A stretch of 64,000 nucleotides of DNA from Allomuricauda sp. TMED12. Lineage in GTDB: Bacteria; Bacteroidota; Bacteroidia; Flavobacteriales; Flavobacteriaceae. This document shows, piece after piece, positions 1 through 64,000 of the stretch. The notes beneath the pieces were generated by a model. It ran no database searches, was not told where the DNA came from, and saw only the letters and a list, made by a program, of their open reading frames with translations. Both the position numbers and the translations under genes were made by a program. Positions within the stretch are counted from its first letter, which is position 1; every line of letters begins with the position of its first letter. Where the stretch lies: contig NHBR02000055.1 in assembly GCA_002167435.2 (NCBI GenBank), positions 1-64,000 on the forward strand, given 5' to 3'.

Positions 1-65
1 CAATAAAACTCCACTTTCTTCCACTCTGACTTTTTAACATCAGCATTAAATTCAGTACTTTTCAT
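1..65 (-). CDS. possible N-terminal fragment of a divergent gene (partial)
   Basis: An ATG at 65-63 on the minus strand opens a frame that runs without a stop to the left edge of the window (21 codons, beginning MKSTEFNADVKKSEW). The peptide is too short to assign to a family. Only 14 bp separate it from the AraC start at 80, which is tight for two divergent promoters, so either this frame is chance or one of the two starts lies further in. Confidence 0.3.
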   Translation of the reverse strand, partial: MKSTEFNADVKKSEWKKVEFY

Positions 66-79
66 CAAAGTACAGGCGC

Positions 80-946
80 ATGGATGTTTTTAAGACCTAT
101 AAAAATGTAAACAGGACCGATGATTCCCTAAGTTTTGGAATTTCTCGGATGCAAGACATTTATGCTAAGCGCAAGGGAAAGCCAGACGAACCCCATCGAC
201 ACGATTATTATACCATTTTGGTGATTTTGGATGGTGAAGGGCAGCATATCATTGATTTCAACAAGCATACCCTTGAAAAAAACCAAGTATATTTTATAAG
301 TCCAGGACAAGTACACCAACTCACCGAAGACAAACCTACCTTGGGGTATGCCATTGTGTTTTCCCACCAATTTTTGGTACTCAACAATATTCCCGTCGAT
401 TTTATTGAGGACATCAACCTTTTTAATGATTTTGCCCACACATTGCCTTTAAAGGTGAGCCAAAGCGAGATGGATAGATTTGCATCTTATGCCCATGAAA
501 TGTTCGGCTATTACGAAGGCAACGCTCCATATAGATTGGAGGCCATCGGTGCCCTGCTAAAACTTTTATTGATCGGTGCGCACAATCTTTGCTCCCTCAA
601 TCAATTGGATATACAGACCATGGAGTCGGGCGCCCCGTTGGTACGTAACTTTAAACAATTGATAAATCAAAAATTTGCGGAATGGCACCATACTTCTTCC
701 TACGCAGATGCACTGAGCATTACCCCTGACCATCTTAATCGGGTGGTAAAATCGCTGACAGGAAAAACTGCCAAGGAACACATTCAAAGTAGATTGACCA
801 TAGCCGCAAAACGCTTACTCTATTTTTCAGATTTATCGAACAAGGAAATTGCTTTTGAATTGGGTTTTTCGGAGCCTGCCAACTTTAGTGCGTTTTTTAA
901 ATCCTGCACTGGAAAATCACCCAGTAGCTTCAAGGCTTCCACTTAA
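80..946 (+). CDS. AraC family transcriptional regulator
   Basis: Cytoplasmic DNA-binding regulator of 288 residues, the usual AraC length. The N-terminal half is a cupin-like sensor domain with the HRHDYYTI stretch near residue 40 and a GQVHQL motif near residue 77. The C-terminal ~100 residues carry two helix-turn-helix units; the second contains LSNKEIAFELGFSEPANFSAFFK, typical of AraC (described here in parts: NKEIAFELGF followed by FSAFFK). The effector cannot be read from sequence. It lies 90 bp upstream of, and in the same direction as, a pirin gene, so pirin is the most likely target, by inference from adjacency only. Confidence 0.88.
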   Translation: MDVFKTYKNVNRTDDSLSFGISRMQDIYAKRKGKPDEPHRHDYYTILVILDGEGQHIIDFNKHTLEKNQVYFISPGQVHQLTEDKPTLGYAIVFSHQFLVLNNIPVDFIEDINLFNDFAHTLPLKVSQSEMDRFASYAHEMFGYYEGNAPYRLEAIGALLKLLLIGAHNLCSLNQLDIQTMESGAPLVRNFKQLINQKFAEWHHTSSYADALSITPDHLNRVVKSLTGKTAKEHIQSRLTIAAKRLLYFSDLSNKEIAFELGFSEPANFSAFFKSCTGKSPSSFKAST

Positions 947-1036
947 CATCGGATTTTCATAAGGGGTTCCCGTTTTTTCATACTCTTAAAACCCTTAGGT
1001 ATTTCGAACTTTGTATCAAAATAAAAAAGGACGATT

Positions 1037-1765
1037 ATGAAAACCGTATTGCACAAATCAAATACAAGGGGCCATGCCAACCATGGATGGCTTAATTCGC
1101 ATCACACTTTTAGTTTCGCAGGCTATCACGACCCAAACCGAATGCATTTTGGAGTACTTCGCGTTTTAAACGATGATCAAGTGGCACCCGGTCAAGGTTT
1201 TGGCACCCACCCACATGATAATATGGAAATTATCTCCATTCCTTTGGAAGGTGATTTGGAACATAAAGACAGTATGGGCAATACTACGGTTATTAAGGAA
1301 GGTGATGTACAGGTAATGAGTGCCGGTACAGGCATACAGCATAGCGAATACAATAAAAACACCGATCAAGAGGTGAAGTTTTTACAAATCTGGGTTTTCC
1401 CCAATAAGCGTAATGTAGAGCCCAGGTATGATCAAATTTCCATTCGGGATATTGAAAAGAAAAATGCCTTTTACCAAGTACTTTCACCAAATCCTGATGA
1501 CGACGGTGTTTGGGTACACCAAGATGCATGGTTTCATTTGGGAAAATTTGAAGTGGGTGCTACCGATTCCTATCAGATTAAAAAAGAAGGGAATGGCGTT
1601 TACGCATTCATTTTGGAAGGTGAGGTTGAAATTGATGGCGTAAAACTGGAAAAACGAGACGGGTTTGGCATTTGGGACACGGAGTCGTTCAATTTTAAAT
1701 CAACATCCAATAGTCGCGTTTTACTCATGGAAGTTCCGATGAGCTTAGATCAGATTGGACGATAA
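1037..1765 (+). CDS. pirin family protein
   Basis: Bicupin of 242 residues. The N-terminal cupin carries the metal-ligand pattern THPHDNMEI (residues ~57-65) and GTGIQHSEYN (~97-106), the histidine/glutamate set that binds Fe(II) or another metal in pirins and quercetin 2,3-dioxygenase-like members. This size and the C-terminal ILEGEVEIDG cupin fit the bacterial YhhW-type group. The role is probably oxidative or redox-linked; the substrate is unknown. It follows an AraC regulator and ends just before a strong intrinsic terminator, so it is probably a single-gene transcript or a two-gene unit with the regulator. Confidence 0.85.
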   Translation: MKTVLHKSNTRGHANHGWLNSHHTFSFAGYHDPNRMHFGVLRVLNDDQVAPGQGFGTHPHDNMEIISIPLEGDLEHKDSMGNTTVIKEGDVQVMSAGTGIQHSEYNKNTDQEVKFLQIWVFPNKRNVEPRYDQISIRDIEKKNAFYQVLSPNPDDDGVWVHQDAWFHLGKFEVGATDSYQIKKEGNGVYAFILEGEVEIDGVKLEKRDGFGIWDTESFNFKSTSNSRVLLMEVPMSLDQIGR

Positions 1766-1782
1766 ACTGTTTTGAACATTTT

Positions 1783-1809
1783 AAAAAAGCCCCGAATCGG
1801 GGCTTTTTT
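1783..1809 (+). terminator. intrinsic terminator after pirin gene
   Basis: AAAAAAGCCCCG, a 3-nt loop, then CGGGGCTTTTTT. The GC stem and T-run start about 18 nt after the pirin stop. It is symmetrical and could act in both directions. Confidence 0.85.
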
Positions 1810-1894
1810 ATGTTCGCAATTGTCTACGAAATTGAACTTGTGGGGTTTTATGATGATTTTGGGTATTTTTAAAATATCTAAATACCACCGACCT

Positions 1895-2560
1895 ATGATC
1901 AAAAGCATCTGTTTGGGAATTATATGTTTTATTTCCCTGCAACTATCCGCACAAGGAGAATTTTACCCGCCAAAAGTTGAAATATCCGATTATACTTTAT
2001 CTAAGTTTTTAACCGAACTCACCTTAGCAGTTGGCAAAAAAGACAAAGATTTTATACTTGAACATTTAGACCCCCATATCTTGAACAGTTTTGGAGGCGA
2101 TGGAGGTATCGAAGAATTTAAAATGTATTGGAAATTCAATGATGACTCCACCAACTTCTGGGAAGTGGTGGAAAATATCCTTTTAATTGGCGGGCCTAGT
2201 TTTGATGGTTCATCCGATAAAAACAGTTACTATTTGCCATTCACTTTTACGAATTGGCCAGAACAGTACGATGCCTTTGAGCATTATTTGGTTTATGGTA
2301 CCAATGTAAATGTAAGAGACCAACCGTCCACCACAAACTCCGAGGTTCTTGGGCAACTCAGTTATCAAATAGTACAAATAACCAACCCTGAAGGCGAAAT
2401 GCTATCTGAAAATAACGACTGGCTCCATATAACTACTGTGGACAACAAGCTTTCGGGATATGTTTATCGAAAATTCTTGATATCCCCCATAGGCTATCGG
2501 ATGGGTTTTACAAAAACCGAAAATGGCTGGAAAATCAATATGTTGGTTGCAGGGGACTGA
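1895..2560 (+). CDS. secreted SH3-domain protein of unknown function
   Basis: About 221 residues starting at the ATG at 1895, which gives a clean signal peptide (MIKSICLGIICFISLQLSAQ). An upstream in-frame extension to 1772 overlaps the terminator and is rejected. Residues ~140-200 resemble a bacterial SH3 (type 3) domain, with VNVRDQPSTTNSEVLGQL, the typical N-V-R-x-x-P pattern of peptidoglycan- or ligand-binding SH3 modules. The preceding ~100 residues resemble no family I recognise. Probably periplasmic or surface exposed. Function not known. Confidence 0.75.
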   Translation: MIKSICLGIICFISLQLSAQGEFYPPKVEISDYTLSKFLTELTLAVGKKDKDFILEHLDPHILNSFGGDGGIEEFKMYWKFNDDSTNFWEVVENILLIGGPSFDGSSDKNSYYLPFTFTNWPEQYDAFEHYLVYGTNVNVRDQPSTTNSEVLGQLSYQIVQITNPEGEMLSENNDWLHITTVDNKLSGYVYRKFLISPIGYRMGFTKTENGWKINMLVAGD

Positions 2561-2661
2561 CCGCAATATGTCCCCATCCATCAATTTAAACGCAACATTC
2601 GTCAATTACTGAAAGATGAACCACTCATCCTTTTATATTTTGGGCAAAAAATCCCAACATC

Positions 2662-3141
2662 ATGAACGATAGCAATAGCGAAATTTCAGGATTTCTAATA
2701 AAAATCAACATCTTGCATAAAGCCATAATGGCAAGTCCCATTATGCTTGGTACAGTTGTTTACCTATTAGCGGACAACCCCTACCTTTTGATTCTGAATG
2801 CATGGGACTTACTATTGGTGTTTGCTATTTCAGCCATAGTACTTGGTTTCTATTTAAGCGGTTTATTCTTTAAAAAATACCTATCAGGAATTTCCAATAA
2901 TGCACAGCTGTCCCAAAAACTTGAGAGATATCAAACTGCCTTTTTGTTAAAAATGGTATTTCTAGAAATGCCGGCCCTTGTAAGTGTAGCCATTTTTTAT
3001 TTGACCCAGAACCTTCTTTACCTCATCATTGTAGGAGGTATCGTAGCTTATATGAGTCTACAAACTCCTAAAAAAGAAAACATTATCCTCTCCCTGGATT
3101 TAAGGGGAGCGGAAAGGGATAAAATAAATCAAGCCCATTAA
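2662..3141 (+). CDS. small integral membrane protein, unknown function
   Basis: 159 residues with four hydrophobic stretches (about residues 20-40, 45-70, 92-115 and 118-135), the first pair separated by NPYLL and the second by a charged loop (KKYLSGISNNAQLSQKLER). The C-terminal tail is polar. No enzymatic motif is visible. It stands alone between a secreted protein and the convergent gldC. I do not recognise the family. Confidence 0.65.
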   Translation: MNDSNSEISGFLIKINILHKAIMASPIMLGTVVYLLADNPYLLILNAWDLLLVFAISAIVLGFYLSGLFFKKYLSGISNNAQLSQKLERYQTAFLLKMVFLEMPALVSVAIFYLTQNLLYLIIVGGIVAYMSLQTPKKENIILSLDLRGAERDKINQAH

Positions 3142-3171
3142 TGGGATTGATCGCAAAAAAGTTTAGCACTT

Positions 3172-3507
3172 CTATTTTTTCAATTCCAATTTCTCCGCAA
3201 AATAATCACAGAAATCCTTCATGGTAGCGGTCATCTTTTCGTCTTGGGTGGCCTTGAAAAAGGTATCGGCCATGGTCACCAATGTTTGATGAAAAAATAC
3301 TTTCATTTCATCCACTGGCATATCCTTGGTCCAAAGATCGATTTTTAGTGATTCTTGGTTTTTACTGTCCCATACGGACAACATCATCGCTTTAGCCTCT
3401 TCCTCATTAATTCCACCATCTTGTGCCGACCATTTCAATTCCTCAGGCACCCGGTTTTCATCTAATCCAACTGTCAATGTTATCTCCGAAGTATGTTCTA
3501 CTGCCAT
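3172..3507 (-). CDS. gldC: gliding motility protein GldC
   Basis: 111 residues matching the flavobacterial GldC pattern: N-terminal SEITLTVGLDENRVPEELKW, then MLSVWDSKNQESLKIDLWTKDMPVDEM, ending FFKATQDEKM...YFAEKLELKK. GldC is a small cytoplasmic protein that enhances gliding in Flavobacterium; its biochemical role is unresolved. It follows gldB with no gap: the gldB stop codon occupies 3508-3510 and the gldC ATG 3505-3507. This indicates co-transcription and translational coupling. Confidence 0.93.
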   Translation of the reverse strand: MAVEHTSEITLTVGLDENRVPEELKWSAQDGGINEEEAKAMMLSVWDSKNQESLKIDLWTKDMPVDEMKVFFHQTLVTMADTFFKATQDEKMTATMKDFCDYFAEKLELKK

Positions 3508-4497
3508 TTATCTTTTTGGTTTGTAATTTGATTGTTTTAAAATTTCATCCGCTGGCATCCCCAACATCTGTTTTAGACCTGTGTCGGTTTTCTCCATAAA
3601 GGCCCTCACAATTTGCCAACCCATATACCTCCCCAAACGTGGAGGTGATTCGTTGTCCAGTTCCAATCCAAATTTGGAAAAAGGTGCTGGGTCCAAGAAT
3701 TTTTTATCCAATGTAGCATCTGTACTGTAGAGTAATTCACGTTCCACAAAATACTTCCACATTTGTTCTTCGTTGACCTTGGCCCATTCCATTTCCTCTT
3801 CGGAATATCCAATCTTTTGGGCATCGGTAGCCGAAGGAATCAATTTATCCTTTAGGTAAAGTTCCTTTCCGTAATAAACCATTCGAGACAGAAGGGTTCT
3901 ATTCCGAGGATAGGAAAGTACTTTTTTGGAAAAAGCGCTTGCCACATCGGAAATCAAAAACTTTTTATCCAAAGAAGATGCAATGTATCGCTGTATGCCT
4001 TCATAAAAATGATGATCGTCTCCCAAATAATTATCCAGACCTATCAATAACAAAGAATCTACCAAGATAATACGGTTATCATATCTAACATCCGAAGTAA
4101 GCGTTACCACATGGGGTGTTTTCGTTTCAGGAAAATAATACTTTATATGTTTAAAAAGTGACTCTAAATCTGCTGATTCTTGATCAAAATCACCAAAAGT
4201 TTTGGCAACCTCATCGAAAAGTTCAACTTGGATAGTATCTGTCAATTTAGCAACCCACACACTATCCGGAAACTGCTCTGGGAACAAATAAGGATACTTT
4301 GCCTTTAACTTGGGAATATCTTCCGCGCTTGCATTGGCGAATTCTTGATCAAATCTAGAAATATGCAAATCAATGGCAACCTTGGTGATTTCCTCCTCCG
4401 TTTTATCGGATTCTCCACAAGATGAAAGAAGCAAAACTATCAATAAAACAAAATTTCTAAATACCGGAACACTAAAGTATTTGAACAACCACTTCAT
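3508..4497 (-). CDS. gldB: gliding motility lipoprotein GldB
   Basis: The start is placed at the ATG at 4497, giving 329 residues with an n-region, a hydrophobic core (FVLLIVLLLSSC) and a lipobox cysteine. A 31-residue upstream extension would bury this signal and overlaps the divergent nadE, so it is rejected. GldB is an essential lipoprotein for gliding and type IX secretion-linked motility in Flavobacteriia; the body here (DLHISRFDQEFANA, FPEQFPDSVWVAKLTDTIQ, PPRLGRYMGWQIVRAFMEKT) is characteristic. Directly followed by gldC and divergent from nadE with 66 bp between starts. Confidence 0.93.
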   Translation of the reverse strand: MKWLFKYFSVPVFRNFVLLIVLLLSSCGESDKTEEEITKVAIDLHISRFDQEFANASAEDIPKLKAKYPYLFPEQFPDSVWVAKLTDTIQVELFDEVAKTFGDFDQESADLESLFKHIKYYFPETKTPHVVTLTSDVRYDNRIILVDSLLLIGLDNYLGDDHHFYEGIQRYIASSLDKKFLISDVASAFSKKVLSYPRNRTLLSRMVYYGKELYLKDKLIPSATDAQKIGYSEEEMEWAKVNEEQMWKYFVERELLYSTDATLDKKFLDPAPFSKFGLELDNESPPRLGRYMGWQIVRAFMEKTDTGLKQMLGMPADEILKQSNYKPKR

Positions 4498-4563
4498 TTT
4501 TAAGGACACAGGGTTTAAATTTACAGGGCACAAAGGTAATTTATAGAATCTAAAAAGTGAGAT

Positions 4564-5352
4564 ATGCAAACAGAAAAGGTTATTGACCATATTGTAAACT
4601 GGTTAAAAGAGTATGCCGAAAATGCAAAATGCACAGGTTTTGTCATTGGAGTCTCTGGCGGAATTGATTCTGCTGTGACCTCAACACTCTGTGCCAAAAC
4701 CGGATTAGACCTTTTATGTTTGGAAATGCCCATTCACCAAGGCGAGAACCAAGTAACCCGCGCCGATCGACATATTGATTGGTTGATTGAAAATTTTCCG
4801 AATGTTTCCAGACAGCCCGTAAACTTAACTCCGGTGTTTGATAGCTTGGTCGATGCGTTCCCAAAAGTGGACAAGGAAGAAGAACGTTTCATGTCCTTGG
4901 CAAATACACGGGCCAGGCTTAGAATGACCACCCTTTACTATTTTGCTGCTCTAAAAGGGTATTTGGTAGCCGGTACAGGAAACAAGGTTGAAGATTTCGG
5001 TATTGGGTTCTATACAAAATACGGTGATGGCGGTGTTGACCTTAGCCCGATTGCCGATCTTTTAAAAACAGAAGTGTATGAGCTTGGCAGGGTGCTCGAG
5101 ATAAACCAAGATATTATGGAGGCCCCTCCAACCGATGGACTTTGGGGCGATAGCCGAACCGATGAAGATCAAATCGGCGCCTCCTATCCCGAATTGGAAT
5201 GGGCCATGGAAATGGATGACAAAGGAAAAACCGCAGCTAATTTCTCCGGAAGGGAAAAAGAAATTTTTGTCATCTATAAAAAATATAATTCTGCCAACAA
5301 ACACAAGATGGTTCCTATCCCAATTTGTGAAATTCCAGACAAGTTAAAATAA
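4564..5352 (+). CDS. nadE: NAD+ synthase (ammonia-dependent)
   Basis: 262 residues, the size of the single-domain NH3-dependent NadE. It adenylates nicotinic acid adenine dinucleotide with ATP and amidates it to NAD+. The PP-loop GVSGGIDSAV is at residues ~28-37; GTGNKVEDFGIGFYTKYGDGGVDL (GTGNK...KYGDGG) forms the deamido-NAD/ATP binding region; PPTDGLWG is also family-specific. No glutaminase domain is present, so ammonia must come from solution or another protein. Divergent from gldB. Confidence 0.95.
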   Translation: MQTEKVIDHIVNWLKEYAENAKCTGFVIGVSGGIDSAVTSTLCAKTGLDLLCLEMPIHQGENQVTRADRHIDWLIENFPNVSRQPVNLTPVFDSLVDAFPKVDKEEERFMSLANTRARLRMTTLYYFAALKGYLVAGTGNKVEDFGIGFYTKYGDGGVDLSPIADLLKTEVYELGRVLEINQDIMEAPPTDGLWGDSRTDEDQIGASYPELEWAMEMDDKGKTAANFSGREKEIFVIYKKYNSANKHKMVPIPICEIPDKLK

Positions 5353-5386
5353 CACTTCATCCAGAAAACCCCTGTTTAAGACGAAA

Positions 5387-5411
5387 AAAACCATAGAAAA
5401 ACTATGGTTTT
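5387..5411 (+). terminator. probable intrinsic terminator after nadE
   Basis: AAAACCATAG, five A residues as loop, then CTATGGTTTT, 34 nt after the nadE stop. The stem is modest in GC content and the T-run short, so termination efficiency is uncertain. Confidence 0.6.
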
Positions 5412-5511
5412 AAGAAAAAAGTTACAGTTTTACATGAATTAATTGTTATCTTGCCCGCTATATATTGTAGGTATTTAGCCACTAACCATTCATTAAATTA
5501 AACCTAACACA

Positions 5512-6141
5512 ATGATAAAAGTATTGATAGCTGATAACCATCCCGTTGTAAGGCTTGGTATCAAAAAGGTACTTGAATCCAGCGCTGATATTGAAATCAT
5601 TGCGGATGTTTCAACTACCGAGGAGCTTTTTAATACATTGAAAACTGTAACCCCCGATGTAGTAATTTTAGAGATGGATATTCCAGAAATAAATGGAATT
5701 GCCACACTTAGAAAAATGAAATTGGAGTTCCCTGACATTAAAACATTGATGTATAGCGGACAGTCCGAAGATGTTTATGCTCTTAGCACTATTCGTGCCG
5801 GTGCTTTTGGCTACCTATCCAAAACTGCCGACTTGGAATACATTGTTTCCGCGGTAAAAAAAGTAAGCGAAGGCAATATGTTCATTACAAACGAACTTGC
5901 CCAGCGCCTAGCCTTTGATGAAAGCACCCAAAAACCCAGAAGATTCTTCAGAAAACTTTCATCCAGGGAAGTAGAAGTGCTAAAATTATTGGCCAGCGGA
6001 AAAAGAAACAAAGAGGTTGCCGAAGGATTGAACCTAAACGAAAAAACAGTAAGTACATACAAAGCCCGTTTGATGAAGAAATTGAACGTGGATAATTTGG
6101 TGGACTTGCTTCAACAGGCTAAAGCCTTGGAACTATATTAG
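5512..6141 (+). CDS. NarL/FixJ-family response regulator with Glu at the phosphorylation site
   Basis: 209 residues: receiver domain (1-~120), linker, LuxR-type helix-turn-helix (KLSSREVEVLKLLASGKRNKEVAEGLNLNEKTVSTYKARLM, i.e. LSSREVEVLKLLASG then EKTVSTYKARL). The receiver is atypical. The acidic pair is D8-N9 rather than two acids, and the residue aligned with the phosphoacceptor aspartate is E54 (ILEMDIPEING). The switch lysine is retained (GYLSK). A glutamate there commonly mimics phosphorylation, so this may be a constitutively active or phosphorylation-independent regulator (inference). No sensor kinase is adjacent. Target genes are not evident. Confidence 0.9.
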   Translation: MIKVLIADNHPVVRLGIKKVLESSADIEIIADVSTTEELFNTLKTVTPDVVILEMDIPEINGIATLRKMKLEFPDIKTLMYSGQSEDVYALSTIRAGAFGYLSKTADLEYIVSAVKKVSEGNMFITNELAQRLAFDESTQKPRRFFRKLSSREVEVLKLLASGKRNKEVAEGLNLNEKTVSTYKARLMKKLNVDNLVDLLQQAKALELY

Positions 6142-6170
6142 GAATACCCAACCAAACCAACTATTGTGGA

Positions 6171-6203
6171 AACCCCTTTCAATTAAAATTGGAAGGGGTT
6201 TTA
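6171..6203. terminator. bidirectional terminator between response regulator and dnaG
   Basis: AACCCCTTTCAATT, short A loop, AATTGGAAGGGGTT, flanked by A/T-rich sequence on both sides and lying between convergent genes (stops at 6141 and 6208). Confidence 0.75.
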
Positions 6204-6207
6204 TATT

Positions 6208-8181
6208 TTAAGAAAGTACACGGTTTAGTTTTGCGTTCAACAATTTATTAAGCTGAAGGTAATTTACTATCTCCTCCAAAACCTCCGAATTGTCTCCCAG
6301 ATTATCCTGGGTTCTTTCCTGTAGTTTTTCTATTCGGTTTTTGATCAAGTTACAACGCAAAGTCAGTATGGTCTCCCCAACCAATTGCGCCACCCCTACT
6401 TCTTTCTCTTTTGGATAAATATCCCTCCTTTCCCAATCATGAAGTACATACTGCTCCTCTTCCATCAAAATTGAGGACACTTGTGAAACGGTTTCCTGAT
6501 CCAAATCAGATAAAAACGTATTTATGGAAAAGTCAGTATCCTCATTCAGTCTTTCAATCAACTTATAATAAATGGTTTTGAACTGTTCGTTCGTCAATTC
6601 AATTTCATCATCTTGAAGATCCAAATACACTTTTTCATACACTTTGGCCTCAACAATTTCGGGCTCCAGCACCAATTCACCTTCGTCATTTTCCTTTAAC
6701 ACCAAATCCTCAAACTCTTGCTTTTGGTCACCATAGAGTAAAAGAACCTCAATAATCTTCCGCTCCAATTCATATTGAACATCAACTTTTTCAACTACTG
6801 CATCGTTCTTGACAACTTCGAAGGCCTTTTGTTCTTGCTTTGCCTTTTTAGCTGTATCCGTTTGATGTTTTTTATCAATCTGAGCCAGTGTATTGTAAAG
6901 TACATCCTCAGAAATCTGCATAATCTTTGCACACTCCTGAACATAGATTTCCTGCTGAATACGATCCGGTATCTTACTGATGCTATTCACAATATCTCTT
7001 ACCGTATCAGCTCGTTTTATAGGATCATTGGCCGCCTCTTTGGCCAACAAAGAAGTCTTGAACTGGATAAAGTCCTTGGAATTTTCTTGGAGATATGCGA
7101 CTATATCCTCGTAGGTATTGTTTTTGGCAAAACTATCGGGATCCTCCCCTTCAGGAAAAGTACAGACCTTTACATTCATACCCTGTTCCAAAATAAGGTC
7201 GATACCTCGTAGTGATGCACGCAGCCCTGCCGCATCACCATCAAACAAAACGGTAATATTTTTGGTAAGCCGGTTAATGAGTCGAATCTGCTCTGGGGTC
7301 AGCGCAGTTCCACTGGAGGACACCACATTCTCCACCCCTCGCTGGTACATCTGGATGACATCCGTATACCCTTCCACCAAAAAGCAGTTATCCTCTTTGG
7401 CAATGGCCTGCTTGGCATGGTAGATTCCATAAAGCACTTTGCTCTTATGGTAAATTTCACTTTCTGGCGAGTTCAGGTATTTAGCAGCCTTTTTGTCATT
7501 GGTCAGTATTCGTCCACCAAAACCAAGCACCCGACCGCTCATGGAATGGATAGGAAACATTACACGTCCCTTGAACCTATCAAACCTTCGGGCTTCCCCT
7601 CCAGCCTGCTCCTTAACAATGGTAAGTCCTGTTTTTTCCAAGAACTCCAACTGGTAACCCTTATCCAAAGCGGTTTTGGTAAAGGCTTCCCACTCGTCCA
7701 AACTATACCCTAGACCAAATTTTTTGATGGTTTCATCAGTAAATCCGCGCTCCTTAAAATAAGTTAGTCCAATAGCCTTACCAGGTTCTGTGTCCCAAAG
7801 TGTTTCAGAAAAATACTTTTGGGCATACTCAGAAACCAAATACATACTTTCCCGCTCATTGGATTGCTCCTTTTGCTCATCGGTCTGCTCGGTTTCCTCT
7901 ACTTCAATATTGTACTTTTTGGCCAAATATTTAATGGCCTCGGGATAGGTGAAATGTTCGTGCTCCATCAAAAAAGCAACTACGTTTCCGCCTTTTCCAC
8001 TACTAAAGTCCTTCCAGATCTGTTTCACGGGAGACACCATAAAGCTAGGTGTGCGCTCATCAGTAAAAGGGCTCAATCCCTTAAAATTGGAGCCTGACTT
8101 CTTCAACTGAACAAAATCTCCGATGACCTCCTCCAAACGGGCGGTTTCGTATACTTGGTCTATGGTAGTTTTTGAAATCAA
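6208..8181 (-). CDS. dnaG: DNA primase DnaG lacking zinc-ribbon ligands
   Basis: 657 residues. It makes RNA primers for lagging-strand replication at the fork with DnaB. The TOPRIM catalytic core is intact: VEGYTDV supplies the glutamate and VLFDGDAAGLRA the DxD. The N-terminal CHC2-like domain keeps the fold signature (FKGLSPFTDERTPSFMVSP, GNVVAFLM) but every zinc ligand is replaced: the usual CPFH reads SPFT (S37, T40) and the usual CFGC reads DFSS (D58, S61). The long acidic C-terminal region is the DnaB-interacting part. Start is a TTG at 8181; no nearer ATG exists. Divergent from a secreted hydrolase. Confidence 0.95.
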   Translation of the reverse strand: MISKTTIDQVYETARLEEVIGDFVQLKKSGSNFKGLSPFTDERTPSFMVSPVKQIWKDFSSGKGGNVVAFLMEHEHFTYPEAIKYLAKKYNIEVEETEQTDEQKEQSNERESMYLVSEYAQKYFSETLWDTEPGKAIGLTYFKERGFTDETIKKFGLGYSLDEWEAFTKTALDKGYQLEFLEKTGLTIVKEQAGGEARRFDRFKGRVMFPIHSMSGRVLGFGGRILTNDKKAAKYLNSPESEIYHKSKVLYGIYHAKQAIAKEDNCFLVEGYTDVIQMYQRGVENVVSSSGTALTPEQIRLINRLTKNITVLFDGDAAGLRASLRGIDLILEQGMNVKVCTFPEGEDPDSFAKNNTYEDIVAYLQENSKDFIQFKTSLLAKEAANDPIKRADTVRDIVNSISKIPDRIQQEIYVQECAKIMQISEDVLYNTLAQIDKKHQTDTAKKAKQEQKAFEVVKNDAVVEKVDVQYELERKIIEVLLLYGDQKQEFEDLVLKENDEGELVLEPEIVEAKVYEKVYLDLQDDEIELTNEQFKTIYYKLIERLNEDTDFSINTFLSDLDQETVSQVSSILMEEEQYVLHDWERRDIYPKEKEVGVAQLVGETILTLRCNLIKNRIEKLQERTQDNLGDNSEVLEEIVNYLQLNKLLNAKLNRVLS

Positions 8182-8315
8182 GATGTTGCGTTAAAATAGC
8201 TGTTAAAGGTAAATAAAAACAAAGTTTTGGTGAATTCAAAAACCAAATCCCTGTTTAAGATTTAGTATATTGGGAACACATTCTAAAAGAATGTAAGAAT
8301 AAAAAAAATGATTCC

Positions 8316-10139
8316 ATGATAAAGAGAGAACCAAAAAGTTATTGGGCATTAGCTACATTTCTAATTTTCTTTGTTTTAGTGGCCAAAGGTCAAATGGCCG
8401 AAAAAGCCAAACCTGTAATTGAAAATGGGGAGGCACAAGTGGTTGAAGCCTTTTCTGACCCCAGTAAATGGATACGCCACGATCTTTGGGTGGAAACGGA
8501 ATTTGATTCTGATGGTGATGGTGAATTAGATAGGATGCATGTGGATGTTACCCGTCCAGAACAAACTGAATCAGAAGGCCTGAAACTTCCAGTAATTTAT
8601 GAATCCAGTCCATACTATGCAGGAACGGCCGGTTTAGGCAAAGGTATATTTTGGGATGTACAGCATGAACTCGGTGAACCTGGAAAACCAAGAAAACACC
8701 CTAATGTTACACGTGTTGGGGAGCGCCCCATAATATCGAACTCTCAAGTGAGAACATGGGTTCCCAGAGGTTATATTGTGGTCCACTCCTCCTCTCCTGG
8801 CACAGGACTTTCCGATGGCGCTCCAACTGTTGGCGGAGACAACGAATCCTTGGCTCCAAAAGCGATAATAGATTGGCTCAATGGAAGAGTCAAAGGATAC
8901 ACAGAACGTGACGGTGATAAAGAAGTAAAAGCCTATTGGTCCACAGGAAAAGTAGGCATGACTGGCACCTCATATAACGGAACCATTCCACTTGCGGCCG
9001 CAACTACGGGAGTTGAGGGTCTGGAAGCAATAATTCCCATTGCACCGAACACTTCGTATTATCATTATTACCGTTCCAACGGCCTTGTGCGTTCTCCTGG
9101 CGGTTATTTGGGAGAAGACATTGATGTGCTCTACGATTTTATCCACAGTGGCGATGAATCCAAAAGGGCTAGAAACAACAGAGTTGTTCGCGATACCGAA
9201 ATGAAAAATGGTCAAGACCGTATTACTGGCGATTACAATGATTTTTGGGCAGGAAGGGATTATTTGAATGATATGAAACCCATGAAAGCGGCCCTTTTGA
9301 TGTCACACGGTTTCAATGACTGGAACGTTATGCCAGAGCACAGCTACCGCATCTATAAAAAAGCCAAAGAAATGGGATTGCCCGTACAGATTTTCTATCA
9401 TCAGAACGGACATGGTGGACCACCTCCAATTTCCATGATGAACAGGTGGTTTACACGCTACCTGTATGGTGTGGAAAATGGTGTGGAAAGTGAACCAAAA
9501 GCATGGATAGTTCGAGAAAACGACAAAAAAGATAACCCTACGCCTTACGCAGATTATCCAAATCCGGATGCAAAGGACATTCAGCTTTATCTGAGTGCCG
9601 GAGCTCCTGCACAAGGGAAATTGACCACAAGCAAACCAAAAAAGCAAGGAACCGAGACTTTGGTGGACAATTACTCCTTTTCTGGCCCCAGTTTGGCAAA
9701 AGCTGAAACCACAGAACACCGACTTCTTTACACTACAGCTCCTTTAAAAGAGGATGTTCATATATCGGGAGTACCAAAAATCAAGATTAAACTGGCCAGT
9801 AGCAAACCTGCCGCCAATTTATCCGTTTGGCTAGTGTCCCTTCCATGGACCGAGGCATTGAACACCAAGATTACCGATAACATTATCACTCGTGGATGGG
9901 CGGACCCTCAAAACCATAGCTCATTAACGGAGAGCGAACCTTTGGTTCCCAATAATTTTTATGAAATAGAATTTGAGTTGATGCCCGATGATCAGATTAT
10001 TCCAAAAGGCCAACAAATAGGTTTGATGATTTTTTCAAGCGACAAAGAGTTTACCCTTTGGCCAGAACCGGGAACCGAATTGACAGTTGATTTGGATGGC
10101 ACTATGCTCACCCTGCCAATAGTGGGAGGAAAATTATAG
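8316..10139 (+). CDS. secreted CocE/NonD or X-Pro dipeptidyl-peptidase (S15-like) hydrolase
   Basis: 607 residues with an N-terminal hydrophobic export signal (residues ~8-26). The alpha/beta-hydrolase core carries the nucleophile serine in GMTGTSYNGT (~215), the acid in HGFNDWNVMPE (~335) and the histidine in HQNGHGGPP (~367). The C-terminal jelly-roll domain (SVWLVSLPWTE..., PNNFYEIEFELMPDDQIIPKGQQIGLMIF) is typical of the CocE/PepX family, whose members cleave X-Pro dipeptides or acyl ester/amide bonds. Substrate is undetermined; X-Pro peptidase activity is the likeliest. Single gene, probably periplasmic. Confidence 0.88.
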   Translation: MIKREPKSYWALATFLIFFVLVAKGQMAEKAKPVIENGEAQVVEAFSDPSKWIRHDLWVETEFDSDGDGELDRMHVDVTRPEQTESEGLKLPVIYESSPYYAGTAGLGKGIFWDVQHELGEPGKPRKHPNVTRVGERPIISNSQVRTWVPRGYIVVHSSSPGTGLSDGAPTVGGDNESLAPKAIIDWLNGRVKGYTERDGDKEVKAYWSTGKVGMTGTSYNGTIPLAAATTGVEGLEAIIPIAPNTSYYHYYRSNGLVRSPGGYLGEDIDVLYDFIHSGDESKRARNNRVVRDTEMKNGQDRITGDYNDFWAGRDYLNDMKPMKAALLMSHGFNDWNVMPEHSYRIYKKAKEMGLPVQIFYHQNGHGGPPPISMMNRWFTRYLYGVENGVESEPKAWIVRENDKKDNPTPYADYPNPDAKDIQLYLSAGAPAQGKLTTSKPKKQGTETLVDNYSFSGPSLAKAETTEHRLLYTTAPLKEDVHISGVPKIKIKLASSKPAANLSVWLVSLPWTEALNTKITDNIITRGWADPQNHSSLTESEPLVPNNFYEIEFELMPDDQIIPKGQQIGLMIFSSDKEFTLWPEPGTELTVDLDGTMLTLPIVGGKL

Positions 10140-10221
10140 GCTCCACTAACTGACCAAAATCATAGAGATTTTCAAATATTTTACGTGCCTTTAGGATAGT
10201 CTAACAATCATCCTATTAGTC

Positions 10222-10755
10222 ATGAAAATTTTGATAATTTATGGTACCGTAGAAGGCCAGACCCGAAAAATCGCAAGGTTTATGGAAAACGTTCTCCAAG
10301 AAAATGGTCATCAAGTAGTTATTGCAAATGCCGTTGAAGATCCACCTGCTCCCAATGATTTTGATACGATTCTAGTAGGCAGTTCCATTCACATTCATAA
10401 ATACAATACAGTAATCAAGGACTATGTTCTAAAAAATATTGATACCTTAAATGGAAAACCGAGTGCTTTTTTCTCGGTAAGTATGGCCGTGGCATCCGAC
10501 ATTAAGGAAGAACACGAGGAAGCAGCACAGATTGCCAAAGACTTTTTAAAAGAGACCGCATGGAACACAAAAACGATATGGCATATCGCAGGAGCTTTGA
10601 AATACACTGAATATAGTTATTTTAAGAAACTGATAATGCGCTCCATTGCCAAAAAAGAAGGCGGTTCTGTTGACACTAGCCAAGATCATGAATATACCGA
10701 TTGGCCAAAAGTGAAAGAACAGGTCTTACAATTTATCAATAGTTTAAAAGCATAA
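10222..10755 (+). CDS. flavodoxin-domain protein, HemG-like
   Basis: 177 residues. The FMN phosphate-binding loop IIYGTVEGQTRKIA sits at the very N-terminus and LVGSSIHIHKYN and SAFFSVSMAVA match the menaquinone-dependent protoporphyrinogen oxidase (HemG) branch of flavodoxins. HemG oxidises protoporphyrinogen IX during haem synthesis, but no haem gene is adjacent, so the call stays at family level. Six bases separate it from the next gene, so the two probably share a transcript. Confidence 0.75.
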   Translation: MKILIIYGTVEGQTRKIARFMENVLQENGHQVVIANAVEDPPAPNDFDTILVGSSIHIHKYNTVIKDYVLKNIDTLNGKPSAFFSVSMAVASDIKEEHEEAAQIAKDFLKETAWNTKTIWHIAGALKYTEYSYFKKLIMRSIAKKEGGSVDTSQDHEYTDWPKVKEQVLQFINSLKA

Positions 10756-10761
10756 TTTAAT

Positions 10762-11073
10762 ATGGACAAGTATAGTTTTAGCACACTTTCAGAAGCTGTC
10801 AACACGCTCACACAGGAAGAGGGCTATAAAGAAGATTTTGAAGCAGATGAAACCTGTATCAAGGCATTGTATTCCAAAAAGGAATACCAACCCAAGGATT
10901 TGGTCATCATCAACTCCTATCGTTTTGAGGGGATGACGAACCCAAGTGATGAATCCACTGTATTCACCATTGAGGCCAACGATGGGACCAAGGGTACATT
11001 GGTGATGTCCTACGGTGCATCAACTGGACAGAACGAGGAACTTATTCAGCAAATACCGTTCAAAAAGAATTGA
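10762..11073 (+). CDS. small conserved flavobacterial protein, unknown function
   Basis: 103 residues, opening FSTLSEAVNTLTQEEGYKEDF and continuing with YRFEGMTNPSDESTVFTIEA. I recognise the pattern as a small family common in Flavobacteriaceae that is sometimes given the misleading name phosphoribosylpyrophosphate synthetase; it has no PRPP synthetase motif. Soluble, no signal peptide. Starts 6 nt after the flavodoxin-like gene. Its stop (TGA) directly abuts the stop of the convergent oxygenase gene, the two forming TGATCA. Confidence 0.7.
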   Translation: MDKYSFSTLSEAVNTLTQEEGYKEDFEADETCIKALYSKKEYQPKDLVIINSYRFEGMTNPSDESTVFTIEANDGTKGTLVMSYGASTGQNEELIQQIPFKKN

Positions 11074-11664
11074 TCAAACAAACAGTTTTCCCACCGATGA
11101 AGGCTGGTACAACAACCAACCGGTAAGGCTAAATCTATTTTTGTGGGCCTCCAATACCGCATGTGGCACCTCTGCACTTTTGAACATCACACAACGAGCA
11201 GCCAAGGGTTCTATCAAAAAACTCGTCCCGTCTTTTTCAAAAATTTCGAGTTCCCCACCATCTCCATGTTTCCAATCATCATTTAAATAAATGATCATGG
11301 AAATCATACGATTGTTACGATTTTCGAACTGATCCAAGTGCTTATCATAATGCCCCCCCGATGGATAATATGCCAAATGAAATTCGTAACCCGATAAACT
11401 TAAATAGCAATATCGATTAAAAATGTGGATGGTCTCGTCCAAAAGATTCCAATACGTTTCTAGTTGAGCATCTCGCTTTCTGTCCAACCAATAGGTGAAA
11501 TCGCCCCGTATCCTGTCATTGATTTGATTATCGGAATGGGCGCCGATGCCAGCCTCTTTAAAATTGGGCGATTTTTCCAGAAAAAAAGATTTGATCTCAG
11601 AGTAGAGTTCTTCCCGAAGAAAATGGTCAATAACTACATAATCCTTACTGGAGATGTCATCCAT
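11074..11664 (-). CDS. 2OG-Fe(II) oxygenase (prolyl 4-hydroxylase-like)
   Basis: About 196 residues from the ATG at 11664; a TTG at 11703 would add 13 residues. The double-stranded beta-helix iron site is visible: H-x-D in SGGHYDKHLDQF followed by the distal histidine in EVPHAVLEAHKNRFSLTGW, with the arginine that binds 2-oxoglutarate. Family members hydroxylate prolyl or other residues using O2 and 2-oxoglutarate. The protein substrate here is unknown. Convergent with the preceding small gene with zero intergenic bases. Confidence 0.83.
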   Translation of the reverse strand: MDDISSKDYVVIDHFLREELYSEIKSFFLEKSPNFKEAGIGAHSDNQINDRIRGDFTYWLDRKRDAQLETYWNLLDETIHIFNRYCYLSLSGYEFHLAYYPSGGHYDKHLDQFENRNNRMISMIIYLNDDWKHGDGGELEIFEKDGTSFLIEPLAARCVMFKSAEVPHAVLEAHKNRFSLTGWLLYQPSSVGKLFV

Positions 11665-11811
11665 CCAAGACAACCAATCCTCCAAACCGTGATAGGCATT
11701 CAATATATCAAAAATGTAGGCGAATGTAGGTAATATTTTGAAGTGAAATGATATTTTTTAATTTAAAACTCTACAGAGATATGGCACAAATTTTGACTTA
11801 TCTACCTTGTT

Positions 11812-12162
11812 ATGAGAAAAATACTCCCAATTCTTATCATATCACTCTTTTCCCATATGACATGGGGCCAGATTGTTTTTAAGGAAAATGCTGACTTCAA
11901 AGCAGATTACTTAGTTTTTGAAGTAGATCGTGAATATAAGGCTGATCTTTTGGTATATATGGTTGATCGAGAATACAAAGCCAAAGGTAATGAGGGGCTC
12001 TGGTTTTTTACAAATGGTGACTTCAAGGCTAATTTTTCGGTGTTCTTTGTGGATCGTAACTATAAAGCAGATTTCACTGTATTTTTTGTGGACCGGGATT
12101 ACAAAGCACGGTGGAAAAACAAAACAAAAATGCTTGAACTCAATCTTCCGGTTTTGGACTAA
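11812..12162 (+). CDS. secreted DUF6150-like short-repeat protein
   Basis: 116 residues with a signal peptide (MRKILPILIISLFSHMTWGQ). The mature part is five or six tandem repeats of about 13 residues with consensus (D/E)(F/Y)KA(D/N)xxVFxVDR, for example DYLVFEVDREYKAD, DLLVYMVDREYKAK and DFTVFFVDRDYKAR. The pattern matches the DUF6150 family of repeat proteins. No catalytic residues are apparent, and a small repetitive beta-fold is the likely structure. Function unknown. It precedes a zinc-ribbon protein by 36 bp. Confidence 0.78.
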   Translation: MRKILPILIISLFSHMTWGQIVFKENADFKADYLVFEVDREYKADLLVYMVDREYKAKGNEGLWFFTNGDFKANFSVFFVDRNYKADFTVFFVDRDYKARWKNKTKMLELNLPVLD

Positions 12163-12198
12163 GCCAAACGTAGTATCTTTGCAACATACAACTCTTAT

Positions 12199-12441
12199 AT
12201 GATACTTTTTTTTGGAACTAGACCAGGTAAAAAGGTAACCAAAGTACTAAACGATGTTACCTGCCCTTACTGCAATCAAACAGGTACGCTGACCGCAGTG
12301 GCCCAACCCAACTACGCCCATTTGTTCTGGATTCCACTATTTACGATCAACAACATCCGTTACGCGGAATGTTCCCATTGCAAAAAAGTGTACTACAAGG
12401 AAGATTTTACACCCGAAATGGAACGGGCTTTATCGGCATAA
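12199..12441 (+). CDS. zinc-ribbon protein
   Basis: 80 residues with two CxxC knuckles, CPYC (residues ~23-26) and CSHC (~58-61), linked by a hydrophobic segment (HLFWIPLFTI). Matches short zinc-ribbon proteins with a hydrophobic insert; these are of unknown role and may be membrane-associated. It ends immediately before a hairpin terminator. Confidence 0.78.
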   Translation: MILFFGTRPGKKVTKVLNDVTCPYCNQTGTLTAVAQPNYAHLFWIPLFTINNIRYAECSHCKKVYYKEDFTPEMERALSA

Positions 12442-12473
12442 AAAAACGGCCAAGAATTACTTGACCGTATTTT
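12441..12473. terminator. terminator between convergent genes
   Basis: ACGGCCAAG, loop AATTA, CTTGACCGT with one internal mismatch, flanked by A6 on the left and TATTTT on the right; lies between stops at 12441 and 12494. Confidence 0.65.
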
Positions 12474-12493
12474 CCAGTGGCTCAAAAAAGTGA

Positions 12494-13564
12494 TCAAATA
12501 TCGAACCTAAGGCCCAGTGATATATTATTTTGCTTTATGTCGGCATCTTTAAAAATAGGGTTTAGGTCATATTTTAAATAAAGTAATACGCCATCAATCC
12601 CCATATACCCGCTCACCCCGTAAATAAGGTCGCTTGTATTATAATCCCTTTTAAGTTTATCCTTTACATCTTCACCGTCCCTATTATATTTTAATTTTTG
12701 ACGTGTACCCAAGTTAAACCCGCCATAACCTCCAAATCCTAGCCTAAATTGGTCCCTTATGGAATACCGAATGCTACGTTCCGTTTTTCGCATTCGGGAC
12801 GGCCCAACCTCAAAATGTACGGGGAAAACCAAGTTGTCCATTCTTAATTTGGACTTATCCAGATTGTACTCAAATTCCTCCAACACGGTTTGGTCTCCAT
12901 TTTGCACAAAAATCTGGTTATCATCGGGCTTTAGTCCATTAAATTGAAAGGAAAAACCATAGTTGAAGCGCAACCAATTCGAATTCTTGAACACTCTGGT
13001 CCGCCATTGCCATCCCATTTCAAAAAATCGGCTTCCTCCAATTTTATAGGGGGAATCGGAAAGCGATTGCCCTTCGATCAATGCATTATTAAGCCCAATG
13101 GCCATCACAAAATCGGAATAGGTACGCCTATCATATTTGATTTCCCTCTTATGGCGCCTGGGGTTGAAAGTAAAGGCCGGTTTACCATCAATGAAAAGAT
13201 CAAGTCGCATTCTGTCCCCATATATGGTATCTATTTCGCTCAATGTGAGCACATCACCTTTATTACGTTCCAACAAAGCGATTCTGTTATCGATAATGGC
13301 CACCCGGTTTTCTATGTTCAAGGCCCGTTGCTTGGCTACTTCCTCTTTAAGGACTTGCGCCTCATTTTCAGAGATATCACCATTCTCGAGCCGTTTGTTG
13401 ATATCCCTTACCTCAAACTTCAAAGCATTTTTCTCTTGCTCAACAATACGTTGCTTTTCTATTTTCAATTCCTCTATTTTCTTCTGATAATCCTCTTGCC
13501 CAAACATTACTTGCGAAACAAATAATAAGAATAAAACTGACGAATAAAATGTAATTGTTTTCAT
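12494..13564 (-). CDS. coiled-coil outer-membrane beta-barrel protein
   Basis: 356 residues with a signal peptide (to ~residue 22, FGQ), then a highly charged coiled coil (~25-110, rich in K/E heptads such as KIEELKIEKQRIVEQEKNAL), then a beta-strand-rich region ending LGLRFDI, an aromatic-ended last strand typical of outer-membrane barrels. Likely spans periplasm and outer membrane. It is downstream of the ECF sigma and anti-sigma genes in the same direction, separated by 85 bp, and may be an output gene of that system (inference). Confidence 0.72.
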   Translation of the reverse strand: MKTITFYSSVLFLLFVSQVMFGQEDYQKKIEELKIEKQRIVEQEKNALKFEVRDINKRLENGDISENEAQVLKEEVAKQRALNIENRVAIIDNRIALLERNKGDVLTLSEIDTIYGDRMRLDLFIDGKPAFTFNPRRHKREIKYDRRTYSDFVMAIGLNNALIEGQSLSDSPYKIGGSRFFEMGWQWRTRVFKNSNWLRFNYGFSFQFNGLKPDDNQIFVQNGDQTVLEEFEYNLDKSKLRMDNLVFPVHFEVGPSRMRKTERSIRYSIRDQFRLGFGGYGGFNLGTRQKLKYNRDGEDVKDKLKRDYNTSDLIYGVSGYMGIDGVLLYLKYDLNPIFKDADIKQNNISLGLRFDI

Positions 13565-13649
13565 GATTGTTTTGATTTATAAACCTCCCGACTTCCCACC
13601 CATCTAGGACAGGAAGTTGAAGAAGGTTTGTTTTGATTGATGAATAATT

Positions 13650-14366
13650 TTATTGATTTCGGTCTGCCACCGCAGTACGTAGTTTAAGGTAACCTGATTT
13701 GAGGGCATCGAAGATTTGGTCCCGGAACGATTCGTCCAACTCATCCTCTACTTCTGCCAATAAGGACATTGCATCCACGGAACCACCTTCAGCGAATAAC
13801 CTATCGGTCAAAATCTGTCGTTGGGCAGCTCGTAATAGCGAATCCACTTCTGCATCTGACACATTTTGTTGTCCACTTTCCATCAATGCTACCTGGGCCA
13901 CAACTTCTTCCACTTTTTGCGCGATCAGCTTGTCAGAATTAATAATCAACTCGTCCTTTAAAGGTTGTTTTTCTTCCTCTTTGGCAATTACTGTATTTGG
14001 AATGGAATTCCTCCGAGTCAAATTATCCCTTTTATCCATTTCGACAGTTTCCGATGCTTTCTGGACCACTTCTATTTTATCCTCAACGTCCACGATTTTT
14101 TCCTCTACTTGGGTTTCCTTATAACTATTTGTTTCGCTATCCACCAATTGTATCTGTTCTACCTGATTCTGATCTTTGGTAAATAAAAAAACCGAGACCA
14201 GGACAATACCTAAAATACTTGCCGCTACAGCATAAGGAAACCATTTCTTGCTACTTTTAGGCTGTTGTTGCTCCAGCTGAGAAGCAATCTTGTCCCAAGA
14301 CCCTTTTGATGGGGCAATGGTTCGCTGCTCCAACTTCTCCTTGATATGCTTATCCAGTTTATCCAT
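13650..14366 (-). CDS. membrane-anchored anti-sigma-like protein
   Basis: 238 residues: a cytoplasmic N-terminal segment (MDKLDKHIKEKLEQRTIAPSKGSWDKI...), one transmembrane helix (~45-65, YAVAASILGIVLVSVFLF), and a long acidic periplasmic region. The layout and its position 5 bp after an ECF sigma gene fit the flavobacterial anti-sigma type, although no ASD zinc motif is visible. It would hold the sigma factor inactive at the inner membrane until an envelope signal is received (inference from family and context). Confidence 0.75.
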   Translation of the reverse strand: MDKLDKHIKEKLEQRTIAPSKGSWDKIASQLEQQQPKSSKKWFPYAVAASILGIVLVSVFLFTKDQNQVEQIQLVDSETNSYKETQVEEKIVDVEDKIEVVQKASETVEMDKRDNLTRRNSIPNTVIAKEEEKQPLKDELIINSDKLIAQKVEEVVAQVALMESGQQNVSDAEVDSLLRAAQRQILTDRLFAEGGSVDAMSLLAEVEDELDESFRDQIFDALKSGYLKLRTAVADRNQ

Positions 14367-14371
14367 ACCCT

Positions 14372-14947
14372 CTATTTTTTAATCGCCGATTTTGATTTGG
14401 GCGACATTCCGTTTAATCTTAAATTTTCTTGAAGCATTTTTTTGGCCTTGAACAATTGCGATTTCGATGTTCCTTCAGAAATTTCCAATAACTCGGCAAT
14501 CTCCCTATGCCCATATCCTTCTATGGCATAGAGCAAGAAGACCGTTTTATAGCCTTCGGGAAGTTCGTCGATCAGTTGTTGTACATATTCAGCATCCAAT
14601 AGTCCCTCATTGGTATTTGAGACCTGACCGTTTACCTCCACAACAGCATCATCATAAACAACAAACTGCCTTTTGCGCAAATAGGAAATACTTTCACGAA
14701 TCATGATTTTTCTGACCCACCCTTCAAAGCTCCCCTTAAATTCATAGGAACTTAAATGGTTGAAAACTTTTACAAAACCACTGACCATAACATCTTCAGC
14801 AAAATGAAGATCTTTGATGTACTGCCTGCAAACCCCCAACATTTTAGGTGAAAACCTATCGTATAGGAACTTTTGGGCCTTTTGGTCCCCTTTGATCGAT
14901 TTTTTGATCAATTGTTTTTCGTTGCTATGTAGCGCGATGATCTTCAA
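14372..14947 (-). CDS. RNA polymerase ECF sigma factor
   Basis: 191 residues with region 2 (YDRFSPKMLGVCRQYIKDLHFAEDVMVSGFVKVFNHL) and region 4 (IDELPEGYKTVFLLYAIEGYGHREIAELLEISEGTSKSQLFKAKKML). It directs polymerase to a small set of promoters, probably envelope genes, given the anti-sigma and beta-barrel partners downstream. Start is a TTG at 14947; the resulting N-terminus (MKIIALHSNEKQLIKKSI) fits homologues, and no closer ATG exists. Confidence 0.9.
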   Translation of the reverse strand: MKIIALHSNEKQLIKKSIKGDQKAQKFLYDRFSPKMLGVCRQYIKDLHFAEDVMVSGFVKVFNHLSSYEFKGSFEGWVRKIMIRESISYLRKRQFVVYDDAVVEVNGQVSNTNEGLLDAEYVQQLIDELPEGYKTVFLLYAIEGYGHREIAELLEISEGTSKSQLFKAKKMLQENLRLNGMSPKSKSAIKK

Positions 14948-15057
14948 AAGTTTGGTTTATAAAAGTGCTTCTATTTTAATAGACGGGATAAAAACACAAA
15001 TGGTTGCCTGAAAATAAAAATTTTCAGTATTTAATTGATTATCAAGTTTATAAATGT

Positions 15058-16032
15058 TTATTTTTTCCGGTCCACCACGTAGTTGACCATAAGTGCAAGG
15101 GCACTTTTGTATTCGGAATCGGGATAATTGTCCAAAATGGCCAAAGCTTCGTCCTTAAACTCCAACATTTTGACCACAGCATAATCCAGGCCACCTTTTT
15201 CCTTTACATATGCAATAACCTCCTTTACCCGTTTTTTGTTCTTGTTGTGCTTTTTGATGGAATTGATCAACCATTTCTTCTTTTCCTTATCACTATGGTT
15301 CAAAGCATAGATCAACGGCAATGTCATCTTTTGCTCCTTGATGTCGATTCCAGTTGGTTTTCCGATTTTCTCGGCACCGTAGTCAAAAAGGTCATCCTTA
15401 ATTTGAAAGGCCATTCCACAAAGCTCCCCGAACTTCCTAAAGGTTTCCACTTCTTCGGAATTTGGGCGAACCGAACATGCACCCATACTGCAGCATGCAG
15501 CTATCAAGGTTGCAGTTTTCTGGCGGATGATGTCGTAATACACATCTTCCGTAATATCCAAAAGTCTCGCTTTTTCTATCTGTAGTAATTCCCCCTCGCT
15601 CATATCACGGACCGCATTGGAGATAATATGAAGTAAATCGTAATCCTTGTTTTCCAGGGATACCAACAATCCCTTGGAGAAAAGAAAATCCCCTACCAAA
15701 ACGGCAATCTTGTTCTTCCATAAAGCGTTGATGGAGAAAAAACCGCGACGTTTGTTACTGTCGTCAACCACATCATCGTGCACCAAACTTGCGGTATGGA
15801 TCAATTCAATGATGGAAGCTCCGGTATAAGTACGCTCATTAACCTCACCATTCAATAATTTGGCGGTCAAAAACACGAACATGGGCCGCATTTGTTTGCC
15901 CTTTCTGTTAACAATGTAAAAGGTAATCCTATTGAACAATGCAACTTTAGAAGACATGGATTTGAGGAATTTTTCCTCAAAAAGCTGCATCTCATTTTCT
16001 ATGGGCTCCCTTATCTGCGAAACGATTTTCAA
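15058..16032 (-). CDS. trans-isoprenyl diphosphate (polyprenyl) synthase
   Basis: 324 residues. Both aspartate-rich motifs are present: LVHDDVVDD (~residues 89-97, first DDxxD) and QIKDDLFDYG (~213-222, second). GKQMRPMFVFL is the GKxxRP substrate motif. It condenses isopentenyl diphosphate onto an allylic primer; long-chain products feed menaquinone side chains, and the size suits an octaprenyl-type enzyme, though chain length cannot be read reliably. TTG start at 16032. It lies alone downstream of rlmN on the same strand. Confidence 0.9.
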   Translation of the reverse strand: MKIVSQIREPIENEMQLFEEKFLKSMSSKVALFNRITFYIVNRKGKQMRPMFVFLTAKLLNGEVNERTYTGASIIELIHTASLVHDDVVDDSNKRRGFFSINALWKNKIAVLVGDFLFSKGLLVSLENKDYDLLHIISNAVRDMSEGELLQIEKARLLDITEDVYYDIIRQKTATLIAACCSMGACSVRPNSEEVETFRKFGELCGMAFQIKDDLFDYGAEKIGKPTGIDIKEQKMTLPLIYALNHSDKEKKKWLINSIKKHNKNKKRVKEVIAYVKEKGGLDYAVVKMLEFKDEALAILDNYPDSEYKSALALMVNYVVDRKK

Positions 16033-16231
16033 CGTAACGGTGTGGTGTTTGGTTTTGAATCCCTAAAAGTAGGGAAAATGGAAGAGTTGTTGGAATGAAA
16101 TCCAAGATTTAAGATGCAGTCCTAAAAGTATCGATGATTTGCAGGGGATCGTATTCTGGTTTAGGGGTGAAAAGGTGAAGAGCCAAGGGTGTATTGTGCA
16201 ACTGTTTATTGCTAATTGAAGATTGAAAAAC

Positions 16232-17272
16232 CTAGCTTTTATTGGCCAATTGTCCGCAAGCGGCATCAATATCCTTTCCACGCGATCTGCGTATGGTCAC
16301 GGTAATGCCATTTCGCTCCAAAGTTTGCTGATACATTTCTATAGCGTTATTGGGAGCTTGCTGAAACTCGCCATCATCAATGGGGTTATACTCTATGATA
16401 TTGACCTTTGATGGAGCAAACTTACAGAACTTCACCAAAGCATCGGCAGCTTCTTGTGTATCGTTGATACCTTTCCAAACCACATATTCGTAGGTTATCC
16501 TGTTCTTGGTCTTACTGTACCAATATTCCAGTGCCTCACGAAGGTCTTTTAATGGAAATGTGGAATTAAAAGGCATAATAGAGGTACGTACCTCATCAAT
16601 AGCGGAATGCAAGGATACGGCCAAACCGAACTTTACCTCCTCATCAGCCATTTTCTTTATTATTTTCGGGACTCCCGAAGTGGACACTACAATTCTTTTT
16701 GGTGACATCCCCAATCCTTCGGGTGAGGTAATTTTATCGATGGCCTTTAGTACATTATTGTAGTTCATCAAAGGTTCACCCATACCCATAAAAACGATAT
16801 TGCTCAACGGTCGGTCAAAATACAAACGGCTCTCATTATCAATGGCCACCACTTGATCGTAAATCTCGTCAGGATTTAAGTTTCGCATGCGCTTTAACCT
16901 AGCAGTGGCGCAAAATCGGCAATCCAAACTACAACCTACTTGACTGGACACACAGGCGGTGGTCCGGGTTTCCGTTGGAATCAAAACGGATTCAACAATC
17001 AAACCATCATGCAAGCGAACGGCATTTTTAATGGTACCATCGGAGCTTCGTTGCATTTGATCTACGCGAATATGGTTGATGACAAAATTGTCTTCCAACA
17101 TTTTTCTGGTTTCCTTGGAAATATTTGTCATAGCATCAAAATCGTGGGCAGATTTCTGCCACAACCATTCGTACACCTGGTTTCCACGAAATGCCTTATC
17201 GCCCTGCTCCACGAAAAAATTACGAAGCTGTTCCTTGGTCAATGCGCGTATGTCCTTCTTTTTGTTTTCCAC
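16232..17272 (-). CDS. rlmN: 23S rRNA (adenine-2503-C2) methyltransferase
   Basis: 346 residues, radical-SAM enzyme that methylates A2503 of 23S rRNA (and A37 of some tRNAs). The [4Fe-4S] motif is CSLDCRFC (~115-122) with SSQVGC just before it; the mechanism-specific cysteine is in the C-terminal DAACGQLA. GTG start at 17272. Separated by a terminator from the upstream queA. Confidence 0.95.
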   Translation of the reverse strand: MENKKKDIRALTKEQLRNFFVEQGDKAFRGNQVYEWLWQKSAHDFDAMTNISKETRKMLEDNFVINHIRVDQMQRSSDGTIKNAVRLHDGLIVESVLIPTETRTTACVSSQVGCSLDCRFCATARLKRMRNLNPDEIYDQVVAIDNESRLYFDRPLSNIVFMGMGEPLMNYNNVLKAIDKITSPEGLGMSPKRIVVSTSGVPKIIKKMADEEVKFGLAVSLHSAIDEVRTSIMPFNSTFPLKDLREALEYWYSKTKNRITYEYVVWKGINDTQEAADALVKFCKFAPSKVNIIEYNPIDDGEFQQAPNNAIEMYQQTLERNGITVTIRRSRGKDIDAACGQLANKS

Positions 17273-17290
17273 TACTTAAAGATAAGCAAG

Positions 17291-17325
17291 AAAAAATCCC
17301 GCTGGCTATAAAGCGAACGGGATTT
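17291..17325 (-). terminator. intrinsic terminator after queA
   Basis: On the minus strand AAATCCCG and CGGGATTT enclose an inner loop of ~16 nt and are followed by a T-run (complement of 17291-17296). It lies 20 bp past the queA stop and upstream of the rlmN start. Confidence 0.75.
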
Positions 17326-17345
17326 CTCTTCTCTAAAATTTTGTT

Positions 17346-18395
17346 TTATAAAATCAACATGGCATCCCCGTAGGAATAAAAGCGGTAGCCTTCCAAAATG
17401 GCCTGTTTGTAAGCTTTTTTGATAAGGTCATGACCTGCAAATGCAGATACCATCATCATCAAAGTTGATTTTGGTAAGTGAAAGTTGGTAATCATACAGT
17501 TCGCAATACTGAATTCGTATGGAGGAAATATGAACTTATTTGTCCAACCTTCAAACGTGTTCAATGTATGTTCGGATGAAACGGCACTTTCCAAGCCTCT
17601 CATTACTGTTGTACCTACAGCACATACCTTTCTCTTGTTGGCTTTGGCATTATTTACAATTTCCGTGGCCTTTTCATCAATTACAAGCTCTTCGCTGTCC
17701 ATTTTATGTTTGGACAAATCCTCTACTTCAACTGGGTTAAAGGTTCCCAAACCTACGTGCAAAGTTACCTCGGCAAACTCGATTCCTTTGATTTCCAAAC
17801 GCTTCAACAAATGCTTGGAAAAGTGCAACCCTGCTGTTGGTGCAGCCACGGCACCTTCATGCTTAGCATAAATGGTCTGATAGCGCTCTTCATCTTCTGG
17901 CGTAACCTCCCTTTTGATATATTTTGGAAGTGGGGTTTCACCCAACTCCCTAAGCTTTCTTCTAAAATCGGTATATGAACCATCATAAAGAAAACGCAAT
18001 GTTCTTCCTCTTGATGTAGTGTTATCGATGACCTCGGCCACCAAACTTTCATCTTCACCAAAATAAAGTTTGTTTCCGATACGGATTTTTCTTGCTGGAT
18101 CTACCAATACATCCCAAAGGCGTTGTTCTTGGTTTAGCTCCCTTAGCAAGAAAACCTCGATTCTTGCTCCGGTTTTTTCCTTATTTCCAAAAAGTCTCGC
18201 AGGAAATACCTTGGTATTGTTCAAGACCATTACATCGTCTTCATCAAAGTAATCTACTATGTCTTTGAACATTTTATGTTCAATTTTTCCTGTATCCCTA
18301 TGAACCACCATAAGTTTGGATTCGTCCCTGTGTTCTGCAGGATATTCTGCCAATAATTCTTTAGGCAATTCAAAACTGAAGTTCGATAATTTCAT
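17346..18395 (-). CDS. queA: tRNA preQ1(34) S-adenosylmethionine ribosyltransferase-isomerase
   Basis: 349 residues from the ATG at 18395 ([30 protein letters not shown]); an 11-residue upstream extension is not family-like. QueA transfers and isomerises the ribosyl moiety of SAM onto 7-aminomethyl-7-deazaguanine at the wobble position of tRNA, making epoxyqueuosine. Characteristic segments include [22 protein letters not shown] and [17 protein letters not shown]. Its own transcript ends at the hairpin at 17291-17325. Confidence 0.95.
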
Positions 18396-18480
18396 GTGAC
18401 TTTTTTTCGATTTTTTAAAGAATGGCAAATATACAACCTCGCGATAGCGGATGTCAAGTAAATTGATGATTAAATGTGAT

Positions 18481-19737
18481 TTACGAGTACTCTATACCGA
18501 AGCCAAGTATTTTAAGATCGTTCCAAAAGTCTGGATAGGATTTAGAAACCACCTCTGCATCATTAACCACAAAATCTGCTTTTAGTGCCAAGGGGCCAAA
18601 GGCCATGGCCATTCTGTGGTCGTTATAGGTGTCCACAGCAACTTCATTTTTAAGATTTGGATGTGGTTGCAAGGTCAAACTTTCGGAATCGATATCCACC
18701 GTAGCCCCAAACTTTCCCAGCTCAGTTTGTAGTGCGTCCAAACGGTCTGTTTCCTTAATGGGAAGAGTATGCAAACCGGTTAAGTGGCACCCAACGCCCA
18801 GACCTAAGCAACTGACAGCAATGGTCTGTGCAATATCCGGGGCATTGGAAAGATCATACTCCAAATTATCCGAAATGACATCTGCTTTTTTATGAAGTAG
18901 GATGGTATTATTTGAAAACGAGGTTTCAATACCAAAATCTTTATAGATTTCTGCCAAAACACTATCGCCTTGCAAAGAACTTTGTTTATAAGAGGATAAT
19001 CGAATCTCCGTACCGACATCACTCATGGCCGCAATGCTGTAAAAATAGCTGGCAGAACTCCAGTCGGACTCGACAACCAATGTGGTATCCTCTACTGTTT
19101 CTTTTGAAGAAACCTTAATTTTATTTCCTTCAAAAGAGGTTTGAACTCCTATTTGCTCCAATAGTGCCAAGGTCATTTTTATATAGGGTACCGAAGTGAT
19201 TTTCCCAATCAGTTCCAATTCCAAACCATTTTCCAAACTGGGAGCTATCAGCAACAAGGCCGATATATACTGACTACTGATATTGGCTGGAAGGGATACT
19301 TGGTTTTTATCCAGTTTTTTTCCTGCTATTTTTAAAGGTGGGTACCCTTCTTCCTTTTCATATTGGATATCGGCACCTAATGATCGAAGCGCTTCCACCA
19401 ATACTTTTATGGGACGTTCCTGCATACGCTGCGACCCTGTAAGCACAACTTCTTTTCCCGCTTGAGAAGCAAAATAGGCCGTTAAGAATCGCATGGCAGT
19501 ACCTGCATGGTGAATATCCACTTCTCCTTTGGATTTGACCAACCCCTTTTGCATGACCTCACCATCATCAGAATTGGAAAGGTTTTCGATTTTGATATTC
19601 GGGAAAAGAGCTTGCAGCAAAAGTGAGCGATTGGTTTCACTTTTAGAACCCGTAATTGCGATGTCCTTTTTAATTTTTTTATTGTGGGGTGCGGAAAGTT
19701 GGAGTTTCAATTCAATAGGCTTTGAGTGAATTGTCAA
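18481..19737 (-). CDS. aroA: 3-phosphoshikimate 1-carboxyvinyltransferase (EPSP synthase)
   Basis: 418 residues. It joins PEP to shikimate-3-phosphate, the sixth step of the shikimate route feeding the aromatic operon at 26.9-30.8 kb. Seen: [15 protein letters not shown] (substrate loop), [31 protein letters not shown], and the C-terminal KETDRLDAL and YNDHRMAMA motifs with the active-site Asp/Lys/Arg set. TTG start at 19737, since no ATG precedes the first conserved block. The 40 bp before the next gene start show no strong terminator. Confidence 0.95.
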
Positions 19738-19779
19738 AACTAGAAAAAACGGCCCTAATGTCCCTTTATAAGCGAAACT

Positions 19780-20106
19780 TTATTTAAGCTTTTTGTTATT
19801 TTGATGACGATCGTGGTCGCGTTTGGTCTTTAAATCCAATTTTCTGTCAAAAGCCTCTTGCAGATCTATCCCTGTTTGGTTGGCCAAACATAGCACCACA
19901 AAGACAACATCAGCGAGCTCCTCACCCAAATCCTTGGTCTTGTCGGACTCCTTTTCGCTCTGCTCTCCATACCGTCGTGCAATTATTCGAGCCACCTCCC
20001 CTACTTCTTCAGTAAGCTGTGCCATATTGGTAAGTTCGTTAAAATAACGGACCCCATGGTTCTTGATCCATTCGTCTACAGCTTTTTGTGCATTTTCGAT
20101 GTTCAC
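19780..20106 (-). CDS. MazG-like nucleotide pyrophosphohydrolase
   Basis: About 108 residues from a GTG at 20106, which gives the usual N-terminus (NIENAQKAVDEWIKNHGVRYFNELTNMAQL). A TTG at 20145 would add 13 atypical residues. The metal-binding MazG pattern is visible: EEVGEVARI (EExxE) followed by GEELADVVFVV (ExxD). Enzymes of this type hydrolyse non-canonical or excess NTPs/dNTPs to the monophosphate. It lies 44 bp after the transglutaminase-like gene and upstream of aroA. Confidence 0.88.
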   Translation of the reverse strand: MNIENAQKAVDEWIKNHGVRYFNELTNMAQLTEEVGEVARIIARRYGEQSEKESDKTKDLGEELADVVFVVLCLANQTGIDLQEAFDRKLDLKTKRDHDRHQNNKKLK

Positions 20107-20150
20107 CTTTTCACTTTTATCGTTGAGACACAAAGGTAAGCACAACCTGA

Positions 20151-22124
20151 TTATATCTTCTCCAAAACCAGATAACTATTGTTTTGTGCGTTAATGGCGT
20201 CCTCGAAAAATTTCTTTATAAAAGCATAACCTTCGCTGGTATAGTGAGGAGCTCTTAATTGCAGACTGTACTGCACCATTATTTTACCCTGTAGCTCGGA
20301 ACAATTAAATCTCAATAACCCGCTTTTTTCAGGTAAGGACAAAATAATTGCCTCGGGTAATTCTTTTATTTTATATCCCTCTGGAACTTCTACATTAGCA
20401 TAATACATATAGGACCTAAGATATCCAAAATCGACTGGGTAATATCTTTCTTCTGAAATGAATGGATTGCTTTTAAAAAACCGGATTATAAACGGGTTAA
20501 AATAAATGGTTTCACCCGATTCCAAACCCTCCATCTCGAATTCGAAATGCTCAATCAGTTTTTTATCATCGGATTGTTCTGAATCCATTTCGTAATTCTC
20601 AATAAAAAAATCCCCATTGGAGCTTTCTTCGAGTTCATTCAAATACTCTTCTTTGGTCGATGTGATTATCTGATTCTTTTTAATCAACACTTCGTAACCC
20701 TTGGTAATCTCATCATAACTACCTGTCACCAAACCGCCTTCTGGATTTAAAGACATTTCCATCCGTATTGCCCTGCTGTTCGTTTGTTCTGGAACAATAT
20801 CATACCAATAACTTTCTCCTTCCAAATCCATTACCCTTCCGTAATAATTTAAACATCGATAAGGCAACATTCCAAAAGGCAAATATTTTTGAGTGGCATC
20901 CAATAAATAAGAGTCTCCATCAATATCGGCTTTTGCCACTAAATAGTTAAAGTCTGACATAACAGGATGTGATTTTTTAGGCAATCCATTGTTACGCGTA
21001 GATAGCACCATCATATCTGTATCAATTCCAGCGGCATTTAGAAGATTTATCAAAGTAATATTGATTTCTGCCACATTTCCACGATGTTGATCAAAAGCCT
21101 GTTTTACCCTGTTGTTCCAATAAATTCCATAATCGCCGTTCCATACAAACCAATTTTTCACGAATTCATGAATCCGCTTTGCCTTTTCCAATTTATCATC
21201 TCCACCACTAATCAGGTCCAGTGGTACATTGCGTTCAAAAAAGTTCTCCTTTTTTAGCTGTCGACCTAAATCTTTATCTGCTTTAAATTCTTTGTCAACA
21301 TCTTTCCAACTTTTGGTATACTTATCTGTAATACCATTAAATCGAAGGTGTTCAGACAGTTCAAACTCTAAGGAAGATCTATAGTTTTTGGGCGACAACA
21401 TATAACTCTCATCTTCCTTGAATGCCGGCACATCCTTCATTACATATTTTAGCACCTCACAATCTGCCTGGTCGGAAGTACCTGGAATAGAAAAACACTT
21501 TTCTTCAATGAATGCTTCGTTTACTTGGAGTGAGAGTTCCCCAATTAGGGTTCTATTGTACCTATAATTCCCGGGAATCTTCGCGTTGTACTCAGTATAA
21601 ACCTTGGGAATATCTTCTTGAAATTTCCATCCATTTAAATTGAAGAAAAAGGGAGATTTGATTTCGTACATGTATTCCAAAATAGAGCCCTCTTGTACTG
21701 CGGGAAAAGTAAATCGCTTTTCGGACCATCTTTCAGTAACATCCGTATCAAATACATCTTGTTGCCTAAGGCTGTGTTTTACGGTTCCGTTGTGGGTTAT
21801 CGCCCTAATCCCTTCTACACTTTCCTTTCCATTATCGGAATGATAATAGGGTATGGCTATATTGGCAACGGAAATACCTTGATTGTCCACTACTTTAATC
21901 TTGGCTCTATATTTTTTAATGAGCCAAACGTAATTTCCTCTGATTTCAAAAAAGTTCTCTCCTTTTTCATAAAGATAAACCGCATGCGCAGTAGTATCTT
22001 TTTCGTAGTTAGTAAATTCTTTCTCATCAATCGTAAGTTGGCCAAATTTGGTCTCATACTGTCCAACAGCTATTAAAAAATGAAAGAGTGAAACTATCCA
22101 AAGCGCGTTTTTAATCAACTTCAT
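20151..22124 (-). CDS. DUF3857/transglutaminase-like secreted protein, probably inactive
   Basis: 657 residues from the ATG at 22124, giving a signal peptide (MKLIKNALWIVSLFHFLIAVGQ). DUF3857 domain (~40-260) with a transglutaminase-core fold after it (~290-420). At the position of the catalytic cysteine this copy reads HRGNVAEIN and the catalytic histidine region reads SDFNYLVAK, so Cys and His appear replaced while LLDAT keeps an aspartate. Probably a non-catalytic binding or scaffold protein. One base follows the stop of its paralogue upstream, indicating one transcript. Confidence 0.82.
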   Translation of the reverse strand: MKLIKNALWIVSLFHFLIAVGQYETKFGQLTIDEKEFTNYEKDTTAHAVYLYEKGENFFEIRGNYVWLIKKYRAKIKVVDNQGISVANIAIPYYHSDNGKESVEGIRAITHNGTVKHSLRQQDVFDTDVTERWSEKRFTFPAVQEGSILEYMYEIKSPFFFNLNGWKFQEDIPKVYTEYNAKIPGNYRYNRTLIGELSLQVNEAFIEEKCFSIPGTSDQADCEVLKYVMKDVPAFKEDESYMLSPKNYRSSLEFELSEHLRFNGITDKYTKSWKDVDKEFKADKDLGRQLKKENFFERNVPLDLISGGDDKLEKAKRIHEFVKNWFVWNGDYGIYWNNRVKQAFDQHRGNVAEINITLINLLNAAGIDTDMMVLSTRNNGLPKKSHPVMSDFNYLVAKADIDGDSYLLDATQKYLPFGMLPYRCLNYYGRVMDLEGESYWYDIVPEQTNSRAIRMEMSLNPEGGLVTGSYDEITKGYEVLIKKNQIITSTKEEYLNELEESSNGDFFIENYEMDSEQSDDKKLIEHFEFEMEGLESGETIYFNPFIIRFFKSNPFISEERYYPVDFGYLRSYMYYANVEVPEGYKIKELPEAIILSLPEKSGLLRFNCSELQGKIMVQYSLQLRAPHYTSEGYAFIKKFFEDAINAQNNSYLVLEKI

Positions 22125-22125
22125 G

Positions 22126-24030
22126 TTATGGTGCGTTTTTGATAAGGACAATTTTTTGCTTGTCCATTCTGGCGACGGTCCTTAAAAAAGACCTGAATTT
22201 TTGATACAATTCTTTTTGATATGTCCCGGCTTTTAAAAAAAAGCTTCTATTATAAACCAATGCTCCGTTAGCCTTTTTTTGAAGCTTGGCTTGGTAATTT
22301 CCAAACTCGGTCTCCATAAAGACATCCTCTGGAAGTGATGATATTGTAAAATTCTCTGGTATTTCTATTTGGATCTTATCCTCTTCAAATGACCCTCTTT
22401 GAACCAAAAAAGGATATTTTCTGTCCCTATCTCTTGGGGGGACATAGGTGTCATTGTTCAACGGATTGAGAGACAATAAATATCCTTCTCCATTTTTTGC
22501 CACAAAGTTTTCCGCTTGGAAGTTGACATTTTCCGTAAAAACAATATCATCTTTATTGTTTTCAAAGGAGTAGTTCTTCACTTTTACTCCATTGATATTA
22601 TCCCACAAGGTTTTGTAGTATTCTTTTATATGTTCTGAAGACTCACGCTCCAAAGCCATTCTTAAGTCGTATTTGATTCCTTTCGTTTGTATTGTGACTT
22701 GGGCATCCATGGATAGATCTTCAAACACATTAATTGTCCCATTGATTTGTTTAGCATTCTCTTCGTTCAAATAGGATTCTGTTCGGACCAGTTTCCCTCC
22801 TTCGGGGGTTACCACAAGAACTGTTCGGTCGTCTGTAAAATCACCTAAATACCCAAAAGGATTTATCTGTGAGGTGCAATCCACCCAATAATAGCTGTTA
22901 TTGTAAGGTATTGCCAGAATAACATGGTCTCCCTGAATTAGATCTGCAAAGTCCTCTTGCATGTCAACCTTTGTACTTCCGGATTCTACAACAGCGTAAT
23001 AAGACTCGACTCCAACAGCCCTCAACAGTGCTTTTGTGTAATTGGTAAGTCCCTTACAGTCACCGTACTTGTCTCTATCTACTTCTGTGGCATTAATGGG
23101 CCTCATCCCTCCAATACCAATTTGCACACTGACATATCGAGTATTCTTCTGCACATACCGGTAAATTATTTTTGCCTTTTCCAAATCATCCTGGACTCCC
23201 TTTACCAAGTTCCTCATTTTGGTAATGGTTGGCTCACCCAATTCATCCCTTCCATCCAAAAGTATGTCCTGTATCCAAGTGCCTAAATCTTGCCAATTGT
23301 TTACTGTTCCACTGTAACCTTTAAAGTGAAAATTGGGCAACCTAACGGATAATCTTGGTAAAATATAGTGATGGCTCGGACTTAAGGTTTCTCCTAAAAA
23401 TGCGGGGATTTCTTTAGCCACATATGTGATTGTATTGTATTCATTGTTCACTTTCACATCCAATCCAGCCAAATTTTGTTCTTTGATTATGGGTTTTAGA
23501 TTTTTGGATGAACACGAAATTTTGTAGGTGCTTTTCTCAACACTTACACCATATCCCGGCACAAAATACCATTGTGGCATTGTACCTGTATCGGAAGTTT
23601 CTACTTCATAGGTGAATTTCATGGTATAAGGATATTGAGAAGGATCAAAGTCTGCATACAAAACTCGGTCATCACGATAAAGTGAAAATCCATCTGCAGC
23701 GGCGATGTCCTTAAAATCACGCTTTTTTATGGTTTCGATTTCCCCTCCGAATTGGTTATAAATAACCGCCTCTACATTTTTAACTTTTACTTCGTTGTCA
23801 TACCTTATTCTTGCATCTGCAAAGACATTACCCGAAGCATTAAATACTGTGACCACCTTAGTGATTTGATAGACCATCTGATCAACGGCCAGAACCTGTA
23901 TACTGACCTCATTGTTACGAATAACCGCATCTACATTAAAACGCAATTTCTCTGGGATAGAGGCAACACTATATTGGGCATAAAAAAGGCTGGAAAAAAG
24001 TAAAAAAGCGGTTAGTACAAGAAATCGCAT
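22126..24030 (-). CDS. DUF3857 domain transglutaminase-like protein
   Basis: 634 residues, signal peptide MRFLVLTAFLLFSSLFYAQ. DUF3857 domain (~50-230) followed by a transglutaminase core whose triad looks complete: DKYGDCKGLTNY (Cys, ~325), GDHVILAIP (His) and YYWVDCTSQ (Asp). Such proteins are exported and of unsettled substrate; peptide or protein cross-linking or proteolysis is possible. Paired with the apparently inactive paralogue immediately downstream. Confidence 0.85.
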   Translation of the reverse strand: MRFLVLTAFLLFSSLFYAQYSVASIPEKLRFNVDAVIRNNEVSIQVLAVDQMVYQITKVVTVFNASGNVFADARIRYDNEVKVKNVEAVIYNQFGGEIETIKKRDFKDIAAADGFSLYRDDRVLYADFDPSQYPYTMKFTYEVETSDTGTMPQWYFVPGYGVSVEKSTYKISCSSKNLKPIIKEQNLAGLDVKVNNEYNTITYVAKEIPAFLGETLSPSHHYILPRLSVRLPNFHFKGYSGTVNNWQDLGTWIQDILLDGRDELGEPTITKMRNLVKGVQDDLEKAKIIYRYVQKNTRYVSVQIGIGGMRPINATEVDRDKYGDCKGLTNYTKALLRAVGVESYYAVVESGSTKVDMQEDFADLIQGDHVILAIPYNNSYYWVDCTSQINPFGYLGDFTDDRTVLVVTPEGGKLVRTESYLNEENAKQINGTINVFEDLSMDAQVTIQTKGIKYDLRMALERESSEHIKEYYKTLWDNINGVKVKNYSFENNKDDIVFTENVNFQAENFVAKNGEGYLLSLNPLNNDTYVPPRDRDRKYPFLVQRGSFEEDKIQIEIPENFTISSLPEDVFMETEFGNYQAKLQKKANGALVYNRSFFLKAGTYQKELYQKFRSFLRTVARMDKQKIVLIKNAP

Positions 24031-24110
24031 TATTTTAGGTTAGGTTAAGTCGGGAAGGCTAATGTGATTAATTTCTTGCAAAAAATCAATAATTAATCCA
24101 TAAAAAATGG

Positions 24111-24563
24111 TTATTCTTTGTTTTTTGTGTCAATTAAAATGGTCACGGGGCCATCATTTAGGAGTTCCACTTTCATATCGGCACCAAAGATTCCCGTACC
24201 GACTTTTTTACCTAGTTTTTGCTCCAATACTTGAACAAACTCCTCGTACATGGGAACGGCAGCATCAGGTTTCGCTGCTTTAATGTACGACGGGCGATTT
24301 CCCTTTTTAGTCAAAGCGTGCAAGGTAAACTGGCTGACCACGATAATATCGCCATTGACATCTGCGACCGAGCGGTTCATCACGTCATCCTCATCATTGA
24401 ATATGCGGAGGTTCAATATTTTATTTGCAAGCCAATCAATGTCATCTTTGTTATCGGCATCCTCAATGCCCAACAATACCAATAGGCCTTTTCCAATGGA
24501 TGAAATCACTTTGCCATCAACGGTAACACTTGCTTTTGAAACTCTTTGTAATACTGTTCTCAT
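24111..24563 (-). CDS. dtd: D-aminoacyl-tRNA deacylase
   Basis: 150 residues, the standard Dtd length. It hydrolyses D-aminoacyl-tRNA and Gly-tRNA-Ala to protect translation. The N-terminal MRTVLQRVSKASVTV, the SQFTLHA motif (~77-83) and the C-terminal NDGPVTILIDT (Gly-Pro motif) form the D-selective active site. It follows rsgA with no intergenic base, so the two are co-transcribed. Confidence 0.95.
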   Translation of the reverse strand: MRTVLQRVSKASVTVDGKVISSIGKGLLVLLGIEDADNKDDIDWLANKILNLRIFNDEDDVMNRSVADVNGDIIVVSQFTLHALTKKGNRPSYIKAAKPDAAVPMYEEFVQVLEQKLGKKVGTGIFGADMKVELLNDGPVTILIDTKNKE

Positions 24564-25502
24564 TTATCTTTCCCTATACGGATTGTCTTCGTCGCCCGTT
24601 ATCATCTGAATATAGCTGCGATAGCGGCTTGCCGCAATCTCATTATTTTCCAAAGCTTCTTTTATTGCACATTTAGGTTCATCCAAATGAAGACAATTAT
24701 GGAACTTACATTCCGATTTCAACTTGAAGAATTCAGGAAAATAATTACCAATCTCATGCTTTTCCATATCTACAATACCAAAACCCTTTATCCCTGGGGT
24801 ATCAATGATGCGAGCATCAAAAGAAAGGTCGTACATCTCTGCAAAGGTAGTAGTATGCTGCCCTTGCATGTGCAGCTCCGAAATTTCGGCAGTTTTTAAC
24901 TTAAGGCCTGGTTCCAATGCATTGACCAAAGTAGATTTTCCCACTCCGGAATGTCCGGCAAACATGCTAATGTTACCGCGCATCAATTCTTTTACTTTAT
25001 CTACATTTATGCCTTGTTTGGCTTCAATTTGGATGCAATTGTAGCCAATTTTGGTATACAGGTCAATCAGGTAATCAACCTCAAACTTTTCCTCTTCACT
25101 ATAAACATCCATCTTATTAAAGAGAAGTACTACAGGAATTTCATAAGCTTCGGCCGTAACCAAAAATCGATCTATAAAACTGGTAAAAGTGGGTGGATTG
25201 TTCAAAGTGACCAACAGAAAAACCTGATCTAAGTTTGCAGCTATGATATGGGTTTGTTTGGAAAGCTTTACCGACTTGCGCACTATATAATTTTTGCGTT
25301 CGCCTATTTCTGTAATTATACCGACCGTCTCATCACCAATGGTTTCCAAATCGAAACCAACATGGTCTCCAACAGCCACTGGATTGGTGCTTTTAATACC
25401 CTGTGTTCGGAACTTTCCTTTAATACGGCATTCATAAAAATCTCCCTCTTCAGATTTTACCATATACCAGCTTCCCGTTGATTTATAAACAGTTCCGTTC
25501 AC
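24564..25502 (-). CDS. rsgA: small ribosomal subunit biogenesis GTPase RsgA
   Basis: 312 residues, circularly permuted GTPase that aids 30S maturation. Order seen: OB-fold with VAVGDHVGF (~40), G4 NKMD (~129), G1 GHSGVGKST (~182), G3 DTPGIKGF (~232), then a C-terminal zinc knuckle with CKFHNCLHLDEPKC (C-x4-C-x6-C type plus histidine). GTG start at 25502; homologues also begin at this point. Upstream in tandem with dtd. Confidence 0.95.
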   Translation of the reverse strand: MNGTVYKSTGSWYMVKSEEGDFYECRIKGKFRTQGIKSTNPVAVGDHVGFDLETIGDETVGIITEIGERKNYIVRKSVKLSKQTHIIAANLDQVFLLVTLNNPPTFTSFIDRFLVTAEAYEIPVVLLFNKMDVYSEEEKFEVDYLIDLYTKIGYNCIQIEAKQGINVDKVKELMRGNISMFAGHSGVGKSTLVNALEPGLKLKTAEISELHMQGQHTTTFAEMYDLSFDARIIDTPGIKGFGIVDMEKHEIGNYFPEFFKLKSECKFHNCLHLDEPKCAIKEALENNEIAASRYRSYIQMITGDEDNPYRER

Positions 25503-25597
25503 TATTTGTTCATATTTTGACTACAAAGAAACAATATTACTTCTTTTTCGTCGTATATCTATATTGAGAGTTTTAACAATCATTAACTTAATTTATT

Positions 25598-26038
25598 ATG
25601 AAAAAAATCATTTTGGCAGTAGCTGTACTATTTGCAGCCTCATTTACTGTGAGTGCACAACAGTACCATGTAGTTACCAGTGTTGAATCGATAGTACCCA
25701 ATGGCCTGGGACGTTCTAGAATCATTAACGCCTTGGAGGACAAAGATTACAAGGAGTTTACAAGCGTACAGACCGAGGATGACAATACCCGTAACAAATC
25801 CAAAAGAAATGAAATTCGCGTAAAGAATTTTGAGGAAACCAAACTTTTGAACTTTTATAACATCGGTGGTATTCGTTTCCAAAATATCGCGGCCAACGAT
25901 GCCCTGATTACTTCCATGATCAATGATATGATTTCCAATGGATGGGAACTGGCCTTTGTAGTTAGCGGTGTTGAAAGTGAAGGTGGAAAAGGTGATGGGC
26001 AAGGCATCTTTATTACGCGTTACATTTTCAAAAAGTAA
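25598..26038 (+). CDS. small secreted protein, unknown function
   Basis: 146 residues with a clear signal peptide (MKKIILAVAVLFAASFTVSAQ). The mature part has one notable block, RIINALEDKDYKEFTSVQTEDDNTRNKSKRNEI (repeatedly charged), then FYNIGGIRFQNIAAND and a C-terminal WELAFVVSGVESEGGKG. No family recognised. Divergent from rsgA and ended by a shared terminator. Confidence 0.65.
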   Translation: MKKIILAVAVLFAASFTVSAQQYHVVTSVESIVPNGLGRSRIINALEDKDYKEFTSVQTEDDNTRNKSKRNEIRVKNFEETKLLNFYNIGGIRFQNIAANDALITSMINDMISNGWELAFVVSGVESEGGKGDGQGIFITRYIFKK

Positions 26039-26061
26039 TATTGCCAAAATACCCCTAAATA

Positions 26062-26097
26062 AAAAAAGCCCTCCGAAGTTTTTCGGAGGGCTTTTTC
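26062..26097. terminator. bidirectional terminator
   Basis: AAAAAAAGCCCTCCGAA, loop GTT, TTCGGAGGGCTTTTTC: strong GC stem with A and T runs on both sides, between convergent stops at 26038 and 26115. Confidence 0.9.
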
Positions 26098-26114
26098 TTT
26101 AGCTACAAGTTTCA

Positions 26115-26789
26115 CTAATCCTTAAAATAGACCCTTCCGCCTACAAAAGTTTTTTTATGAACCGTTTGTGGATTTCCGTAAACATATACATCTCCACCGG
26201 CCTTTACATTGATATCCACCAATTCCGAAGCAAATACATCTGCCTCACCTCCGGCTGAAATTTTAACGTCTGTTGTCGTTGTCCTTAACTCTCTTCCCTC
26301 AAAAATACCACCTGTATTGATAACAACCGTTTGATTTTTTGCCAATCCTGAAGCTCGGACAATTCCTCCGGTTACCGCTCTTACGTCTGCGTAGTCCACA
26401 TCCATTCCAATATGAATCATGGCTCCTTCTTGTGCCCTGAGCTCTATTTTGCTCTTATGAACCATCTCATTACAAGTAATTTGCGCACCTTCGTTACCAT
26501 CGATTACATCCAAATTGGTGTAGTAGACTTCAATCAAGGTGTCCTCACCCTGGAACTTTTTGTCCAGCTGCATACGAAGTTTTAAAACTCCGTTTTTGTT
26601 GGTCCATTTAATGTCATCGACATTCCAGCCTTTGATCATGATCTTGTTCTCGTCGGATTGGATCAAGTTGACCTCAATCAAATCAAAAACCTTGATTTTG
26701 TTGAATTCCCCAACTTCTGTATCGATGATTCGTTGCGAAAACATAACCAAGGGAAGCAAAAGAAGACCTAGTGTGTATATTTTTTTCAT
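26115..26789 (-). CDS. GIN (DUF2807) domain secreted protein
   Basis: 224 residues, signal peptide MKKIYTLGLLLLPLVMFSQ. The rest is a regular beta-helix-like repeat of short strands (VNLIQSDENKIMIKGW, KVDYADVRAV..., VVINTGGIFEG, VDINVKAGGDVYVYGNP), the pattern of the putative auto-transporter adhesin 'head GIN' domain common in Bacteroidota. Envelope-associated; function unknown. Convergent with the preceding small secreted protein. Confidence 0.82.
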   Translation of the reverse strand: MKKIYTLGLLLLPLVMFSQRIIDTEVGEFNKIKVFDLIEVNLIQSDENKIMIKGWNVDDIKWTNKNGVLKLRMQLDKKFQGEDTLIEVYYTNLDVIDGNEGAQITCNEMVHKSKIELRAQEGAMIHIGMDVDYADVRAVTGGIVRASGLAKNQTVVINTGGIFEGRELRTTTTDVKISAGGEADVFASELVDINVKAGGDVYVYGNPQTVHKKTFVGGRVYFKD

Positions 26790-26849
26790 GATAGTGTGTT
26801 TTTACTTCTGAAAGATGATACTTTCCTGCTTTTGTTACAGTTTAAAGCA

Positions 26850-26895
26850 AAAAAAACTATTTGCAGCCCAAAATTTATCTGGACCACAAATAGTT
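26850..26895 (-). terminator. terminator of the aromatic operon
   Basis: On the minus strand AACTATTTG and CAAATAGTT enclose a 23-nt loop region and are followed directly by T8. It lies ~30 bp after the stop of the DAHP synthase/chorismate mutase gene. Confidence 0.72.
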
Positions 26896-26923
26896 CTTGA
26901 ATCAGCCTGATTAAAAAATCAGA

Positions 26924-28006
26924 CTACGCGTTGATAATTTTCTCCTGGTGATTAATTGATTCCTGATGAATTGCCTTGAACATTTTCAATACAAATTCCT
27001 CACTCAGTCCTCTTTGCTCTCCTTCCAAGATCATATTGCCCAAAATAGCGTTCCAACGGTTACTTTGAAGTACCGCTACGTTCTTTTGCTTTTTCAGCTC
27101 ACCGATTCCATCAGAAACTTTCATTCTTTTTCCCATTAAATCAATCAGTTGATTGTCCAATATGTCAATCTGAGCTCTCAGGTTGCTCAAATTGTTGTTG
27201 TATTCCGCTTCCTCATCGGTTTCTTTTCTAATACGAAGATCTTTCATCATCTGAACCAAAGTTTTAGGGGTTACCTGCTGAGCGGCATCACTCCAAGCAT
27301 TGTCCGGATCATAATGTGTTTCTATCATCAAACCATCAAAGTTCAAATCCAATGCGGTTTGGGAAACATCAAAAACCATATCGCGCTTTCCTGTAATGTG
27401 ACTTGGATCGTTTATGATGGGCAAATCAGGGAATTTGGTCTGTAACTCAATGGCCAATTGCCATTCTGGAATATTACGGTATTTGGTTTTTTCGTAAGTG
27501 GAGAAACCTCTGTGAATAACACCCAACTTCTCAATATTGGCAGAATGCAAGCGTTCCACTGCCCCCAACCAAAGTGAAAGATCTGGGTTTACCGGATTCT
27601 TCACCAAAACAATTTTATCGGTTCCTTCCAAAGCATCGGCAATTTCTTGAACAATGAAAGGACTTACGGTAGAACGTGCACCAATCCATAACAAATCAAC
27701 ATCGTGTTCCAAGGCAAGATCTACGTGTGCCCTGTTGGCAACCTCCGTTGCGGTTTTTAGACCGGTCTCCTCCTTTACTTTCTGCAACCACTTCAATCCA
27801 ATGGCTCCAACTCCTTCAAAATTTCCTGGACGCGTTCGTGGTTTCCAGATTCCGGCACGGTAGTAACTTACATCAGTATCCTTAAGCTCATGGGCTATTT
27901 TCAGCACTTGGTCTTCGGTTTCCGCACTACACGGACCCGCCACTACCAATGGATGACCCAAATTCATATCATCCAACCATTTTCTCATTTCCTTTCTGTT
28001 TTCCAT
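26924..28006 (-). CDS. bifunctional DAHP synthase / chorismate mutase
   Basis: 360 residues. The N-terminal domain (~1-260) is a short type I DAHP synthase of the KDO8P-synthase-like kind: VVAGPCSAE, YYRAGIWKPRTRPGNFEG, INDPSHITGKR, GLMIETHYDP. The C-terminal ~95 residues are an AroQ-type chorismate mutase (LRAQIDILDNQLIDLMGKRMKVSDGIGELKKQKN). It therefore performs the first step (PEP + E4P) and the branch-point step to prephenate; the C-terminal mutase often mediates feedback inhibition. Last gene of the operon, 8 bp after prephenate dehydrogenase. Confidence 0.93.
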   Translation of the reverse strand: MENRKEMRKWLDDMNLGHPLVVAGPCSAETEDQVLKIAHELKDTDVSYYRAGIWKPRTRPGNFEGVGAIGLKWLQKVKEETGLKTATEVANRAHVDLALEHDVDLLWIGARSTVSPFIVQEIADALEGTDKIVLVKNPVNPDLSLWLGAVERLHSANIEKLGVIHRGFSTYEKTKYRNIPEWQLAIELQTKFPDLPIINDPSHITGKRDMVFDVSQTALDLNFDGLMIETHYDPDNAWSDAAQQVTPKTLVQMMKDLRIRKETDEEAEYNNNLSNLRAQIDILDNQLIDLMGKRMKVSDGIGELKKQKNVAVLQSNRWNAILGNMILEGEQRGLSEEFVLKMFKAIHQESINHQEKIINA

Positions 28007-28014
28007 AATACTCT

Positions 28015-28875
28015 CTATTTTTTCGTAAGTGGTATTCCTTTTAGTATTTGTTTTATTTTATTGGTATTACTCATTTCTAGGTGGACATTCTCAAAATCGT
28101 TGTCCAAAATCAGTTGTTTAAACCTGGTAAGGTTTTGTATGTACTCTTCCAGCGTTTCTACAACATTGTCTTTATTCTGTTCAAAAATTGGTGTCCACAT
28201 CTCGGGTGAACTTTTTGCTAAGCGAACTGTACTCTCAAAACCACTCCCCGCCATGTCAAAAATATCACGCTCATTTTTTTCTTTCTCAATAACTGTCTTT
28301 CCCAACATAAAAGAGCTAATGTGTGATAAATGAGATACGTAGGCGATGTGTTTATCGTGTGCTTCGGGGTTCATATACCGAATACGCATCCCTATATCTT
28401 GAAAAATAGTCAATGCCTTTTCTTGAAGCTTGAATGCTGTTTTTTCTACTTCACATATGATCATGGTCTTATCGGTATACAATCCTTGAAACGCCGCGGT
28501 CGGCCCTGAAAACTCGGTACCAGCAATGGGGTGACAAGCCATAAAATTCCTTCGCTTCGGGTGTTCGGTAACTTGTTCACAGATTAATCGTTTGGTGGAA
28601 CCTGCATCTATTACGACTGTTTCATCTCCGGCAGCATCCAAAATTTTGGGCAATTCAGTGACCAAAACGTTCACCGGGATTCCCACATAAACCAAATCAG
28701 CAGTTTCCAAATCTTGGTAATCCCCTTTTTTATCAATAATCTGAAGTTGGAGGGCCTCGTCCAAATGGGCTTCACTTTTGTCCACTCCAATGATTTCAGC
28801 TTCAGGATGCAATTTTTTTACATCCTTGGCAAAAGAACCACCTATTAATCCAACTCCTATAATGACCACTTTCAT
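28015..28875 (-). CDS. tyrA: prephenate dehydrogenase
   Basis: 286 residues. The N-terminal Rossmann fold (VVIIGVGLIGGSFAKD) binds NAD(P); HPIAGTEFSGP carries the catalytic histidine and SHLSHISSFML lies in the dimer domain. It converts prephenate to 4-hydroxyphenylpyruvate for tyrosine. No chorismate mutase domain is fused here because that activity is on the next gene. Third gene of the aromatic operon, starting 3 bp after the aminotransferase. Confidence 0.93.
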   Translation of the reverse strand: MKVVIIGVGLIGGSFAKDVKKLHPEAEIIGVDKSEAHLDEALQLQIIDKKGDYQDLETADLVYVGIPVNVLVTELPKILDAAGDETVVIDAGSTKRLICEQVTEHPKRRNFMACHPIAGTEFSGPTAAFQGLYTDKTMIICEVEKTAFKLQEKALTIFQDIGMRIRYMNPEAHDKHIAYVSHLSHISSFMLGKTVIEKEKNERDIFDMAGSGFESTVRLAKSSPEMWTPIFEQNKDNVVETLEEYIQNLTRFKQLILDNDFENVHLEMSNTNKIKQILKGIPLTKK

Positions 28876-28878
28876 AAC

Positions 28879-30021
28879 CTAAAATCTTTCTATGGCTTCT
28901 TTGATTTTTTCTTCTTTCACACAAAGTGAAAATCGAATGTATCCTTCACCATTGCTCCCAAAAATGGTTCCGGGAGCAATAAAAATATCTTTATCGTACA
29001 ATACCTTGTCTATAAATGCTTCGGATGCGCCTGCTCCCTCTGGCAATTTGCACCACACAAACATGCCCACCGCATTTTTGTCGTAGGTGCAGCCCAATTT
29101 ATCCGCCAACTGGAACATCAACTCGCGTCTTGTGGTGTACACCTTATCCAATGCTTCAAACCATTCAGGACCACTCTGCAAGGCAGCAATCGCGCCTTTT
29201 TGAATACCGTAGAACATTCCAGAGTCCATATTGCTCTTAACTTTCAGCACCGCATTGATGTGTTCCGCGCTACCAAGCACCATTCCCACACGCCAACCCG
29301 CCATATTAAAGGTCTTGCTCAAGCTGTTCAGTTCCAAGGTGCAATCCTTTGCTCCTTCGATGGACAAAATACTGGTTGGGTTAGTGGCTAGCACAAAACT
29401 GTATGGATTATCGTTGACCAAAAGGATTTCATTCTTCTTGGCAAACGCTACCAAAGACTTTAATTGCTCTTTTGTGGCCGTAGCTCCCGTTGGCATATGA
29501 GGGTAACTGATCCACATCAACTTTACTTTGGACAGGTCTTTCTTGGAAAGTTCCTCCAAATCCGGGAACCAACCATTTTCCGCTTCTAAATCATAAGTAA
29601 CCGGTGCTCCGCCAACCAAATTGGTGACCGATGCATAAGTGGGGTAACCAGGGTCGGGCAACAATACTTCATCACCTTCATTTAAAAATGCCATACTGAT
29701 GTGCATAATCCCTTCCTTCGATCCCATCAAGGGCAAAATTTCGGTATTGGCGTCAACAGACACCTCAAACTTCTGTTGATAGAAATCTGCAATGGCCTCC
29801 CTTAACTGCGGTAATCCTTGATAGCTTTGGTATTGATGTGCCCCCGCTTCGGCAATGGAATCCCGAAGGGTTTCCAACACTTGGGGCGAAGGTGCCAAAT
29901 CTGGACTCCCAATTCCCATATTGATGATTGGTTTGCCTTCGGCCATCAATCCCCTGACCTCCCTTAATTTTTTAGAGAAGTAGTATTCCTGTACGCTATT
30001 TAGCCTATCTGCCGTTATCAT
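28879..30021 (-). CDS. PLP-dependent aminotransferase of the aromatic operon
   Basis: 380 residues, fold-type I class I/II aminotransferase. NLVGGAPVTYDLE, ISYPHMPTGATA (substrate-binding NPTG-like segment reads MPTG), NDNPYSFV (Asp and Tyr contacting PLP) and SLSKTFNMAGWRVG (PLP lysine) are visible. Given its place between prephenate dehydratase and dehydrogenase it most likely transaminates phenylpyruvate and 4-hydroxyphenylpyruvate, or prephenate. Its ATG overlaps the last base of the prephenate dehydratase TAA (TAATG), so translation is coupled. Confidence 0.9.
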   Translation of the reverse strand: MITADRLNSVQEYYFSKKLREVRGLMAEGKPIINMGIGSPDLAPSPQVLETLRDSIAEAGAHQYQSYQGLPQLREAIADFYQQKFEVSVDANTEILPLMGSKEGIMHISMAFLNEGDEVLLPDPGYPTYASVTNLVGGAPVTYDLEAENGWFPDLEELSKKDLSKVKLMWISYPHMPTGATATKEQLKSLVAFAKKNEILLVNDNPYSFVLATNPTSILSIEGAKDCTLELNSLSKTFNMAGWRVGMVLGSAEHINAVLKVKSNMDSGMFYGIQKGAIAALQSGPEWFEALDKVYTTRRELMFQLADKLGCTYDKNAVGMFVWCKLPEGAGASEAFIDKVLYDKDIFIAPGTIFGSNGEGYIRFSLCVKEEKIKEAIERF

Positions 30022-30848
30022 TACAACAATGCATTTTTATATTCACCCAAAACCCTGAAATCTTCGGCCATGATCTGCAACAAAGATTTGGTTTTGGCAA
30101 AGTGCTCATACTTATCAAAAGTCACATCCACGAAAAATGCATATTTCCATGGCGTTTCGATTACGGGCAAGGACTGAATTTTGGTAAGGTTCATGTTGCA
30201 ATCGCTCAAAACATTTAAAACGGTAGCCAAACTCCCTCTTTTGTGATCGGTTATAAATCGTAAAGAGGCCTTATTGATTTCCTTTTCGGGAAGAACCTTG
30301 TTCTGCTTTTTAAGTATGATGAACCTCGTGGAGTTGTTCACAATGGTTTGGATATTATCTGCAATTATTTCCAAATCGTATAATTCGGCGGCCATTTTTG
30401 GTGCAATGGCGGCAATATGCTCCAATTTTTCTTCCTTGATTCGCTTTGCCGTCTCCGCCGTATCCACACTTTCCACCAGTTTTATCTGGGGATGCGCCTT
30501 GAAAAACTCTTTACATTGCAACAACGCCATAGGGTGTGAATGTACCTCTTGGATGTCATCAAAAGTTCTCCCCTTTAAAACCATAAGATTATGATGGATG
30601 CTCAGATAATGCTCTCCAATAACATGAATGTTATTATGGTATACAAGATTGTAATTGGGGATAATGGAACCTGCGATAGAATTTTCAATGGCCATGATAC
30701 CCTTATCAGCAATGCCTTCCAATAAATGATTTATCACTGCATCAAACGAACTGCATTCCAACAGCTCAATATCATTCCCGAAAAAATCTATGGCCACCTG
30801 ATGATGGTTAGAACCCCTGACTCCCTGTATGGCTACTTTTAATTCCAT
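30021..30848 (-). CDS. pheA: prephenate dehydratase
   Basis: 275 residues from the ATG at 30848. It decarboxylates and dehydrates prephenate to phenylpyruvate, the committed phenylalanine step. AIQGVRGSNHHQVA opens the catalytic domain; MAIENSIAGSI and NNSTRFIILKK (TRF motif) are catalytic; the C-terminal ACT domain (SLATVLNVLSDCNMNLTKIQSLPV) would bind phenylalanine. An in-frame ATG at 30884 would place a terminator hairpin inside the coding sequence and is rejected. First structural gene of a four-gene operon; its start codon lies 3 nt beyond the U-run of the attenuator. Confidence 0.93.
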   Translation of the reverse strand: MELKVAIQGVRGSNHHQVAIDFFGNDIELLECSSFDAVINHLLEGIADKGIMAIENSIAGSIIPNYNLVYHNNIHVIGEHYLSIHHNLMVLKGRTFDDIQEVHSHPMALLQCKEFFKAHPQIKLVESVDTAETAKRIKEEKLEHIAAIAPKMAAELYDLEIIADNIQTIVNNSTRFIILKKQNKVLPEKEINKASLRFITDHKRGSLATVLNVLSDCNMNLTKIQSLPVIETPWKYAFFVDVTFDKYEHFAKTKSLLQIMAEDFRVLGEYKNALL

Positions 30849-30851
30849 TGC

Positions 30852-30880
30852 AAAAAAAAAGCCCCGATTGTATCGGGACT
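30852..30880 (-). terminator. attenuator terminator hairpin before pheA
   Basis: On the minus strand a nine-pair stem (AGTCCCGAT with ATCGGGGCT, including one G-U) closes a three-base loop (ACA) and is followed by nine U residues. The U-run ends 3 nt before the pheA start codon, so the hairpin can only serve as a regulated leader terminator. Confidence 0.9.
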
Positions 30881-30908
30881 TCATGTATTGGTTATACTTT
30901 ATACGTAT

Positions 30909-30980
30909 CTACAACAGTCCCGTTCCTCTTTGAAAAAAGAAGTAAAAATAAAAACGGTTCCAGAAATACGTGTTTGTCAT
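30909..30980 (-). CDS. Phe/Tyr-rich leader peptide
   Basis: ATG at 30980 to TAG at 30909, 23 codons. Residues 5-7 read YFW and 10-16 read FYFYFFF: six Phe, three Tyr and one Trp in 23 residues, packed immediately before the segment that forms the antiterminator. The composition, position upstream of pheA and the overlapping alternative RNA pairings mark it as a leader peptide in the manner of pheL, although the peptide sequence itself is unrelated. No Shine-Dalgarno site is visible, as is common in Bacteroidota. Confidence 0.88.
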   Translation of the reverse strand: MTNTYFWNRFYFYFFFQRGTGLL

Positions 30981-31225
30981 CTTTGTAATAATTCTCGGCT
31001 AATTTAGGTATTCAATTGTAAACACACAGAGATTCCCAAATTTTTTTTGATTTTTTTCAAAAAGGCTCCTTTCGCTGCACATTATTTTATAGAAACCACA
31101 TTTTTTTAAGAATTCCTATTCTTATGATTATTTCCCCATGATTAAAAACCATGCATCCTGGATTTTGAAACCCAAGGATTAAAGCTTCTAAAAGTGTATT
31201 TTTGAAATCAATAAATTTATATTGA

Positions 31226-32119
31226 ATGTCTATTACTGTCCAGAACATTACCAAAACCTTTGGTTCCCAAAAAGCATTGAACAATGTTTCCTTTACTATT
31301 AAGAAAGGGGAAGTTGTTGGCTTTTTAGGCCCTAACGGTGCAGGAAAGTCCACAATGATGCGGATTTTGACCACCTATTACAAAGCTGATAGCGGTGTTG
31401 CCGAAGTGAATGGTTTTGATGTGCTGGGTGCCGAAAAAGATGTTCAAAAAAGTATCGGGTATCTGCCAGAACACAATCCGTTGTACTTGGAAATGTATGT
31501 AAAAGAGTACTTGGCCTTTAATGCGGATGTTTATAAAGTGGACAAGTCCAAAATCGATGATGTGATCGAACAAACCGGGCTATCTCCCGAAGCCCACAAA
31601 AAAATCGGACAGTTATCCAAAGGATACCGTCAGCGGGTTGGACTTGCTGCCGCCCTTTTGCACGACCCAGAAGTTTTGATTCTTGATGAGCCCACCACAG
31701 GACTAGACCCCAACCAATTGATCGAGATCCGAAAACTGATACGTGAAATTGGGAAAGAGAAAACCATTCTACTATCCACCCATATTATGAAAGAAGTGGA
31801 AGCCGTTTGCGACCGCGTAATCATTATAAACAAAGGGGAATTGGTAGCCGACAAAAAACTGGAGGAACTTCGCGAAGCGGAAGAACAAATCATTGAAGTG
31901 GAATTTGATTATCGGGTAGAGGAACAACTATTGCAACAGATGCCCAATGTTTCAAACGTAAAAAACACTGGTGGGTTCGTATATGAGATAATCTTCGCAA
32001 CATCAAAGGATATGCGACCAGTAGTATTCGATTTTGCACACGACAATAAATTAAAGACCCTCCAACTCAGCAGAAAGAACAAAAATTTGGAGAGCCTCTT
32101 CACGGAACTCACTTCCTAG
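31226..32119 (+). CDS. gldA: gliding motility ABC transporter ATP-binding subunit GldA
   Basis: 297 residues. Walker A GPNGAGKST (~36-44), signature LSKGYRQRVGLA (~131-142), Walker B VLILDEPTTGLD (~151-162) and the H-loop STHIMKE are all present. The ~85-residue tail after the NBD is typical of GldA-type subunits, which with the permeases GldF and GldG are required for gliding in Flavobacterium. gldF/gldG are not in this window; in Flavobacterium johnsoniae gldA is likewise unlinked to gldFG. Divergent from the aromatic leader. A TATTTTTG box, matching the Bacteroidota -7 consensus TAnnTTTG, lies at 31197-31204. Confidence 0.88.
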   Translation: MSITVQNITKTFGSQKALNNVSFTIKKGEVVGFLGPNGAGKSTMMRILTTYYKADSGVAEVNGFDVLGAEKDVQKSIGYLPEHNPLYLEMYVKEYLAFNADVYKVDKSKIDDVIEQTGLSPEAHKKIGQLSKGYRQRVGLAAALLHDPEVLILDEPTTGLDPNQLIEIRKLIREIGKEKTILLSTHIMKEVEAVCDRVIIINKGELVADKKLEELREAEEQIIEVEFDYRVEEQLLQQMPNVSNVKNTGGFVYEIIFATSKDMRPVVFDFAHDNKLKTLQLSRKNKNLESLFTELTS

Positions 32120-32215
32120 CTTTCTTTTTATCCCAATTGATTGGACAACGGTCTAAAATGGGATGGAAAACCGTTCCAAATATGGTACTTTTGCTGTTAA
32201 GTTGAAACAGGACTT

Positions 32216-33667
32216 ATGAAGAAGAACAAAGCCAGATTGGAACTTTCGAAAGAAGAAATGAAAAGCTACGGGTATCAAATTGTGGATGCCATAGTGGAGC
32301 ATCACGCTACCCAAGACCAAAAATTACCTGTCGCCCTTGGATCCCGTAAAGAAATGGATTCACTTTTTTTGGAAGAGGCCCCAGAAAAAGGTTCAGACCC
32401 ATCCCAAGTACTCGACTTTGTTTTGGAAAAGGTAATGACCAACAGTGCCAACTTAGCTCACCCGAGATCATTTTCATTTGTTCCTGGTCCTAGCAATTAT
32501 ATTAGTGTTATGGCCGATGCTTTGGCCACGGGATACAATATCTTTTCCGGTGGATGGGCCGCCAGTCCAGCTGCAGCCGAACTAGAGATTGTAACCATTC
32601 AATGGCTATTAAAGATTTTTGGTTTTCCAAAGAAAAAAGGAGGAGGTATATTTACCAGTGGGGGTTCCATGGCCAACCTTACCGCCGTTGTTACCGCTCG
32701 CAGAATAAAATGTGGCGATGATTTCTCCAAAGCGGTCATCTATTTGTCCGATCAGGCACACTCATCCAACATTAAAGCAATTCGGGTGTTGGGCTTCAAA
32801 AAAGAGCAGATTAGAATCATTCCCACCGACAATGAACTCAAGTTTTCTGTAAACAAATTGAAGAACTGCATTGCCAAAGATAGGTTAGAAGGACTTCAGC
32901 CATTTTGCTTGATCGCCTCTGCTGGAACTACAAACACTGGAACCGTAGACCCCTTGGTGGAATTGGGGAACATTTGCAAAAAAGAGGACATTTGGTACCA
33001 TATTGATGGTGCCTACGGTGGAGCGGCTATCTTATCTAAAAAAGGTAAACAAGCTATGAAAGGGATTGAAAAAGCAGATTCATTGACCGTGGATCCACAT
33101 AAATGGTTTTTCCAACCTTATGAAATGGGCTGCCTATTGATAAGAAATCACAAAAACCTGAGCCATACCTTTACCGAAAAACCGGAATATTTAAGGGATA
33201 TCGAGGGAAATACTTCAGAAATCAACTTTTACGACCACGGAATCCAACTGACTCGAAGATTTAGGGCGCTTAAGTTCTATATGTCGCTAAAAACCTTTGG
33301 TTTAAAAGAGTTTAGGGATGCCATCACCTACAATATTGACCTTGCTGAGGAAGTTGAAAACATTTTGAGGGGCAGTAAAAGTTGGGAAGTTGTCTTTCCC
33401 GCAACCTTGGCCGTAATCAATTTTAGGTACAACCCCATACATAAAAACTACGGCGACAAAGAGCTGGATGAATTCAACCAGTACATTTCCGAAAAAGTGG
33501 TGGAGTCCAGAAAAGCTTTATTGGTGACTACCATCTTGAATGGGCAAATTGTTTTACGCATGTGCCTTATAAATCCAAGAACCACATTGGATGACGTAAC
33601 CGAAACCTTGGAGCTTTGCAAGCAATTTGCCCTCGAGAAAGAAGAAAAAATGAAAGAAAAAGTGTAA
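32216..33667 (+). CDS. group II PLP-dependent decarboxylase
   Basis: 483 residues of the aromatic-L-amino-acid/glutamate decarboxylase type. FTSGGSMANLTA (PLP phosphate site), HIDGAYGGAA (Asp to the pyridine nitrogen) and SLTVDPHKWFFQP (PLP Schiff-base lysine with preceding His) are visible. Substrate not readable; aromatic amino acids, 2,4-diaminobutyrate or glutamate are possible. Starts 96 bp after gldA and ends 3 bp before the convergent receptor gene. A TACTTTTG box (32186-32193) matches the Bacteroidota -7 element. Confidence 0.88.
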   Translation: MKKNKARLELSKEEMKSYGYQIVDAIVEHHATQDQKLPVALGSRKEMDSLFLEEAPEKGSDPSQVLDFVLEKVMTNSANLAHPRSFSFVPGPSNYISVMADALATGYNIFSGGWAASPAAAELEIVTIQWLLKIFGFPKKKGGGIFTSGGSMANLTAVVTARRIKCGDDFSKAVIYLSDQAHSSNIKAIRVLGFKKEQIRIIPTDNELKFSVNKLKNCIAKDRLEGLQPFCLIASAGTTNTGTVDPLVELGNICKKEDIWYHIDGAYGGAAILSKKGKQAMKGIEKADSLTVDPHKWFFQPYEMGCLLIRNHKNLSHTFTEKPEYLRDIEGNTSEINFYDHGIQLTRRFRALKFYMSLKTFGLKEFRDAITYNIDLAEEVENILRGSKSWEVVFPATLAVINFRYNPIHKNYGDKELDEFNQYISEKVVESRKALLVTTILNGQIVLRMCLINPRTTLDDVTETLELCKQFALEKEEKMKEKV

Positions 33668-33670
33668 ACA

Positions 33671-35992
33671 TCAATTGATTCGATTCAAATTTTCATCAAC
33701 ATCTTTGTTTTTGAATTTAGAAGTTTTGTCCCCAAACTTATATTTTAACGCAAAAGCAATTTCCCTAGCATCCACAAAAAAGGTTCCATTGGCCTCTACC
33801 CCATTAATGGAATAGCTTTCCTCATAGTTCATTGCTTTGGTAATATCGTTTAAACGGATGGCACATTGGAGTTTATCAAAAAAGGTCTTGGTAACCGAAG
33901 TATTAAGCACCAACATAGCATTTCTGGTATAAATTCCTTCATTGCGTTCGGTCATCATCCATCCGCCAAAAGAAACAATAGTATCTGTGGCAACTTTAAA
34001 TTGTTGGTCGGTATAAGCATACACAAAAGGCTTGGCCGTTGCTACAATCGCTGAGGAATCCTTGATCTTATTATAGTTTAAACTCACAGCGGTCGTGGAA
34101 GTCCAAATTTTGTACGAAAATGGAAGGGTAACCCCCACATAAAAGCCCGACTCCTTTTCAAAATTAGTTGGAGAAAGAGTCGCAGTGGTATCCGGTGCTT
34201 CATAACTAATAGCGTAGTATGAGGGATGGTCCTTTTGGTAAACATCCATAAAAAATGATTTTTTCTTCCATTGGAAATTGGAAGAAACCCGTTGGGAAAT
34301 GGTCGGCAGCAAGTTTATATTATTGGTAGCTTCCAAAAAAGGATTGATAAATACGGAAACAGAGCTGGTACGTGAAAAATTGGGGCGTGTAATACTTTTG
34401 GAATAGTTCAATGATAGAGCTTTGGTACTATCCATCTGAAAATTGATCCCTGCCTTGGGGAAAAATCTAGTGTTCTCTCTATTGACCAGAGGACTGGTTT
34501 CGTTGTTCAGAATACCATTTACACTATTGTTTTCCACCCTAACCCCAATGTTCAAATCCAGTTTCTTATTCAAATTTGAACTAAAGTTCAAATAGGAAGC
34601 GTACAGCTGTTCTTTATAATCATAATCAACATATACTTCATTTTGGGCAACCAATTGCTGAACATTGGAATGAGCATTGGCCCGTGCTTCGTTCCAACTA
34701 ATCCCAAACTCACTTTTTAAATTTTCAGAAATTGTATGTTCAACATCAAGACGAGCAGCCAATGAACCTATTTCATATTCCTGATATCTGGATTCATCCA
34801 AAGTAAATCCTTCATCATTATAGTTGTTAAAAATATCGGTGTTCAATTTTTGTTTGAAGGAGGAATATTGGACTCCTGTAAAAAGGTTCCAATTAGTATC
34901 CAGCTTTTTATTGAAATTGAAATTACCACTAAAATAACCCCGTCTATTATCATTTTCAGGTTCCGATAAAATATTATCCTCTTCGTCGCCCTTCCTCACA
35001 AAAGTGTTTGTTTCAAAATCCGCATCATCTGTTTGAAGCTTCATCGTGGAATTGAAAGAAATGTAATCACTATCGTTAAAAGGGTAATAGAATCCCAATC
35101 CACTATTAATTTGAACCCTTTTATTATCTGGAATCAGCACCAAATAATCCGAATAAATGTCCTCATCAGGAATTGTAAACTCAAAAGTATTGCTCTCCCA
35201 TTGCCCAATCACATTATAATTGAGATTACCTCGAAGGCTCCATTTTCCATTGGAAAAACTTCCGTTGGAGCTTAGATAATTGTTGGTATTTTGCCTAAAG
35301 GATAAAGTTTCGCCCAGACTCAAGGTGGTTCCTTTGTCCATGTTTTTTTTCAAATGAATCAAAAGCACAGCTAGGCCTTCCGCTTCATATTTGGGTGATG
35401 GATTGTTGATAAGTTCGATGCTCTCAATCGCTTCTATCGACAATCCCTTGAATTCATCCAAACTGATACGCTGGTTGCCCAAATAAATTAAAGGGCTCCC
35501 TTTAGAAATTACCGAAATGGACTCTCTATCCGGTGAAATTTGAATATTGGGCACTTTTAAAAGGACTTCCATAGGATCCACGATGGAAGCAAAAACAGGA
35601 TTTTGCAAATCGATCTTAAGATTGCCATTAGCTGTGGTTATGGGGTTTTGCAGGGCGGTAACCTCAACAGCTTCAAGCTCTGTCAATTGTTCTTCCAACT
35701 GAATAGAAAATTCAAGGTTCTTATTCAAGATGATTTGCTTGGAATATTTTTTTAAACCTAAAGCAGATACTTCCAGTAAATACTCCCCTCTATTTACCTC
35801 ATCAAATAAGAACTCACCATTCACCAAGGAAGTGTAAGCTATTAGATTTTCTTTATTGGAATCAAACAAAAGGACATCCCCAATGGAAACCATCTGATTG
35901 TTTTCATCAATAACACTTCCCTTAAAAGTAAATTGTTGTTGACCATAACTTGAAATGTATAATGCAAAAAATAACAAAGAGAGCTGTTTCAA
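33671..35992 (-). CDS. outer-membrane receptor-like beta-barrel protein
   Basis: 773 residues with signal peptide MKQLSLLFFALYISSYGQ, a carboxypeptidase-regulatory-like beta-sandwich (~22-95, FTFKGSVIDENNQMVSIGDVLLFD...), a plug-like segment (NPVFASIVDPMEVLLKVPNIQ, IESIELINNPSPKYEAEGLA) and a large beta-barrel. This is the layout of the outer membrane beta-barrel family related to TonB-dependent receptors. No TonB box is obvious at the mature N-terminus, and no SusD partner is adjacent, so substrate is unknown. TTG start at 35992. Confidence 0.85.
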   Translation of the reverse strand: MKQLSLLFFALYISSYGQQQFTFKGSVIDENNQMVSIGDVLLFDSNKENLIAYTSLVNGEFLFDEVNRGEYLLEVSALGLKKYSKQIILNKNLEFSIQLEEQLTELEAVEVTALQNPITTANGNLKIDLQNPVFASIVDPMEVLLKVPNIQISPDRESISVISKGSPLIYLGNQRISLDEFKGLSIEAIESIELINNPSPKYEAEGLAVLLIHLKKNMDKGTTLSLGETLSFRQNTNNYLSSNGSFSNGKWSLRGNLNYNVIGQWESNTFEFTIPDEDIYSDYLVLIPDNKRVQINSGLGFYYPFNDSDYISFNSTMKLQTDDADFETNTFVRKGDEEDNILSEPENDNRRGYFSGNFNFNKKLDTNWNLFTGVQYSSFKQKLNTDIFNNYNDEGFTLDESRYQEYEIGSLAARLDVEHTISENLKSEFGISWNEARANAHSNVQQLVAQNEVYVDYDYKEQLYASYLNFSSNLNKKLDLNIGVRVENNSVNGILNNETSPLVNRENTRFFPKAGINFQMDSTKALSLNYSKSITRPNFSRTSSVSVFINPFLEATNNINLLPTISQRVSSNFQWKKKSFFMDVYQKDHPSYYAISYEAPDTTATLSPTNFEKESGFYVGVTLPFSYKIWTSTTAVSLNYNKIKDSSAIVATAKPFVYAYTDQQFKVATDTIVSFGGWMMTERNEGIYTRNAMLVLNTSVTKTFFDKLQCAIRLNDITKAMNYEESYSINGVEANGTFFVDAREIAFALKYKFGDKTSKFKNKDVDENLNRIN

Positions 35993-36057
35993 AACCGTTC
36001 AATTTTGAAACAAATTACGAGGGTAAATTGGCTCAGATAAAGCCTAATAGGTCTGAT

Positions 36058-36777
36058 TTAGGTGCTAGTACCCGTGCTATTTTCCAGCAGTTCCCGCCTA
36101 TTGGCCACATTTGATTTACTGTAAATGTTAGTGATGTGACTTTTTACCGTACTTAAACTAATATAAAGTTCGTTGGCTATTTCCTTATTGCTTTTGCCTT
36201 GAAGGATAAGGTTGCGAACCAAAGTTTCCTGTTTGCTCAACTCGGGAAGAATTGATTTGTTTTGTCCCTTTCTTTGCCTAACAACCAAATAGGTCAATAA
36301 TAATATAAGTGCAATTAGACCAATATTCACCGACCTACTCCATTTTAATTTCTCCATTACCACCTCTTGGTTGATATACGCCAGTTTCTCTTCCAGAAAA
36401 AGATATTCGGAGGGAGGAATGTTGCTATCTTTTAATTTCCCCAGCAATGACACGTAGTAAGATGGATTATCGGCAATATCCCTGTTCAAAAGACTTTTCT
36501 CCTCTAAAACTTTGATTGCAATGAGCTTTACCTCCAATATTTTTAGTGAATCGCGGGCATAAACCGTTAACTGTTCTTCCTATTCATTTTTAGTTAAGCC
36601 TGAATCATGCAGTACTTGCTCAAATTTTTTGAATTTTTTCCATTCCATCGAGGTTAACCCACTGTCAAGACTATCGGTTTGCAAAAAAACTTTTTCCAAA
36701 GAAAAATTCTCCCTAGCATACAAGCTTGTGGAAAACATCTGCACTAATAGGAATAAAAGGAGTGGTAAATATTTCAA
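36058..36777 (-). pseudogene. membrane-anchored LuxR-type regulator interrupted by an in-frame TAG
   Basis: A single open frame of 240 codons from ATG 36777 (signal peptide MKYLPLLLFLLVQMFSTSLYA) to the stop at 36058 except for one TAG at 36582-36580 (codon 66). Immediately after it the same frame continues EEQLTVYARDSLKILEVKL with no other stop. The distal part holds one transmembrane helix (VNIGLIALILLLTYLVV) and a C-terminal LuxR helix-turn-helix (KSNKEIANELYISLSTVKSHITNIY). The intact product would be a one-component regulator tethered to the inner membrane with a periplasmic sensor part. Either a nonsense mutation or a sequencing error; the distal part could start at the TTG at 36537. 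Confidence 0.75.
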
Positions 36778-36819
36778 AATGACGGTGTTTGGATTAAATT
36801 TCAGTAAAAATCTTGAGGT

Positions 36820-37836
36820 TCACAAATTCAAAACCGAATCAATCACCTCATCCAAAATAGGTTGCACCTTTGGGTCTGTACAGTTAATGAGAATAGCAAC
36901 CACTTTTTCCTTTTCGGGATACACAAAAAGGTTGGTATAGGCGCCAACGCTATTCCCAACGTGTCCTACAAATGGTCTCCCCTTAACGTCTTGGCTGACC
37001 TGAAACCCAAGACCATAGAAAGTGGGTTGGCCCTCTATGATTTGAGATGTCAACAATTGATCATAGGTTTCTTTTGTGAGCAATTTATGCTGTAGGATTA
37101 ACTTTCCCAGTTTAGCCACATCTTCACAAGTTGATAAATAGCCACCTCCAGCCAGTTTATAGGCATTATTTACTTCAACAGCCTGTTTAAAGCATAATGA
37201 TGTTTTTGTATAGAACTGTGCTATGTTCTCGACTGCGCTCGGTCTGACACTTTTTTGCTGTGAGAAAGTGTTTTTCAGGCCCAAAGGTGTCAATATATTT
37301 TTCTCTACGTATTGTTTAAATGGTATCCCACTAGCTTCTTGCATAGCCAAGGACAACAATACAAAATCGAAACTATTGTAGAGATAACCAGTTCCTGGCT
37401 CGAAAAACAAGGGATCGTTTTTAAAGACTTCTATTCCTTCTTTAATAGAATAATCTTGATTCAAGGCAAATTCCTTGCCCCGATACCCTCTAATGCCTGC
37501 AGTATGACTCGCCAATTGCCGCAGCGTAAAATCATATTTCTTTTTTGGATAATCAGGCACATAGGTATAAAAAGATTCATCCAAATCCACGATTCCATCC
37601 TCCATCATTTTGCCCAAAGCCAATCCTGTGATGCACTTGGAGATACTGGCAATTCGGAAAACTGTCTGCTTTGGGTCAATTTTCTTCCTGTTTTCCAAAT
37701 TGGCAAAGCCATATCCTTTTTGAAGTTGGATTTCACCTTTATCCAAAATGAACACAGCCAAACCAGGTACTTTTTTTTCCGCCACCAGATTATGGAAAAG
37801 GGCATTGGCTTTTTCCAACCCGTACAATCCTTCCAT
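36820..37836 (-). CDS. serine hydrolase (beta-lactamase/class C family), cytoplasmic-looking
   Basis: 338 residues from the ATG at 37836; a TTG at 37896 would add 20 residues. No signal peptide is visible. The family pattern is present: SxxK as SISK in RIASISKCITG, tyrosine motif in YLYNSFDFVLL, and HxG in VGHVGNSVGAY. Such enzymes cover carboxypeptidases, esterases and D-aminopeptidases; the substrate is undetermined. A dispersed 24-bp palindromic repeat lies in frame at 37223-37246, encoding the RPSAVENI stretch (~197-205). Confidence 0.82.
   Translation of the reverse strand: MEGLYGLEKANALFHNLVAEKKVPGLAVFILDKGEIQLQKGYGFANLENRKKIDPKQTVFRIASISKCITGLALGKMMEDGIVDLDESFYTYVPDYPKKKYDFTLRQLASHTAGIRGYRGKEFALNQDYSIKEGIEVFKNDPLFFEPGTGYLYNSFDFVLLSLAMQEASGIPFKQYVEKNILTPLGLKNTFSQQKSVRPSAVENIAQFYTKTSLCFKQAVEVNNAYKLAGGGYLSTCEDVAKLGKLILQHKLLTKETYDQLLTSQIIEGQPTFYGLGFQVSQDVKGRPFVGHVGNSVGAYTNLFVYPEKEKVVAILINCTDPKVQPILDEVIDSVLNL
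37223..37246 (+). repeat. dispersed palindromic repeat, copy A (inside a CDS)
   Basis: Core TCGACTGCGCTC with arms ATGTTC and GGTCTG; arms no longer complementary. It lies within the serine hydrolase coding sequence without breaking the frame. Confidence 0.7.
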
Positions 37837-37971
37837 CGATTTCACCTTTGGAAACGGAACAAACAAATTTTTGATATGTGTAAAAAGATATCCCAAGCAC
37901 TCAATTTGAACTTCGAAATTAACGAGAAATAGTATAGGCCATGACGATTTATGTCATAGTTTGAAGCTATA

Positions 37972-38775
37972 TCAGTCTTGGAATATCAATCTGCCATTGA
38001 ATAATTCCTCAATATCTACTTCCGCAGGTCGATTCACGCTAATCACATCACCTGTGCCACGAATCACACCGCTTAAACTTTGTTGGGGATTCACAAACAC
38101 ATCGTTGGAACCCCGATGGTTGATGGTCACACTTTCCGCAACCAATTCTTCTGCTTCAATTCTGGAATCCCCTGCGGCTACAGTCACATTAAAATTTTCA
38201 GTGCTCCCCTGAAGCCTAAAATAGGCAATTCCATTGACCACAATTCTTACGGAATTTGAATTCAGGTTTAGATCAAAAGAGCCGTCCGTGGTTTCGGTTT
38301 CTGGATTATTGAAACTTTCAGCGATCAGGTTAAGACTTGGATAGTCCAATACGCCATCACTCGAAATAGGCAAACCTGTACTGCTTCTAATTTCGGTGAT
38401 ATTGGGGGAAGTAATGTACACTGTTGTCAAACCATAATCCCGAACATAGTTACAGCTGCTATCATTTCGTAGAACAAGACGATTATCCTCCACCACTGCG
38501 GAAACATCGTTCAAGAGATATTCACCCGTTTCCACCTCAACCAATTGTTCATCACCTTGTTTTAAAACCACATTTAGGTTCTCAAAAACCGTAATGGCGG
38601 TAAACTCGGGAACATCTGCCGTTTCACGAACCACATCCCCGGCATTTCTGAAACAAGCTGGAACATTATCGCCATTACAGGAAACCAATATTAGAAAAAT
38701 AGCCAACGTGAAGCATCTCTCGACTGCGCTCGAGATGACATCCTTAAACCTATATAAATTTCTGACTTCCAACAT
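37972..38775 (-). CDS. GIN (DUF2807) domain lipoprotein
   Basis: 267 residues. The hydrophobic core FTLAIFLILVSC ends in a lipobox cysteine near residue 33, so it is probably a lipoprotein, but the n-region is unusually long (~22 residues) because a 24-bp palindromic repeat (38714-38737) contributes about eight codons (VISSAVER). The mature part is the beta-helix-like head GIN domain (ITVFENLNVVLKQGDEQLVEVETGE, ...AAGDSRIEAEELVAESVTINHRGSNDVFV). Second DUF2807 protein in this window. It is followed closely (7 bp upstream on this strand) by a PagL-like gene. Confidence 0.8.
   Translation of the reverse strand: MLEVRNLYRFKDVISSAVERCFTLAIFLILVSCNGDNVPACFRNAGDVVRETADVPEFTAITVFENLNVVLKQGDEQLVEVETGEYLLNDVSAVVEDNRLVLRNDSSCNYVRDYGLTTVYITSPNITEIRSSTGLPISSDGVLDYPSLNLIAESFNNPETETTDGSFDLNLNSNSVRIVVNGIAYFRLQGSTENFNVTVAAGDSRIEAEELVAESVTINHRGSNDVFVNPQQSLSGVIRGTGDVISVNRPAEVDIEELFNGRLIFQD
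38714..38737 (+). repeat. dispersed palindromic repeat, copy B (inside signal-peptide region)
   Basis: Core TCGACTGCGCTC with perfectly complementary arms CATCTC and GAGATG. It lies in frame within codons 13-21 of the GIN-domain lipoprotein gene. Confidence 0.8.
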
Positions 38776-38782
38776 CGCAATT

Positions 38783-39883
38783 CTATAATCTTACTCCTAT
38801 TCCAAATTCAATGGCCTCAGCCTTGGCTCCGTGCGATTTTAATGTAACGGCACCAAATACCTTATTGCCAAAATATCGTTTCAAACCGATTCGGTTATAC
38901 ACCCTTCCTTCAAAATCAAAAGGATAGTACACATAATATCCCAATTGGGCAATCACGCTTAATTTGTTCACAAACAGTTCATGTCCTAAAAACACCCCTA
39001 CCCTTTTGTAATCCGTATCAGGTGCAACATCCAATTCTGGAAAGGATGTTGATTGATAACGAATCAATTCTTTCAGAAAATTAGAGAAGAAAATGTCAGT
39101 TCCCAATTGAATGGCACTTCTTTTACCCAAACGCTTATCGGCATAGGCCGAAACTATGGCAAAGCCATATCTCCCCATATTGATCACATCGCTTTCGTTA
39201 GCTCCTCCCCTTAGCACTAAGTTATAACGAATAGGTTCCGTAATTTTTCCTTTAGATTCAGGGGCTAAATACTCATAAGCTGCATCCTTATCAAGATTAT
39301 AGGTTAGACCTACATTTAATGCGAACGTATTGGTGGATGTATTGGGCGCCTTAAAATTAGCATTGGAATAGTGAATTAAAGACAGTCCTGCATTCATGCC
39401 CAAACCTGCAAAAAGGTTTTCCCTATGATAGTTCAACATTAATAATGTGCTACTTAAAATATGACTGCCGTAAGCGTTATTTCTAAAATTTTCATCCTTA
39501 TTATAGGGATTGGTATTATAAGCCAATCCTTGGGCCACTCTGAGTTGAAGGTTTCTCTTCAAAAGATAAAAATTGTAATGTCCGTATACACTATAAAGTT
39601 TACCTAATGTGGGGTTATTAGTGTTCTGATAAACAAAAGTATATCCAGTATCAGGATATCCAAAATCAGTTTCCCATTCTTTATGTCCATAGGTTTTTCT
39701 ACTTACACCCAAAATAATACCTCCAGGATGATCGGTAATCAAATGTGAAATATCGGGATTGTGAAGTAAAATTGAACCATTGAATAGGTTTGCATCAAAT
39801 ACAAAATCCTTTGGAACCTCGTTAGTTTGAGAAATCCCAAAAAATGAAATCAACAATAAGATTAGGCAAAGTAGGTACCTCAT
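38783..39883 (-). CDS. acyloxyacyl hydrolase / PagL-like lipid A deacylase
   Basis: 366 residues with signal peptide MRYLLCLILLLISFFGISQ. The central part carries the PagL-type catalytic segment LIHYSNANFKAPNTSTNTFALNVG, in which the His-Ser pair and following P-N spacing match the HxSNGGxxxPN motif of lipid A 3-O-deacylases. Regular beta strands to the C-terminal GIGVRL suggest an outer-membrane barrel. Longer than Proteobacterial PagL (~170 aa), as is usual for Bacteroidota members. It would trim ester-linked acyl chains of lipid A. Confidence 0.8.
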   Translation of the reverse strand: MRYLLCLILLLISFFGISQTNEVPKDFVFDANLFNGSILLHNPDISHLITDHPGGIILGVSRKTYGHKEWETDFGYPDTGYTFVYQNTNNPTLGKLYSVYGHYNFYLLKRNLQLRVAQGLAYNTNPYNKDENFRNNAYGSHILSSTLLMLNYHRENLFAGLGMNAGLSLIHYSNANFKAPNTSTNTFALNVGLTYNLDKDAAYEYLAPESKGKITEPIRYNLVLRGGANESDVINMGRYGFAIVSAYADKRLGKRSAIQLGTDIFFSNFLKELIRYQSTSFPELDVAPDTDYKRVGVFLGHELFVNKLSVIAQLGYYVYYPFDFEGRVYNRIGLKRYFGNKVFGAVTLKSHGAKAEAIEFGIGVRL

Positions 39884-39902
39884 GGAGCGCTAAAGTAGGA
39901 AA

Positions 39903-40856
39903 TTAAAAAAGTTCCTTGGCAATCGCCTTTATATTATCTGATTTTCCCATGGAATAATAATGCAATACGGGCACACCGGCCTCTCTCAGTTCTTTTGATT
40001 GTTGAATGGCCCATTCCACGCCAACTTGACGCACTTCCTTGTTATTTTTGCAGGCCTCAACGGCATCAATTAAATCTTGGGGAAGATCTACCCTAAATAC
40101 TTGTGGCAATAATTGAAGGTGCCGTTTTACAGCAATGGGTTTAATCCCAGGAATAATGGGCACATTAATTCCCATTTCCCTTGCGGTCTCAACAAATTCA
40201 AAGAATTTTTGATTATCAAAAAACATTTGGGTCACTACATAATCCGCACCCAGATCCACTTTTTGTTTCAACCGCTTTAAATCTGATTGCAAGGATGGTG
40301 CTTCCATATGTTTTTCAGGATAACCTGCCACACCAATACAAAAACTACTCAAATCACTAGATTCAATAGTATCGTGCAGATAATTGCCCTGATTTATATT
40401 TTGAATCTGTTCCACCAATTCGGTAGCATATTGATGTCCTCCTTTGGTAGGTGTAAAATATTTTTCCTCTTTTCTGGCATCGCCTCGTAGCGCCATTACA
40501 TTTTCTATCTCCAAATACTGACAATCTACCAATAGATATTCGGTTTCCTCTTTCGTAAAACCTCCACAGATAACGTGGGGCACGGTATCCACATCATACT
40601 TGTGCTTTAATGAAGCACAAATACCCAAAGTTCCAGGACGTGTTCTTGTCAATTTTTTATCCAACAGACCATCCTTTTCCTTGTAGATGTATTCTTCCCG
40701 AGAAGTGGTCACATCAATAAATGGAGGTTTGAACTCCATTAATGGGTCAATATTGGAATACAACTCTTGAATGCTTTTCCCTTTTACAGGTGGTACAATT
40801 TCAAAACTGAAAAGAGTTTCTCCCTTTGCTTTTTTTATGTGATCGGTAATCTTCAT
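39903..40856 (-). CDS. metF: 5,10-methylenetetrahydrofolate reductase
   Basis: 317 residues, FAD-containing TIM barrel. It reduces methylene-THF to methyl-THF for MetH. FSFEIVPPVKGKS holds the catalytic Glu, DVTTSREE, ALRGDARKEE and QMFFDNQKFFEF bind folate/FAD. It follows metH by 3 bp (metH stop 40860, metF ATG 40856), so metH-N, metH-C and metF form one operon headed by a SAM riboswitch. Confidence 0.95.
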   Translation of the reverse strand: MKITDHIKKAKGETLFSFEIVPPVKGKSIQELYSNIDPLMEFKPPFIDVTTSREEYIYKEKDGLLDKKLTRTRPGTLGICASLKHKYDVDTVPHVICGGFTKEETEYLLVDCQYLEIENVMALRGDARKEEKYFTPTKGGHQYATELVEQIQNINQGNYLHDTIESSDLSSFCIGVAGYPEKHMEAPSLQSDLKRLKQKVDLGADYVVTQMFFDNQKFFEFVETAREMGINVPIIPGIKPIAVKRHLQLLPQVFRVDLPQDLIDAVEACKNNKEVRQVGVEWAIQQSKELREAGVPVLHYYSMGKSDNIKAIAKELF

Positions 40857-40859
40857 CGC

Positions 40860-43538
40860 TTATTCATCAACTATGTTGGGAGCCAACCACTTTTGGGCTT
40901 CCTCCAATTTAATATTTTTTCGCTCAGCAAAATCCAGAACCTGATCTTGTTTTATTTTTCCCAATCCGAAATATTTCGCCTGTGGATGTCCAAAATAGTA
41001 GCCGCTAACACTGGCAGCTGGCCACATGGCCAAACTATCGGTCAATTTAACATCAATTCTTTTCTCGACATCCAACAACTCCCAAATGGTCAATTTTTCC
41101 AAATGGTCAGGACAAGCAGGGTACCCTGGAGCTGGGCGTATTCCACTATACTTTTCTTTGATCAACTCTGTATTGTCCAAATTTTCATCCACCGCATAGC
41201 CCCAATAATTTGTCCGCACTTCCTTGTGAAGGTACTCCGCAAAAGCCTCAGCCAATCTATCGGCCAAAGCTTTGATCATGATGGAATTGTAATCATCGTG
41301 ATTCTTTTCAAACTCAGCTGCCAAGTCTTGGGTTCCGAATCCTGTACTTACGCAAAAACAGCCCATGTAATCCTGAATTCCCGAATCCTTGGGGGCTATA
41401 AAATCCGCCAACGCAATATTGGGAACTCCTTCGCGCTTTTTCAACTGTTGGCGAAGTGTTCTAAAAATGAAGGTTTCATTATCATTTTTAACTTCAATAT
41501 CATCTTCATCAATTTGATTGGCAGGGAACAGTCCGAATATCGCCTTCGCCTTCAACAATTTTTCATCCAAGACCTTTTCCAAAAGTACTTTAGCATCCTC
41601 AAAAAGTTCGGTCGCTTGTTCGCCCACCACTTCATCCGTTAAAATATCGGGATACTTACCATGCAGGTCCCAACTACGGAAAAATGGCGTCCAATCAATA
41701 AATTCTTCCAATTTGGTCAAATCAAAATCCTCCCAAACCTGAATACCCAATTGATTCGGTTTTTTAATCTCTGATGGATTCCACTCAATTTGAAGTTTGT
41801 TCTTTCTAGCTTGCTCCAAGGTCAGATACTCTTTCTGTTTGGAGCGGTTCAAAAACTTGTCCCTGAAACTTTCGTAATCCAGTTTGATGGATTTTTTATA
41901 CTTGACAGAGGTTTCATCCTGAAGTAAATCACCCACCACGGTCACCGCCCTGGATGCATCGTTTACATGCACCACGGCTTGGCTGTACTGCGGGTCAATC
42001 TTTACTGCGGTATGTGCCTTACTCGTTGTTGCCCCTCCTATCAGTAAGGGAACATCAAAGTTTTGACGCTCCATTTCCTTGGCCAAAAACACCATTTCAT
42101 CCAACGAAGGTGTAATCAATCCACTCAAGCCAATAATGTCCACTTGTTCCTCCTTAGCCTTGTTGATGATTTTTTCCGGAGGTACCATTACCCCCAAATC
42201 AACAATTTGATAATTATTACAGGCCAAGACCACGCTCACAATGTTTTTTCCAATATCGTGTACGTCGCCTTTTACGGTGGCCATCAATATTTTTCCAGCT
42301 GCTTTGGAGTTTTTATCCTTGGATGCTTCAATGTAAGGTGTCAAATAAGCCACAGCCTTTTTCATCACCCTTGCTGATTTTACCACTTGTGGCAAAAACA
42401 TCTTTCCACTCCCAAACAAGTCTCCGACCACATTCATCCCTGTCATCAAGTTACCCTCAATTACCTGTAAAGGTTTCGTTGCCTGCTGACGTGCTTCTTC
42501 TACATCTTCAATAATATATTGATCGATCCCTTTTACCAAGGCGCGGGTAATCCTGTCTTGAAGTGGTTCTTCCCGCCAAGATAAATCGACCTTACTTTCT
42601 TTTGCAGTGCCTACCACGGTTTCTGCAAAATCCAATAATCGTTCTGTGGCATCATCTCGTCTATTGAGCAACACGTCTTCCACATGTTCCAACAAATCCT
42701 TGGGAATATCATCGTACACCTCCAACATAGTTGGGTTTACGATTCCCATGTTCATTCCCGCTTCAATGGCGTGAAACAAAAAAGCTGAATGCATGGCCTC
42801 ACGCACAGGGTTGTTGCCTCTAAATGAAAAAGATACATTACTTACCCCTCCACTTACACTGCAATAGGGTAGATTTTGCCTTACCCAACGTGTGCCTTCA
42901 ATAAAATCAATGGCATTGTTTTTATGCTCATCCATCCCAGTGGCAACAGGGAATATATTCAAGTCAAAAATGATATCCTCCGGGGCAAAATTCACCTCAT
43001 TCACAAGAATATCATATGATCGCTTTGCAATTTCTTTTCGACGCTCCAAGGTATCGGCTTGCCCTACTTCATCAAAGGCCATCACAATTACGGCAGCACC
43101 GTATCTTTTAATCAGTTTAGCATGGTGGACGAACTCTTCCTTTCCTTCTTTAAGGCTGATGGAGTTTACCACGCATTTTCCTTGTACAACCTGTAAACCA
43201 GCTTCGATAATTTCCCATTTGGAACTATCGATCATAATGGGAACCCGTGCAATATCTGGTTCTGCAACAATAAGATTCAGGAATCTGACCATGGCCTCTT
43301 TACCATCAATCAGACCGTCGTCCATATTAATATCAATGATCTGGGCTCCGCCTTCCACTTGTTGGCGGGCAATATCCAAGGCTTCATCAAATTTTTCTTC
43401 TTTGATCAGCCTTAAAAACCGTTTGGAACCTGCGACATTGGTTCGTTCCCCCACATTGATGAAATTACTTTCCGGGGTAACGACCAAGGGTTCAAGGCCT
43501 GAAAGTTTTAAATATCGTTGTTCGTTGTTCGTTGCCAT
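40860..43538 (-). CDS. metH: methionine synthase, pterin/cobalamin/activation modules
   Basis: 892 residues. Domains in order: pterin-binding methyltetrahydrofolate domain ([39 protein letters not shown]), cobalamin-binding cap and fold ([22 protein letters not shown] with the DxHDIG histidine, then [13 protein letters not shown]), and the SAM-dependent reactivation domain ([12 protein letters not shown]). The homocysteine-binding module is absent and is supplied by the gene immediately upstream, so the enzyme is split in two polypeptides. Nine bases separate the genes, both complete with own start and stop, so this is a true split and not a frameshift. Confidence 0.94.
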
Positions 43539-43547
43539 AAACTTAAA

Positions 43548-44549
43548 CTATGCTGGAATCAGAAGTTTTCTCGGTTTATAATCTGTTACCACATCGGCAA
43601 TGGCCTTAATGTGCTCTGGAGTGGTTCCGCAACAACCGCCGACAATGTTCACCAGTCCTTTCTCCGCATATTCCTTGATCTGTACGGCCATTTGCTCGGG
43701 TGTTTCATCGTATTCACCAAAGGCATTTGGCAGTCCCGCATTGGGGTGTGCGGAAACGGCAAATTCCGACTTGGCAGAAACGACCTCCAAATGAGGCACC
43801 AATTGTTTTGCTCCCAAGGCACAGTTGAACCCGACAGATAAAATCGGGATATGGGAAACGGAAATTAGAAAAGCTTCGGCTGTCTGTCCAGACAATGTTC
43901 TTCCCGATGCATCGGTAATGGTTCCGCTGACCATTACGGGCACATCAATATTGCGTTCGTCCTTTACCTCCTCAATGGCGAAAAGGGCTGCTTTTGCGTT
44001 CAAGGTATCAAATATGGTCTCTACAAGCAACAAATCGACTCCTCCATCTAAAAGTGCCTCCACTTGTTGTTTGTATGCCACTCTAAGTTCATCGAAGGAT
44101 ACAGCACGGTAGCCAGGGTCATTTACATCTGGTGACATGCTGGCCGTTTTATTGGTGGGGCCGATACTTCCCGCTACAAATCTGGGCTTATTGGGATTTT
44201 TTTTAGTGAATTCTTCCGCTACTTCTTTTGCAAGTTTGGCAGATTCAAAATTCAGTTCATAAACCAATTCTTCCATGCCGTAGTCTGCCATGGCAATGGT
44301 TGTCCCAGAAAAGGTATTGGTTTCAATAATGTCCGCACCAGCTTCCAAAAACTTCCGATGGACTTCTTTTACGGCCTCAGGCTGAGTTATGGACAACAAA
44401 TCGTTGTTTCCTTTCAAATCACTGGGCCAATCCTTGAAACGTTCTCCTCGAAAATCATTCTCTTCGAATTTATAGCGTTGTAGCATGGTACCCATGGCCC
44501 CATCCAGCACTAAAATCCGTTTCTTCAATATGTCTTCAATTTTTTCCAT
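43548..44549 (-). CDS. methionine synthase homocysteine-binding subunit (split MetH N-terminal module)
   Basis: 333 residues: [12 protein letters not shown] opening, [16 protein letters not shown], and zinc ligands GFNCALG and [10 protein letters not shown]. This homocysteine S-methyltransferase domain activates homocysteine thiolate on zinc and must work with the pterin/cobalamin protein encoded next. Promoter-proximal gene of the operon, 73 bp downstream of a SAM-I riboswitch whose ligand would shut it off. Confidence 0.93.
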
Positions 44550-44621
44550 ATACCATTTTCCTTCCTAAAAGGATGTAGTGAAATCAAGAAAAGTGCGTAG
44601 ATGCTGTACTGTTTGCTTTAC

Positions 44622-44758
44622 GTTATCCTTCCCCTTACAGATTAAAGTTCCCAAAGGTCTCGAAACCAGTTCAAGACAAGGGTAGAATGTAGCACCTTCT
44701 CGAAGTCGAGGGTTGCTAAGGCTTCACAGGGTCCAATCCCTCCACCTTTCTTGATAAC
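44622..44758 (-). promoter_or_regulatory. SAM-I (S-box) riboswitch upstream of metH operon, enlarged P4
   Basis: Conserved S-box features on the minus strand: AAGAAAGGTGGAGGGA, GAAGCCTTAGCAACC, GAAGGTGCTACATTCTACC. P1 is GTTATC (44758-44753) with GATAAC (44627-44622); P3 is CTCGA/TCGAG. P4 closes with CCCTT and AAGGG but holds ~50 extra nt including its own hairpin (GGTTTCGAGACC region), making the aptamer 137 nt instead of about 100. No terminator is seen before the gene; a CCTT/AAGG hairpin over the purine-rich AGGAAGG near the start suggests control of translation (inference). Confidence 0.92.
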
Positions 44759-44849
44759 ACTTTCAACTTATTAATGAACTGAACTGCAAAGAAACGGCTC
44801 TCCCTAGTGAAAAGCAAAAAAAGCCCTTGAATTTTTAGAAAACCAACAA

Positions 44850-44880
44850 TAAAAAAACGGATTGATTACTCAACCCGTTT
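44850..44880 (-). terminator. terminator after SDR gene
   Basis: On the minus strand AACGGGTTGA, loop GTAA, TCAATCCGTT (one G-U pair) followed by T7; 22 bp past the SDR stop at 44903. Confidence 0.85.
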
Positions 44881-44902
44881 GAGCTCAATTTCTGTGATGT
44901 TT

Positions 44903-45664
44903 TTAAACCAACATGCCACCTGATACTTCGATCCGTTGACCGTTGATCCATTTGGCGTCTTCAGAGCACAAGAATGCTACTACACCACCTATGTCACTAG
45001 GGATTCCTACACGGCCCAAGGCAGTAATATTGGCAATTGCTGTTCTTTTACCTTCATCATTTTTGTTGACCCCTCCGCCAAAATCGGTTTCAATAGCCCC
45101 TGGAGCCACTACGTTCGACCTAATTTGACGTGCACCCAATTCCTTGGCTTGATATCGAGTAAGTGCTTCCACTGCAGCTTTCATAGATCCATACACGGAA
45201 TAGCCTGGAAATGAAAAACGTGCCAATCCGCTGGAAATATTTACAATACCTCCCCCATCAGAAAGGGTGGCCAATAATTTCTGGGTCAAGAAAAATGTTC
45301 CTTTAAAATGAATATTTACAAGGTCATTGAATTGTTCTTCAGTTGTTTCGGTAATCGGTGCATTGATTCCAATTCCTGCGTTGTTAATCAAGTAATCAAT
45401 TTTTGACGTCCCAAAATGAGAATCAAGTACGCTTTTGACATCATCCACAAAAGCATCAAAACTTTGGTTGTCGGCCACATCCAGTTGAAGCGCGTAGCCT
45501 TTTTGACCGATTTTTTCAATTTCACCCACGGTCTTGTCCGCCTCTGCTTTATTAGTACGGTATGTCAATAAAACATTCAATCCTTTTTTGGCCAGATTGA
45601 TGGCCATATCTTCTCCCAATCCACGGCTTCCACCGGTTACCAATGCTATTTTTGCTTTGCTCAT
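44903..45664 (-). CDS. SDR family oxidoreductase
   Basis: 253 residues of the classical short-chain dehydrogenase type. VTGGSRGLGEDMA (TGxxxGxG, NAD(P) binding), NNAGIG, a serine in NISSG and YSVYGSMKAAVE (Y-x3-K) complete the active site. Substrate unknown. Divergent or unrelated to the met operon; it lies 84 bp from an AraC regulator on the same strand, whose gene sits upstream, so that regulator may control it (inference). Confidence 0.9.
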   Translation of the reverse strand: MSKAKIALVTGGSRGLGEDMAINLAKKGLNVLLTYRTNKAEADKTVGEIEKIGQKGYALQLDVADNQSFDAFVDDVKSVLDSHFGTSKIDYLINNAGIGINAPITETTEEQFNDLVNIHFKGTFFLTQKLLATLSDGGGIVNISSGLARFSFPGYSVYGSMKAAVEALTRYQAKELGARQIRSNVVAPGAIETDFGGGVNKNDEGKRTAIANITALGRVGIPSDIGGVVAFLCSEDAKWINGQRIEVSGGMLV

Positions 45665-45748
45665 TTTATTCGATTTATGATTTCAAAACAAAATTAGCCG
45701 TGAACAATCCCAAAAGGGTTGCAAGTATCAATCGATTTTTTGCAAAAA

Positions 45749-46666
45749 TCAAACTTTGACGGTAGACCTAAACTTTAATGGGGATAGTTGAGCGTGCTTT
45801 TTAAAGAAATTGGAAAAATGTGCCACTTCTTCAAATCCTAAACTAAATGCAATTTCAGAAATGTTCCAGTCAGTATTGTTAAGTAGTATTTTGGCCTCTT
45901 CGAATATTCTGGCGTGGATAACAGCAGTTGTGGTGCTTCCCGTGGTCTCTTTGAGCACCTTATTAAGATGGTTGGCATGCACGGCCAAGCGCTCTGCAAA
46001 ATCGTTGGCAGTTTTTAATAATAGTTTTTGAGTTGGAGTATTTATAGGAAACTGCCGTTCCAGAAGCTCCACAAACATATCCGTTATTCTAATGGCTGCA
46101 TTTTTTCCATTCTCCACAGGTTGAACTGGATGTAGCTTTTGTCCCATATGCAATAACTCAATTACATATGCTCGAATCAAATCAAATTTGAAAGGATAAT
46201 CCGAAGAAAGTTCCTTGTCTATTTTTTTGAATAGCAGTTCGAGTTCGTTGTAGTCCTCCTCGGAGATATTGAGTATGGGATAACCGCCTGGTTGAAACAA
46301 AGGTAGCTTCTCCAATATAATCCCGCTTTTATCTTTAGATAAAAAGTTCTCGGTGAACACACAGAAATAGCCAGATTGTTCCTCATCCTGTGGCACATAG
46401 TTGTATGGAATTTTTGGCGAGGCAAACAATAACGCCTTATTATCAATATGGATTACCTTGTCCGCATATTCAGCTCGGTTTTTTCCATTAATGAGACTAA
46501 TCTTAAAATAGGCTCGCCGATCATAACGCATTTCGCCTTTACTTAACCTCGTACGATACTCGGAAATATTAAAAACATTGAAATGCCCTATATCCTTTCC
46601 AATATTATCAGGGATGGGCAAACCAAGTTTACCATAGAAATCACTTAATGTGAAAGGGTTATCCAT
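45749..46666 (-). CDS. AraC family transcriptional regulator
   Basis: 305 residues. N-terminal sensor region (~50-160, HIDNKALLFASPKIPYNY) followed by the AraC HTH pair: FAERLAVHANHLNKVLKETTG and WNISEIAFSLGFEEVAHFSNFFKKH (motifs SEIAFSLGF and FSNFFKKH). Effector not predictable. The SDR gene directly downstream is the probable target. Upstream of its start is the terminator of the oxidoreductase operon. Confidence 0.9.
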   Translation of the reverse strand: MDNPFTLSDFYGKLGLPIPDNIGKDIGHFNVFNISEYRTRLSKGEMRYDRRAYFKISLINGKNRAEYADKVIHIDNKALLFASPKIPYNYVPQDEEQSGYFCVFTENFLSKDKSGIILEKLPLFQPGGYPILNISEEDYNELELLFKKIDKELSSDYPFKFDLIRAYVIELLHMGQKLHPVQPVENGKNAAIRITDMFVELLERQFPINTPTQKLLLKTANDFAERLAVHANHLNKVLKETTGSTTTAVIHARIFEEAKILLNNTDWNISEIAFSLGFEEVAHFSNFFKKHAQLSPLKFRSTVKV

Positions 46667-46699
46667 ATTCTTGTAAAATTCAAATATACCCTAAAAACC

Positions 46700-46737
46700 A
46701 AAACACCTTCCAAAATTGCTTCTGGAAGGTGTTTTTT
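46700..46737. terminator. terminator after ferredoxin-NADP reductase gene
   Basis: ACACCTTCCA and TGGAAGGTGT enclose AAATTGCTTC-like loop; flanked by AAAA on the left and TTTTTT on the right, 20 bp past the stop at 46757. The right-hand T-run could also work for plus-strand transcription. Confidence 0.82.
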
Positions 46738-46756
46738 AAGAAATATATAATTGATT

Positions 46757-47818
46757 TTAATTGATGCTCTGGACCACTTCTTTCTTGGCTTCTTTTTTGG
46801 AACCATCAAACCCTTGAATTCCTCCTACAGTCGTATACTTCATTACAAATCGCTTATCTGGATTTATAATTTGATAGGCAAACTGACACATAACTGCTGC
46901 TTCATGGAATCCGGATAGGATCAACTTAAGTTTACCTGGATAGGTATTTACATCACCAATGGCAAACACCCCTGGAAGATTGGTCTGGTAATCCTTGGCA
47001 TTGTTCACTTTGATAGCGTTTTTCTCAATTTCCAAGCCCCAGTTGCCCAAAGGACCCAATTTTGGGGATAGTCCAAACAACGGAATAAAGTAATCGGTCT
47101 CCACATAAGTTTGTTCCTTATCTTCATCATTGTATTTGATAACAACAGCTTGCAGTTCGTCTTTTCCGTGAATCTCTTTTACTTCTGCTTTGGTAAAGAG
47201 TTGGATTTTGCCCAATTTGGCCAATTCCCTTGCTTTTTCCACTGAATCCAATGCACCACGGAATTCATTTCTTCGGTGGACCAAGGAAACTTCGGAAGCT
47301 ACATCGGCCAAGAATATAGCCCAATCCAATGCAGAGTCACCACCACCGGAAATCACCACTTTTTTATCCCTGAACTGCTCAGGGTCTTTGATCATATATT
47401 CCACTCCTTTGCTTTCAAAGATTCCAATATTTGGAATCAATGGTTTTCTAGGTTCAAAAGACCCCAATCCGCCAGCGATTACCACAACGGGAGCATGGTG
47501 TTGTGTTCCCTTGTTCGTGGTTACAATATAAGAACCATCTTCTTGCTTGTCCAAAGTTTCGGCACGCTCGCCCAAGGTGAAACCTGGTTCAAATGGCTTG
47601 ATTTGTTCCATAAGGTTATCAACCAAAGTACCGGCCAAAATTTCTGGATAGGCAGGAATATCGTAAATGGGTTTCTTTGGATATATTTCTGAACATTGTC
47701 CTCCAGGCTGCGGCAAAGCATCAATTAAATGACACTTGAGTTTAAGTAATCCCGCTTCAAAAACGGTGAACAATCCTGTTGGGCCTGCTCCGATTATAAT
47801 GATGTCTTTCTTTATCAT
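46757..47818 (-). CDS. ferredoxin-NADP reductase (thioredoxin reductase-like FNR)
   Basis: 353 residues. FAD loop IIIGAGPTGLFTVFEAG (~5-21), NADPH loop VVISGGGDSALDWA (~150-163), and FAIGDVNTYPGK (FAD, ATG-D type). It lacks the CxxC redox pair of thioredoxin reductase, so it is the FNR2 type common in Bacteroidota. Probably transfers NADPH electrons to ferredoxin; next to cobA and the siroheme reductase it may supply the reductase (inference). A palindromic repeat sits in the 71 bp before it from cobA. Confidence 0.88.
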   Translation of the reverse strand: MIKKDIIIIGAGPTGLFTVFEAGLLKLKCHLIDALPQPGGQCSEIYPKKPIYDIPAYPEILAGTLVDNLMEQIKPFEPGFTLGERAETLDKQEDGSYIVTTNKGTQHHAPVVVIAGGLGSFEPRKPLIPNIGIFESKGVEYMIKDPEQFRDKKVVISGGGDSALDWAIFLADVASEVSLVHRRNEFRGALDSVEKARELAKLGKIQLFTKAEVKEIHGKDELQAVVIKYNDEDKEQTYVETDYFIPLFGLSPKLGPLGNWGLEIEKNAIKVNNAKDYQTNLPGVFAIGDVNTYPGKLKLILSGFHEAAVMCQFAYQIINPDKRFVMKYTTVGGIQGFDGSKKEAKKEVVQSIN

Positions 47819-47844
47819 AATTCTTCCTTTAATTCGTCTTGAAA

Positions 47845-47868
47845 GTCCCTTCGACTTCGCTCAGGGTC
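47845..47868 (+). repeat. dispersed palindromic repeat, copy C
   Basis: Core TCGACTTCGCTC with arms GTCCCT and AGGGTC (five of six pairs). Intergenic, between the ferredoxin-NADP reductase start and the cobA stop. Confidence 0.75.
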
Positions 47869-47889
47869 CTAACGAGTTGACATTTTTGA

Positions 47890-48666
47890 TTAAACTTTCT
47901 CTAGCAATTCTTTTCCCTGATTTTGATATTCCTTTTGAACATCCAAGAGTTGTTGACGATGGTTCACCACCTCGCCTATGATTATTATAGCAGGATTGGA
48001 TAACTGCTGCTCCCTTGCCTTGTCCTCAATGGAAGCAACAGTGCTAACTCCAATCTTTTCGTAATCGGTTGTGCCATTTTGAATAATGGCCACCGGTGTA
48101 TTTTGTTTCCCTTCTTTTTTGAAAAGTTCCATGATTTCCCCAAGCTTGGACATTCCCATAAGAATGATTACCGTTGCGTTGGATTTTGCGGCCAATGCCA
48201 CATCGATTGAAAGCTTGTGTTCCTTGGTTGTTCCGGTAATCACCCAAAAACTTTCGGCAGCACCTCTTTTGGTAACCGGAATGTTTTGTGATGCCGGTAC
48301 GGATACCGAGGATGAAATTCCAGGCACTACGGCAACTTCCACTCCATATGCGGCGGCATGTTCCATCTCTTCCGCTCCTCTTCCAAATACAAAGGGATCT
48401 CCTCCTTTTAATCTCACCACCTGTAATCCTCGTTCGGCCCGCTCAACAATCAAATCGTTGATCTGTTCTTGTTGATAGGCATAGCAGCCTTTACGTTTTC
48501 CCACAAATATTTTCTCAGCTTGTGCGGCGTACTCCAATAGCTCTGAAGACACCAAAGCATCATACAAAACAACATCTGCAGCTTGTAGGGCCTTGATTCC
48601 TTTCAAGGTTATCAAATCCACATCGCCCGGGCCTGCACCCACAACTGTCAACTTTCCTCTACGCAT
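47890..48666 (-). CDS. cobA: uroporphyrinogen-III C-methyltransferase
   Basis: 258 residues, single-domain SUMT. VVGAGPGDVDLITLKG is the N-terminal loop, VRLKGGDPFVFGRGAEE the diagnostic motif, and GTTKEHKL and ILMGMSKL (SAM site) follow. It methylates uroporphyrinogen III twice to precorrin-2 for siroheme. Its start overlaps the last 8 bases of the siroheme-dependent reductase gene, so enzyme and cofactor synthesis are translationally linked. Confidence 0.94.
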   Translation of the reverse strand: MRRGKLTVVGAGPGDVDLITLKGIKALQAADVVLYDALVSSELLEYAAQAEKIFVGKRKGCYAYQQEQINDLIVERAERGLQVVRLKGGDPFVFGRGAEEMEHAAAYGVEVAVVPGISSSVSVPASQNIPVTKRGAAESFWVITGTTKEHKLSIDVALAAKSNATVIILMGMSKLGEIMELFKKEGKQNTPVAIIQNGTTDYEKIGVSTVASIEDKAREQQLSNPAIIIIGEVVNHRQQLLDVQKEYQNQGKELLEKV

Positions 48667-50749
48667 GTTCCAACTCTAACTTTCTGAACTTTTCCAACTT
48701 TTCCAAAACAGTTTTGGCATCTTCCAAGTAGCTTTTTGCAAAAGCTTCGGATGGTTCGTTCTTATTCAATTGAAGGGCCACTTCACCAAACCCGCCCTCA
48801 AAGGCTATTTTTCCTTCTTCCACATACAGCCTATCAAAATCCTTGATGATGCTTGCATGGGTATTGGTCTTCACTTTTTCCGCTGTCAACAATGCTTTGG
48901 CGGAATTCACAATGGATTGATAGGAATAATAGATACTTGCCGCCCATTTTCCTTCTTTGATGGCCTCTTCGGCATTTTCTATCTTCTCTTGGCTTTCAAA
49001 GAACAATGTGGCCACTAAATCCACAATGACCCCTGCACATTCCCCGATACCTATCTCTTTTTTATATTTTTCTTCATTTCCCCAATCGATAAAATCTTCT
49101 TGGGTTAGATTGTCCACATCGGTCAAAGGTTTAAGGAAGTCATAGAAATAATGTTGCCCTTTTTCCTCGTAATAATCGGTAAAGGATGCCCCATTTCCAT
49201 TGGCTTCAAAATCGTTCAAAATAAGGCGCAATGCTTGTGGACCTCTTTTACTTGGAATCTTAGCTACTTTATCTGCAAATCTTGCTCTTCCATCGCCATA
49301 GTTTCCGCCTCCCAACAATACTTGAAGAGCGGGTGCTACCAGTTTATCCTTGGTTCTCACGGACATTCCCTGAAAGCCGATGTGCGCCATATTATGTTGA
49401 CCACAAGCGTTCATGCAACCACTGATTTTGATGACCACATCCGGATTATGGATATACTGTGGATATTCGGCTTTGATAACCCTTTCCAACTCATCTGCAA
49501 TTCCCGTACTACTGGCAATACCAAGGTTACAGGTGTCGGTTCCTGGACAAGCTGTGATGTCCAAGGCCTTGTTATAACCTGCTTCGGCAAAGCCCAGTTT
49601 TTTGAGTTCCTGATAAAAGAAAGGAACCAGTTCCTCCTTAACATAGGGTATCAATATGTTTTGCCTAAGTGACAAACGAATTTCACCTGCAGCATAATCC
49701 TGTACCAATTTGGCGAGCTCACGGGCTTTATCAGTGTAAAAATCACCTAAAAGCACTTTAATACCGATGGCCACATAGCCATCTTGTTTTTGGGGAACCA
49801 GATTGGTCGACTTCCATTGTTCAAAAGCTTCTTGGTCTTCAATTGAAACTTCAGGTGTCTCAACCTCAGCAACTTTGACTTTAGGATAGTCTTCGAAATT
49901 AATTGGGTAGGTTTCATGAGGAATTGCCGTTTGCTCCTTTTCAAGTAATTCTTTGAAACCGTCAAGTCCCAAGTCCTTCAACAAAAACTTCATTCTGGCT
50001 TTGGCCCTACTCTTACGCTCCCCGTATCTATCGAACACACGGATCACACCTTCCATCAATGGAATAATTTTATCCGTAGGCAAAAAGCTATAAAGCTCAT
50101 CGGCGTGGCGCGGTTGTGAACCCAGACCACCGGCCAACATCACTTTAAATCCTCGTTCCCCGTCCCTTTCCTTGGCGATAAAGCCAAGATCATGCATATA
50201 CGACAGTCCTGTATCTTCATCACTTGCCGAGAAAGAAACCTTGAATTTCCTTCCCATTTCCTGTCCGATCGGATTTCGCAGAAAATATTCGAAAACCGCT
50301 TGGGCATAGGGAGAAACATCAAATGGTTCATCTACATCGATTCCCGCAGTTTCGCTAGCGGTTACATTACGTACAGTATTACCACAAGCTTCACGAAGTG
50401 TTACCTGGTCCTTTTCGAGTTGAGCCCACAATTCAGGTGTACGCTCCAAATCAACATAATGAATCTGGATATCCTGTCGTGTGGTGATATGCAACCGTCC
50501 TCGAGAATACTCATCAGAAACATCGGCAATTCGAAGCAACTGATTGGAAGTTACCTTTCCATAAGGCAACTTAATACGAATCATTTGAACCCCTTGCTGA
50601 CGTTGACCGTAAACACCACGCGCCAAACGTAGACTTCGGAATTTTTCTTCATCTATATTCCCACCTTTGAACTGGCGGATTTTTTTCTCCAATTCAATGA
50701 TGTCCTTTTCTACAACCGGGTTTTCTATTTCTGTTCTAAAGCTTTGCAT
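48659..50749 (-). CDS. siroheme nitrite/sulfite reductase with C-terminal HEPN-like domain
   Basis: 696 residues. Two ferredoxin-like/siroheme-binding halves; TRQDIQIHYVDL and LRQNILIPYVKEE are the sirohaem-contacting R-Q pairs. The [4Fe-4S]-siroheme cluster ligands are CPGTDTC (C-x5-C, ~400) and CMNACGQH (C-x3-C, ~437). The last ~125 residues (from CAGVIVDLV) are not part of the reductase; the helical ENAEEAIKEGKWAASIYYSYQSIVNSAKALL resembles a HEPN domain. Sulfite is the likely substrate because cysH precedes it and cobA follows, although the family also contains nitrite reductases. An operator-like motif lies just upstream. Confidence 0.88.
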   Translation of the reverse strand: MQSFRTEIENPVVEKDIIELEKKIRQFKGGNIDEEKFRSLRLARGVYGQRQQGVQMIRIKLPYGKVTSNQLLRIADVSDEYSRGRLHITTRQDIQIHYVDLERTPELWAQLEKDQVTLREACGNTVRNVTASETAGIDVDEPFDVSPYAQAVFEYFLRNPIGQEMGRKFKVSFSASDEDTGLSYMHDLGFIAKERDGERGFKVMLAGGLGSQPRHADELYSFLPTDKIIPLMEGVIRVFDRYGERKSRAKARMKFLLKDLGLDGFKELLEKEQTAIPHETYPINFEDYPKVKVAEVETPEVSIEDQEAFEQWKSTNLVPQKQDGYVAIGIKVLLGDFYTDKARELAKLVQDYAAGEIRLSLRQNILIPYVKEELVPFFYQELKKLGFAEAGYNKALDITACPGTDTCNLGIASSTGIADELERVIKAEYPQYIHNPDVVIKISGCMNACGQHNMAHIGFQGMSVRTKDKLVAPALQVLLGGGNYGDGRARFADKVAKIPSKRGPQALRLILNDFEANGNGASFTDYYEEKGQHYFYDFLKPLTDVDNLTQEDFIDWGNEEKYKKEIGIGECAGVIVDLVATLFFESQEKIENAEEAIKEGKWAASIYYSYQSIVNSAKALLTAEKVKTNTHASIIKDFDRLYVEEGKIAFEGGFGEVALQLNKNEPSEAFAKSYLEDAKTVLEKLEKFRKLELEHA

Positions 50750-50760
50750 AATCTAGTTTT

Positions 50761-50794
50761 CCTATCGTTTTAATATACTTATTATAAAAACGAA
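50761..50794. promoter_or_regulatory. operator-like site upstream of the siroheme reductase gene
   Basis: Contains CCTATCGTTTTAATATA, sharing CTAT-N-GTTTTA-(A/G)TA with two sites before cysH, and continues into an inverted half TAAAAACGA, so TCGTTTT and AAAAACGA form an imperfect palindrome. It sits 12-45 bp before the start codon. Proposed binding site of the Rrf2 regulator nearby; not proven. Confidence 0.45.
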
Positions 50795-50829
50795 TCACAT
50801 TAAATGATTTATATATCTACGTCATCTAT

Positions 50830-51453
50830 CTATTGAAGGTGAATGCCGCACTCTCTGCTTTCCAATGCTTTTACCGGATCAAAATATGTGCTATTCTTTG
50901 GTAAATTATGTGCTTCCAAATAGCCATCCAAATCATCATCTGTCCAATAATAAAACGGGCTTATTTTAAGAATTCCATCCTTGCTATAGCTCAAAATATC
51001 TTTGGAAGATCTTAACTCAGTCTGACGTATTCTTATATTGGAAAACCAGATATCCGGTTTAAAATCTGCCAAAGCTCTTCGGAAAGGCTCAAGCTTTACA
51101 ATCTCGGAAAATTCGGCATGTTCGGGTTGGTCCACTGAAGGAAATCCCAAACGATGTTCCGTAAATGCCTTTGTTTCTTTGGGAACGTAGGTATTGAGGT
51201 TAAGATTGAGCAAATTGGTTAAATAAGCAGCATGCTCATAGGTTTCCGGTAAATTATAACCTGTATCGCACCAAACTACATTTATTCCAGGGTCTTCCAT
51301 ACTAAATGTATTAAGTAGTACCGCAGAGTACTTTCCAAAGCTAGTGGTAACAATTCTTTTATTGGACAATTGTAATGCCCAACTAATAATTTCTTCTGGT
51401 GGTATTCCTCTAAATTGCTTGTTGTAATAATCCAAATCTATATTGAGTGACAT
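50830..51453 (-). CDS. cysH: phosphoadenylylsulfate (PAPS) reductase family protein
   Basis: 207 residues of the adenylyl/phosphoadenylyl sulfate reductase fold. TTSFGKYSAVLL (PP-loop-like), WCDTGYNLPETYEHA and the C-terminal SRECGIHLQ with the catalytic cysteine are visible. The CC...CxxC cysteines that bind [4Fe-4S] in APS reductases are absent, which favours PAPS. It yields sulfite for the downstream reductase. No cysD/cysN/cysC sulfate-activation genes are adjacent. Its 172-bp upstream region holds two copies of the CTAT-GTTTTA motif. Confidence 0.88.
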   Translation of the reverse strand: MSLNIDLDYYNKQFRGIPPEEIISWALQLSNKRIVTTSFGKYSAVLLNTFSMEDPGINVVWCDTGYNLPETYEHAAYLTNLLNLNLNTYVPKETKAFTEHRLGFPSVDQPEHAEFSEIVKLEPFRRALADFKPDIWFSNIRIRQTELRSSKDILSYSKDGILKISPFYYWTDDDLDGYLEAHNLPKNSTYFDPVKALESRECGIHLQ

Positions 51454-51464
51454 AAAATATATAG

Positions 51465-51481
51465 TCTATAGTTTTAATAGG
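51465..51481. promoter_or_regulatory. operator-like motif, cysH-proximal
   Basis: CTATAGTTTTAATAGGA: CTAT and ATAG arms around AGTTTTA, 12 bp before the cysH start codon. One of three related sites in the region. Confidence 0.48.
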
Positions 51482-51543
51482 AATTTCAAAAATAAAATTA
51501 ATTTTTAGAATAAAAAGTAAAATGAAGCTAAAAATCACTTTTA

Positions 51544-51559
51544 TCCTATAGTTTTAGTA
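51544..51559. promoter_or_regulatory. operator-like motif, cysH-distal
   Basis: CCTATAGTTTTAGTAG, sharing 14 of 16 positions with the cysH-proximal site and lying ~79 bp further upstream, between the Rrf2 gene stop and cysH. Confidence 0.45.
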
Positions 51560-51625
51560 GATTAACGGAAAAAGGGACTTGATTTTTAAAGAATCTTACT
51601 GGATAAGCTTCAATTTTAAGGAACT

Positions 51626-52033
51626 CTACAGTAAATCTGCCAATGTGTTATTTCTGTAGACATCTAGCGCACTGTCCCTTACCTGAAGCATTAATTTATG
51701 AACTGAGCACTCCTCCTCATTAGGGCAGTCGTCACATTTTTCGTAGAAATTAAGGCTAACACAAGGTACCATGGCAATGGGTCCTTCCAAAACACGCATT
51801 ACGGTAGTCATTAGAATATCCTCGGGTTCCTTAATCAGGTAATACCCTCCCCCTTTTCCTTTTTTGGACCCCAAAAGTCCATTTCTTCGAAGAGTGAGCA
51901 AAATACTTTCCAAAAATTTTTGGGAAATATTCTCATGTTTCGCTATTTCCGCAATTTGAATAGGTTCCCTATCCTTTACTTTGGCAAGAAATGTAAGTGC
52001 CTTTAAACCGTATTTTGTCTTCTTCGAGAGCAT
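51626..52033 (-). CDS. Rrf2 family transcriptional regulator
   Basis: 135 residues. Winged helix at the N-terminus (KYGLKALTFLAKV, IAKHENISQKFLESILLTLRRNGLLGSKKGKGGGYYL is the Rrf2 signature; key parts KFLESILLTLRRNGLL and GKGGGYYL). The effector region has four cysteines, CVSLNFYEKCDDCPNEEEC, compatible with an Fe-S cluster as in IscR/NsrR-type members. Its place directly upstream of cysH, with repeated palindromic motifs in that promoter, suggests it regulates sulfur assimilation (inference). Confidence 0.9.
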   Translation of the reverse strand: MLSKKTKYGLKALTFLAKVKDREPIQIAEIAKHENISQKFLESILLTLRRNGLLGSKKGKGGGYYLIKEPEDILMTTVMRVLEGPIAMVPCVSLNFYEKCDDCPNEEECSVHKLMLQVRDSALDVYRNNTLADLL

Positions 52034-52088
52034 CGTACGAATATAGGGAAAATTAAAAATCTACCCTCCAAACCAGATAATAGAAACA

Positions 52089-53255
52089 TTATCCCAACGC
52101 CTGCTCTATATCGGCAATAATGTCGTCGATATGCTCTAAGCCAACGGACACACGAACCATACCATCAGAAATGCCAACAGCCTCGCGTTCTTCAGTAGTG
52201 AGCTTACTATGCGTCGTAGATGCAGGATGCGTTACAATACTTCTGGCATCCCCCAAGTTAGCGGATAATGACAATAGTTGAATGCTATCAAAGAATTCCA
52301 TGCCTGCCTCGAGACCTCCCTTTACCTCGAACGCTACTACACAGCCCCCTGCTTTCATCTGCTTCTTGGCGATTTCATGTTTTGGGTGCGATTTCAAGAA
52401 CGGATATTTCACCCATTCAATTTTATCGTGACCTTCCAGATATGTCGCTAACTTCAATGCATTCTCACAATGCCTATCCACTCGAATGGCCAAGGTTTCC
52501 AAACTTCTGGACAACACCCATGCGTTGAAGGGCGACAATGCTGGTCCCGTTATTCGAGAAAAACGGTATACCTTGTCCATCAAATCACCACTACCTACCG
52601 TGATTCCTGCCAATACCCGACCTTGTCCATCCATTAACTTTGTACCTGAGTGAATCACTAAATCAGCACCAAATTTTATAGGTTGTTGCAAATATGGTGT
52701 TGCAAAACAATTGTCTATTATAAAAATGAGGTCGTGCTTTTTGGCAATTTTTCCAAGCACTTCCAAATCCAACACATCTACCCCCGGATTAGTCGGTGTT
52801 TCGGCATAAAGAATCTTACTGTTGGGCTTTATCAAACTTTCAATTTCCGACGGATCGTTCGCATCAAAATAGCTGGTCCCGATATTCCATTTAGGAAAAA
52901 ACTGCGTGAACAAAGTATGCGTAGACCCAAAAATACTTTTGGACGATATCACATGGTCGCCTGCATCCAACAAGGCGGCCAAGGTGGAAAAAACTGCGGC
53001 CATTCCTGAGGCATAGGCAAAACCATTCTCAGCACCTTCCATCTTGCAAACTTTGTCGATGAGCTCGTTCGAATTGGGATTCGAATATCTGGAATAAATA
53101 TTGCGCTGCTTTTCCTCAGCAAAAGATGCACGCATATCCTCCGCATCTTCAAAAACAAAGCTCGATGTCATATAAATAGGGCTGGAATGCTCCAAATTTT
53201 GACTGCGCTCCATTTGGGTTCTTATTGCCTGTGTCTCGAATTTCTTGTCTTTCAT
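52089..53255 (-). CDS. O-acyl-homoserine sulfhydrylase (trans-sulfuration PLP enzyme)
   Basis: 388 residues of the Cys/Met metabolism PLP family. YSRYSNPN (PLP-contacting tyrosine region), YAETPTNPGVDVLDL, IDNCFATPYLQQP and VIHSGTKLMDGQGR (PLP lysine, ~205) are visible. It replaces the acyl group of O-acyl-homoserine with sulfide to give homocysteine, or acts as cystathionine gamma-synthase. Since the adjacent fusion protein carries a MetX homoserine O-acetyltransferase domain, O-acetyl-homoserine is the expected substrate despite the common O-succinylhomoserine name of this subgroup. Confidence 0.88.
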   Translation of the reverse strand: MKDKKFETQAIRTQMERSQNLEHSSPIYMTSSFVFEDAEDMRASFAEEKQRNIYSRYSNPNSNELIDKVCKMEGAENGFAYASGMAAVFSTLAALLDAGDHVISSKSIFGSTHTLFTQFFPKWNIGTSYFDANDPSEIESLIKPNSKILYAETPTNPGVDVLDLEVLGKIAKKHDLIFIIDNCFATPYLQQPIKFGADLVIHSGTKLMDGQGRVLAGITVGSGDLMDKVYRFSRITGPALSPFNAWVLSRSLETLAIRVDRHCENALKLATYLEGHDKIEWVKYPFLKSHPKHEIAKKQMKAGGCVVAFEVKGGLEAGMEFFDSIQLLSLSANLGDARSIVTHPASTTHSKLTTEEREAVGISDGMVRVSVGLEHIDDIIADIEQALG

Positions 53256-53272
53256 TTTATTTACTTTATATG

Positions 53273-53296
53273 GTGGCTCAACGGAGTCGAAGCCAC
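53273..53296 (-). repeat. dispersed palindromic repeat, copy D (3' flank of GIY-YIG gene)
   Basis: Minus-strand core TCGACTCCGTTG with arms GTGGCT and AGCCAC, perfectly complementary. It ends 1 bp before the GIY-YIG stop codon and is in the opposite orientation to copy E, with the same arms. Confidence 0.82.
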
Positions 53297-53297
53297 T

Positions 53298-53612
53298 TTA
53301 TTTTTCTTCTTTGTAATATTTAAAATTCGTCTCATTCTTGCACTCAGACAAATTTGGGAGAGCATCAAACTTTCCATCTATCAATGCTTCCTTCTTCGCC
53401 CTAGACCATCCTTGAATCTGCTTTTCACGTTCGAAAGCAGATGTAATACTCAGATACTCTTCCACATATACCAACGTAACGGGCAATCTTTTTTTGGTAT
53501 GATTTGCGCCCCTACCATCTTTATGTTGATTTATGCGCTTTTCCAATTCAATGGTGCTCCCTGTATAGTAACTTCCATCTGAACATTCCAAAATATAGAC
53601 ATAACCTTTCAT
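53298..53612 (-). CDS. GIY-YIG endonuclease domain protein
   Basis: 104 residues from the ATG at 53612 (MKGYVYILECSDGSYYTGST). A frame opening at 53648 adds 12 residues that are translation of a palindromic repeat and is rejected. The single-domain GIY-YIG core is complete: GYVYIL and YYTGST beta strands, ELEKRINQHKDG (catalytic Arg), and AFEREKQIQGWSRAKKEALI (catalytic Glu and following helix). Length matches the UPF0213/YhbQ-like short family. It cleaves DNA with a metal ion in characterised relatives; the substrate here could be the flanking palindromes (speculative). Confidence 0.9.
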   Translation of the reverse strand: MKGYVYILECSDGSYYTGSTIELEKRINQHKDGRGANHTKKRLPVTLVYVEEYLSITSAFEREKQIQGWSRAKKEALIDGKFDALPNLSECKNETNFKYYKEEK

Positions 53613-53624
53613 CCGTTGACTATT

Positions 53625-53648
53625 GTGGCTTCGACTCCGCTCAGCCAC
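53625..53648 (+). repeat. dispersed palindromic repeat, copy E (5' flank of GIY-YIG gene)
   Basis: Core TCGACTCCGCTC with complementary arms GTGGCT and AGCCAC, 12 bp upstream of the GIY-YIG start codon. Confidence 0.85.
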
Positions 53649-53668
53649 CGTTACGATTTTTTTAACTA

Positions 53669-53692
53669 GCTATTTCGACTCCGCTCAGTTAC
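53669..53692 (+). repeat. dispersed palindromic repeat, copy F (left half of doublet)
   Basis: Core TCGACTCCGCTC, arms GCTATT and AGTTAC. Opposite in orientation to copy G 16 bp further on; the two can form one long hairpin. Confidence 0.75.
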
Positions 53693-53708
53693 CGTGTTTT
53701 GAGTGCTA

Positions 53709-53732
53709 GTGACTGAGCGGAGTCGAAGTTAT
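53709..53732 (-). repeat. dispersed palindromic repeat, copy G (right half of doublet)
   Basis: Minus-strand core TCGACTCCGCTC, arms ATAACT and AGTCAC. It overlaps the TAA stop codon of the MetX-AK-HSD gene (53729-53731). The hairpin with copy F may stabilise or terminate that transcript. Confidence 0.75.
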
Positions 53733-56700
53733 ATCTTTTCTGCTATTCTTAAAATGTCACCAAATACTCCTCTTGCCGTTACAGCGGCTCCGGCACCAGC
53801 TCCTTGAATCACCAAAGGATGCTCTCCGTAGGATTCGGTATAAATTTCGATAATGGAATCGGAACCTTTAACCTGCCCCAGGGCACTCTCTTTGGGTACG
53901 GAAACCAATTTTACGTCCAAAACCCCTTTGTCTTGCTGCAAATCTCCATGCAAGTCGCCCACATAGCGCAGCACGTGACCTGCTTCTTGTCTCTCTTTGA
54001 TTTCTTTATAAATGTTGTCCATCTCCCCAATGCGCTCCATGAAGTTCTCAAAATCCAAAGTTTGAAGCTCCTCGGGAATCAGGTTTTGCACATCAATATC
54101 CGAAAACTCATTTTGTAGATCCAGCTCCCTTGCCAAGATCAACAATTTTCTTCCCACGTCGTTACCGGACAAATCTTCCCGTGGGTCAGGTTCGGTAAAC
54201 CCACTCTCCATAGCTTCCCTTACAATTTCTGAAAAAGAGACATCTTTCTCTGAAAAGGTATTGAAAATATAACTCAACGACCCAGAGAACACTCCTTTGA
54301 TTCGAGTGATGTTCTCTCCAGAAAGATGCAATAGTTTAATGGTATCGATAAGGGGAAGCCCTGCCCCCACATTGGTCTCGTAGAGGTATTGTTTTTGATT
54401 TTTATCCAAACACTTCCGTACCGATTTATATTTTTCAAAACTAAGCGTGTTTGCAATTTTATTTGATGAGACCAAATCAAAACCGTGCTCAATCAATGAT
54501 TCATATTTCTCCACAAAAGATTTACTCGCCGTATTGTCCACGGCAATCAAATTTTCTAAGTGATGCTGCTTGGCGAATGCGGTAATATCTTCAATTTGAT
54601 AGGGTTGTCCCTCTTTTTCCAACCGTTTTTTCCAATCACCACCAACACCCGAAGCATCCAAAAGCACCTTTCTTGAATTTGCCACGGCAAACACTTTTAA
54701 ATCGATGCTCTTTCGGTCTTCAATATTATTTTTTGAATTCAGAATTTGACTGATCAATGTACTTCCCACATTACCATGACCGAACAAGGCCAGATTGATT
54801 TTCTTTGCAATTCCGAAAATTTGCCCATGAATTACATTGATGGCCTTGTGCAAATCGGATTTCTTCACCACCATACTCACATTCTTCCCAGTAACCGTGT
54901 TATTGAACAGTAAGGGTGTGATTTGGTTTTTGGCCAAGGCATTGAATGGTTTGTGAAAACTGCTCAAATCCATTCCCACAATGGAAATAACCGAAACGTC
55001 CTTTACCACCGAAATCTGGTTGATGTCTTGGGATGAATAGTCCGTCTCAAATTCTTGGTCTAGTACTTTTTTGGCCTTATCGGCTTTGGATTCATCCACC
55101 ACCAAACCAATACCGCGCTCGGAAGAGCCTTGGGAAACAATACCCACACTAATTCCATTTTGGCCAAGTGCCCTAAAAATCCGCATGTCGACCCCCACTT
55201 TACCGAGCAATCCCCTACCCTCTAAATTGATTAGGGCCATATTGTCCAACACAGAAAGGGATTTAATACCTCCATTACCACTTTTTGGACCAATTAAAGT
55301 TCCCTCGTTATCATTGTTGAACGTATTACAGATTCGCAATGGAATATTTTTCTCAATCAGCGGAATTATGGTCTTCGCATGAAGAATGTTAGCACCAAAA
55401 TTCGCCAATTCGTTGGCCTCACTATACGATATCATATCGATTACCTTCGCATCTTGCACCAAATCTGGGTTTGCGGTAAAAATACCGTCCACATGTGTGT
55501 AATTGATCAGTTCGCCAGCATCTAAGAAATTGGCTAGCAAAGCCGCCGAATAGTTGGTACCATTTCTTCCTAATGTCGTGGTAACCCCTTCCTTATTGGA
55601 GGCAATAAAACCAGTCACCACAGGAATAGTACCAGTTTCCAAATTATGAAAGTACCGAATTACATTTTCTTTGGAAAGTCCCTCATCTACCTCAGCATTG
55701 CTAAAACTGTCGTCCGTTTTAATGAGTTCTCGGGAGTCGAGCAATGTTGCCTTGATTCCTTTTGCATTTAAGGCGGCAGTCACATATTTACCAGAAATTA
55801 ATTCGCCATAGGACAATACTTCATCCTTGGTTTTAAGGCTATAATCCCCGGTCAAGGAAACTCCGTTCAATATTTTTTCAATGGTGGCCAGTTCTTCATC
55901 TATACCTACATCTTCAAGGTTGTTTTTCTGATAGTCGGCAAACTTCTTCAAATCGGTTTGAAAATCAGCTCCCTTCGCTGCTTTTTCGAGCAAATTTTCC
56001 AGTTGGTCCGTAGCTTTACCTCGGGCAGAAACCACAACCGCAAAGTGTTCCTCTTCTTCGTATCTTTTGCTGATAATGTTCACGACACGTCCAATACCCT
56101 CTCCGTTGGCCAAGGATTTTCCGCCAAACTTCAATATTTTGATGCGCTCCGTATTCTTCTGGAAAACGGTCTCCAACAATTTTTCCAGCTGCTCAAACTC
56201 CATCAAAAAGGCGTCGTGACCGTGCACGGATTGCACCTCTCCATAAGTGACATTGGTATTGGCCTGAGCCAATCTTTTAAACGTTTCCTTGTTCTCTTCC
56301 GCTGTAAAGAACAAATCAGAGTTGACCCCGATAATATGAATTTTGGTATCACTCTCCTGCAATGCCTTGAAAGCTTCTTCGCCATTTCTTGTAATATCGA
56401 TGGACTTCAACAGTTGGTTCATCAATTTATAGGCGGACAGTTGAAAACGCTCCTGCAACTTTTTACCGTGATGCATCAACCAAGATTCCACATTAAAAAC
56501 CTGTAGTTCTTCGTTGGTACTTCTTTTAAATCTTTCTTTAAAGGATTCCGGAGTTCTGTAGCACAACATCGCATGCATACGTGCATCGTGCACGGGCTGT
56601 TTGGAATTGACCAAAAACTGCTCTTGAATCTGACAGTTGGCAATCAACCAATCCGTGGATTTCCAATCGGATGCCACGGGAATCAAGTGTTCCGTGATAT

Positions 56701-57112
56701 TTGTATTGATGGCCGTCATTTCCCAAGCTATACCCCCCCCGAGAGAACCTCCAATAATGGCGAATAGTTTATCAATCTCCAATTGCTCCAATCCCAACAG
56801 AAAAATTCTAGCGATATCCCCAGCTACAAAATCCTTGTAGTTTTCAATAATAAAACCATCGAAACCATTTCCAGGAATATTAAAACATAAAATGGTGTAC
56901 TTCTCGGTATCGATACATTTTCCGTCCCCGATCAAATCGGACCACCATCCATCTTTACCTGCAACATTGGAGTTACCTGTAAGCGCATGGTTCACCAAAA
57001 TAATAGGTGCCGTATGCAATGGTTTCCCAAAAACTTGATACGACAACTTTATCTCTTGAACGGTTCCGCTCAACGTTTTAAAATCTGATATGGCCAAATG
57101 CCTTAAATCCAT
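53729..57112 (-). CDS. trifunctional homoserine O-acetyltransferase / aspartokinase / homoserine dehydrogenase
   Basis: 1127 residues in one frame. Residues ~1-325 are a MetX-like alpha/beta hydrolase: LVNHALTGNSNVAG, GWWSDLIG, nucleophile in GGSLGGG, Asp in GVNSDLFF, His in VHGHDAF. Residues ~327-600 are an aspartokinase (LKFGGKSLANG; the usual KFGGTS reads KFGGKS), followed by ACT domains (~615-760). Residues ~773-1127 are homoserine dehydrogenase (FGHGNVGSTLI, VSSNK, YETNVGAGLP, DLSGNDVGRKLLILARE). It thus covers the first and third steps from aspartate plus homoserine activation for methionine. A SAM-I riboswitch lies upstream. Confidence 0.92.
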   Translation of the reverse strand: MDLRHLAISDFKTLSGTVQEIKLSYQVFGKPLHTAPIILVNHALTGNSNVAGKDGWWSDLIGDGKCIDTEKYTILCFNIPGNGFDGFIIENYKDFVAGDIARIFLLGLEQLEIDKLFAIIGGSLGGGIAWEMTAINTNITEHLIPVASDWKSTDWLIANCQIQEQFLVNSKQPVHDARMHAMLCYRTPESFKERFKRSTNEELQVFNVESWLMHHGKKLQERFQLSAYKLMNQLLKSIDITRNGEEAFKALQESDTKIHIIGVNSDLFFTAEENKETFKRLAQANTNVTYGEVQSVHGHDAFLMEFEQLEKLLETVFQKNTERIKILKFGGKSLANGEGIGRVVNIISKRYEEEEHFAVVVSARGKATDQLENLLEKAAKGADFQTDLKKFADYQKNNLEDVGIDEELATIEKILNGVSLTGDYSLKTKDEVLSYGELISGKYVTAALNAKGIKATLLDSRELIKTDDSFSNAEVDEGLSKENVIRYFHNLETGTIPVVTGFIASNKEGVTTTLGRNGTNYSAALLANFLDAGELINYTHVDGIFTANPDLVQDAKVIDMISYSEANELANFGANILHAKTIIPLIEKNIPLRICNTFNNDNEGTLIGPKSGNGGIKSLSVLDNMALINLEGRGLLGKVGVDMRIFRALGQNGISVGIVSQGSSERGIGLVVDESKADKAKKVLDQEFETDYSSQDINQISVVKDVSVISIVGMDLSSFHKPFNALAKNQITPLLFNNTVTGKNVSMVVKKSDLHKAINVIHGQIFGIAKKINLALFGHGNVGSTLISQILNSKNNIEDRKSIDLKVFAVANSRKVLLDASGVGGDWKKRLEKEGQPYQIEDITAFAKQHHLENLIAVDNTASKSFVEKYESLIEHGFDLVSSNKIANTLSFEKYKSVRKCLDKNQKQYLYETNVGAGLPLIDTIKLLHLSGENITRIKGVFSGSLSYIFNTFSEKDVSFSEIVREAMESGFTEPDPREDLSGNDVGRKLLILARELDLQNEFSDIDVQNLIPEELQTLDFENFMERIGEMDNIYKEIKERQEAGHVLRYVGDLHGDLQQDKGVLDVKLVSVPKESALGQVKGSDSIIEIYTESYGEHPLVIQGAGAGAAVTARGVFGDILRIAEKI

Positions 57113-57198
57113 ATAAACGACTATAGACCCTCAAAAGGGTCAAAAAATTAATAAATAGTAAAGGTTATAAGAAAGAAGGGGCAGAAACCACCTGTGAT

Positions 57199-57298
57199 GT
57201 TATCTATTCCCAAAGGGATAGAATGTAGCACCTTCTTGACTAGGGTCAAGGGTTGCTAAGGCTTCAACGGGTCTATTCCCTCCACCTTTCTTGATAAC
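57199..57298 (-). promoter_or_regulatory. SAM-I (S-box) riboswitch upstream of MetX-AK-HSD gene
   Basis: Minus-strand S-box consensus: GTTATCAAGAAAGGTGGAGG, then GAAGCCTTAGCAACC, GAAGGTGCTACATTC. P1 is GTTATC/GATAAC (57298-57293 with 57204-57199); P4 is CTAT-CCC/GGG-ATAG with a TTT loop. Standard 100-nt size. The hairpin GACCCT-TTTG-AGGGTC (57141-57126) lies 13 nt before the start codon without a following U-run, suggesting translational control (inference). Confidence 0.93.
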
Positions 57299-57409
57299 TA
57301 ACAATACGTGTTTGAACTTCGTGAGACAAATATACTGATGGAAAAATTGATTTTCCTAATCTTTTGGAAAATTTTCATCAAACAACCTTGCCCCACGAAC
57401 TTCTATTTT

Positions 57410-59344
57410 TTATTTCAACACCGTAAACTCAATATTGGAATCGGTGAAAACGGTATGTGTTTGAGTTTTGAAATCGGATTCGTCCGCCTTAAAGATATTA
57501 TCCACATAAGTTTGTGGGTTCAAGTCGATAAGTGGGAACCACGTGCTCTGTACCTGAATTTGCAATTTGTGTCCTTTTTTAATGGTATGGAACACATCTT
57601 GAAGCTTGATGTTCACATCCGTTTTTTCATTAGGTGTAAATGGCTCAGGGTCGGAAAAACTATTTCTGAAGCGACCACGAAGCACCTCGCTCCTTACCAT
57701 TAAATGATAATTGCTCATTTTAAGGTGGTCTTGCATTTCCTCGTTGGTCTCCGTTTCCGCAGGGTGCACATCGATGACCTTAACAATCCAATCGGCTGCA
57801 GTTCCCGTGGTAGCCACTTTTAAATGAGCCATGATGTCGCCTGCCAAAGTGATGTCTTCGTCCATCACATCGGTTTCGAATACCAAAACATCGGAACGTC
57901 GGGCAGCAAAGCGCTGATCGTCCGTCATGTATTTTCTTGGGGTAAAAACGGTCTTCACATCTTCGGAATAAGGAACGGGCTTTTTAACGTTACTTATAAA
58001 CTGAATTCCTGCAGTTCCTTTAGCCTGTGAAGTGAGTTCTTGGTCTTCTGATAGATACATCGTTTGCTTTACGGCATTTTTTGGTGGCCAAGTATCATAC
58101 TGCTTCCATTCTTTTTTACCTGTATCGAACACGTATGCTTCAGGCAATCCTGAATCAACATCTCCCTCACCTTTTAGGAAATGATTGAAAAATTTTGTTT
58201 CTATCTCCTTTTGGAAGAACAAGGAAATAGAGTCCCCGAAATAGTAGTTGCCCACAACATTTCTTTCCCTGTCTCGCGCCCAACCCCCGTGGTCCCAAGG
58301 ACCAAATACCATGGTATTGTAATTGCCATCGTTGTATTTTTCAATGTTCTTGTAGGTTTCCAACGGGCCAGATAGGTCTTCGGCATCAAACCATCCTCCC
58401 ACAATCATAGTAGCCACACTGCTTTTTACATTTTTAAGATGCTGTATCAATCCTCTACTCTGCCACATGGCATCATAATTTGGATGTTCCTTCAACTCAT
58501 TCCAAAAGAAATCATCGGTTACACCCTCTGGACGCATAGTCGGAGTATCTGCCGTTTCATATTCAAAAAAGTGATCCAAATTTTTCAATGGACCAGCATC
58601 CAAAAAGAACTGATATTGGTCTTCTGTGGGCAGACTGGGCAAAGTGTACCATGCCGTATCAATAGGTGCATCTCCATTTGGCCTTGGAGTTCCAAAAAGT
58701 GATGTAGCCCTAAAATAACTTAACAAATAAGCGCCGTTGTGGTGGAAATCGTCAAAAAAGAAATCCCCGATACATGCCTGTGGCGATGCCGCCTTTAATG
58801 CGGGATGTGCATCCACTGTTGCGTAAGTGGCATAAAACCCCGGATAAGATATTCCCCAAACACCCACATTTCCATTATTGTTTTCCACATTGTTCACCAA
58901 CCACTCAATAGTATCGTAGGTATCCGAACTTTCGTCTACTTGATCATCCGAAGTTTTATTGGGAATGTACGCTCTCATATTTTCATAATGCCCTTCGCTA
59001 AGCCATCTTCCCCTCACATCTTGATAAACAATGATGTTTCCTTCTTTCATCAAATGTTCATTAGGACCTATTTTGGTTCTGAAATTATCTTCTCCGTAAG
59101 GTCTTGAACTATAAGGAGTCCGTTGCATAATGATTGGATACTCTTTGGAAGTATCCTTCGGGGAGTAAATGGTGGTATGCAGTTTTATCCCATCCCGCAT
59201 TTCAATATCAACTTCCTTTTTGGTGTAATTGTCAGCGACATAGGTGTCGACCACTTTTGCTTCGGTCTTTGTTGTTTTTTTACAACTGACGGTCACCGTC
59301 AACATTAAAATACTTAGAAACAGGATTCTAACTGAATTTCTCAT
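57410..59344 (-). CDS. secreted CocE/NonD family hydrolase, lipoprotein
   Basis: 644 residues from the ATG at 59344 (MRNSVRILFLSILMLTVTVSC, lipobox cysteine at ~21); an ATG at 59383 would add 13 residues before the signal. Alpha/beta hydrolase with GVWGISYPGFYAT (nucleophile serine), acid in GGWFDAEDLSGP and His in GPWDHGGWAR; C-terminal jelly-roll (ADWIVKVIDVHPAE, KLQDVFHTIKKGHKLQIQVQSTWFP). Same superfamily as the protein at 8.3 kb but only distantly similar. Acyl hydrolase or X-Pro/glutaryl amidase-type activity; substrate unknown. It lies between metK and the SAM riboswitch region without an obvious methionine role. Confidence 0.87.
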   Translation of the reverse strand: MRNSVRILFLSILMLTVTVSCKKTTKTEAKVVDTYVADNYTKKEVDIEMRDGIKLHTTIYSPKDTSKEYPIIMQRTPYSSRPYGEDNFRTKIGPNEHLMKEGNIIVYQDVRGRWLSEGHYENMRAYIPNKTSDDQVDESSDTYDTIEWLVNNVENNNGNVGVWGISYPGFYATYATVDAHPALKAASPQACIGDFFFDDFHHNGAYLLSYFRATSLFGTPRPNGDAPIDTAWYTLPSLPTEDQYQFFLDAGPLKNLDHFFEYETADTPTMRPEGVTDDFFWNELKEHPNYDAMWQSRGLIQHLKNVKSSVATMIVGGWFDAEDLSGPLETYKNIEKYNDGNYNTMVFGPWDHGGWARDRERNVVGNYYFGDSISLFFQKEIETKFFNHFLKGEGDVDSGLPEAYVFDTGKKEWKQYDTWPPKNAVKQTMYLSEDQELTSQAKGTAGIQFISNVKKPVPYSEDVKTVFTPRKYMTDDQRFAARRSDVLVFETDVMDEDITLAGDIMAHLKVATTGTAADWIVKVIDVHPAETETNEEMQDHLKMSNYHLMVRSEVLRGRFRNSFSDPEPFTPNEKTDVNIKLQDVFHTIKKGHKLQIQVQSTWFPLIDLNPQTYVDNIFKADESDFKTQTHTVFTDSNIEFTVLK

Positions 59345-59400
59345 ATGTACTCTTTTTGATAGGCTAAAGCTACTAAAGTTCATATTAGTATACCAATAAA

Positions 59401-59427
59401 AAAAGGAGCCTTATTAAAGCTCCTTTT
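59401..59427. terminator. terminator after metK
   Basis: AAAAGGAGC and GCTCCTTTT enclose a 9-nt loop, with A7 to the left that gives a U-run on the minus strand; 22 bp past the metK stop. Confidence 0.85.
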
Positions 59428-59449
59428 ATATTTCTTTTATGCTGTTGTG

Positions 59450-60703
59450 TCAGAGGCCGAAAGCTTCTTTCACTTGATCAATCATATCCAGTTTTTCCCA
59501 GGTAAACAGTTCCACTTCTTTTTCGATTCTTCCATTATAGGGAGATTCAAAAACCTTGGTCACGGTTCTGGGTTCTTTGCCCAAATGACCGTAAGCAGCC
59601 GTTTCCAAATAAATAGGATTACGAAGTTTAAGCCGCTCTTCAATGGCAAAAGGTCGCATATCGAACAATTCCGATGCTTTTTTGGCAATCTCACCGTCAG
59701 TCATATCCACGTTGGAAGATTTATAGGTGTCTACAAAAATGGATGTGGGTTCCACCACTCCAATTGCATAACTTACCTGCACCAAAATTTCCCCAGCAAC
59801 ACCAGCCGCCACCAAATTCTTGGCCATGTGACGGGCAGCATAAGCGGCACTTCTGTCCACCTTGCTCGGATCTTTTCCACTAAAAGCACCACCTCCGTGG
59901 GCTCCTTTTCCTCCGTAGGTATCCACAACAATCTTTCTTCCGGTAAGACCAGCATCCCCGTGAGGACCTCCAATCACAAACTTTCCTGTTGGGTTGATGT
60001 GATATTTTATATCGTCCGTAAATAAGTTTTGAATACTCTCTGGCAATAATTTCTTTACTTCTGGAATCAGAATATTGATGATATCATCCTTGATCTTGGC
60101 CAACATGACCTCATCTGCATCAAATTCATCGTGTTGGGTGGAGACTACTATTGTATCAATACGTTGTGGCACATTATCATCAGAATATTCAATAGTTACC
60201 TGTGCCTTTGCATCGGGACGCAAATATGGAATTCGGGTTCCTTCTCTCCTCAAACTGGCCAACACCTCCAAAATCTTGTGTGAAATATCCAATGCCAAGG
60301 GCATATAATTTTCGGTTTCCGTGGTGGCGTAACCGAACATCATTCCTTGGTCTCCCGCACCCTGCTCTTCCTTGGTACCGCGATCAACTCCCTGATTAAT
60401 GTCCTGTGATTGTTCGTGAATCAATGAAATCACCCCACAAGAATCCCCGCTAAACTTATACTCACCTTTGGTGTAGCCAATTTTATTGATAACCTCGCGG
60501 GCTATACTCTGCAAATCCACATAGGTATGGCTCTTTACCTCGCCTGCCAACACTACCTGACCCGTTGTCACCATAGTTTCACAGGCTACTTTGCTCTCGG
60601 GGTCAAAGGCCAAAAAATTATCCAACAATGCATCACTGATCTGATCCGCAATCTTATCTGGATGTCCCTCACTAACGGATTCTGATGTAAACAAATACGC
60701 CAT
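59450..60703 (-). CDS. metK: S-adenosylmethionine synthetase
   Basis: 417 residues. [20 protein letters not shown] at the N-terminus (ATP/metal), [14 protein letters not shown] (hexapeptide region), [21 protein letters not shown] and [19 protein letters not shown] are diagnostic. It makes SAM from methionine and ATP, completing the local pathway and supplying the ligand of the two SAM riboswitches. No riboswitch was recognised in its own 323-bp upstream region. Confidence 0.96.
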
Positions 60704-61026
60704 TTTTATTTTTTAATGTGAAGATTTGACAAAAGTGCGAAGTAGTTCAAAACCCTTACCGAAGAGATGCCAACGTAAGCTGGCAAGAACTGCTTTAGCA
60801 TTTTTCGTACACCTATTTAAGGTAACCGAGGTTGCAATCAGTCAAATCTTTCCTCGTTTCGATGCGCAAAAGTACGTATTTGGAACTTATTTTAAAACTT
60901 TGTTCTTCACTAAAACAAGATCGCCCATTTGAACCAGATTTTTTTCTAGACGTGGATATACTTTGTATATTGCGATGATTAGAAATTCCCTGATCATTAA
61001 ACACCAACTTAAAACAATCACACCCC
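60704..61026. other. gene-free divergent region between metK and deoxynucleoside kinase
   Basis: 323 bp holding both 5' leaders. An imperfect hairpin GCCAACGTAAGCTGGC is at 60769-60784, close to the metK side. On the other side TATACTTTG at 60957-60965 resembles the Bacteroidota -7 box and would lie ~60 bp before the kinase start. No conserved riboswitch core, coding frame of interest or repeat was seen. Confidence 0.5.
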
Positions 61027-61644
61027 ATGCATATTGCTGTAGCAGGAAATATTGGCGCTGGAAAAACAACTTTAACGAACTTACTTGCAAAACATTATAA
61101 ATGGGAGGCCCATTTTGAGGATGTGGTGGACAACCCTTATCTGGATGATTTTTATACCCAGATGGAACGTTGGAGCTTTAATCTTCAGATTTACTTCCTA
61201 AACAGCAGGTACCGTCAAATTTTAAAAATTAGAGAAAGTGGCAAGAGTGTAATCCAAGATCGGACCATTTATGAGGATGCCCACATTTTCGCACCCAACC
61301 TCCATGCGATGGGGTTGATGACCAATCGTGATTTTGAAAATTACAAAGGTCTTTTTGAGTTGATGGAGACCTTGGTACAACCGCCGGATTTAATGATCTA
61401 TCTGCGAAGTTCCATTCCCAACTTGGTAAGCCAGATTCATAAACGTGGTCGCGATTACGAAAATTCCATTTCCATTGATTACCTCAGCCGTTTAAATGAA
61501 CGTTATGAAGCCTGGGTAAACACCTACGAAAAGGGAAAGTTGCTCATTTTTGATGTGGACAATCTCGATTTTGTGGACAACCCGGAGGATTTAGGTGAAG
61601 TAATCAACCGAATTGATGGGGAAATTCATGGATTATTTGAATAA
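61027..61644 (+). CDS. deoxynucleoside kinase
   Basis: 205 residues, dNK/dGK family. P-loop AVAGNIGAGKTTL (~4-16), QDRTIYEDAHIFA (the DRS/ERS-like catalytic and substrate-binding segment, reading DRT), and the arginine-rich lid HKRGRDYENSI. It phosphorylates deoxynucleosides to dNMP for salvage; specificity (dA/dG/dC) is not readable. Divergent from metK. Confidence 0.9.
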   Translation: MHIAVAGNIGAGKTTLTNLLAKHYKWEAHFEDVVDNPYLDDFYTQMERWSFNLQIYFLNSRYRQILKIRESGKSVIQDRTIYEDAHIFAPNLHAMGLMTNRDFENYKGLFELMETLVQPPDLMIYLRSSIPNLVSQIHKRGRDYENSISIDYLSRLNERYEAWVNTYEKGKLLIFDVDNLDFVDNPEDLGEVINRIDGEIHGLFE

Positions 61645-61683
61645 CACCCTTTATTTAAATACACTGGCCTTCTCCTAACCTTT

Positions 61684-61711
61684 TTGACAGACAAAATATT
61701 AGGTATCTTTA
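61684..61711 (+). promoter_or_regulatory. probable Bacteroidota-type promoter before serine hydrolase
   Basis: TTG at 61684-61686 and TATCTTTA at 61704-61711 with 17 nt between, close to the TTG / TAnnTTTG consensus of Bacteroidota housekeeping sigma. It lies ~40 bp before the preferred ATG at 61750. Confidence 0.4.
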
Positions 61712-61749
61712 GATGCTTTTGCACGCTAAACAAACTAATATTCAGTTAT

Positions 61750-63027
61750 ATGAAAACTTTGTACCCAACCAAATATGCAGCTTTACTGTTTGCACTTCTC
61801 CTCTTTTTTACCACTAATGCCCAAGAACTCACCAAGGTTTCTCCAGAAGAAGTAGGCATGTCTTCCGAGCGTCTAAATTTTTTGTCACAAACCTTTCAGG
61901 ATTATATTGATGAAAATGAATTGCCCGGTGCTGCTATACTGGTAGCCCGAAAAGGCAAAACCGCCTATTTTGAAACATTCGGGAAAAATGATTTGGAGAA
62001 CAATGTTCCGATGACCAAAAACTCTATTTTCAGAATAGCCTCTCAGACCAAGGCGATTGTTAGTGTTGGTATTATGATACTTCAAGAGCAAGGAAAATTA
62101 TTGATCACTGACCCCGTCGGAAAATACATTCCCGAATTTATGGAAACCAAGGTTGCCGTAAGTAAGGATGATGGTTCCTACGATATTGTAGAAGCCAACA
62201 GGCCCATTACCATCCGTGATTTACTTACACATACTTCTGGGGTTTCATATGGACAAGGAATAGCCTCCGATCTTTGGGAGGAAGCAAAAATACAAGGCTG
62301 GTATTTTGCAGACAGAGATGAACCCATACTGGCTACGGTTACCCGAATGGCAGACCTGCCTTTTGAGTCTCAGCCCGGCGAAAAATTTGTTTACGGCTAC
62401 AACACTGATATTCTTGGTGCCTTGATCGAGGTGGTTTCAGGAAAGCCATTGGATGTATTTCTAAAAGAAAACATACTTGACCCCTTGGGAATGACAGATA
62501 CCCATTTCTACCTCCCAAAAGATAAAAAGGAACGTTTTGCGGTAGTGTACTCACCTTCTGAAAAAGGATTGGAACGTGCTCCAAATCCGGGAGGTATGGT
62601 TGGGCAAGGCGCTTATGTGGAAGGTCCCAGAAAAAGCTTTTCTGGTGGCGCCGGACTTTTAAGCACATCTATGGATTATGCCAAATTCCTGCAAATGATG
62701 TTGAACAAGGGTACATTCAACGGAATACAAATCATTTCCCCAAAAACAGTCGAACTTATGACGGTAAGTCATTTGGGCGATGTACCTTTTCCTTGGGCGG
62801 GAGGTACAGGCTTCGGTCTGGGTTTTTCTGTGGTGGAAGATTTAGGGGACAGAGGTACTCTAGGGTCTGTTGGTGAATATGGATGGGGCGGTGCCTACCA
62901 TTCCTCCTATTGGGTAGACCCTAATGAAGAATTGGTGGTAGTTTATTTCACCCAATTGATTCCTGCAGGAGACATTGATGACCATGGGAAATTAAGGGCT
63001 CTAATCTATCAAGCAATCATAAATTAG
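61750..63027 (+). CDS. secreted serine hydrolase (beta-lactamase family)
   Basis: 425 residues from the ATG at 61750, giving signal peptide MKTLYPTKYAALLFALLLFF...NAQ; a TTG 66 bp earlier falls in the promoter and is rejected. Motifs: SQTK in FRIASQTKAIVSVG (SxxK nucleophile/base), YGYNTDILGALIE (YxN), and WGGAYHSSYW near the C-terminus. Class C beta-lactamase/esterase/DD-peptidase superfamily; substrate unknown. Better preserved export signal than the paralogue at 36.8 kb. Ends at a terminator. Confidence 0.87.
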   Translation: MKTLYPTKYAALLFALLLFFTTNAQELTKVSPEEVGMSSERLNFLSQTFQDYIDENELPGAAILVARKGKTAYFETFGKNDLENNVPMTKNSIFRIASQTKAIVSVGIMILQEQGKLLITDPVGKYIPEFMETKVAVSKDDGSYDIVEANRPITIRDLLTHTSGVSYGQGIASDLWEEAKIQGWYFADRDEPILATVTRMADLPFESQPGEKFVYGYNTDILGALIEVVSGKPLDVFLKENILDPLGMTDTHFYLPKDKKERFAVVYSPSEKGLERAPNPGGMVGQGAYVEGPRKSFSGGAGLLSTSMDYAKFLQMMLNKGTFNGIQIISPKTVELMTVSHLGDVPFPWAGGTGFGLGFSVVEDLGDRGTLGSVGEYGWGGAYHSSYWVDPNEELVVVYFTQLIPAGDIDDHGKLRALIYQAIIN

Positions 63028-63052
63028 AGACCCCTTTCTATTTCACTCACCC

Positions 63053-63083
63053 AAACCGCCTGCTCACTCATTGGCGGTTTATT
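63053..63083 (+). terminator. terminator after serine hydrolase
   Basis: AAACCGCC and GGCGGTTT around a 12-nt loop, followed by ATTTT; 26 bp past the stop. Confidence 0.75.
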
Positions 63084-63166
63084 TTGGTTCTTTTTCAAAG
63101 TAGTTTAGAATTGGGATTGTCCCACTGCTATTAACTACGCCTTTTTAGGCCAAAACTTTGAAAATT

Positions 63167-63880
63167 ATGGAACCGAAAAAAAATCCACAACTTGATTTGA
63201 GACGAAACAGTCTGCTCTACTTTTTTGTAGGTATGACCTTGGTACTCCTTATGGCATATTTGGCCTTGGAATGGAAAACTTATTACAAAGCTGATTCTTG
63301 GGATGTTAGTCAAAGAGTTGATGAAGAACTCATTGAGGACGCTACCATTCTCAAAATCAAAATACCAGACCCTCCCAAACCTAAAATTCAAGCACCTCCC
63401 AAAATTGAAATCGCAGAGAACGATGAGGATATTACGGAAACCTTTATTGAGCCCAATGATGTTAACCAAGACAGCAAAGTAGCGGATATTGAGGATGTGG
63501 CCGTTGCAGAGGAGGAAATTACGGAAGAGATTCCTATTGTATTAGTAGAGAATGCACCTGTTTTTCCTGGCTGCGAAAATGAAAAAACTGAAGAAGACAA
63601 AAGAGATTGTTTTCAAGCAATGGTTCAAAAACATATAAGAAAGAATTTCCGATATCCTGATCCTGCAAAAGAAATGGGGCTACAAGGCCGTGTTAGTATT
63701 ATGTTTACAATTGAAAAAGACGGAAGTATTGACAATGTAAGGCTTCGTGGACCACATAAATCCCTAGAAGAAGAAGCAGCTCGCATTATTTCAAAATTAC
63801 CAACAATGAAACCAGGACAACAAAGAGGAGTCCCCGTAAAGGTTTCATATTCCCTTCCGATTACATTTAAATTAAACTAA
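63167..63880 (+). CDS. TonB family energy transducer
   Basis: 237 residues from the ATG at 63167 (MEPKKNPQLDLRRNSLLYFF). One N-terminal transmembrane helix (~16-35, LLYFFVGMTLVLLMAYLAL), a Pro/Lys/Glu-rich periplasmic spacer (KIPDPPKPKIQAPPKIE..., acidic in the middle), and a C-terminal TonB domain (NFRYPDPAKEMGLQGRVSIMFTIEKDGSIDNVRLRGP). It couples inner-membrane proton motive force to outer-membrane receptors. No exbB/exbD is adjacent, as is usual for the many Bacteroidota TonB paralogues. Confidence 0.92.
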   Translation: MEPKKNPQLDLRRNSLLYFFVGMTLVLLMAYLALEWKTYYKADSWDVSQRVDEELIEDATILKIKIPDPPKPKIQAPPKIEIAENDEDITETFIEPNDVNQDSKVADIEDVAVAEEEITEEIPIVLVENAPVFPGCENEKTEEDKRDCFQAMVQKHIRKNFRYPDPAKEMGLQGRVSIMFTIEKDGSIDNVRLRGPHKSLEEEAARIISKLPTMKPGQQRGVPVKVSYSLPITFKLN

Positions 63881-63904
63881 TACATCTCGACTGCGCTCGA
63901 TATG
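63881..63904 (+). repeat. dispersed palindromic repeat, copy H
   Basis: Core TCGACTGCGCTC, arms TACATC and GATATG (partly complementary). Directly follows the TonB gene stop (TAA at 63878-63880). Confidence 0.75.
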
Positions 63905-63913
63905 ACCGCATAA

Positions 63914-63940
63914 AAAAACCACGCCAATGGCGTGGTTTTT
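63914..63940. terminator. bidirectional terminator at window end
   Basis: AAAAACCACGCC, loop AAT, GGCGTGGTTTTT: long perfect stem with A and T runs, serving the TonB gene and the partial minus-strand gene beyond it. Confidence 0.9.
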
Positions 63941-63963
63941 CCAGCTTTACCTTAAAGCGAGAG

Positions 63964-64000
63964 CTAATTCTTTGCCTCAGCACTCTTATATTCTTGTATT
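63964..64000 (-). CDS. C-terminal fragment of a minus-strand gene (partial)
   Basis: A minus-strand frame enters from the right edge and ends at TAG (63966-63964); the visible residues read IQEYKSAEAKN. The strong terminator 24 bp further on supports a real gene end here. Too little is visible to name it. Confidence 0.4.
   Translation of the reverse strand, partial: IQEYKSAEAKN

Follow-up and report, generated by a model that had tools for sequence, protein, structure and literature searches.

Comparative sequence analysis, together with a model of ribosome position, makes it highly probable that the pheA operon of Allomuricauda sp. TMED12 is controlled by a classical ribosome-mediated transcription attenuator that senses charged tRNA-Phe and tRNA-Tyr. 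The core of the original prediction, a leader-peptide attenuator with Phe and Tyr codons as its sensor, is strongly supported by the comparative data, which establish the anatomy of the element, its conservation, the covariation of both alternative helices, their spacing from the control codons and the retention of the aromatic residues. Throughout, the window means the whole stretch of 64,000 nucleotides that was analysed.

The pheA operon and its leader region

The order pheA, aminotransferase, tyrA, DAHP synthase/chorismate mutase is conserved in 76 of the 80 named relatives, and the remaining 4 loci are partial sequences that show the first two or three genes. The nearest named relatives belong to Muricauda, Allomuricauda and Flagellimonas, and a divergent gene with a match to GldA lies on the other side. 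The pheA start codon is the ATG at 30848, 3 nt past the end of the terminator T-run at 30852. The in-frame ATG that stands next to the terminator, at 30884, is a doubtful start because the close relative L002 has ATA there.

As expected of a classical attenuator, the region upstream of pheA contains a leader open reading frame (ORF) in which codons for the product amino acids form a run, an intrinsic terminator before the first gene (by both sequence and structure), and an antiterminator that extends into the 3' end of the leader and has one arm in common with the terminator. The features are, in window coordinates:

26924..28006, minus strand: DAHP synthase/chorismate mutase fusion (PF00793 and PF01817)
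28015..28875, minus strand: tyrA, prephenate dehydrogenase (NF006307, 393 bits against a cut-off of 295)
28879..30021, minus strand: class I/II aminotransferase, second gene (PF00155; order conserved)
30021..30848, minus strand: pheA, prephenate dehydratase, the first and, by prediction, regulated gene (PF00800, E 1.1e-58)
30852..30860, minus strand: terminator T-run, ending 3 nt 5' of the pheA start codon (sequence, pattern scan)
30860..30868, minus strand: segment 4, AUCGGGGCU, 3' arm of the terminator (covariation; terminator-like site in the pattern scan)
30872..30880, minus strand: segment 3, AGUCCCGAU, arm common to antiterminator and terminator (covariation of both helices)
30916..30922, minus strand: segment 2, CGGGACU, within codons 20-22 (pairs with segment 3)
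30925..30942, minus strand: Phe-codon hairpin CUUCUUU/AAAGAGG with loop UUUC (96.3% of cells paired in 35 relatives)
30933..30953, minus strand: control codons 10-16, Phe-Tyr-Phe-Tyr-Phe-Phe-Phe (counts in 89 distinct leaders)
30960..30968, minus strand: upstream aromatic codons 5-7, Tyr-Phe-Trp (counts in 89 distinct leaders)
30980..30909, minus strand: leader ORF of 23 codons, ATG to TAG (72 nt), MTNTYFWNRFYFYFFFQRGTGLL (sequence and conservation)
30999..31006, minus strand: probable -7 promoter element, TAAATTAG (conservation of TTAG[C/T])

Conservation of the leader peptide

A leader of 23 codons with the run FYFYFFF at codons 10-16 had been predicted, and both are present on the minus strand (ORF at 30980..30909, run at 30953..30933). 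A leader with at least five aromatic residues in seven is found at 109 of the 110 near-relative pheA loci, and its length is nearly constant among them. These loci are the best-scoring relatives, with some genomes counted under two identifiers (L002 and L045, for example). At the single exception, L080, the end of the contig 152 nt before the pheA match cuts the leader region.

Codons were counted in 89 distinct leaders of 24 codons (stop included). Within the control run, Phe is kept at codon 10 in 88, at codon 12 in 88, at codon 14 in 88, at codon 15 in all 89 and at codon 16 in 86 leaders, and Tyr is kept at codon 11 in 82 and at codon 13 in 85. Upstream of the run, Tyr 5 and Phe 6 are each kept in 87 leaders, and codon 7 is Trp in 77, Phe in 7, Tyr in 4 and Asn in 1. 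Pairwise difference rates at the aromatic codons (5-7 and 10-16) are 0.016, 0.064 and 0.158 at the first, second and third positions. The aromatic residues are thus kept while third positions vary, as expected if the leader codons are read.

Among the close relatives, the leader peptide shows unusually strong codon-by-codon conservation, which extends to an Asn at codon 8 (79 of 89 leaders), and no pairing was found in these 89 leaders that accounts for the conservation of this codon. Such conservation, along with the near-constant length, would fit nascent-peptide arrest of the TnaC-like kind, in which a conserved peptide stalls the ribosome with the free amino acid as ligand, and the stall is not due to a shortage of charged tRNA. 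Across families, however, the peptide varies freely except for its richness in Phe and Tyr, and the conserved non-aromatic codons 18-22 coincide with required RNA pairing. Stalling on a plentiful amino acid would, moreover, act in the wrong direction for a biosynthetic operon, barring an inverted logic, and we hold peptide arrest to be highly improbable.

Within an attenuator that reads tRNA charging, the leader might also sense Phe only, with Tyr codons merely tolerated beside Phe codons (UUU/UAU). The first gene, pheA, serves Phe synthesis, and Phe is the commonest leader residue (22.6% versus 15.5% for Tyr in the 170-genome scan described below). Nevertheless, all 134 leaders that have a terminator in that scan contain both Phe and Tyr, codons 11 and 13 are Tyr in nearly all of the 89 leaders, and the operon includes tyrA and DAHP synthase. 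A response to Phe only is, in our view, unlikely, and the joint sensing of tRNA-Phe and tRNA-Tyr is preferred.

Of 100 distinct upstream regions, 97 have the motif TTAG[C/T] no more than 35 nt 5' of the leader ATG, as against about 7.6 expected from shuffles. In the window the corresponding element, TAAATTAG, resembles the TAnnTTTG box of F. psychrophilum (PMC9723704). The transcript would probably begin a few nucleotides downstream, and the stretch between its 5' end and the leader ATG would be very short.

Covariation of the alternative helices

The antiterminator (2:3) is a perfect 7-bp helix between CGGGACT (30922..30916) and AGTCCCG (30880..30874) on the minus strand, and the terminator (3:4) is formed on the same strand by the arms AGTCCCGAT (30880..30872) and ATCGGGGCT (30868..30860). 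The terminator has 11 stem pairs in the pattern scan, and its hairpin has a folding z of -3.24 relative to shuffles. In an alignment of 35 sequences that are less than 84% identical to each other, 94.7% of cells are paired in the antiterminator, with changes on both sides at 4 of the 7 pairs. The corresponding values for the terminator are 93.3% of cells and both-side changes at 7 of the 9 pairs (24 such cells), and the covariation observed in the two helices is reached in 0 of 500 shuffles. In L028, for instance, the shared arm is altered and both helices are retained (GAGACT, AGTCTC, GAGGCT), and the antiterminator is likewise retained in L098 (GGAACT, AGTTCC). The 7-bp antiterminator and the 9-bp terminator of the original prediction, the latter sharing segment 3 and followed by a U-run, are therefore both present and covarying.

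Riboswitches and protein-bound leader RNAs (T-box-like or TRAP-like) likewise act through a terminator/antiterminator pair, and in an RNA of that type the ORF would be incidental. The conserved alignment columns, however, are for the most part those of the leader, of segment 2 and of the terminator, and the aromatic residues are kept as third codon positions vary. In addition, neither the pheA element in the window nor 12 related phe loci match any Rfam family at or above its cut-off. We consider an RNA of this type extremely improbable, and favor a leader whose translation would set the choice between the two helices.

The third pairing that had been drawn, an 8-bp helix between segments 1 and 2 (CCGTTTTT/AGGAACGG, 30957..30950 with 30927..30920), exists in the window sequence, but it is unconserved and places no block on the antiterminator in the model described below. 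In the 35 relatives only 69.6% of its cells are paired, and we reject it as a conserved part of the element. Sliding the helix by one to three columns gives 68.2 to 71.4% paired upstream and 55.0 to 40.0% downstream, its second pair (column 28:66) occurs in 1 of 35 sequences, and its values are reached in 341 to 406 of 500 shuffles. The check on conservation in relatives that accompanied the prediction thus bears out the leader, the antiterminator and the terminator, but not the 1:2 segment.

The Phe-codon hairpin ends before segment 2 begins and does not overlap it. Its covariation in the 35 relatives is not above that of shuffles, 72 to 108 of 500 of which reach it. This hairpin is possibly a pause hairpin, and it may explain the constancy of codon 14, which is TTC in 88 of 89 leaders. 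Neither the drawn 1:2 pairing nor the Phe-codon hairpin provides a conserved competitor of 2:3 like the pause or protector hairpin that is counted among the marks of a classical attenuator. Such a protector is characteristic of E. coli trp-type attenuators and is not known to be needed in every classical attenuator. Since no conserved 1:2 hairpin competes with 2:3, read-through would be the expected tendency of a leader that is not translated.

A model of ribosome position and the proposed mechanism

The effect of ribosome position was modelled in 33 relatives with 24-codon leaders (stop included) by masking the RNA from the 5' end to a point 11 nt past the start of the A-site codon, the ribosome being assumed to reach this far. 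Before segment 4 exists, the mean upstream pairing of segment 3 is 0.75 with the A site at codons 5-16, 0.73 at codon 17, 0.18 at codon 18 and 0.08 at the stop codon. The window itself gives 0.70 up to codon 17 and 0.02 at codon 18. The aromatic run ends at codon 16, and the modelled switch comes one codon later. The gap between the last aromatic codon and segment 2 has a median of 11 nt (5th-95th percentile 7-14) in 126 genomes, and lies within 3 to 17 nt in 123 of them.

With no ribosome in the model, mean upstream pairing is 0.55, with 24 of the 33 relatives at 0.5 or above and the window at 0.70. Because pairing persists in this state, super-attenuation is not a prediction of the model. 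Once the RNA is full length, the terminator is favored in every modelled state (means 0.66 to 0.96), so that the switch must be kinetic, with the choice made during transcription, and the equilibrium model alone does not demonstrate it.

We infer the transcription start, the translation of the leader, premature termination and the response to Phe and Tyr as follows. RNA polymerase would start a short distance 5' of the leader, and a trailing ribosome would translate the 23 codons. When charged tRNA-Phe or tRNA-Tyr is scarce, the ribosome would wait with its A site at codons 10-16 (or 5-6) and its front edge just short of segment 2, which could then pair with the newly made segment 3. Formation of 2:3 would block the terminator, and the pheA operon would be transcribed. 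When both tRNAs are charged, the ribosome would reach the stop codon and cover segment 2, 3:4 would form, and transcription would end at the U-run, 3 nt before pheA.

Distribution within and outside the class

The wider sample consists of the pheA upstream regions of 170 genomes in 29 families of the class (family numbers are working labels). Of the 106 other genomes of the class that match pheA, it includes 101, the five most distant (G634, G774, G681, G740 and G721) being dropped; to these are added 69 family genomes hand-picked from 360 matches, 40 from listed places and 29 from weaker matches. The gene start in G522, which has a partial pheA match, was set by hand. A leader is called in 140 of the 170 genomes, a leader with a terminator in 134 (19 families), and these with an antiterminator of at least 5 bp in 126 (18 families). 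The corresponding counts in the controls are 66, 0 and 0 of 3400 dinucleotide shuffles and 5, 0 and 0 of 170 reverse strands.

These controls bear on the possibility that the element is a product of chance, its Phe-rich frame being due to the base composition of a T-rich intergenic region before a terminator. An aromatic-rich ATG frame on its own does arise in a few of the shuffles and reverse strands, but the frame together with a terminator arises in none of them, and both helices covary. The probability of such an accident is vanishingly small.

A stricter first detector called 100 of the 170 genomes, 0 of 850 shuffles and 0 of 170 reverse strands, and its misses, among those listed, include many leaders with weak stems. 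The limits of the looser scan were chosen after inspecting these misses and were then re-controlled. Because the limits were loosened post hoc, the weight rests on the shuffles and reverse strands and not on the raw count.

No leader is called in 30 genomes, which include 8 of 8 in f13, 4 of 7 in f16, 4 of 82 in f1, 1 of 3 in f22 and 1 of 6 in f36; the remaining 12 are all of the sampled genomes of f2, f4, f24, f25, f26, f46, f55, f64 and f72. Two of the 30, G669 (f36, with a GTG-started leader) and G119 (f1, absent from the misses listed), count as present in the stricter scan, which permitted other start codons and covered 450 nt rather than 260 nt. In six further genomes a leader is called and a terminator is not. 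At three f16 loci of genus g309 (L153, L156 and L158), the leaderless pheA apparently lies close behind another coding stretch, in a different gene context. Trp is found in 80 of the 134 leaders with a terminator, 62 of 78 in f1 and 18 of 56 elsewhere.

A search of the class with model R1 matches 174 of 395 genomes at E <=0.01, a tally that is not used as an attenuator count because many of the matches span the terminator part only. A pheA-like gene follows the element in 25 of the 30 best loci (L111 being the window); none was found after the match in L129, L136, L137, L138 and L140.

Outside the class, 23 pheA matches were read, comprising the three best-scoring and 20 picked to span many families. 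None of the 20 upstream regions, from other families of the phylum, has a leader with at least five aromatic residues in seven within 700 nt. The three best-scoring, L307, L314 and L315 (f95, f83 and f86), have a leader with six aromatic residues in seven and a terminator. Their pheA genes are 41-47% identical to the query and score far above those of the other matched members of their own families. Judged from these scores rather than from a tree, the simplest reading would be that pheA moved together with its attenuator into these lineages.

Relationship to known systems

Attenuation of this kind is textbook, and what is added here for the pheA element is its extent across the class, its geometry and the apparent transfer with pheA. 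The E. coli trp and pheA attenuators likewise have control codons, a ribosome stall and mutually exclusive 2:3 and 3:4 helices. In E. coli a competing 1:2 helix leads to super-attenuation without translation, whereas no conserved competitor was found in the relatives aligned here. The Rfam family Phe_leader (RF01859) is a proteobacterial leader family, from a different phylum. It resembles the present element in having a Phe leader peptide and a terminator, and a weak match aligns along the whole element, but the score is 29.3 bits against a cut-off of 55 and the leader described here mixes Phe and Tyr. Bacteroid-trp (RF01692; PMC2864571) is a peptide-leader RNA from the same phylum but has Trp codons and lies before trpE; it has no match in the window at the gathering cut-off. 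For B. thetaiotaomicron, PMC7366714 mentions 5' UTRs in which small ORFs are 'reminiscent of leader peptides'.

Whether the attenuator had been described for this lineage was a point left open in the original prediction, and the literature shows that it had been in part. The accessible text of a 2021 Flavobacterium transcriptome study (PMC9723704) reports a structured 5' element at pheA, without an Rfam match, in F. psychrophilum and other Flavobacteriaceae genera, and states that there are strong clues for leader-peptide attenuation 5' of amino-acid operons. The gene and the bacterial family are the same, and the position of that element suggests that it is the attenuator described here, but the leader sequence, a pairing scheme and any reach past Flavobacteriaceae are absent from that text. 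Among the papers covered by our literature search, which extended to accessible text and not to subscription papers, none was found that gives the leader, the pairings or the class-wide reach at pheA. The present example has hardly been described before. A comparative paper by Lopatovskaya, Seliverstov and Lyubetsky, cited in PMC4833913, may hold Bacteroidetes cases.

Other regulatory elements in the genome and window

Elsewhere in the same genome, locus L300 (contig C38) has a Trp leader, MINGTINNWWWNNLRKTS, 5' of trpE, followed by a terminator-like hairpin. This leader matches Rfam RF01692 with 65.6 bits against a cut-off of 49. With the Phe/Tyr leader at pheA and the Trp leader at trpE, the genome has, by sequence, at least two peptide-leader attenuators. 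No leader was noticed at a second trpE-like locus or at ilvD in this genome. HisG has no match in the genome (G000), the assembly of which is rated 98.74% complete; this may reflect either His auxotrophy or an assembly gap.

The window also contains two SAM (S-box) riboswitches, at 44620-44760 and 57197-57300 on the minus strand. One is 5' of a protein with a homocysteine S-methyltransferase domain, and the other is 5' of a fusion protein of 1127 residues that joins an alpha/beta-hydrolase domain, an amino acid kinase and a homoserine dehydrogenase. We take the kinase to be an aspartokinase and the hydrolase to be perhaps MetX-like. A SAM-II riboswitch at 60785-60861 (minus strand) lies 5' of S-adenosylmethionine synthetase, and two SAM riboswitch classes thus occur within 17 kb.

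Implications

The pheA leader and its predicted RNA switch are conserved in many related families, far beyond chance, and the sensing of amino-acid shortage by a stalled ribosome very probably operates at pheA in this organism. More tentatively, and with considerable doubt, an old attenuator of the class may read all three aromatic amino acids, default to read-through, and have passed with pheA to a few distant lineages. This suggestion draws on the Trp or other aromatic residue at codon 7 in Flavobacteriaceae-type leaders, on the presence of the first common enzyme in the operon and on the missing protector hairpin. If it is true, only a ribosome that finishes the leader would shut the pheA operon off.

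The leader could enter Rfam as a new family, could serve as a natural Phe/Tyr sensor in these bacteria and allows a clean test of the need for a protector hairpin. According to PMC9723704, F. psychrophilum lacks Shine-Dalgarno sequences, and textbook amino-acid attenuation would thus be found across many families of a class that has at least one member without them. The spread of attenuation over the class would imply that ribosomes trail RNA polymerase closely enough for such a switch to work.
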